In this document: positions 1-25,481 of the stretch, in pieces
How positions within the stretch are numbered: position 1 is the first letter of the stretch
How the letters are laid out: the number at the start of each line of letters is the position of its first letter
Source: a virus
Strand: one strand, 5' to 3'
Virus record (IMG/VR): IMGVR_UViG_3300045902_000078
Coordinates: 1-25,481 of that record
Length of the DNA: 25,481 nucleotides
Position numbers and translations under genes: made by a program
The notes under the pieces: model-generated
What the model was told of the DNA's origin: nothing
Seen by the model: the letters and a program-made list of their open reading frames with translations, nothing else
The model's database searches: none

Positions 1-240
1 TGCAACAGAACGCGGTTCGAGTCAAGTAGCTTGATGAGACATGGTTAATGGTTATAGTTAATGATGTGCTACTGATGAGGGCAGTGTTAACCTTATCTCT
101 TAAGGCTAATAGACTGTTAACGTTCAGCTTTTGTTAACCATATCGGGTAACCTTAAGGAACATGGTTAATTTTGCGTTGACATTAGGGAAAAGTTAACCC
201 TAATTCGTAAGGTTAACGGTGATACCCTGTTAACCATGGC
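1..240. promoter_or_regulatory. GTTAAC/GGTTAA operator-like repeat cluster
   Basis: This AT-rich, gene-free stretch contains six exact copies of the palindrome GTTAAC (86, 116, 133, 193, 212, 229) and several one-base variants (43-49, 146-152, 164-170) on both strands. The shared longer form is RTTAACCATA. The same motif recurs at 17111-17120 and 18069-18079 beside late promoters. Repeats of this density upstream of a gene operon suggest binding sites for a phage regulator or replication initiator. The binding protein is not identified. No coding sequence is supported here. Confidence 0.6.
177..206 (+). promoter_or_regulatory. sigma70-like promoter with an operator motif in its spacer
   Basis: A perfect -35 box TTGACA (177-182) is followed after 18 bp by TAATTC (201-206). 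The repeat GTTAACCC (193-200) lies inside the spacer, the same arrangement as in the capsid promoter at 18062. It would read toward the early genes. The -10 box is imperfect, so the call is moderate. Confidence 0.35.
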
Positions 241-331
241 CGTTGACCCTCCCCGGTAGGGTAAACGGTTTCTTGATGAGGGGGAGGGCATACATGTCCC
301 CCCACCCCTGTCCGTGACCCATTTTAGAGCC

Positions 332-508
332 AAAAATTACCCCCAAAATATTGATTTTCCCTAGAAAAATGTGAAAAAACTGGTTTTTTGGGCAAAAATC
401 GTTAAAAATCACGTACTTAGGAGAAAAATCGTGAAAAAAGGGGCTTTCTGAGCGAATTTTGTTGCAAATGGCCAAAAAAGGGTCCAATATGGTCAAAATC
501 AGCGAAAA
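332..508. other. phased A/T-tract array (predicted curved DNA)
   Basis: Runs of four to six A or T begin at 332, 345, 355, 365, 374, 384, 394, 404, 424, 434, 474, 495 and 505, almost all on one 10-bp register with a few empty positions. A-tracts in phase with the helical repeat are the classic cause of intrinsic DNA bending. The array lies between the GTTAAC cluster and the first gene, so it could act as a promoter upstream element, a protein-wrapping site or part of a replication origin. No credible gene lies in it. Confidence 0.6.
462..490 (+). promoter_or_regulatory. possible early promoter
   Basis: TTGCAA (462-467) and CAATAT (485-490) are separated by 17 bp directly downstream of the A-tract array, which could serve as an UP-type element. 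It would start the transcript of the early operon about 60 bp before the first gene. Both boxes are imperfect. Confidence 0.25.
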
Positions 509-537
509 GGAGCGTGTAGCATATCCGCGAAGCTCCT
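508..537 (+). other. leader inverted repeat
   Basis: AGGAGC (508-513) can pair with GCTCCT (532-537) across an 18-base loop in the leader of the first gene. The second arm lies just upstream of that gene's AAAGGAG site (549-555). It could influence translation of the first gene. No U-run follows, so it is not a terminator. Confidence 0.25.
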
Positions 538-561
538 GCTTTCATCAGAAAGGAGCAAAAA

Positions 562-963
562 TTGGCCATCACACGTCAAAAAGCGCAGGAATGGGCTATC
601 CAGCACGAAATCGAGCTTGAAATCACCGAGTTTTCCAAAAGGTACACGAATCACGACCCCTTGGGAGTATATCACGACCCCTTGGGAGTATATCACGGGC
701 GCTCGGGCATCAATCATGTGCATGCCTACACGAAAACCAGTGAGGTCTTCGGCGGCATCGAGCTTCACAACATGAATGTATGGGATTGCGACTGTGCCGT
801 GGCGATAAACTGGACAGACGTGCTGGCCGACCTCTGTGACCACATGCCGGTCCCATGCCCCTTCTGTCTCGCCAACGGCGGCAGCGGGTGTGAGGTCTGC
901 GATGAACCGAACGATAGCGAGGGCTCAGAGTCATGCGGACATCATTCGCAGTCACCTGCGTGA
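562..963 (+). CDS. hypothetical protein with a Cys-rich C-terminal zinc-knuckle-like segment
   Basis: The function is not recognised. The start is TTG, chosen because AAAGGAG (549-555) sits six bases upstream and no ATG fits as well. The 133-residue product has two tandem HDPLGVY units (about residues 31-44) produced by a 21-bp DNA duplication. A C-terminal segment around residues 99-113 holds two CxxC pairs, PCPFC and CEVC, which could bind zinc. The first part resembles a DNA- or RNA-binding helix only loosely. It is the first gene of the early run, and its 3' end overlaps a possible small gene at 902. Confidence 0.7.
   Translation: MAITRQKAQEWAIQHEIELEITEFSKRYTNHDPLGVYHDPLGVYHGRSGINHVHAYTKTSEVFGGIELHNMNVWDCDCAVAINWTDVLADLCDHMPVPCPFCLANGGSGCEVCDEPNDSEGSESCGHHSQSPA
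651..692 (+). repeat. perfect 21-bp tandem duplication inside a gene
   Basis: Positions 651-671 and 672-692 are identical 21-bp units, and a partial third begins at 693. The unit length is a multiple of three, so the reading frame is kept and seven residues are duplicated. This is typical of a recent slippage event. Confidence 0.9.
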
Positions 964-1027
964 GTCTCAGGACATTCTCGACTCCGTGGCCACCAAGGTC
1001 ATGAAGGGGTTGTCATCATTGTCATAA
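902..1027 (+). CDS. possible small helical protein (41 aa)
   Basis: An ATG at 902 opens a frame to TAA at 1025-1027, giving a 41-residue charged, helix-favouring peptide. It overlaps the last 62 bases of the preceding gene in another frame. No clear Shine-Dalgarno site is visible, so translation would depend on coupling. It otherwise fills the gap before the 1040 gene. The longer upstream start at 836 has no support. Confidence 0.4.
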   Translation: MNRTIARAQSHADIIRSHLRESQDILDSVATKVMKGLSSLS

Positions 1028-1039
1028 GAGGTTTCTGAT

Positions 1040-1234
1040 ATGGCTAAAGATTTTCGGAAAGCAGAGATAGTGGTTGAATCCGGTATTTCTTTCGAGGTGT
1101 TCCCCGCCATCAATGAGAACGTCTTCAGCAAACGTATGAAGCAGGATTTCATTGGTCACGGGTTTGAGTACAATGCTCAGAAGAAGCGTTGGCAGCGGCG
1201 GAAATCCGATTCTTTCGGGATGGACATTACATAA
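1040..1234 (+). CDS. hypothetical small basic protein (64 aa)
   Basis: The ATG at 1040 is preceded by AAGAGGT at a normal distance. The product is a small protein with a Lys/Arg-rich C-terminal half. The pattern of hydrophobic residues, including FEVFPAINENVF, looks like a small alpha-beta fold. No family is recognised. It is followed 12 bases later by the next gene with a perfect TAAGGAGG site, so it belongs to the same transcript. Confidence 0.7.
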   Translation: MAKDFRKAEIVVESGISFEVFPAINENVFSKRMKQDFIGHGFEYNAQKKRWQRRKSDSFGMDIT

Positions 1235-1246
1235 GGAGGTTTTGAG

Positions 1247-1492
1247 ATGGATGATTTCGAACTCGACTACTACTGGGATGATGAGGGCAACCCCATTGAG
1301 CGTGTCAGCCGGGTATGGGCTGGTGGGGTTCGGTGGACGCCGAGACCAGCTATCCGGTTCGGGAAGAAGAAGCAGCGGTTCATTCAGGAGTACGTGGACA
1401 TGTCTACGGCTGGATTGGCCCTCTTCCTGCAATGCCACCTTGTGAGTAAGGAGAAGATAAATGGCCGTGATTACAGTCTATCAGGCCATTGA
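1247..1492 (+). CDS. hypothetical protein (81 aa)
   Basis: A perfect TAAGGAGG site precedes the ATG at 1247. The N-terminus is strongly acidic (MDDFELDYYWDDEG) and the middle is basic, including a KKKQR patch near residue 40. No known domain is recognised. The last 32 bases overlap the start of the next gene, a common arrangement in this operon. Confidence 0.7.
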   Translation: MDDFELDYYWDDEGNPIERVSRVWAGGVRWTPRPAIRFGKKKQRFIQEYVDMSTAGLALFLQCHLVSKEKINGRDYSLSGH

Positions 1493-1694
1493 TGGCAAGG
1501 TTTTCTTGAACCGCAATGACGCACTGGCGTATGACGCTGCTATCTTGCGGCGGGAGCGGCTTGTGGCTCACTTCAGGACACACAAGGCTCTGTTGACCGA
1601 CACGGGCAGGCTCCGGGACATGGTGCCACTTACCGAGGTCGTGGAGTGCCTTGTGAATGATGCACTCATCGTGCGGACTCAGGTGCTGGTTTGA
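1461..1694 (+). CDS. hypothetical protein (77 aa)
   Basis: The start is the ATG at 1461, with AAGGAG upstream inside the end of the previous gene. The N-terminus, with FLNRNDALAYDA near residues 15-26, has the form of small phage proteins in which a strand pair precedes a helix. No function can be assigned. Its TGA stop overlaps the TTG start of the next gene (sequence TTTGA at 1690-1694), implying translational coupling. Confidence 0.75.
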   Translation: MAVITVYQAIDGKVFLNRNDALAYDAAILRRERLVAHFRTHKALLTDTGRLRDMVPLTEVVECLVNDALIVRTQVLV

Positions 1695-1870
1695 AAACCA
1701 TTGACGAGCAGGAAGATGCGATGTATGAGCAGGGTCTTGACTTCTGCTTCACATGTCGCGGGTGGTTTCCTTATGATACGCTTTGCCAGAACAAGTTCGA
1801 CTGCTCGCGGTACTGGCTGAACATCGACCCGAAGTTTTTCATCGACAAACAACCAAAGGAGACGAAATGA
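1691..1870 (+). CDS. small four-cysteine protein (59 aa), putative zinc-binding
   Basis: This short frame begins at TTG 1691, overlapping the previous stop, and ends at TGA 1868-1870, overlapping the next ATG by ATGA. Such end-to-end coupling supports it as a gene. The product has CFTC at residues 19-22 and further cysteines at 32 and 38, a spacing that could coordinate one zinc ion. No family is recognised. Its C-terminal codons contain the AAGGAGA site used by the next gene. Confidence 0.65.
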   Translation: MKTIDEQEDAMYEQGLDFCFTCRGWFPYDTLCQNKFDCSRYWLNIDPKFFIDKQPKETK

Positions 1871-2190
1871 CGACCATCTATATCTCGGAAGACGTTGGTG
1901 GGACCACCACCGCTGCTCCGACCGAAGCTGCCGCCAAGGTCATTGCCAAGGCCGCGCACGACATCGAAGGTGGCTCCTACCGTGTCATGAAGGTCGAGCT
2001 TGCCAAGCTCGGCACCCGCGAACTTCTGTGTGCCCTCTACAACAACGAGACGACCAAGTTCGTCGGCACCAAGGAGGTCATCTACACGGCCCCGGCTCAG
2101 CGCGGTCGCAAGGCCAAGGTCGAAGAGCCCGAGGAAGCTCCCGAAGGAAATCCCGAAGGAAATCCCGAAGAAGACTTCAGCGACATCTGA
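1867..2190 (+). CDS. hypothetical protein with an acidic repeat tail (107 aa)
   Basis: The ATG at 1867 follows AAAGGAGA at ideal spacing, so it is preferred over upstream in-frame starts. The body (residues 1-75) is an alpha-beta-like domain containing a RVMKVELAKLGTRELL segment. The tail is basic, then very acidic, with a duplicated EGNP unit near residues 95-102 from a 12-bp DNA repeat. The acidic end could be a protein-interaction tail or DNA mimic. This is inference only. Confidence 0.75.
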   Translation: MTTIYISEDVGGTTTAAPTEAAAKVIAKAAHDIEGGSYRVMKVELAKLGTRELLCALYNNETTKFVGTKEVIYTAPAQRGRKAKVEEPEEAPEGNPEGNPEEDFSDI

Positions 2191-2197
2191 GGGTATC

Positions 2198-2365
2198 ATG
2201 GTCGCTCCTGAACTGCGTTCCCGTGCGCGCCGGTACGGCTACACCGGCAAGTCCAAGGAAGAGATGCTGGCCGACCTCACCACTGAAGGTGATGTTGGCA
2301 CAGCGCTTGCTCTGTCCAGTGAGTGGGAGCGCGCTGCTTCCACTTTGAAACACAAGGAGAAGTGA
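2198..2365 (+). CDS. hypothetical small protein (55 aa)
   Basis: The ATG at 2198 follows a GAGGG site and lies eight bases after the previous stop. The 55-residue product is mostly helical and charged, beginning MVAPELRSRARRYGYTGKSK. Its TGA overlaps the ATG of the next gene (TGATG at 2363-2367), so the two are probably translationally coupled. Longer frames starting near 2000 run inside the previous gene and are not credible. The function is unknown. Confidence 0.65.
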   Translation: MVAPELRSRARRYGYTGKSKEEMLADLTTEGDVGTALALSSEWERAASTLKHKEK

Positions 2366-2895
2366 TGGCTAAGTATGACCACGGCGGCGGGTGTGCATGT
2401 GGGCTCTCGCGTTTCTGCGACTGTTCACAGTCCACGGCTCAGGACCGCAAGGACCGCGAAGCCTACGACCGCATGTATGGCAAGAAGGAGAAGCCGGTGA
2501 CCACCTATCCAGACCAGCGTGAGGACCTTCATCGTCTCAAGGTGCGCGGCGTCCGCAAGTTCGATGACAGGGTGGCCTGCATAGAGTTCCTGTCCATGAC
2601 CAAGGGTGTTTCTTCTATGGACATGGCCACCGGCAACCACATTGTGGAGTTCTATGTGGCCAATGACATGCACCGGGACTATCTCGTCAACGTCTGGCAG
2701 CCGGGGATGCCCTATGAGCCGGGTCCCGCCACGGCCAAGGTCGAGTTCGACAAGGAAGAAATCATCTTCCTTTCCACCATGGTTGATGGGCTCATCGAGT
2801 CTCTCAAAAAGACCATGCCAGATGTTGCGATGCCGCCTGTGGCAGGTGCCGTCCAGAAGAAGCTCGCCATGTTCAGGAAGGAGATGGACAAGTGA
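2365..2895 (+). CDS. hypothetical protein with an N-terminal Cys cluster (176 aa)
   Basis: The start at 2365 is set by AAGGAG at 2354-2359 and by the TGATG overlap. The first 25 residues hold four cysteines (CACGLSRFCDC), suggesting a small metal site. The rest looks like a mixed alpha-beta domain with no motif that I recognise. A C-terminal helix (about residues 155-176) is Lys-rich. It continues directly into the next gene by a GTGA overlap at 2892. Confidence 0.75.
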   Translation: MAKYDHGGGCACGLSRFCDCSQSTAQDRKDREAYDRMYGKKEKPVTTYPDQREDLHRLKVRGVRKFDDRVACIEFLSMTKGVSSMDMATGNHIVEFYVANDMHRDYLVNVWQPGMPYEPGPATAKVEFDKEEIIFLSTMVDGLIESLKKTMPDVAMPPVAGAVQKKLAMFRKEMDK

Positions 2896-3134
2896 CCTAT
2901 TTCGTTGCAAGGACGGCGTTCACTTCATTGTGGGAACGTTTCATGCTGGCACTGACCAGCAAGTGGAAGATTGTCGAGTATGGTGATGGCGATTTCGTCA
3001 TCTACGAGAACATGGGACTCTTCGGCTACACGAAGTCTCATGCCACATCATCTTTTGACGCTGCTTGCGCGTGGTGCGACAAGCAGGTTGCGGACTCGAA
3101 GGTCAAGAGTGTTACCTACGTGATAGTAGACTGA
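2892..3134 (+). CDS. hypothetical protein (80 aa)
   Basis: The GTG start at 2892 overlaps the upstream TGA, and AAGGAG lies about ten bases upstream. The N-terminal 25 residues are amphipathic with aromatic residues. The centre (WKIVEYGDGDFVIYENMGLFGY) predicts a beta-hairpin. A downstream CAWC pair is at about residues 58-61. No family is recognised. A 49-base gap with no gene separates it from the next start. Confidence 0.7.
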   Translation: MTYFVARTAFTSLWERFMLALTSKWKIVEYGDGDFVIYENMGLFGYTKSHATSSFDAACAWCDKQVADSKVKSVTYVIVD

Positions 3135-3183
3135 CTGGCATCGTGATTGACATCTGACCGCAACTGTAGCAAAGGAGGACATC

Positions 3184-3315
3184 ATGCTTAAGCCGCCCCG
3201 TCATTTCTACGGATAGACCATTGAGAAGTCGAGGAAGACGCAGTCGGAAACCTTCTTCCTTCTTCTCGCCGTTCTGTCTCCCCTCACTGGCCTCCTTGCC
3301 TATACCTTTTGGTGA
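3184..3315 (+). pseudogene. small membrane protein gene interrupted by an in-frame TAG
   Basis: AAAGGAGGACATC precedes ATG 3184, one of the best ribosome binding sites in the window, yet codon 11 is TAG (3214-3216). Past it, the same frame stays open for 32 codons and encodes a credible transmembrane segment (FFLLLAVLSPLTGLLAYTFW) ending at TGA 3313-3315. The next gene starts eight bases later. Either this is a recent nonsense mutation in a 43-codon membrane protein gene, or the TAG is suppressed. No good restart codon lies after the TAG. Confidence 0.55.
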
Positions 3316-3322
3316 GCGTGTC

Positions 3323-3544
3323 ATGAACCGCGCTGCCGCCATCATCCACACCAATCTCCTTCTGCACATCAGCTTAGGCACCCTCAGCATGGCTGAGTGC
3401 CTGAAAGTCGTCAAAGACTACCTTGAGTCCAAGGGTGCGAAGGTGTTGTCTGACCTGCCGGTCAGTGAGACCCTTGATGCGGCGGTCGAGATATGCAAGC
3501 GAATGAATGATGCCGCTGAAGCGAGAAGGAATGCAAGGTCATGA
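3323..3544 (+). CDS. hypothetical helical protein (73 aa)
   Basis: The ATG at 3323 lies after GGTGAG, eight bases beyond the stop of the amber-interrupted gene. The product is rich in Ala and Leu with predicted helices throughout. Its last residues, NDAAEARRNARS, are strongly basic. No family is recognised. The TGA stop overlaps the ATG of the next gene (ATGA at 3541-3544). A longer frame from 3221 would run through the upstream frame and has no ribosome binding site. Confidence 0.65.
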   Translation: MNRAAAIIHTNLLLHISLGTLSMAECLKVVKDYLESKGAKVLSDLPVSETLDAAVEICKRMNDAAEARRNARS

Positions 3545-3708
3545 AGAAGATTGAGTGGAGTCTTTCTATCGGATTGGTCGGCTGTCGATTGACCGGCGAG
3601 TTCGAGGTCGATGACGATGTGACCGAGTTCGAGCTTGAAGAGTGGGTTCGTGATGAGGTCATGCAGCGCGTCGAGTGGAACTACACTGTCGATGGAGAAG
3701 CAGCGTGA
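3541..3708 (+). CDS. hypothetical small acidic protein (55 aa)
   Basis: The start at 3541 overlaps the previous stop, with AAGG upstream. The product alternates a strand pair (IEWSLSIGLVGCRLTGEFEV) with an acidic helix (EFELEEWVRDEV). It is a compact pattern like other small phage proteins, but I cannot name a family. The 3' end holds GGAGAA, which serves the GTG start at 3705. The GTGA overlap ties it to the next, amber-interrupted frame. Confidence 0.65.
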   Translation: MKKIEWSLSIGLVGCRLTGEFEVDDDVTEFELEEWVRDEVMQRVEWNYTVDGEAA

Positions 3709-3878
3709 ACAGCTACTAGTTCTTTGCCGAGCGCAAGAAGCTGCCGCCCGTGCTCACCCGGCTCATATCGGACAAGTTCGCCACCGTCATCAGCAATGAG
3801 GGCGGCAAGTTGCATACCTTTGTCGGCTTTCTGCCGGAGAATTGGTGGGTCAACCAGTGCAGGAGCAAGACATCATGA
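3705..3878 (+). pseudogene. small gene interrupted by an in-frame TAG at codon 5
   Basis: GTG 3705 overlaps the preceding TGA and has GGAGAA five to eight bases upstream, but its fifth codon is TAG (3717-3719). The frame then runs open to TGA 3876-3878, which overlaps the next gene's ATG by ATGA, exactly as an intact gene in this operon would. The encoded 57-codon product would be basic, then end in a WW-containing segment. It is the second such case within about 500 bases. It may be a nonsense mutation or a suppressed amber. Confidence 0.55.
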
Positions 3879-4294
3879 CCAATGACTTCCCGTCCATCCT
3901 GAACTATTCCGAGTCCAAGGTGTCCCGGAAGCGGATAATCCAGAATCGGAACATGGACGGCCCACACCTCATCCGGGTCAGCGATTACATCCGCTATGAG
4001 GAAGGCTCAGACGAGCCCTACGCGACCATCATCGTCAACCGGCTACCAATCCTTCGGACAACGAAGAAGGGCGTGTGGGTGCGCGGTGAGGACTACAGGG
4101 AACGTTTCGTGCTGACCGGCGCGAACAAGTACAACAAACGCTACGCCTACGAGAAGCTGGAAGATGCGTTGCACTCCTACAAGTGCCGGAAGGGCTGGCA
4201 GAAGGTTCACGGCGAGCGCACCATCAAACATGCTGGCATTGGCATGGAGCTTGCAGAGATGCTGAAGGCTGAGATGGAGAAAGAGACGGCATGA
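3875..4294 (+). CDS. hypothetical protein (139 aa)
   Basis: The ATG at 3875 has AGGAGC upstream and overlaps the stop of the interrupted gene, so it is preferred over the in-frame TTG at 3842. The product is basic, with RKRIIQNRN at about residues 18-26 and RTTKKGVWVRGEDYRERF in the centre, and could bind nucleic acid. No domain is recognised with confidence. It ends with ATGA into the phosphoribosyltransferase-like gene, so the two are likely co-translated. Confidence 0.7.
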   Translation: MTNDFPSILNYSESKVSRKRIIQNRNMDGPHLIRVSDYIRYEEGSDEPYATIIVNRLPILRTTKKGVWVRGEDYRERFVLTGANKYNKRYAYEKLEDALHSYKCRKGWQKVHGERTIKHAGIGMELAEMLKAEMEKETA

Positions 4295-4626
4295 ATCTGA
4301 TTTCCGAACATGAGTTCTATCTGGAGCTTGTCGAGCGCCTTTATCATCAACCACGGCAGGACTGTAATTTTGTGACCGGCCCCGGCAGGTCCGGCGCGCT
4401 CATGTCGGTCTACGTCTCGCACCTGACCGGCATCCCCTTTCTCCCCTACGGCGAGATGCCCTACAGCACTGGCCGGGTGCTCATCGTGGATACCGCGCGC
4501 AAAACCGGCGCGACCATGCGCAAGGCCATGCGCAAATACGCTGACATGAACCCTATTGAACTGGTGCTCTATGAAGAGCCACCGCGTGTAACATTCTGGT
4601 ACGAAGGGAGAAGGTTCCATGAGTGA
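4291..4626 (+). CDS. phosphoribosyltransferase-like protein
   Basis: The 111-residue product carries the type I phosphoribosyltransferase signature VLIVDTARKTGAT at residues 63-75, the loop that binds the PRPP 5-phosphate and ribose. Upstream, VTGPGRSGALMSV (28-40) matches the PPi-binding loop region. The length is short for the family, whose enzymes usually exceed 150 residues, so the hood is missing. Such enzymes transfer phosphoribose to a base or nucleotide precursor. A phage copy could serve nucleotide salvage, NAD metabolism or modification of a target. The substrate cannot be told. ATGA overlaps mark both gene boundaries. Confidence 0.65.
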   Translation: MNLISEHEFYLELVERLYHQPRQDCNFVTGPGRSGALMSVYVSHLTGIPFLPYGEMPYSTGRVLIVDTARKTGATMRKAMRKYADMNPIELVLYEEPPRVTFWYEGRRFHE

Positions 4627-4861
4627 AGAATATGACAATGGCTACAATGATGGTTATGACGAGGGCTACTCTGACGGCGAGTTCACGACACAGAAAGCCA
4701 TCGGTGAGGCATTCACAGCCATCCACAAGTGGCTGGAAGAGCGCGGCGTCCTGAAGTGGGAAGACCACCCGGACGGGCTCAACGCGGATGACCTCATGGA
4801 ACTCATCTATGAGCATGAGCGCTCGCTGGTGCTCAAGGCCAAGCAGTCGGTGACGCACTGA
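4619..4861 (+). CDS. hypothetical acidic protein with GY-rich repeats (80 aa)
   Basis: The ATG at 4619 overlaps the end of the phosphoribosyltransferase-like gene and follows GGGAGAAGG. The N-terminus holds four short GY/D repeats (NGYNDGYDEGYSDG, residues 7-20). Such Asp/Gly/Tyr repeats are common at the ends of small phage proteins and may bind metal or form a flexible tether. A helical domain follows. The function is unknown. The stop overlaps the next ATG (TGATG). Confidence 0.7.
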   Translation: MSEEYDNGYNDGYDEGYSDGEFTTQKAIGEAFTAIHKWLEERGVLKWEDHPDGLNADDLMELIYEHERSLVLKAKQSVTH

Positions 4862-5094
4862 TGACCCCCGAGGACCGCAATCTCATGTCGGCCATGATGT
4901 CGTTCGCTTCGGCTGCCGCGAGCTACGCCGAGGTCTTGGCGCGGCATGAAGGCCGTGAGCCTACGATGTTTCATGACATCACAATTCGTGTTGGTCGTAT
5001 CCACGATGAAGTCATCATTGATGGCATGAAGGTACTCGACCAGAACCTGAACACCGTATCCACTGGAGGATGCTATGGGCACCCACTCGGATGA
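4861..5094 (+). CDS. hypothetical protein (77 aa)
   Basis: It starts at ATG 4861 through a TGATG junction. A helical N-terminal half (MMSFASAAASYAEVLARHEG) is followed by strands (HDITIRVGRIHDEVIIDG). The last 20 bases overlap the next gene, whose ribosome binding site GGAGG lies within this coding region. No family is recognised. Confidence 0.65.
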   Translation: MTPEDRNLMSAMMSFASAAASYAEVLARHEGREPTMFHDITIRVGRIHDEVIIDGMKVLDQNLNTVSTGGCYGHPLG

Positions 5095-5353
5095 TTTCGA
5101 GTTTGCGGCGTGGGCTCTGAAGCAGGGTAAGTTCAAGTGGAACACGTCCAAGCGCACGGCTGAGTTCCTTCTTGCTCAGCCATGGAGGGGAGGGCTCGTG
5201 GCACACAGCAATGGCTACGACCTGCTGGCGGTTGACCTCTACGAGCTTCTGCGTCTGTCTGAGCCCGAAGCATGGTCCACGTATTGCGCCATGGAAGAGG
5301 ACTACTGGGAAACGAAATCTCGCCTTGACGATGCGCGCGGAAAGAGGTACTGA
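5075..5353 (+). CDS. hypothetical protein (92 aa)
   Basis: The start is the ATG at 5075 with TGGAGGA upstream. The product contains two predicted helices and a C-terminal charged helix (YWETKSRLDDARGKRY). No motif is recognised. It is the last gene before a 122-base gap that holds the tRNA-like element, so it may end a sub-operon. A small CCCC/GGGG hairpin (5365-5378) follows the stop. Confidence 0.7.
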   Translation: MGTHSDDFEFAAWALKQGKFKWNTSKRTAEFLLAQPWRGGLVAHSNGYDLLAVDLYELLRLSEPEAWSTYCAMEEDYWETKSRLDDARGKRY

Positions 5354-5364
5354 AAAAACTGCGT

Positions 5365-5378
5365 CCCCTTGTTAGGGG
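5365..5378 (+). other. small hairpin after a gene, before the tRNA-like element
   Basis: CCCC (5365-5368) and GGGG (5375-5378) pair around a TTGTTA loop. There is no U-run after it, so it is not a standard terminator. It might help separate the upstream mRNA from the tRNA-like sequence. Confidence 0.3.
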
Positions 5379-5384
5379 CAGGAG

Positions 5385-5456
5385 ACCGAGGTAGTTTAAC
5401 GTCAGAACAGGTGGGCATTGCCCGCGTCGGTGTAGGTAAAATTCCAACCCTCGGTA
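5385..5456 (+). tRNA. degenerate tRNA-like element (72 nt)
   Basis: The segment folds with exact tRNA spacing. It has a 7-bp acceptor stem (ACCGAGG 5385-5391 with CCTCGGT 5449-5455), a 4-bp D stem (GTTT/GAAC), an anticodon stem with 4 of 5 pairs (GGTGG/CCGCG), a five-base variable region and a T stem with 4 of 5 pairs. T8, A14, A21 and A26 are kept. It lacks the D-loop GG, T33 and the TTC of the T loop (TAAAATT), and no CCA is encoded. The formal anticodon is ATT. It is either a decayed tRNA gene or a tRNA mimic. Confidence 0.5.
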
Positions 5457-5475
5457 CATTTTTCAAAGGAAAGAC

Positions 5476-5838
5476 ATGGCTTACATCATCGACAAAGAGA
5501 CCAAGCTGTTCTGGAAGAGCTACGGCAAGGGTCTCACCAAGGACATGACAGAGGCGCATGAGTTCTCCGACAACGCGGCGCATTGTCTGCTACGGCTGTT
5601 CCATGATGAGGCATACATCATCGTGTTCGATCCTGCCGCTGGCGTGTGGAAGGAGCATCAATGGGCACCCGACCGCAAGAGCGCTCCGCTGCGGACGAAG
5701 TTCATGTGCGACAAGGAGCTTGTGTGGGTGGTACATGAGGGCATGTGGATGGCCACCGACAGGCAGAACCTCATCCTCGGTACGCTGCTCGTCTACAATA
5801 CCCCGACCCCGTTCAGACCGGATCCCATGGTCGCATGA
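5476..5838 (+). CDS. hypothetical protein (120 aa)
   Basis: The ATG at 5476 follows AAAGGAAAG, just after the tRNA-like element. The protein begins with a strand-rich segment that resembles small phage proteins describing a residue-by-residue field (IIDKETKLFWKSYGKG). A long aromatic-rich middle with several Trp residues follows. No catalytic motif is visible and the function is unknown. The stop overlaps the next start as ATGA. Confidence 0.7.
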   Translation: MAYIIDKETKLFWKSYGKGLTKDMTEAHEFSDNAAHCLLRLFHDEAYIIVFDPAAGVWKEHQWAPDRKSAPLRTKFMCDKELVWVVHEGMWMATDRQNLILGTLLVYNTPTPFRPDPMVA

Positions 5839-5966
5839 GCCATTCTGTTGAAGAAGCCCCGCTGGAGCTTGAGGTGGAAGAACCGAAATCCACCTTGGTG
5901 GAAGTGGACAGCCTGCGGGAGAAGCGGGTATTGGATACGATGCGACAATGGAGTATCAGGACTTGA
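5835..5966 (+). CDS. hypothetical acidic small protein (43 aa)
   Basis: This short frame starts at ATG 5835, overlapping the previous stop, and ends at 5966. The first 30 residues are Glu-rich (VEEAPLELEVEEPK) and the end is basic. It overlaps the start of the methyltransferase gene by 19 bases. The arrangement suggests it couples translation into the methyltransferase. It may also be a small partner or leader peptide. No family is recognised. Confidence 0.55.
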   Translation: MSHSVEEAPLELEVEEPKSTLVEVDSLREKRVLDTMRQWSIRT

Positions 5967-7135
5967 ACTGGCAATCTCCAAGACAGGCCCTCGATACGAC
6001 CCAGACCGGGCAGTTGAATCTGTTTGGTGGGCAACGTGAAAATACAGAATGCGATGAGTTTCTGACCGAACAGCTTATAACCTATATCGGAAACAAACGA
6101 CGCTTGCTGCCTCTTATCGAGATGGCGTTATCTAAGGCGCGAGATATCATTGGTTCGGACACGATTTCCTTTGCCGACGTTTTTGCTGGCACTGGCGTTG
6201 TGTCGCGCATGGCGCGTCGTTGGTCTCACGCGCTTTATGTGAATGACTTTGAGAAATATAGTGCATATTCAAATGCGGTATACCACACAAATCGATCAGA
6301 TGTTGATCTTGATGAGGTTGATGAGGCTAGGAAGGAAGTAAACTGGATCGCATCTCAGCGACCATATGCCGGGTTCATTACAGATTTGTATTCACCTGTT
6401 GATGAGAAAAACATAAGGAAATCTGACCGAGTTTTTTACACTCGCCGGAATGCAATGTTCATTGACACTGCCCGGCAGGAAATTGAGCGGCTTCCCAAAT
6501 CCTTGCGCCCCTTTCTCTTGGCACCGCTGATTCAGCGCGCGTCGGTACACGTCAATACTTCCGGTGTGTTCAAGGGGTTCTACAAGAACAGGAACGGGGT
6601 TGGTCAGTTTGGTGGAGAGATGAAGAACGCGCTTCAGCGGATTTGTGCCCCCATTGAGATACCTCTTCCGGTTCTGTCCAATTTTGCAGTCGATGCAACA
6701 GTCTCACAGATGGAGGCAGGTTCCTTCGTGGAAACCTTGCCACCAATAGATGTCGCATACTTTGACCCGCCTTATAACCAGCACCCATATGGGTCAAATT
6801 ACTTTATGCTGAATCTCATCCTCGACTATGTCCCGCCAAAGAACATCAGTCGTGTTTCTGGTATACCGAGTGGCTGGAATAGGTCAGACTATAATGTTCG
6901 CGGAAAATCGGCAGTAGCTCTTTCGTCAGTTATGAAAAAATGTCCCGCGCGGATTTTGATGGTGTCTTATAACTCGGAGGGATTTATTTCATTCGATGAA
7001 ATGATGGACTTGTTAGAAGACTTGGGGGCGGTAACTGTTCTTGATCAGGAATACAATACCTTTAGAGGTTGTCGAAACCTTGCTGGACGTTCTACCCACG
7101 TAACGGAGTTTCTTTTTGTTGTAAAGATAGCGTGA
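5948..7135 (+). CDS. D12-class N6-adenine DNA methyltransferase
   Basis: The 395-residue product has the order of alpha/D12-type adenine methyltransferases. Motif X is YIGNKRR (46-52), the SAM-binding motif I is FADVFAGTG (75-83), and the catalytic motif IV is DPPY (273-276). The long segment between motifs I and IV is the expected place for target recognition. It methylates adenine in a specific DNA sequence, which would protect phage DNA from restriction. No restriction endonuclease partner is beside it. The gene is visibly richer in A and T than its neighbours, suggesting separate acquisition. The start is the ATG at 5948, although no good ribosome binding site is seen. Confidence 0.85.
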   Translation: MEYQDLNWQSPRQALDTTQTGQLNLFGGQRENTECDEFLTEQLITYIGNKRRLLPLIEMALSKARDIIGSDTISFADVFAGTGVVSRMARRWSHALYVNDFEKYSAYSNAVYHTNRSDVDLDEVDEARKEVNWIASQRPYAGFITDLYSPVDEKNIRKSDRVFYTRRNAMFIDTARQEIERLPKSLRPFLLAPLIQRASVHVNTSGVFKGFYKNRNGVGQFGGEMKNALQRICAPIEIPLPVLSNFAVDATVSQMEAGSFVETLPPIDVAYFDPPYNQHPYGSNYFMLNLILDYVPPKNISRVSGIPSGWNRSDYNVRGKSAVALSSVMKKCPARILMVSYNSEGFISFDEMMDLLEDLGAVTVLDQEYNTFRGCRNLAGRSTHVTEFLFVVKIA

Positions 7136-7215
7136 CAGAAACGGATAGATGGGCTAAAGGTAATGTGGGTACGCGGCGCAAGCCTCAGTTCGCATGGCCT
7201 ACGAAAGGTCTCGCA

Positions 7216-7401
7216 ATGACCACCTCGAAAGACAGATGGAAGCCGGTCGTATTCTTCAGGAAGAATGATGTGATTATGCGTGTGCCGGTATTCGTCAAGG
7301 AAGAACCCGGCAATGTAGTGCGGGGTGAGGATATTGTCGTGAAGGACGAGTTCGTCGTCATCGGCAGGACCGCTCGCGTCGTCGGGCACGGGGGTCTCTG
7401 A
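7216..7401 (+). CDS. hypothetical small beta-rich protein (61 aa)
   Basis: The ATG at 7216 has GAAAGGT upstream. The 80 bases after the methyltransferase appear non-coding, and an in-frame upstream start at 7069 would overlap that gene with no site. The product has several predicted strands (VVFFRKNDVIMRVPVFV; DIVVKDEFVVIG). No family is recognised. The TGA stop overlaps the ATG of the next gene. Confidence 0.6.
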   Translation: MTTSKDRWKPVVFFRKNDVIMRVPVFVKEEPGNVVRGEDIVVKDEFVVIGRTARVVGHGGL

Positions 7402-7511
7402 TGCGGGAAGACATCCTTCATCTCCTGACGGCTGTTGACTTGGCGTACATCGTACTGGTATGGTGCATCGTCATGATTGCCTTCATCTTCGCCTGTTTGG
7501 AAAAGGAATGA
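7401..7511 (+). CDS. single-pass small membrane protein (36 aa)
   Basis: This frame starts at ATG 7401 through a TGATG overlap and ends with TGA at 7509-7511. The 36-residue product is mostly one hydrophobic helix (YIVLVWCIVMIAFIFACL, about residues 16-33) with a short polar N-terminus and a charged C-terminal LEKE. Small phage membrane proteins of this size can be holin-like, inhibitors or exclusion factors, but nothing here decides among them. Its final codons contain the AAAAGGA site of the next gene. Confidence 0.6.
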   Translation: MREDILHLLTAVDLAYIVLVWCIVMIAFIFACLEKE

Positions 7512-7512
7512 G

Positions 7513-7719
7513 ATGCCGTTTCTCTTCATGATACGCAGGGGCAAGGAAATGGGATGCGCCATTCACGGGCACATTCTGGTTTTTGCATCGGAAGAAACCG
7601 TTCCGCTGACGGACGATCCTATTTACAAGGAGAAGGTCTTGCGCTATTATAAATGCGCGAACTGCTCGCACGTTCACGAAGAAGAATCACTGACATTGAA
7701 GGATGAGTTCGTTGCATAG
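7513..7719 (+). CDS. hypothetical protein with a Cys pair (68 aa)
   Basis: The ATG at 7513 follows AAAAGGA. The product contains CANC at about residues 48-51 and His-rich positions (HVH near 53-55), a possible metal site with C15 and H18. It ends in TAG, and the frame after the TAG stays open for 12 more codons. The next gene starts inside its 3' end (7703). The function is unknown. Confidence 0.6.
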   Translation: MPFLFMIRRGKEMGCAIHGHILVFASEETVPLTDDPIYKEKVLRYYKCANCSHVHEEESLTLKDEFVA

Positions 7720-7909
7720 CCCGTGGAACAGTGGCCGTATATCGTCTCTGACGGATGAGGACGATGGCCGGAATGTCGAGATTTTAGTCACCGACGAACT
7801 GTACAGGCGGGGATTGATTGTGCGAGGCTTCGATGGCGTCTGGCGCATCGTGTTCGAGACCGGCAAGACGGTCGAACTCGCGTCCATCCCGAAGTGGAGA
7901 TTCGCTTGA
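7703..7909 (+). CDS. hypothetical protein (68 aa)
   Basis: The start is ATG 7703, inside the end of the previous gene, with GAAGGA close upstream. The product looks like a small strand-rich domain (VEILVTDELYRRGLIVRGFDG would be the core, residues 25-45). No family is recognised. The stop overlaps the start of the kinase-like gene. Confidence 0.55.
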   Translation: MSSLHSPWNSGRISSLTDEDDGRNVEILVTDELYRRGLIVRGFDGVWRIVFETGKTVELASIPKWRFA

Positions 7910-8337
7910 AAGTCTCCGGTCTCGGCGACCACGCCGCGTGGCAGTGTTGTTACATGATGTGCGGCGAACACATCGGTGGGGGCGTTTATCGGCAGGTATT
8001 CAGGAGCCGGTTGAACCCTGACGAAGTAATCAAGGTAGAGATGGAGGGTGGTTGTTTTTCCAACGTCCATGAATGGGAGGTGTGGCAACAGGTGCAGTTT
8101 GCGCCTGCGCTGGCCAAGTGGTTTGCCCCTTGCAAGTTCATCTCACCGGCTGGCTCCGTCATGATACAGGCCAGAACCACGCCATGTGCGAAGAAGGACT
8201 TGCCTGAAAAGGTGCCCGGATTTCTGACGGACCTGAAGGTTGAAAATTGGGGATGGCTCGGTGATCGAGTGGTGTGTCACGATTATGGCAACATCCTCAT
8301 CGGTGTGGACAAAAGATTGAAGAAAGTGAAATGGTGA
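7906..8337 (+). CDS. miniature protein-kinase-like protein
   Basis: The 143-residue product has the order of kinase-fold landmarks in very short form. GGGVYRQVF (24-32) resembles a glycine-rich loop and VIKVE (41-45) the ATP-binding lysine K43. A glutamate-bearing helix follows (EWEVW, near 56). DLKVEN (109-114) resembles the catalytic loop and HDYG (125-128) the metal-binding DFG segment. Complete kinases exceed 250 residues, so the C-lobe is trimmed and activity is uncertain. It could modify a host target, bind ATP as a pseudokinase, or serve another role. Start TTG 7906 is preferred because GGAGA lies five bases before it. GTG 7894 is the alternative. Confidence 0.55.
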   Translation: MKVSGLGDHAAWQCCYMMCGEHIGGGVYRQVFRSRLNPDEVIKVEMEGGCFSNVHEWEVWQQVQFAPALAKWFAPCKFISPAGSVMIQARTTPCAKKDLPEKVPGFLTDLKVENWGWLGDRVVCHDYGNILIGVDKRLKKVKW

Positions 8338-8528
8338 CTGGATTTGATTTCGCAAAGCGCCGTGCCGAACTGCAAGCGGCCATGGACCTGAACGCAATCA
8401 GGATGGGTGAGCTTGCGGCTGAAAACCGGGAGTATCAGCGGGAGTTTCGTCGAATGGAGTTGCACGAACGGCGGGAGCGTGATAGGGTCACGGGGAACCT
8501 CAACCCACCCGCCGGAGTGATTAAATGA
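8331..8528 (+). CDS. hypothetical coiled-coil-like protein (65 aa)
   Basis: The ATG at 8331 overlaps the previous stop. The product is a long, highly charged helix (residues about 8-50, rich in Arg, Glu and Leu) that could form a coiled coil. A flexible end follows. No family is recognised. The stop overlaps the next ATG as ATGA. Confidence 0.6.
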   Translation: MVTGFDFAKRRAELQAAMDLNAIRMGELAAENREYQREFRRMELHERRERDRVTGNLNPPAGVIK

Positions 8529-8710
8529 GGGCAGTCAAGGCACCTTTGTATGTTCGTCACCGGCCCAACCTCGGTCTCATCGTGATCAGTACCGATCCCG
8601 GCAACGGGAGAGGTGAACAGTCCCTTATCACTCTGACGCCTTCCGAGGCAGTGAACCTTGGCATGGTGCTTGCAGATATGGGGAAAGAACATGGAGGTGT
8701 AACAGCATGA
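8525..8710 (+). CDS. hypothetical protein (61 aa)
   Basis: It starts at ATG 8525 through ATGA with the previous gene and ends with ATGA into the exported protein gene. The first half is strand-rich (PLYVRHRPNLGLIVISTD) and the second half is a helix (TPSEAVNLGMVLADMGKE). No motif is recognised. Its position suggests a small cytosolic partner of the early operon. That is inference only. Confidence 0.6.
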   Translation: MRAVKAPLYVRHRPNLGLIVISTDPGNGRGEQSLITLTPSEAVNLGMVLADMGKEHGGVTA

Positions 8711-9099
8711 AACGACTCGTTCTCAGCCTGCTTATGGCGGCTGCATTCCTGACCGTTCCCGCCTTTGTCCATGGTCTCGTCCGGGCGGAAGATCCGCCGG
8801 TGCTGGCGGACAGCGACACCAGTTCCCTTGGCGTCGAGATGTTGCCGGAAGAAACCCCGTTCATGCTTCGTTGCACCAACGCAAAGGAGTTCGTGGCCGC
8901 GCTGAAGCGTTTCGGGGCCGAGGGCATGATTGTCGGGGAGGATATGCTTGACGGGTCGCTGCTGATGGTGTTCAGGTTCAAGGATGGATCCCTAAGTTTC
9001 GTCAGGTCGAACAGGAGGGGCACCAGCCTGTGCATCTTCGGTTCTGTCGCCAGACCCGACATCGACCTTGGCGTCGTCCTCGGTGGACGCACATACTAG
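8707..9099 (+). CDS. exported protein with Sec signal peptide
   Basis: The N-terminus has the three parts of a Sec signal peptide: MKR, then a hydrophobic stretch to about residue 20, then a likely cleavage near VRA at residues 25-27. The mature part of about 100 residues has two cysteines (56 and 109) that could form a disulfide in the periplasm. A helical segment (NAKEFVAALKRFG) is followed by strands. No lipobox is present. In phages, secreted proteins can block adsorption of other phages, inhibit enzymes or assist lysis. None can be assigned here. It starts by ATGA coupling and ends in TAG. Confidence 0.7.
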   Translation: MKRLVLSLLMAAAFLTVPAFVHGLVRAEDPPVLADSDTSSLGVEMLPEETPFMLRCTNAKEFVAALKRFGAEGMIVGEDMLDGSLLMVFRFKDGSLSFVRSNRRGTSLCIFGSVARPDIDLGVVLGGRTY

Positions 9100-9132
9100 C
9101 ATCGGCGCGTAGCCCGGAATTGGGAGATTATC

Positions 9133-9489
9133 ATGCCGGAAGAAGAGAAGAGCATCAGCACCTACGCCGCGTTCTGCCACGGCGATGACGCGACGGGCAC
9201 ATGGTTGTGGTGTCAGGTCAGCAGCAGTACTGACATTGAGAAGCCGTTCTATGCTTATGTCGAGAATGGCCGGTGGCAGTTGAAGTACGACTCCGTAGCC
9301 CGTATGATGACAGTGGTCGAAACGAAACAGATGATCCCCGGCATGCGTCTTGCAGGCATTGGCAAGGTGCCCAAGGCATGGCTTGAATCGGTACCCAGAA
9401 ACGAATGGCCCGGCAATAACATCATCAGGTCATTCCTGCGCACGGGTGAATATCGCTCGGTGGAGTATTTCGTTCATGACCGGCATTGA
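9133..9489 (+). CDS. hypothetical protein (118 aa)
   Basis: The ATG at 9133 follows GGGAGA. The preceding gene ends in TAG 33 bases upstream in the same frame, with no other stop between. Translation through that TAG would fuse the two proteins. The product is rich in aromatic residues and strands (GTWLWCQVSSS; EKPFYAYVENGRWQLKYDS). No domain is recognised. Confidence 0.65.
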   Translation: MPEEEKSISTYAAFCHGDDATGTWLWCQVSSSTDIEKPFYAYVENGRWQLKYDSVARMMTVVETKQMIPGMRLAGIGKVPKAWLESVPRNEWPGNNIIRSFLRTGEYRSVEYFVHDRH

Positions 9490-9577
9490 CTTACCGGCAC
9501 TGACTCCACTTATCAGGAATTGCGGAACTCCCGGTATTCATGATAGCCTTCGTGCCCGACGTGCTTGGAGGTGCATC

Positions 9578-9730
9578 ATGCCGAGGAAGAACAGGTCTCT
9601 TGATGTGTGGACCGCTTTGGCGAAAAGGCACTGGCGCGGCACGAAACCGAAAAGGGAAATCTTCCCCAAGGAAAAGTCACGGAGGGTCGAGCGTCGTGCC
9701 AAGAGCAAGACAGGAGTCGGGTGGGATTGA
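9578..9730 (+). CDS. small basic protein (50 aa)
   Basis: TTGGAGGT precedes ATG 9578 at good spacing. The 50-residue product is about one third Lys and Arg (RGTKPKREIFPKEKSRRVER), suggesting nucleic-acid binding. A longer in-frame start at 9476 is possible with GGTGGAG upstream, which would give 84 residues and overlap the previous gene by 14 bases. The 3' end overlaps the start of the metalloprotease-like gene. Confidence 0.6.
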   Translation: MPRKNRSLDVWTALAKRHWRGTKPKREIFPKEKSRRVERRAKSKTGVGWD

Positions 9731-10046
9731 CCTGCGCAAGCTGCCGTACATCTTCATTTACAAGCTGTGGCGAAGGAAGGCCCACGGTCTGGCCTGTCAC
9801 CCCCACTTTGCCGAGGTGACGCCGGTAGACCACCCCTTCATCGAGATCGACATCCGGTCGAAGGGAATGCGCAGGCTGGAACTCATAATCCACGAAAGCA
9901 TGCATCTGGCGGTGCCGGGGATGCCCGAGAGCGTCGTGGGATACACGGCCAAGTATATCGCCAAGGTGCTGTGGCACATGAACTACCGGAGCGACGATGA
10001 GTGGCAGAACGAGAATTATGCGGGCAAGCCGCCCGGTACGAAATGA
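9696..10046 (+). CDS. putative HExxH metalloprotease
   Basis: The product contains HESMH at residues 66-70, the zinc-binding and catalytic motif of many metalloproteases, inside a helix-like context (LELIIHESMHLAV). A conserved-looking GMPE follows (75-78), whose Glu could be a third ligand. At 116 residues it is near the size of compact phage HExxH proteins. Its substrate is unknown; phage or host protein processing is possible. Start GTG 9696 was chosen for the GGAGGG site ten bases upstream. An ATG at 9540 in the same frame would add a low-complexity extension overlapping the previous gene. Confidence 0.6.
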   Translation: MPRARQESGGIDLRKLPYIFIYKLWRRKAHGLACHPHFAEVTPVDHPFIEIDIRSKGMRRLELIIHESMHLAVPGMPESVVGYTAKYIAKVLWHMNYRSDDEWQNENYAGKPPGTK

Positions 10047-10057
10047 CATCCGGGGGA

Positions 10058-10086
10058 TTGACATGCGGTGAACGGGCGGGTTAATC
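10058..10086 (+). promoter_or_regulatory. promoter upstream of the packaging genes
   Basis: TTGACA (10058-10063) and TTAATC (10081-10086) are 17 bp apart, and the GGTTAAT motif of the left-end cluster overlaps the -10 box (10079-10085). It lies in the 194-base gap before the terminase gene. Confidence 0.45.
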
Positions 10087-10101
10087 TCCGCGCGTTGTCA
10101 T

Positions 10102-10141
10102 CGACCAACTCCTTCGGGGTTGTCGTCATAGGGTGAGCCGA
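10102..10141 (+). other. UUCG hairpin followed by a TAGGGTGAGCCGA element
   Basis: CAAC-T-CC and GGGTTG pair around a TTCG tetraloop (10106-10122), extended by CGA/TCG with a bulge. It is followed by TAGGGTGAGCCGA (10129-10141). The identical 13-mer recurs at 18142-18154 in the major capsid leader, so it is probably a shared leader or regulatory element. Confidence 0.45.
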
Positions 10142-10184
10142 ACGAACGACTCCCCGACTTTTTTCCTTCCCGGAGAAGTCAGGG

Positions 10185-10214
10185 TTGACAACATGGCATG
10201 TCATGGCCAATACT
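10185..10214 (+). promoter_or_regulatory. second promoter-like site before the terminase gene
   Basis: TTGACA (10185-10190) is followed after 17 or 18 bp by CAATAC or AATACT. The -10 match is modest. It would start transcription very close to the terminase ribosome binding site AAGGAG (10226-10231). Confidence 0.3.
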
Positions 10215-10240
10215 CCCGCATCAATAAGGAGTTATGACCG

Positions 10241-12808
10241 ATGACAGCCGACTCTGCCCCCTCTCATCTGGAAGAGCGCGAAGTATGCGTCTATGATGAC
10301 GGCAGCCGCGCCGTGTGGAGACTCATGCCCACCCCCGATGGCACGGGCATATGGAAGCCGTATCATCTCGATAAGGACGGGGCTGTTATCCGGGAGCCCG
10401 CATGGATGCCGCTTCCCGGCTCGCAGAACGATTTCCTTCGCTCCCCGGCATTCGAGACCCTGTATGAGGGGACTCGGGGGCCGGGAAAGAGAATAAAATC
10501 CTATGAATATGTTCTCACAGACAGCGGGTGGAAGCAGGTGAAGGATGTGGTGATGTCCGACAGGCTGGTAGCCCCCGACGGAACCTATACGGACATTCTC
10601 GGTATCTATCCGCATGAACCTCAACCCATCTACAGGGTCGAGTTCGAGGATGAATGCCATCTTGACGTAGGCCCGGAGCATCTGTGGTCTGTGCGCAGCG
10701 CCAAGAACTCATCGAGAGACGGCTGGCTGGTGCGCAGTACCGAAGAGCTTATCGAACTATTGAAACAGAGCGAGGGCAAGACCCGTTCCGCGAAGAATAG
10801 CTGGTACATTCCCACCATGTCGGCTGGCGCGCCGGGCAAGCCTTGGGATGGTCCCGACCCGTATGTCATTGGCCTTATGTTAGGTGACGGGACCATGGGG
10901 TCGGATAGAGTAACTTTGTACTCGGAAGACGAGTATATTCAAAAATACATGATGGAAGTCCATGGTTGGAGTTTTTTCAAGTATGAGGGTTTGTGTGGGC
11001 GTTTGGTGTGCCCTGAAGGGTTATCCAGACCATGGAGGAATATATTAGAAAAAAAGAAAGCTCTACACAAGGCCGTTCCCGAGGCTCTGCTTGACGCAGA
11101 CCCCGATACGCGGCTTGCGGTACTTCAGGGGTTGATGGACTCCGATGGCTCCGTCGATACCACCGGCCAGTGCCGGTTCGTTTCGCTATCCCATGATCTG
11201 GCGCATGATGTCCAGTACATCGTCCGTTCCCTTGGCGGCAAGGCTACCTGTTATTGGGAGGACAGACCATCTCTCAAGGGAGGGGTAGACGGCAGGTGGC
11301 GCGTCAATATTCAGCACTGTAACAAGTTCAATCCGTTTCGGCTTCCCCGAAAGGCCGGGCGTGTGAAGAAGATGAAAGGAGTCGACCGGCGTATCGAGAG
11401 CATCGTTCGGGTCGAGGACGCCCCCGCAGTCTGCTTTGAAGTGAGCCATCCGTCCCGTCTCTTTGTCTGCCAGCAGTTCATCGTGACTCATAACACCATG
11501 ACGCTGCTCATGGACTTTGCGTCCGATGTCGGCAAGGGATACGGCAAGGCTTGGCGCGGTATCCTGTTCCGCCGCACATATGGCGATCTCGATGACGTGG
11601 TGCGCAAGGTCGAAGAGGTCTATCCCAAGGTATTTCCCGGCTTCGCGTTCAAGAAGTCCAAGGCCGACTACGCTTGCGTGTGGCCGGACGGCGAGCAGCT
11701 ATTGCTACGGCACATGCTGGATGAGAACGACTACGAAGGATACCACGGGCACGAGTATCCGTGGATTGGATTTGAGGAGTTGACCCAGTGGGAGAATGAC
11801 AAGGCGTACAAGCTCATGTTCTCGTGCTGCCGCCCGACCGCTCCGGGTATCCCCTGCCGTGTTCGCGCCACGACCAATCCGTATGGGGTTGGGCATTCAT
11901 GGGTGAAGAAGCGTTTCAAGCTGCCGCACTTCCGTGGCAAGGTCATCAGGAACCCCGGTGAAGTTCCGCGCGTGGCTATCCACGGGAACCTGTCTGAGAA
12001 CTTCCTGTTGCTCCACACCGCGCCGAATTATCCTCAGCAGGTCATGCAGGCCGCAACCAACCCTGCACAGGCTGCCGCGTGGATACAGGGCTCATGGGAT
12101 GTGAACGCGGGCGGCATGGTCGATGACCTGTGGGATGCCACATACCATGTGCTGCCGGACTTTCCCGCCAAGGTCATTCCGAGGTCGTGGCGCATCACCC
12201 GCGCCTACGACCACGGCCAGTCTCACCCCTTCGCTGTGGGCTGGTGGCTGGAGTCTTCTGGTGAGCCTTTGAAGTGGAATGGTCAGGAGTACGGTCGCAT
12301 CCGTGGCGACCTCATCCTGTTCAACGAGTGGTATGGCACGACCGGCGAAGAGCAGACCGGCGTCCGCATGGAAGCTGGCAACATCGCTCAGGGTATCCTC
12401 GACCGTGAGGACGATATGGGTCTCAGGGGCCGGGTGTTGCCGGGTCCGGCTGATACGGAAATATGGTCCAAGGACTCTCGTGGAACCGGGCGCGCGCCGA
12501 TTGACGACATGATGGACAAGGGTGTCTACTGGGAACGTGCCGACAAGACACCGGGGTCGCGCAAGCGTGGCTGGCAGATGCTGCGGTCGCGTCTGACATA
12601 CGCTAGGCCGGAGAAAGACGGTACTCGTGAGAGGCCGGGTATGTTCGTCTGCGAGCGATGCAAATACTGGCTGACATATGTCCCGCCCATGCCGCGCGAC
12701 AGGGCAGACCCGGACGATGTGCCCGACAAGTATGAGGACCATCTGGCGGACATGACGCGCTACCGCCTGAACTGGGTTATTCCCGGAATGTGGCGGCGCA
12801 ATTTCTGA
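10241..12808 (+). CDS. terL: terminase large subunit precursor, intein-containing (TerL)
   Basis: The 855-residue precursor is a DNA-packaging ATPase and nuclease split by an intein at residues 84-418. After splicing a 520-residue TerL remains, a normal family size. The Walker A motif is rebuilt as GTRGPGK (77-83) plus T419. Walker B is WIGFEE (508-513). The nuclease part starts with RAYDHG (D657), followed by a PGPADTEIW segment and an EDHLADMTRY end, all typical of TerL nucleases. It cuts and drives DNA into the prohead with the portal. Start ATG 10241 lies nine bases after AAGGAG (10226-10231); the ATG at 10234 gives only a short frame. Unspliced protein would lack ATPase activity. Confidence 0.9.
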   Translation: MTADSAPSHLEEREVCVYDDGSRAVWRLMPTPDGTGIWKPYHLDKDGAVIREPAWMPLPGSQNDFLRSPAFETLYEGTRGPGKRIKSYEYVLTDSGWKQVKDVVMSDRLVAPDGTYTDILGIYPHEPQPIYRVEFEDECHLDVGPEHLWSVRSAKNSSRDGWLVRSTEELIELLKQSEGKTRSAKNSWYIPTMSAGAPGKPWDGPDPYVIGLMLGDGTMGSDRVTLYSEDEYIQKYMMEVHGWSFFKYEGLCGRLVCPEGLSRPWRNILEKKKALHKAVPEALLDADPDTRLAVLQGLMDSDGSVDTTGQCRFVSLSHDLAHDVQYIVRSLGGKATCYWEDRPSLKGGVDGRWRVNIQHCNKFNPFRLPRKAGRVKKMKGVDRRIESIVRVEDAPAVCFEVSHPSRLFVCQQFIVTHNTMTLLMDFASDVGKGYGKAWRGILFRRTYGDLDDVVRKVEEVYPKVFPGFAFKKSKADYACVWPDGEQLLLRHMLDENDYEGYHGHEYPWIGFEELTQWENDKAYKLMFSCCRPTAPGIPCRVRATTNPYGVGHSWVKKRFKLPHFRGKVIRNPGEVPRVAIHGNLSENFLLLHTAPNYPQQVMQAATNPAQAAAWIQGSWDVNAGGMVDDLWDATYHVLPDFPAKVIPRSWRITRAYDHGQSHPFAVGWWLESSGEPLKWNGQEYGRIRGDLILFNEWYGTTGEEQTGVRMEAGNIAQGILDREDDMGLRGRVLPGPADTEIWSKDSRGTGRAPIDDMMDKGVYWERADKTPGSRKRGWQMLRSRLTYARPEKDGTRERPGMFVCERCKYWLTYVPPMPRDRADPDDVPDKYEDHLADMTRYRLNWVIPGMWRRNF
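10490..11494 (+). mobile_element. class 3 (WCT) intein with LAGLIDADG endonuclease in TerL
   Basis: Residues 84-418 of TerL interrupt Walker A between K83 and T419. The end is VTHN before Thr, as in inteins. The first residue is Arg, not Cys or Ser, so standard class 1 splicing is impossible. Instead it has the Trp-Cys-Thr triad of class 3: HLW in block B (H147, W149), a block F Cys (C398) and T416 of THN. The centre has LAGLIDADG motifs IGLMLGDGT (210-218) and LQGLMDSDG (295-303). DNA around 10900-11070 is AT-richer than the flanks. The exact N-junction is inferred from rebuilding Walker A. Confidence 0.85.
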
Positions 12809-12869
12809 GGGACTTGAACCGGGGACGGGTGAGTGGTAAACATGCCAGAATGTAGACGGGAGATTGACC

Positions 12870-14351
12870 GTGGCTTTGTATGACGAGAAGAAGGCGAACG
12901 ACCCATCCACCACGAGCGCGGCATATGACTTCATGCTGCCCAAGTGGAGGATGATCAACACGCTGCTCGGTGGCACATCCGCCATGCGTACGGCGGGCAA
13001 GCTATATCTGCCTCAGCATCCGCACGAGTCGGACCCGAACTATCGGGATCGCCTGAATACTACTACCCTTCTGAACATGACTGAACTCACGCTCGATGCC
13101 CTTGTGGGCAAACCGTTTTCTGACAAGGTGTATGTCAAGGACGCACCGGAAGAGCTTGAGGAGTTCCTGACTGATGTGGACATGCAGTCCAACAACCTGC
13201 ATGTTTTCTGCCGTTCGTGGTTCCGTGAAGGCATCGCCAAGTCTTTCGCCCATGTGATGATCGAGATGCCGCGCCTTACCATGATGCCGGACGGCAGGCA
13301 GCGCACCATGGCCGATGACCAGAATGAGGGCGTTCGTCCGTACTGGTCCCTCATCTCGCCCGAGAACGTGATCTTCATCGGGTACACCACTGTCAACGGT
13401 GTGCTTCAGCCGGATCACATCCGCATCATGGAAACATCCGTTGAACGTGTGGGCTTCACGGAAACCGCCGTCAATCGCATTCGCGTGTTGTCCCCCGGCA
13501 GGTGGGAGCTTCTGGAAGAGCGCACGGACCAGCGCACCAAGAAGTCGGTGTGGGTATCTGTGGATGGCGGGGAAACCGGCCTTGACTATATTCCATGGGT
13601 GACTTTCTACGCGAATCAGGACGGCAACATGACCGGCAAGCCGCCTCTGGAAGATCTCGCCTATCTTAATATCGCGCACTGGCAGTCGATGTCGGATCAG
13701 CGGAACATCCTCACGGTTGCCCGCTTCCCGATGCTGGCGGTGTCCGGTGCGCACGATACGCCGAACAATGACGTAATGGTGATTGGTCCCCGGCAGTTGC
13801 TTGCGACCCGTGCGGAGAACGGCAAGTTCTATTACGTCGAACACTCCGGCAAGGCTATCGAGGCAGGTGCCAAGGATCTCGAAAAGCTGGAGCAGGACAT
13901 GGCCGCCTACGGTGCCGAGTTCCTGCGCAAGCGTCCGGGCGGCCAGACGGCTACGGCCCGTGCGCTCGATAGCGCCGAGGCTACCAGCCCGTTGCAGGAT
14001 ATGACCTTCCGGTTCATCGACGCCGTGGAGTCCGCCCTGTGGATTACGGCTGACCTCATGGGCCTGAGTAACAAGAAGTTCGAGGTCAAGATAGCCACGG
14101 ATTTCGGCCCGGAGGATGTCAAGGATATTGATCTGCGTACTCTGGCCGAGGCTCGCCGCAACCGCGACATCTCCCGCAGGCATTTCATTGACGAGTTGAA
14201 GCGCCGTGGCGCTCTGGCTGACGACTTCGACAATGATGAGAATGTCAGGGAACTTGAGGACGAGCCGACCATCAAGTCTCCGTTTGCGACAGGTTTCAAC
14301 GTCGATGGCTCTGCTGGCGCAAACGTGGATAATTCGGTAAAGAAGGGCTAA
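12870..14351 (+). CDS. portal protein (DUF4055-like)
   Basis: The 493-residue product lies directly after TerL, where a portal gene belongs. Its N-terminal region (KWRMINTLLGGTSAMRTAG, then YLPQHPHESDPNYRDRL) fits the DUF4055 phage family, which is portal-like. The portal forms the dodecameric ring at one head vertex through which DNA passes. GTG 12870 is preferred as start because GGGAG lies seven bases upstream. TTG 12864 is too close to that site. The family name is from recall, so the role rests on position and length as well. Confidence 0.75.
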   Translation: MALYDEKKANDPSTTSAAYDFMLPKWRMINTLLGGTSAMRTAGKLYLPQHPHESDPNYRDRLNTTTLLNMTELTLDALVGKPFSDKVYVKDAPEELEEFLTDVDMQSNNLHVFCRSWFREGIAKSFAHVMIEMPRLTMMPDGRQRTMADDQNEGVRPYWSLISPENVIFIGYTTVNGVLQPDHIRIMETSVERVGFTETAVNRIRVLSPGRWELLEERTDQRTKKSVWVSVDGGETGLDYIPWVTFYANQDGNMTGKPPLEDLAYLNIAHWQSMSDQRNILTVARFPMLAVSGAHDTPNNDVMVIGPRQLLATRAENGKFYYVEHSGKAIEAGAKDLEKLEQDMAAYGAEFLRKRPGGQTATARALDSAEATSPLQDMTFRFIDAVESALWITADLMGLSNKKFEVKIATDFGPEDVKDIDLRTLAEARRNRDISRRHFIDELKRRGALADDFDNDENVRELEDEPTIKSPFATGFNVDGSAGANVDNSVKKG

Positions 14352-14376
14352 AAGCCCATGAACAAGGCAAATACAG

Positions 14377-15105
14377 ATGACAAGACGCCCGAAGAAGACT
14401 CTGCCGATTGAGCCGGACCCGTGGGAGATTGAAGAGGTAGCTGAACAGCCCGCTCCCGAGGTTCCCGTAAGGCTGACTCCCCGTGAGAAGCCGGACGAAT
14501 ATGCGCAGATGGGCGCTTCCGAGGATGATTGGGTCGTCATATATCCTGAAAAGAACCGCCCGATAAATCAGTTGGATTTGCGCATGGAAGAAGGCCATCG
14601 CAAGTTCCTGACTGTTCTTGCCAAGACCGGCAGCTTCAGGAAGGCTCAGATTGCGTCTGGCCTCGGTGAACGCGCCTTGTATCTGGCCCGGCAGAAGTTC
14701 CCGGATTTCGCCCGTAACTGGCAGATGGCCATGGACATCTTCCTGATGTTCGTGGCGGAAGAAAAGATTCGTCATCGTGTCATCGACGGCACTCTGGAGC
14801 CTATTACCTATCAGGGACAGATTACCGGGTACAAGCGCGTCTATGACTCCGGCCTCACCCAGTTCTGGTACAAGGCCAACATGCGTGAGAAGTACGGCGA
14901 GAAGTCTGAAATCGCCATCAGCGGAAACATCAATCATGGTGTGGCCGTGCTGCCCGCCCGTGCGACCGATCTGGACGCATGGGAGAGGGAAGCGGCAAAA
15001 ACTCTGGAGAACCAGAAGAGAAACATGATTGACATAACGCCAACCAACGTGGACGCCAAGCCTGTTGCGGCACAGAATACCAGACAGACGAGGATAGAAA
15101 GGTAG
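14377..15105 (+). CDS. TerS-like helix-turn-helix protein (putative small terminase)
   Basis: The 242-residue product contains a segment at about residues 72-120 (FLTVLAKTGSFRKAQIASGL then LYLARQKFPDFARNWQMAMD). It has the layout of terminase small-subunit DNA-binding helices: a TGS-AA-G turn, then a DPEFA-like W-x-x-A helix. TerS binds the packaging site and recruits TerL. Here it lies downstream of the portal rather than before TerL, which is unusual. The N-terminal 60 residues are Pro- and Glu-rich, and the C-terminal region is flexible. It could instead be another DNA-binding protein. The start is ATG 14377, with AAGG at nine bases. Confidence 0.55.
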   Translation: MTRRPKKTLPIEPDPWEIEEVAEQPAPEVPVRLTPREKPDEYAQMGASEDDWVVIYPEKNRPINQLDLRMEEGHRKFLTVLAKTGSFRKAQIASGLGERALYLARQKFPDFARNWQMAMDIFLMFVAEEKIRHRVIDGTLEPITYQGQITGYKRVYDSGLTQFWYKANMREKYGEKSEIAISGNINHGVAVLPARATDLDAWEREAAKTLENQKRNMIDITPTNVDAKPVAAQNTRQTRIER

Positions 15106-15107
15106 CC

Positions 15108-15299
15108 ATGAACAAGGTCATCAAGACGTGGAAGAAGCAGGTGGTCATAGCCAAGAGTCGTGGATTTCCCGATGTCACTTGCGCTCAGAGCGCCAATGTG
15201 AGTCTCGCTCAGCTTCAGCGTGAACTTGGCATGGACGATGCATTTCGTGAAGAGTATGAGGAAGCCGCGCGCAACGCGCCGCCTCCTCCCCGCTGGTAG
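15108..15299 (+). CDS. small HTH-like protein resembling the TerS-like domain (63 aa)
   Basis: It begins three bases after the previous stop. Residues 22-55 (DVTCAQSANVSLAQLQRELG then DDAFREEYEEAAR) repeat the layout of the neighbouring TerS-like domain, with an A-x-x-A-x-V-S turn and a D-x-x-F-x-x-x-Y-x-x-A helix. That suggests a small duplicate or partner of the packaging DNA-binding protein. It ends with PPPPRW and TAG. The next gene is in the same frame but has its own AGGAGA site. Confidence 0.5.
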   Translation: MNKVIKTWKKQVVIAKSRGFPDVTCAQSANVSLAQLQRELGMDDAFREEYEEAARNAPPPPRW

Positions 15300-15314
15300 T
15301 CACAGGAGAGACCC

Positions 15315-15896
15315 GTGAAGCATATCGTGATTTACAAGCTGGTGCTGCTGAATGCGCTGGCAATCGCTTGGTTGGCCATCACTGACTATCAGACCGGATG
15401 GCTGAACACCCTGTTCCATGCCGACACAACCCGACTTAACTACGGCACGGCTGGACTCTTCGTTCTGGTCTGGATTGGCACAATGCGCAAGGCGTGGGAA
15501 ATCAACAGAGCCGCCAACAATCTGAACGGCAGCCATATCCATGATGAGAAGTTGATTGGCAGTCTGCGTCTGAAGCAGATGGAATGGATTGAACGCGCGG
15601 CGGGCTGGATGCTGTTCCTCGGTCTTATCGGCACCCTCTATGGCCTTATGCTTTCCCTGTCCGGTGTCAATACCGGCAACTTCGGCAGTGTCGAAGGTAT
15701 CAAGCATATTGCCGTTCAGATGGTGGCCGGTCTTCGTGTCGAGATCAGCACCACCATTATCGGGGCCATGTTCGCGCTGTGGACCGAAGTGAATTTCGTC
15801 GTCGTCAAGCACACGGCTGACGTGGTTGCGCAAGCCGAGGATGAATTGCTGGAGGAGGCAAAGCTCGAAAACGTCATGCGGGGGGACATTCCGTGA
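15315..15896 (+). CDS. MotA/TolQ/ExbB-like membrane protein
   Basis: The 193-residue product has four hydrophobic segments (about 5-23, 42-58, 94-116, 143-164) and a polar cytosolic region between. Segments three and four carry the family pattern: LGLIGTLYGL (103-111, with T107) and VEISTTIIGAMFALW (142-156, with T146/T147). These polar residues line the ion path in ExbB, TolQ and MotA. The family forms pentamers that use ion flow to drive work across the envelope. GTG 15315 follows AGGAGA. It is joined by GTGA to the next membrane protein, and the three-gene cassette lies within the head genes. The role in the phage is unknown. Confidence 0.7.
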   Translation: MKHIVIYKLVLLNALAIAWLAITDYQTGWLNTLFHADTTRLNYGTAGLFVLVWIGTMRKAWEINRAANNLNGSHIHDEKLIGSLRLKQMEWIERAAGWMLFLGLIGTLYGLMLSLSGVNTGNFGSVEGIKHIAVQMVAGLRVEISTTIIGAMFALWTEVNFVVVKHTADVVAQAEDELLEEAKLENVMRGDIP

Positions 15897-16537
15897 AGAG
15901 CACATACCTTCTTTTCCGAACATATTCCCTCATCGTGGTCTCGATGTTCGCTATCCTGACTGTCGTAATGATACAGAGCCTCAACCCCAAGGCTGATTCC
16001 GGCAAGGGGGAGATCAAGGCCGCTGGCGACATCATAGCTCATATCGTCTGGCCGAACGGCGACATTGATGTGGACCTGTGGATGATGGGGCCGGGTGAGC
16101 CCGGTCCTGTAGGCTACAGCAACAAGGCTGGCGTCATATGGAACTTGCTGCGGGACGACCGTGGTCAGCTTCCCGATGCCACGCCGATCAACTATGAGGA
16201 CGCTTTCACTCGCGGCATTGTGCCCGGTGAGTACATCATCAATGTCCAGTGCTTCAGGTGCGCCAATGCCACGTTTCCCATGACTGTTGACATGGCTATC
16301 TCCAAGCGCAACCGGCACAGCAATGACTCCATTGATAACATCGTTGTGACCAAGATCATCATAAAGGCAGACGGTCAGGAGAAGACAGGAGTCCGTTTTG
16401 TGGTCGATGAGAATGGCGATGTCGATATGGACAGTATCAACAATGTTTACCGCAAGCTGGTGGGTAACAGGGAAATTGAACTGAAGGGTATGTTGACTTT
16501 GCCCGATGCATATAATGGCGGAGGTACAGGAAGATGA
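15893..16537 (+). CDS. membrane-anchored periplasmic protein, partner of the MotA/ExbB-like protein
   Basis: The 214-residue product has one N-terminal membrane helix (about 11-29) and a large domain facing the periplasm, the topology of ExbD, TolR and MotB. The domain (about 45-150) has the pattern DIDVDLWMMGPG, NLLRDDRGQLPD, NYEDAF and PGEYIINV, which resembles a beta-sandwich. C120 and C123 are close. Unlike ExbD, TolR and MotB, the membrane helix has no Asp, so the usual proton-binding residue is absent. It starts at GTG 15893 through GTGA and ends through ATGA. It is probably a complex partner of the preceding protein. Confidence 0.55.
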   Translation: MKSTYLLFRTYSLIVVSMFAILTVVMIQSLNPKADSGKGEIKAAGDIIAHIVWPNGDIDVDLWMMGPGEPGPVGYSNKAGVIWNLLRDDRGQLPDATPINYEDAFTRGIVPGEYIINVQCFRCANATFPMTVDMAISKRNRHSNDSIDNIVVTKIIIKADGQEKTGVRFVVDENGDVDMDSINNVYRKLVGNREIELKGMLTLPDAYNGGGTGR

Positions 16538-17076
16538 TCTGGCAACATGCCCTTGCAGTCTTGTTGCTTATCACCATGTTCGGAGTCATGGCTTGGCTCA
16601 TTACCCACGCCCGAACGGAGACCATCTACAAACCGATTGCCATGGTGGTTTTCTTTATAGGCTTTCCGGCTACCTACGCCTCGATGTCCGTCGCCATGGG
16701 TACGCCGAAGCCTGCCATGATGTTCAATGTGATTGAAGAGGGTAACATCCTCGGTTTCAAGCCGGTCACAGGAAAGGCTATTCATGTCTTGCTGGAGCCC
16801 TTGGATGGCGGGGTGCCGGTCTACTATGTCCTGCCGTGGAGTTCGGAGACAGCCGAGAAAATCGAGCAGGCTTTGCGGGAGGGCAAGGGGCAGGCCAAAC
16901 TCCGGTTCAAGAGCAGGAAATCCCGCTCTGTTCGCGGCATTTTCGACCTTGATTGGCCGTGGGATATTCCTGAGCCTGAAGTTCTCATTGAACCCACTGA
17001 GTCGAAGATGCCTGAGAAGGACGCGGGCGACCCGTTGGCCGGGATGAGACTTGCCCCCGGAAATGGCAACGACTAA
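16534..17076 (+). CDS. two-helix membrane protein, third member of the membrane cassette
   Basis: The 180-residue product has two membrane helices (about 5-24 and 33-54) and a soluble part of about 120 residues, ending in a Pro/Glu-rich flexible tail. The soluble part includes a helix-strand region (SSETAEKIEQALREGKGQAK). No family is recognised. It starts through ATGA with AGGAAG upstream, which suggests the three membrane proteins are made together. It ends the cassette at TAA, before the regulatory gap that precedes the scaffold gene. Confidence 0.6.
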   Translation: MIWQHALAVLLLITMFGVMAWLITHARTETIYKPIAMVVFFIGFPATYASMSVAMGTPKPAMMFNVIEEGNILGFKPVTGKAIHVLLEPLDGGVPVYYVLPWSSETAEKIEQALREGKGQAKLRFKSRKSRSVRGIFDLDWPWDIPEPEVLIEPTESKMPEKDAGDPLAGMRLAPGNGND

Positions 17077-17080
17077 GGGC

Positions 17081-17120
17081 TTGACAACAATTGGTCATCT
17101 CCTTTAAGGGTATGGTTAAT
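17081..17120 (+). promoter_or_regulatory. promoter-like site with inverted operator motif
   Basis: TTGACA (17081-17086) lies five bases after the membrane cassette. TATGGTTAAT (17111-17120) is the reverse complement of the RTTAACCATA motif found in the left-end cluster and at 18069. No good -10 box is present at the usual 16-18 bp spacing, so an activator may be needed. It precedes the scaffold gene by about 30 bases. Confidence 0.4.
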
Positions 17121-17146
17121 TCCAGACCAGAAAAGGAGATGACAAC

Positions 17147-17983
17147 ATGGATTGGGACTTTATTGCGAACGCTTCCGTCGATGTGATCGACATCGTGCCG
17201 GAGAACATCCGGGGATATTACGAAGAGGACAAGGCGAATGGCAAGTTCGTCCTCAAGGCCGACATCAAGCCTCTGGCCGAAGCCTACACTGGTGCCAGCA
17301 AGAAGCTCAAGACGGTCGGGCTTCAGCGTCAGGAAGACAACAGGAAGGATGCCACGCGCCGCGCCATCCTCGATCAAGTCACTTCCACACTGACCGAAGT
17401 CGGTTGGGAAATCGGCGACGATATTACCAAAATCCCCGAGATCGTGAAGACCAAGGTCACCGAACTGCTCGATCAGGTCAAGGGCGGCAAGGAGGTTCGC
17501 ACCAATCTCGAAGCCATCAAGAAGGACTTCGACAAGCGCGTCCTCGAAGTGACCACGAAGAAGGACAGCGAATTGGCCAACATGCGCAAATCGCTGGAGA
17601 CCTACATGATCGACTCGGCTGCGGCTGCCGCTCTGGCGGAAGCGGGCACCGTCGATGGCGGTCTCGACCTCATCATGCCTCTGGTGCGCAAGTTCTCCAA
17701 GGTCGTGGCTGCCGAAGACGGCACCTACACGGTCAAGGTTGTCGATGCCGAGAACAACGTGCGTCTCGACAACAGCGGTAACGAAATGTCCATCAAGTCA
17801 CTGGTCAACGAGATGAAGACCAAGTATCCGATGGCTTTCAAGTCTTCGACGCCCGCTGGCGGCGGAAAGCCTCCGGGGTCCGGCAAGCTGCCGACCGGCC
17901 AGCAGGCTCCCGGCCGGAGCACCGAAAAGTCCTCGGTGGCCAAGATCAGCGCCGGTCTCGCCAATCTCGGTAGCCGTCGCTAG
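17147..17983 (+). CDS. head scaffolding protein (putative)
   Basis: AAAAGGAG precedes ATG 17147 by a normal gap. The 278-residue product is helical and highly charged through the middle (about 60-160), consistent with a coiled-coil scaffold. It ends in a Gly/Pro/Ser-rich flexible stretch and a basic tail. Scaffolds guide capsid protein assembly and are then lost. It lies immediately before the major capsid gene, the usual position. It could also be another capsid assembly factor. The TAG stop is followed by a terminator, so the message probably ends there. Confidence 0.6.
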   Translation: MDWDFIANASVDVIDIVPENIRGYYEEDKANGKFVLKADIKPLAEAYTGASKKLKTVGLQRQEDNRKDATRRAILDQVTSTLTEVGWEIGDDITKIPEIVKTKVTELLDQVKGGKEVRTNLEAIKKDFDKRVLEVTTKKDSELANMRKSLETYMIDSAAAAALAEAGTVDGGLDLIMPLVRKFSKVVAAEDGTYTVKVVDAENNVRLDNSGNEMSIKSLVNEMKTKYPMAFKSSTPAGGGKPPGSGKLPTGQQAPGRSTEKSSVAKISAGLANLGSRR

Positions 17984-17994
17984 AGTCGGTCAGC

Positions 17995-18012
17995 TATCTC
18001 GCATTCGAGATA
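17995..18012 (+). other. perfect 7-bp hairpin before the terminator
   Basis: TATCTCG (17995-18001) and CGAGATA (18006-18012) pair around a CATT loop between the scaffold stop and the terminator. It may protect the 3' end of the message or help termination. Confidence 0.5.
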
Positions 18013-18022
18013 CACGAAAACC

Positions 18023-18056
18023 AGACCTCGGAGTAAAATCCGGGGTCTTTGTTTTT
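18023..18056 (+). terminator. rho-independent terminator after the scaffold gene
   Basis: AGACCTCGGA (18023-18032) pairs with TCCGGGGTCT (18039-18048) in a ten-pair stem with one G-T wobble and a GTAAAA loop. A TTGTTTTT run follows. It ends transcripts from the packaging and scaffold genes before the capsid promoter. Confidence 0.85.
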
Positions 18057-18061
18057 GGGGG

Positions 18062-18091
18062 TTGACACGTTAACCATATTTGGCATATTTT
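18062..18091 (+). promoter_or_regulatory. major capsid promoter with operator-like motif
   Basis: TTGACA (18062-18067), an 18-bp spacer and TATTTT (18086-18091) form a sigma70-like promoter just after the terminator. The spacer holds GTTAACCATAT (18069-18079), identical over 11 bp to 133-143 in the left-end cluster. A protein bound there would sit over the promoter core. Confidence 0.6.
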
Positions 18092-18108
18092 CTTTACAAC
18101 GGTTTCTT

Positions 18109-18154
18109 GTTGTGCATCGCGCAACGAGGGGACGGACCTCTTAGGGTGAGCCGA
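18109..18154 (+). other. capsid leader hairpin and TAGGGTGAGCCGA element
   Basis: GTTGTGC and GCGCAAC pair around an ATC loop (18109-18125). Downstream, TAGGGTGAGCCGA (18142-18154) is identical to 10129-10141 in the terminase leader. The leader is long, about 140 bases from the promoter to the capsid start, which leaves room for mRNA stabilisation or regulation. Confidence 0.45.
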
Positions 18155-18228
18155 GGAAGGTCAATGAAAATCGGGTATCCGAGCCTCATGACCGTAACGA
18201 ACCTGAACCCTAGAAGGAGTATCAACCA

Positions 18229-19149
18229 ATGGCTTCCGTAACCCTCGCTGAAAGCGCTAAGCTGGCTCAGGACGACCTTGTTGCTGGCCTGATCGAGAAC
18301 GTCATCACCGTCAACCGCTTCTATGAGATGCTTCCGTTCGAGGGCATCGAGGGTAACGCCCTTGCCTACAACCGCGAAAACGTCCTCGGTGACGTTGATG
18401 TGGAGGGTGTCGGCGACACCATCGCATCGAAGGGGGCTGCGACCTTCACGCAGATCACTTCCAGTCTGACCACGATTGTCGGTGATGCCGAGGTCAACGG
18501 CCTCATTCAGGCGACCCGCTCGGGTGACGGCAACGACCAGACGGCCATCCAGATCGCCTCCAAGGCGAAGTCGGCGGGCCGCAAGTATCAGAACATGCTC
18601 ATCAACGGGACCGGCACTGCCGATCAGTTCACTGGTTTGATTGCGCTGACCGCATCCAATCAGAAGGTCAACACGGGCAACAACGGCGGCGCGCTGTCGT
18701 TCGCGTTCCTCGATGAACTCATCGATCTTGTCACCGACAAGGACGGTCAGGTTGACTACATCACCCTGCATGCCCGCCCGCTTCGCTCGTACATGGCGCT
18801 TCTGCGCGGACTTGGCGGCGCAAACATCTCGGAGGTCGTGCAGCTTCCGTCCGGTGCCCAAGTGCCCGCCTATCGTGGTATCCCGATGTTCCGCAACGAC
18901 TGGATCCCCATCGATCAGGTGAAGGGCAGCGGCTCTAATCAGACTACCATCTTCGCAGGCACCCTCGATGACGGCAGCCGTTCGCATGGTATCGCCGGTC
19001 TGACCGCCGCAAACGCCGCTGGCCTCAGCGTCGTGGACGTGGGCGAGAGCGAGACCAAGGACGAGCACATCTACCGCGTCAGGTGGTACTGCGGTCTGGC
19101 CCTGTTCTCCGAGAAGGGTCTGTCGGCTGCCGACGGCATCACCAACTAA
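18229..19149 (+). CDS. major capsid protein (HK97-fold)
   Basis: The 306-residue product has the size, position and pattern of an HK97-fold capsid protein that lacks a long protease-cleaved arm. It begins with a helical N-arm. The middle holds the P-domain-like segment (AIQIASKAKSAGRKYQNMLI, about 105-124), and the end has the A-domain pattern RGIPMFRNDWIPI (about 223-235). AGAAGGAG precedes ATG 18229. It has its own promoter and terminator, as expected of the most abundant virion protein. No protease gene is near, so maturation may be simple. Confidence 0.8.
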   Translation: MASVTLAESAKLAQDDLVAGLIENVITVNRFYEMLPFEGIEGNALAYNRENVLGDVDVEGVGDTIASKGAATFTQITSSLTTIVGDAEVNGLIQATRSGDGNDQTAIQIASKAKSAGRKYQNMLINGTGTADQFTGLIALTASNQKVNTGNNGGALSFAFLDELIDLVTDKDGQVDYITLHARPLRSYMALLRGLGGANISEVVQLPSGAQVPAYRGIPMFRNDWIPIDQVKGSGSNQTTIFAGTLDDGSRSHGIAGLTAANAAGLSVVDVGESETKDEHIYRVRWYCGLALFSEKGLSAADGITN

Positions 19150-19212
19150 TCGGATGGGGTGGGGTGACACCCACCCTGTCTTCTTCCCATTCATTCACAA
19201 GGAGTACGAACA

Positions 19213-19425
19213 ATGGCCGTCTACATGGTGAAACTGCCTGCAAGCGCAAAGAACATCCTTCAGGAGGGTGTTGACGTGATGGTCGTCGAAGCCGCCTCCT
19301 CTGGCGCTGCCATCACGGCTGCGCAGGATGCCTCCAATTCGATCAATGATACGGCATGGGCCGCTGCTACCGCCACGCAACTGACTGGTGGCACTGTGTA
19401 CCTTCAGGCTAGGTTCGTCGCGTAA
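19213..19425 (+). CDS. small structural protein candidate (70 aa)
   Basis: The ATG at 19213 follows AAGGAG. The product is Ala-rich and beta-prone, 70 residues long, with no charged tail. It lies between the major capsid gene and a terminator, so it is probably transcribed at the same high level. It could be a head decoration or stabilising protein. That is inferred from position only. Confidence 0.55.
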   Translation: MAVYMVKLPASAKNILQEGVDVMVVEAASSGAAITAAQDASNSINDTAWAAATATQLTGGTVYLQARFVA

Positions 19426-19452
19426 GTGCACGGGAACGGGGAGGCAATCATC

Positions 19453-19478
19453 AAGGGGGCCACTTGTGCTCCCTTTTT
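19453..19478 (+). terminator. rho-independent terminator after the capsid and 19213 genes
   Basis: AAGGGGG plus CAC pair with GTG plus CTCCCTT, with one bulged C, and a T-run (TTTTT) follows. It probably lowers read-through to the connector genes relative to the capsid protein. Confidence 0.6.
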
Positions 19479-19524
19479 GATTTGTGCTATGGGTGAATGA
19501 ACAACATCAACAATGGAGATGACA

Positions 19525-20112
19525 ATGAAACTGATTCTCACCGGCCATTACGCTGGCAGGACCATTGAGATCAATGGATCGACCTTCGTCAACGGCGAAC
19601 TTGAACTGACGGGGGATCTCAAGTCCATGGACGGCCTCATCAGGTACATGGCTACCTACAATGCCTATCTTGCTGGATCTGATGAACTCGCGGCGGCACA
19701 GGAACGCGACCGCAGGAACAAGGAGACCGCCAATGGCGCAAACGAGATTCTGGATGGACCGGCAGGGACGGACCCGAGTGGAGTATCAGCCGACGATGCC
19801 GACTCCGGCGCGGCCAGCGGGACTGGAACAACTGGAACTTCGACCGATGGAGCCGGGAGTGTTTCCGACGGGGACGGAGTACCGGGAGGACGTGAAAGCG
19901 ATGCCGCGCTACAGGCATCCGACCCGCAGGTACTGAAGATCATCGACGGCATCAACGCGCTCGATCCGACTGTGGACGACCACTGGACACAGGCCGGTCT
20001 CCCGAGCGTTCAGGCTGTGGCTACAGCCTCCGGCGTGGCCAACGTGACTCGCAAGGACATCGAAGCGGCAATGCCGGGATGGAACCGTGAGAAGGCCATG
20101 GAGGCTGTCTGA
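19525..20112 (+). CDS. hypothetical structural-region protein (195 aa)
   Basis: The start is the ATG at 19525, set by GGAG seven bases upstream. The in-frame ATG at 19513 lies within that site. A small N-terminal strand domain (1-60) is followed by an Asp/Gly/Ser/Thr-rich linker (about 75-130), unlike the rest in composition. A C-terminal helical unit (about 150-195, with VTRKDIEAAMPGWNREKA) resembles a small DNA- or protein-binding fold. Such three-part proteins next to capsid genes are found in several phages, but the role is not known here. Confidence 0.6.
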   Translation: MKLILTGHYAGRTIEINGSTFVNGELELTGDLKSMDGLIRYMATYNAYLAGSDELAAAQERDRRNKETANGANEILDGPAGTDPSGVSADDADSGAASGTGTTGTSTDGAGSVSDGDGVPGGRESDAALQASDPQVLKIIDGINALDPTVDDHWTQAGLPSVQAVATASGVANVTRKDIEAAMPGWNREKAMEAV

Positions 20113-20142
20113 GGACAAAGGACATTTCGGGCTGGACATTGG

Positions 20143-20166
20143 GGGGTGGCGCAAGCCGCCCCTTTT
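20143..20166 (+). terminator. rho-independent terminator with GNRA loop
   Basis: GGGGTGGC (20143-20150) pairs with GCCGCCCC (20155-20162) through a GCAA tetraloop, followed by TTTT. It lies 40 bases before the connector gene at 20204. Confidence 0.75.
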
Positions 20167-20203
20167 GTATTAAGGTCTTCACCATGAGGAAGGGAGGTCT
20201 CGT

Positions 20204-20839
20204 ATGGCCATCATTGTCGAAGACGGCACACTCGTACCGGATGCCAATGCGTATATCACCGTGCAGTTCTTTCGTGACTGGCACTCGGCGCGTGGTATTG
20301 CGGCGGCTGCTTCAAATACGGGAGCATATACGGATGCTCTCATCGAACCCGCCATCGTGAAGGCTACGGACTATGTGGACAAGCGTTTCGGAACCAAGTT
20401 TGTCGGGGAGCTTCGTGATCGTGACCAGAGTCTGATGTGGCCGCGCTCGGATGCGTGGACCAATCAGGGCGACTACATTCAGACATCGACCATTCCGAAG
20501 GAACTGAAACGAGCAGTAGTGGAATATTCCCTGATCGCGCTGAAGCTCGGCGACCTTCTGCCGCTGCCCGCGAACACTTTCAACGCCGTGGATCCTGACA
20601 CCGGAGAGACAGCCATTTCCAAGGGCGGGCTTGTTCAGCGTGAAAGACAGAGGGTTGGACCTGTCGAGGAGGAGACGTGGTATAATCAGGAACAGTGGAG
20701 GCTGGTCCTCAATGGACGTGCGCCGGGTCCGAACTCTGATATGTCATCGCTTATCAACTTGCCGGAGTATCCGGTGGCGGACGAATGGCTCAAACCCATC
20801 GTGAAGACCGGCATGGCCGTGAGGTTGTCGAGGGGATAA
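20204..20839 (+). CDS. head-tail connector (DnaT-like family)
   Basis: The 211-residue product begins MAIIVEDGTLVPDANAYIT, and contains IVKATDYVDKRFGTKFVGE and LMWPR. These are features of the family often labelled putative DnaT-like, which lies at the head-tail connector position of many siphophages. Despite the name, the role is most likely the ring that joins portal to tail. GGGAGGT precedes ATG 20204. The TAA overlaps the start of the next gene. No sign of a real primosome role is seen. Confidence 0.7.
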   Translation: MAIIVEDGTLVPDANAYITVQFFRDWHSARGIAAAASNTGAYTDALIEPAIVKATDYVDKRFGTKFVGELRDRDQSLMWPRSDAWTNQGDYIQTSTIPKELKRAVVEYSLIALKLGDLLPLPANTFNAVDPDTGETAISKGGLVQRERQRVGPVEEETWYNQEQWRLVLNGRAPGPNSDMSSLINLPEYPVADEWLKPIVKTGMAVRLSRG

Positions 20840-21219
20840 TGGTCAACTACGTTCGAGCGGCTGCGACTGCCAAACGGCTCATCGAAGAGAACGGTCGGAC
20901 AGTCGTGCTCTATCGCAAGGTGCGGACTCCGCTGGATAACTCCAAGCCTTGGCGTGGACCCAACCCTTCTGCGGATTCGGCCATCGTCGGCACGGTGAAG
21001 GCGATATTCTACCCAATCGAGGAAGAGGATGAGAAGGGGGGTATTCTTCGGCGCGGCGAAGAGAAGATGATGATTGCTCATGACTCGCTGGCGGTGCCGG
21101 AAGACCTTGAGGACATCGACCACATCACGGACAACGGCAAGCTCTACAAGGTCGTGAAGGCTTGCCCCATAGGTCCGGGTGATGTAAGGATTGCTTACGA
21201 GTTTATTGTGAAGAGGTAA
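20839..21219 (+). CDS. head-tail joining/stopper-like protein
   Basis: It starts at ATG 20839 through a TAATG overlap. The 126-residue product has the strand-rich pattern of head completion or stopper proteins: FYPIEEEDEKGGILRRGEEK (about 56-75) followed by a beta segment (GKLYKVVKACPIGPGD). It lies between the connector and the tail terminator candidates, the expected place for a stopper. There is no sequence motif that proves it, so the call rests on synteny and size. Confidence 0.55.
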   Translation: MVNYVRAAATAKRLIEENGRTVVLYRKVRTPLDNSKPWRGPNPSADSAIVGTVKAIFYPIEEEDEKGGILRRGEEKMMIAHDSLAVPEDLEDIDHITDNGKLYKVVKACPIGPGDVRIAYEFIVKR

Positions 21220-21224
21220 CACGG

Positions 21225-21656
21225 GTGCCGATTGCAAGTACCACTGCGGCGCGTGACGCCATCTATGGACGTTTTCGGACGGTTATGGCCGCGTCTGCCT
21301 ATTCCTCCGTGCCTATCTACTACCCGGATGCGGTGAAGGATAGTCCGGGCGGTGACGCAGAGTTCATCCGTATCTTCGTGGACCTCACCAACGAAGTCCA
21401 GAAGTCCCTCGGGGAGGCGGGCAACCGGCGTTTCCGGGTCTACGGAATGGTAATGGTCCAGATATTCACGAAGTACGGTTCGGGGCAGGTAACTGCCGAC
21501 CTGATTTCGGGGGTTGTCAAGGGTGCCTTTCGCGGTGTAAATACCGGATCAGACGCAATTACATTCCGCAATGCGCGGGTTGTAGATGTGGGCCATTCGG
21601 GTCCGTACCTTCAGACCAACGTATTTGCGGATTTCGACTATGACGAAATTGCCTAG
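21225..21656 (+). CDS. tail terminator-like protein
   Basis: The start is GTG 21225, five bases after the previous stop. The 143-residue product has the general size and order of tail terminator proteins. A helix (residues 5-22) is followed by FIRIFVDLTNEVQKSLGEAG, a strand with FRVYGMVMVQIF, and a closing strand. Such proteins cap the tail tube and set its joining face. It ends in TAG. The tail tube gene starts 15 bases later in the same frame with its own AAAGGAGA site. Confidence 0.6.
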   Translation: MPIASTTAARDAIYGRFRTVMAASAYSSVPIYYPDAVKDSPGGDAEFIRIFVDLTNEVQKSLGEAGNRRFRVYGMVMVQIFTKYGSGQVTADLISGVVKGAFRGVNTGSDAITFRNARVVDVGHSGPYLQTNVFADFDYDEIA

Positions 21657-21671
21657 CCAAAGGAGACACAA

Positions 21672-23207
21672 ATGGCCGCTGTAAACAAGATCGACTCGAA
21701 CGGCACTGGCCTTCGCTATTCGCTGGAGACCAGCATCGGCGTGGCAAACGGCTCGGCTGTCTGGTATCCGCTGGAGCCGAACGAATACAACGACTTTGGC
21801 GGGCAGTACAAGCTGGTTGCTCGCAACCCCATCAATCAAGGTCGTCAGCGCAAGAAGGGCGTCATCGTGGATCTCGACGCCACGGGTGGTTTCACATCGG
21901 ACCTTCTCCAGAATGGTCTTCAGGATCTGATGCAGGGTTTCTTCTTTGCGGACTTCCGCCGCAAGGGTGAAGAGGTCGTAACGGCGGTGGATACCGATGG
22001 CGCGAACCCTGACGAATATGAGGTCGCGTCTACTGCGGGCTTTTTCGTCGGCTCCATCATCAAGGGATCGGGCTTCACCAACCCCGGAAACAACACCGTC
22101 AATGTGGTCACGGCCATCACCACGAACACTTCGGTCGAAGTCGCAGACGGCACCCTGACCGATGAGGCTTCGCCGCCCGCCAATGCCAGAATTGTCGTGG
22201 TCGGCCATCAGGGCACCGCCGGTGACATCGACGTGGATGCCTCTGGCACTCTTCCGGCCCTGACCTCCACTTCTCTGGACTTCACCACACTCGGCCTCGT
22301 TCCGGGCGAGTGGATCTACATTGGCGGTGACACGACGGGCACCCGGTTTACCAATGCGGCCAACAACACATGGGCTCGCATCTACACCGTCGCGGCCAAC
22401 CGCCTGACCTTCGACAAGACCAACACGACCATGGTGACCGAGGCCAACGCCTCCAGCACCATCCGCCTGTGGTTCGGTCGGGTCATCAAGAACGAAGCAA
22501 CAGGCGGTCTTCAGGTTCGCCGCACCTTCCAGCTTGAGCGCACTCTTGGCGCACCCGATGACTCCAACCCCTCGCAAATCCAGAGCGAGTATGTTGTGGG
22601 AGCGGTGCCGAACGTGGCCGAGTTCAATTTTTCCACGGCTGACAAGGCCACGGTCAGCATGAGCTTCATGGGTATCGACCACGAGCAGCGCACGGGCGTA
22701 ACGGGGGTCAAGGCCGGTAGCCGCCCGAGCATCGAGGCGGAAGACGCCTACAACACCTCGAACGATTTCGCGGTGCTCAAGATGTCCCTGCTCGACCGTT
22801 CTGCCGGTGCCAATCCCTCGGCATTGTTCGCCTTCCTGTCGGAGTTCACCATCAACGTGAACAACAATGTGTCTGCCAACAAGGCCGTCTCCCACTTGGG
22901 GTCGTTCGACATGACCGCTGGCCAGTTCATCGTGGAGGGTAGCGCCATGGCCTACTTCTCGAATGTGACCGCTGTCAGCGCCGTGCGCAACAACAGCGAT
23001 GTGACCATGCACGGCATCGTCGTCAAGGACAACGCGGGTATCGCCATCGACATCCCGCTCATCGCCCTCGGTGACGGTCGTCTGAATGTCGAGCAGGACA
23101 AGCCCATCATGCTCAACCTCGAAATGCCTGCTGCTGCGGATGAGGTCTTTGACCACACCCTGCTCATCAGCTTCTTCGACTACCTGCCGACCGCCGCATC
23201 TGCCTAA
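21672..23207 (+). CDS. major tail tube protein
   Basis: AAAGGAGA precedes ATG 21672. The 511-residue product starts with the tube-like segment (LRYSLETSIGVANG, then WYPLEPNEYNDFGGQ and NPINQGRQRKKG, 14-60). It has a long beta-rich body with an insert of about 120 residues. It polymerises into the rings of the siphophage tail. The length is above that of minimal tube proteins and suggests added surface domains. It is followed by a leader hairpin and the tail chaperone genes. Confidence 0.75.
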   Translation: MAAVNKIDSNGTGLRYSLETSIGVANGSAVWYPLEPNEYNDFGGQYKLVARNPINQGRQRKKGVIVDLDATGGFTSDLLQNGLQDLMQGFFFADFRRKGEEVVTAVDTDGANPDEYEVASTAGFFVGSIIKGSGFTNPGNNTVNVVTAITTNTSVEVADGTLTDEASPPANARIVVVGHQGTAGDIDVDASGTLPALTSTSLDFTTLGLVPGEWIYIGGDTTGTRFTNAANNTWARIYTVAANRLTFDKTNTTMVTEANASSTIRLWFGRVIKNEATGGLQVRRTFQLERTLGAPDDSNPSQIQSEYVVGAVPNVAEFNFSTADKATVSMSFMGIDHEQRTGVTGVKAGSRPSIEAEDAYNTSNDFAVLKMSLLDRSAGANPSALFAFLSEFTINVNNNVSANKAVSHLGSFDMTAGQFIVEGSAMAYFSNVTAVSAVRNNSDVTMHGIVVKDNAGIAIDIPLIALGDGRLNVEQDKPIMLNLEMPAAADEVFDHTLLISFFDYLPTAASA

Positions 23208-23248
23208 TAGGCTCTTGCGTCATGGTCAACCTTTGAGTATACGAATGG

Positions 23249-23270
23249 GGCCGGGGCATGAACTCCGGCC
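23249..23270 (+). other. leader hairpin before the tail chaperone gene
   Basis: GGCCGG (23249-23254) and CCGGCC (23265-23270) pair around a ten-base loop 22 bases before the start of the next gene. No T-run follows. It may tune translation. Confidence 0.4.
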
Positions 23271-23291
23271 TCAACAACAATGGAGATGACA

Positions 23292-23738
23292 ATGAGCAAC
23301 GTGCTGTTCGACACTTTCAAGACTGACCAGAACATGGAGGTCTCCGGCAAGTGGATCTACCCCGCTGGCGAACCCACTGAGTCGAACCCCAACCCGCCCG
23401 CGTTCAGGATCGCCCGCGCAGGCGGCGCGAACAAGAGGTACACCAAAACGCAAGCTGCGCTCATGAAGCCGCATCTGGCGCTCTTCCGAAGCACCAAGGA
23501 CATCACGCCGGAGCGCATGGACATCATCAACGACATTGCCCGCAAGTGCTTCTTCGAGGCCATCCTGCTCGACTGGAAGGACGTTCAGAATGAAAAGGGT
23601 GAGACCATCCCATTCAGCCGTGAAGCCGCCGAGTCCCTGATGAAACAGCTTCCGGCGCTCTACGACTTCCTTATGGGTGAGTCGCAGTCCCTGTCCACCT
23701 TCAACCCGGCCACGGTCGAGGACGAAGCGGGAAACTGA
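23292..23738 (+). CDS. tail assembly chaperone, short form (gpG-like)
   Basis: The 148-residue product ends at TGA 23736-23738 immediately after a GGGAAAC slippery site, the hallmark of lambda gpG-type chaperones. The short form accounts for most of the product and binds the tape measure protein and tube subunits during tail assembly. The start is the ATG at 23292, with GGAG upstream; the in-frame ATG at 23280 lies in the site. The leader ACAATGGAGATGACAATGA is nearly the same as that of the 19525 gene. The helical second half is consistent with the family. Confidence 0.75.
   Translation: MSNVLFDTFKTDQNMEVSGKWIYPAGEPTESNPNPPAFRIARAGGANKRYTKTQAALMKPHLALFRSTKDITPERMDIINDIARKCFFEAILLDWKDVQNEKGETIPFSREAAESLMKQLPALYDFLMGESQSLSTFNPATVEDEAGN
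23729..23735 (+). other. programmed -1 ribosomal frameshift site GGGAAAC
   Basis: G GGA AAC lies in the zero frame just before the TGA stop. Slippage by one base places both tRNAs on GGG and AAA and continues as CTG ACC GAG into a 119-codon frame. The lambda G/T site is GGGAAAG, one base different at the last position. Confidence 0.85.
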
Positions 23739-24094
23739 CCGAGGTCCTTGTCTACTATCTCGATCATGGGGACAAGGACGCAGATATTGTTTTACAGGCG
23801 TATCGAGCAAAGCAGAAGGTGCCGGATCGCATAGCCAATGCACCGGAACTTCTGCCTTGGCTCCATGCAGAATATGAAGCCTTTTTTGAACTCAGCACAT
23901 GCCGGGTGGATGGGGTGATTCCATGGACTGCAATCCACCACTACGCAACTGTGAATGGTTTTGCTGACACGACGGAAGAGCTTCAGAGATTCACTTGGTT
24001 GATACGCGCCATGGACAAGGTGTATATCGAGAAGAAGGCCGCAAACCGGATTCAGGCCGCATCCAACGGACCCCATAGCGCGAAAGGAAGATAG
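23735..24094 (+). CDS. tail assembly chaperone, frameshift extension (gpT part of gpGT)
   Basis: The frame runs from the slippery site to TAG 24092-24094 with no stop and has no good ribosome binding site or ATG of its own. A GTG at 23819 is the only in-frame alternative, and it lacks a site. Joined by -1 shift to the gene at 23292 it gives a fusion of about 267 residues, as in lambda gpGT, which bridges tape measure and tube. The extension is helical and aromatic (ELLPWLHAEYEAFFEL). It is inferred to be made only as the fusion. Confidence 0.75.
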   Translation: MTEVLVYYLDHGDKDADIVLQAYRAKQKVPDRIANAPELLPWLHAEYEAFFELSTCRVDGVIPWTAIHHYATVNGFADTTEELQRFTWLIRAMDKVYIEKKAANRIQAASNGPHSAKGR

Positions 24095-24096
24095 CC

Positions 24097-24543
24097 GTGC
24101 CCACATATCCGTTCAGTCAGATGCCAGCCGTCACGAAGTCGTGGGCCAAATCGGTGCAGGCTGGTATGGATGCCGCCGTCAAACTCATTGTCGAGGCTGG
24201 TATCGAGACCATCGCGGACCAGACGCCGGTCGATACCACCAGAGCGGTATCCAACTGGCTGGTTACTGTCGGAGGCCCTGCCAACGGCGAAGTCCCTCCT
24301 CATGTTCCGGGATCTGTGAAGGGCACAGGGGCCTCGGCGGCTAGGGCGATTACCAAGGCGCGCGCAAGGAACGCCATGGCAGCCTACAGGGGCGGCAAGA
24401 CGGCATTCATCACCAACAATGTGCCCTACATCGGGGTTCTCGAATACGGGGACGCCAAGCACCGCCCGAATGGTATGGTATCCAAGGGATTGCAGGCCAT
24501 GGGGGTACGTGCTAGTTCTATCAAAATCATAACGAAAGAGTAG
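24097..24543 (+). CDS. HK97 gp10-like tail/neck protein
   Basis: GTG 24097 follows GAAAGGAAG. The 148-residue product has the layout of gp10-like phage proteins: a long N-terminal helix (about 10-40), a TPVDTTRAVSNWLVTVG strand region, and a closing NVPYIGVLEYG segment near residues 107-117. In phages this protein is linked to the neck or tail tube end, but its normal place is before the tube gene. Here it lies after the chaperone genes. The assignment is from family pattern. Confidence 0.6.
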   Translation: MPTYPFSQMPAVTKSWAKSVQAGMDAAVKLIVEAGIETIADQTPVDTTRAVSNWLVTVGGPANGEVPPHVPGSVKGTGASAARAITKARARNAMAAYRGGKTAFITNNVPYIGVLEYGDAKHRPNGMVSKGLQAMGVRASSIKIITKE

Positions 24544-24551
24544 GGTACGCT

Positions 24552-25481
24552 GTGGCCACACACACCTTCCAGATCATCGTAACACAGTCCGGCGCTCAGG
24601 CGACGGCTGCTGCGATTGATCAGGTCGGTGCCGCCGCTCAAAGATCGGCCAACGCGCTTCAGTTCTTCAGACAGGCCCTCGTCGTGGCGTCTACCGTCCG
24701 TGCTGCTACCGGACTCGTGGATTTGATTGATGCCGCAACTCGTATCGACAACCGTCTCAAGGTGGCTACCAAGTCTGCCGAAGATTTTGCTCGGGCTCAG
24801 CAGTTCGTCTCTCAGATTTCCCGTGAGACCCGCACGGACCTTGAAGCGAACGCGATTATCTATTCCCGTCTCATCCGCTCGACCGAAACTTTAGGGTATT
24901 CCAGCGAATATCTGGAAAAGGTCATGAGGGGTCTGTCGCTCGCCGTCAACGTTGGTGGTGCAACGAGCATGGAAGCCAGAAACGCCATGATCCAGTTCAC
25001 GCAGGCCCTTGCGTCCGGCGCTCTGCGCGGCGACGAGCTTCGTTCCGTGGCCGAGCAGTTGCCCGCTCTTGCCGCCGCCATCGGCAAGGAGTTCGGGGTC
25101 AGCGGCGGTCAGTTGCTGGCGTTTGCCAAGGCCAACCCCGGCATTCTTGAGACCGAGCGCGTTGTCAAGGCCGTGGCCGCTGCTGCGCCGGAACTACAGA
25201 AAGAGTTCGACAAGACGGTCCCTACGCTGGAGCAGGGTTTCATGCGTATCAAGAGCGCGGTCATCGAAGTGCTCGGGGACATCAATCGTGGCACAGGCAT
25301 CTTCGGAGTGTTTTCCAAGACGCTTATGTTCGTTGCAAATAACCTCTCGGCGGTGGCCATCGCGGCAGCGGCGGTTGTTGCCATCCAGTTCGGCTCCGCC
25401 ATTGCTGCGTGGATGGCACCTACGGCCAGTCTGATTGCGGGGCTTTTCCGTATCGCGGGAGCGATGACCAGCCTGACTGGT
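24552..25481 (+). CDS. tape measure protein, N-terminal part (runs off the window)
   Basis: The frame from GTG 24552 stays open to the end, giving at least 310 residues. It contains the tape-measure signature ALASGALRGDELRSVAEQLP at about residues 156-175 and then IGKEFGVSGGQLL. A hydrophobic stretch near residues 270-305 is typical of the segment that forms a channel in the host membrane. It sets tail length and follows the tail chaperone genes, as in other siphophages. The start codon is chosen by position after the previous TAG; its site, GAGTAGGG, is weak. Confidence 0.85.
   Translation, partial: MATHTFQIIVTQSGAQATAAAIDQVGAAAQRSANALQFFRQALVVASTVRAATGLVDLIDAATRIDNRLKVATKSAEDFARAQQFVSQISRETRTDLEANAIIYSRLIRSTETLGYSSEYLEKVMRGLSLAVNVGGATSMEARNAMIQFTQALASGALRGDELRSVAEQLPALAAAIGKEFGVSGGQLLAFAKANPGILETERVVKAVAAAAPELQKEFDKTVPTLEQGFMRIKSAVIEVLGDINRGTGIFGVFSKTLMFVANNLSAVAIAAAAVVAIQFGSAIAAWMAPTASLIAGLFRIAGAMTSLTG

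Follow-up and report, generated by a model that had tools for sequence, protein, structure and literature searches.

In a YuA-related siphophage, sites of the form GTTAAC/TTAACCAT are very probably binding sites of the host regulator CtrA, as predicted from their sequence. CtrA is a response regulator and the master regulator of the alphaproteobacterial cell cycle. The DNA analysed is a virus record of 25,481 bp (the window), carrying terminase, portal, scaffold, capsid and tail genes. The sequence-only reading had proposed a single regulator for early and late promoters; one regulator with sites in both is well supported by the intergenic confinement of the motif and the conservation of its capsid and scaffold sites, although the terminase site is weak and not conserved. 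The evidence points to host CtrA rather than a phage-specific factor in this role.

The array and the distribution of the motif

The window is a genome fragment, with the left gene block outside it. Contigs G001 and G002 match it at 99.9% over 9.2 kb and 99.8% over 13 kb, respectively, and both prolong it rightward; G001 is, judged by its sequence, the same phage. Among the related contigs, which include G007, G017 is a 93-kb relative whose ends overlap by 157 bp and which is probably circular, and G022 (63% GC) is a third branch.

A TTAA-core array (GGTTAAY / GTTAACC, no strand assigned) occupies positions 43-234 and is proposed to be a CtrA-binding array at the early control region. Eleven TTAA cores are found in the first 270 bases (at 45, 58, 87, 100, 117, 134, 153, 166, 194, 213 and 230), so that the array, running from 45 to 233, extends beyond the six GTTAAC palindromes in 240 bp first described. 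Those six are all present, at 86-234. GTTAAC occurs seven times in the 25,481 bp (86, 116, 133, 193, 212, 229 and 18069), against 2.37 +/- 1.58 in whole-window shuffles, and six times in positions 1-240, where 0.16 are expected. None of 5,000 dinucleotide shuffles of positions 1-240 reaches six (maximum 3), which rules out chance clustering. TTAA pairs are over-represented at 13 bp and at 17 bp (3 against 0.44 expected, P about 0.006, in each case). The clustering of CtrA-type sites is strong, with 16 of 22 GTTAA matches within the first 500 bp. The rest of the window is depleted of GTTAA (6 observed, 17.3 expected); specific genome-wide avoidance is nevertheless unsupported, as CTTAA is just as rare. 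Similar arrays are seen at L098 325-705, L099 2421-2900 and L139 5900-6400 and in a gap of Brevundimonas phage vB_BsubS-Delta (Delta). G017 has two, about 8 kb apart (L099 2421-2900 and L100 8918-9780), the second consisting of inverted GGTTAA-N6-TTAACC-type pairs.

Within the array, a possible early promoter on the plus strand (177-206) has TTGACA at 177-182, GTTAAC downstream at 193-198 and a weak -10. On the 3' side of the array lies an A-rich block of imperfect repeats of about 30 bp (330-480, no strand assigned), possibly an unwinding region or a leader; a comparable A-rich repeat block also follows the array in L098, at about 760-1000. The first small gene (562-963) returned no relatives when these were searched for, and the first predicted gene contains a perfect, in-frame tandem duplication of about 21 bases at 650-692 (ATCACGACCCCTTGGGAGTAT twice). 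The contig's first bases were considered as a tRNA or attachment site, but the tRNA search was empty and this was dropped. An Rfam search of the window gave no RNA matches.

Genes were called by a simple ORF picker based on codon usage. Against these calls, all copies of RTTAACCAT fall between genes: 6/6 in the window, 10/10 in the relative G007 and 6/6 in G017. When the arrays are left out, 13 of 15 copies in five contigs are still intergenic, against about 3.2 expected (P about 1e-6). These counts rule out that the motif is as common inside genes as between them. In G007, single sites stand ahead of a series of rightward genes, including sites 75 bp before the scaffold start and 163 bp before the capsid start.

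Sites in the promoters of structural genes

The capsid promoter (18062-18091, plus strand) reads TTGACA-N18-TATTTT and precedes the major capsid protein gene (18229-19149, plus strand; PHROG 212, E 2e-74). A promoter scan gives it 10/12 matches with a perfect -35 and places GTTAACCATA within the spacer. The longer form, GTTAACCATAT, occupies 18069-18079 in this spacer and recurs exactly, as had been observed, at 133-143, with no further copies in the window. The claim that the motif lies in the spacer of two promoters holds for 18062 and only in part for 177, where TTGACA is perfect, since no acceptable -10 is found at 16-18 bp and the scan does not return this promoter. The scaffold promoter (17081-17120, plus strand; TTGACA at 17081-17086) carries the reverse copy TATGGTTAAT at 17111-17120, in its -10/start region, and precedes the head scaffolding protein gene (17147-17983, plus strand; PHROG 206, E 1.3e-23). 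This copy and GGTTAAT at 10079, both reported in the sequence-only reading, were confirmed. The latter (10079-10085), a weak site, overlies the -10 of an upstream promoter of the terminase gene (10058-10087, plus strand; TTGACA at 10058-10063). Close relatives have no site at this promoter, L086 being the only one with a site in an adjacent promoter.

The capsid and scaffold sites are conserved. In the window's capsid clade, where L004 is the row of the window's own phage, each of the seven rows has, 157-163 bp upstream of the capsid start, a TTAACCA core inside a promoter of the form TTGACA-N17/18-TAT. Wherever a close relative has sequence covering the scaffold promoter, that promoter contains the site. 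The window, L083, L084 and L007 have it, as ATGGTTAAY, at the -10 or immediately past it; L008 and L009 have it within the spacer in the opposite orientation. A site that is retained while its place and strand shift resembles a regulator's operator. On the capsid tree, presence of the motif requires about seven changes, against 15.6 with shuffled labels, indicating that presence is clustered, yet was gained or lost more than once.

Other features were seen around these genes. The terminase large subunit (10241-12808, plus strand, 855 aa) is interrupted by an insert of about 335 aa (residues 84-417), placed precisely within the Walker A motif (GPGK ... HN|TM) and containing a LAGLIDADG domain; from its sequence the insert is classed as an intein-like element. 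The terminase of L083 is uninterrupted (521 aa). In YuA-like phages the capsid 5' leaders (window 18130-18200) have in common a GGGTGAgCC/GGGTGATCC element flanked by complementary arms; a second stem, which shows compensatory changes, comes after it. A similar GGGTGAGCC precedes the terminase gene (window 10120-10180). The capsid element is possibly a structured leader RNA, unmatched by Rfam; consensus folding resolved only a short stem and a two-pair loop element.

Probable identity of the regulator and of the host

CtrA recognizes a half-site TTAACCAT with the core TTAA and a full site TTAA-N7-TTAAC (PMC3692519). Repressing half-sites overlap the -10 and activating ones lie near the -35 (PMC6180460). 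Clustered CtrA sites were described in several alphaproteobacterial phages by Mascolo et al. 2022 (PMC9437464), where EMSA and reporters are reported to show binding of CtrA to phage promoters, with repression in Delta and activation in phiCbK and Cp1R7A-A1. Delta is itself YuA-related, and its TTAA-rich 1.3-kb gap is described as CtrA-bound and CtrA-repressed (PMC9437464). In the fetched Delta sequence we counted 30 TTAA in this 1,312-bp gap, in agreement with PMC9437464. They form 6 pairs at 11 bp, 7 at 13 bp and 7 at 17 bp, each against about 0.66 expected, which is an enrichment of about tenfold over chance at each distance.

The window's phage is like Delta in having a YuA-related capsid and terminase, a dense intergenic TTAA array ahead of a rightward module with structural genes, spacings of 13 and 17 bp between paired TTAA, and intergenic sites, with one upstream of the capsid gene (GTTAACCAT in Delta). 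In Delta, Fanboy and BabaJaga, this GTTAACCAT is 151 bp before the capsid gene. Of the motifs by which CtrA-regulated (LPEG) phages are recognized, the half-site TTAACCAT is present in the window, whereas the canonical full site TTAA-N7-TTAA (11-bp step) has no exact copy there, unlike in Delta. The full site is found once in G007, five times in G017 and six times in the G022 array; the G022 capsid promoter carries two GGTTAAC 13 bp apart. The window's 13- and 17-bp pairs could represent another CtrA arrangement or another protein. The window also differs from Delta and the LPEG cases in that its sites lie inside the core promoters of identified scaffold and capsid genes; the phage CtrA targets described in PMC9437464 are genes of unknown function. 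CtrA binding is predicted here, whereas for Delta it is reported as demonstrated (PMC9437464). The gap region of Sphingomonas phage vB_StuS_MMDA13 is comparable in that it separates divergent gene blocks and carries GTTAACCAT-based direct repeats, but this phage belongs to another lineage and its sites are reported upstream of a single gene of unknown function (PMC9437464).

The host is probably an alphaproteobacterium bearing CtrA, because the tail-tip protein of G001 matches mostly alphaproteobacterial phages (116 phage records, including Caulobacter 38, Rhodobacter 24, Brevundimonas 8 and Roseobacter 7). Its C-terminus is Rcc01698-like, that is, like a gene transfer agent tail protein. Capsid and portal were uninformative as host indicators, as were genome contigs with a related capsid, which fell in scattered MAG bins of unrelated phyla, and the G017 DNA polymerase was not discriminating. 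Among seven YuA-like phages of non-alphaproteobacterial hosts, RTTAACCAT is absent from six (YuA, a Pseudomonas phage; Bordetella CN2; Variovorax VBv52; Sphaerotilus SN1; Xanthomonas Elanor; Janthinobacterium Donnerlittchen) and occurs once in Stenotrophomonas Sonora. It is also absent from Rhodobacter phage RcSimone-Hastad, so an alphaproteobacterial host alone does not imply the array. No phage-encoded CtrA/OmpR-type DNA-binding protein was found in the seven contigs searched. Delta encodes an OmpR-type DNA-binding domain at 77612-78130 (L133, DELTA_100; PF00486, E 3.5e-8), and the searched relatives of the window have none.

A cluster with dispersed promoter sites would also fit a phage-encoded immunity-type repressor that binds an operator array in the early region and single operators in late promoters, host CtrA being uninvolved. 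The phiC31 CIRs and mycobacteriophage L5 stoperators are operators read by phage-encoded repressors, and they share with the motif a short site dispersed over intergenic regions and promoters and clustered at the early control region. The window's spacing is 13/17 bp rather than the 11 bp of CtrA, Delta is reported to cluster with homoimmunity-conferring phages (PMC9437464), and a repressor gene could sit outside this fragment, in the left block. However, repressor operators usually diverge fast, and here the same 9-mer is shared by lineages with a capsid protein identity of only about 60%. It is found in Delta too, where CtrA binding is reported (PMC9437464). Unlike for phiC31 and L5, Pfam and PHROGs returned no regulator among the window proteins, which do not cover the left part of the genome, or the tested small proteins of G007 and the partly scanned G017. 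We consider such a repressor unlikely.

Less probable still is that the array is mainly a replication origin, with iterons for a phage initiator beside an A-rich unwinding region and the promoter copies secondary. The repeats do adjoin the A-rich block, and the GC skew of G017 has its minimum near the first array and its maximum opposite. The skew is confounded, however, as gene strands switch at those same points and such switches alone produce it. Delta has no such skew, DnaA boxes are absent near the arrays, and the conserved single sites inside the capsid and scaffold promoters would be left unexplained. It is very improbable that the pattern of GTTAAC reflects modification and not transcription control, with the motif serving as a target of methylation or restriction. 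The phage does encode a D12-class N6-adenine DNA methyltransferase (5948-7135; PF02086, E 6e-16), close relatives of which are rare in viral contigs, and GTTAA is scarce outside the array. Against this, CTTAA shares that scarcity, restriction would select against the array, and what is conserved is the asymmetric TTAACC[AT]T at promoter positions, often lacking the full GTTAAC palindrome.

Proposed deferment of the lytic programme

The reading that we think likely is that the motif is the recognition sequence of host CtrA and that CtrA represses early and late promoters, so that lysis is deferred ("lytic deferment"). Phosphorylated CtrA would coat the array of the early control region and would also occupy the single late-promoter sites, in the spacer, the -10 or the start region, blocking RNA polymerase. 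The block would last while CtrA is high after entry, for example in non-replicating swarmer cells. Once CtrA is cleared, as host replication begins, the early operon would open together with the promoters of the scaffold and capsid genes. We infer CtrA binding, repression over activation and this timing from the DNA; repression appears more likely because the scaffold site is in the -10/start region and the capsid site in the spacer of a promoter whose -35 is perfect.

Phage use of host CtrA has so far been proposed from few isolates. New here are sites that lie in promoters of late genes of known identity, that are conserved throughout an uncultured clade and that persist while shifting between spacer and start region; no discussion of Delta's own capsid-upstream site was found in the available part of PMC9437464. 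More tentatively, this uncultured YuA-like clade may combine CtrA half-sites in its capsid and scaffold core promoters with a large array that is perhaps also an origin, so that the host cycle gates assembly and perhaps replication, and the array may titrate CtrA and thereby push the host towards S phase. The deferment idea becomes a simple promoter test, and the sites can serve to propose alphaproteobacterial hosts when only phage DNA is at hand. Their arrangement suggests a phage whose lytic genes are timed to the cell cycle of its host.
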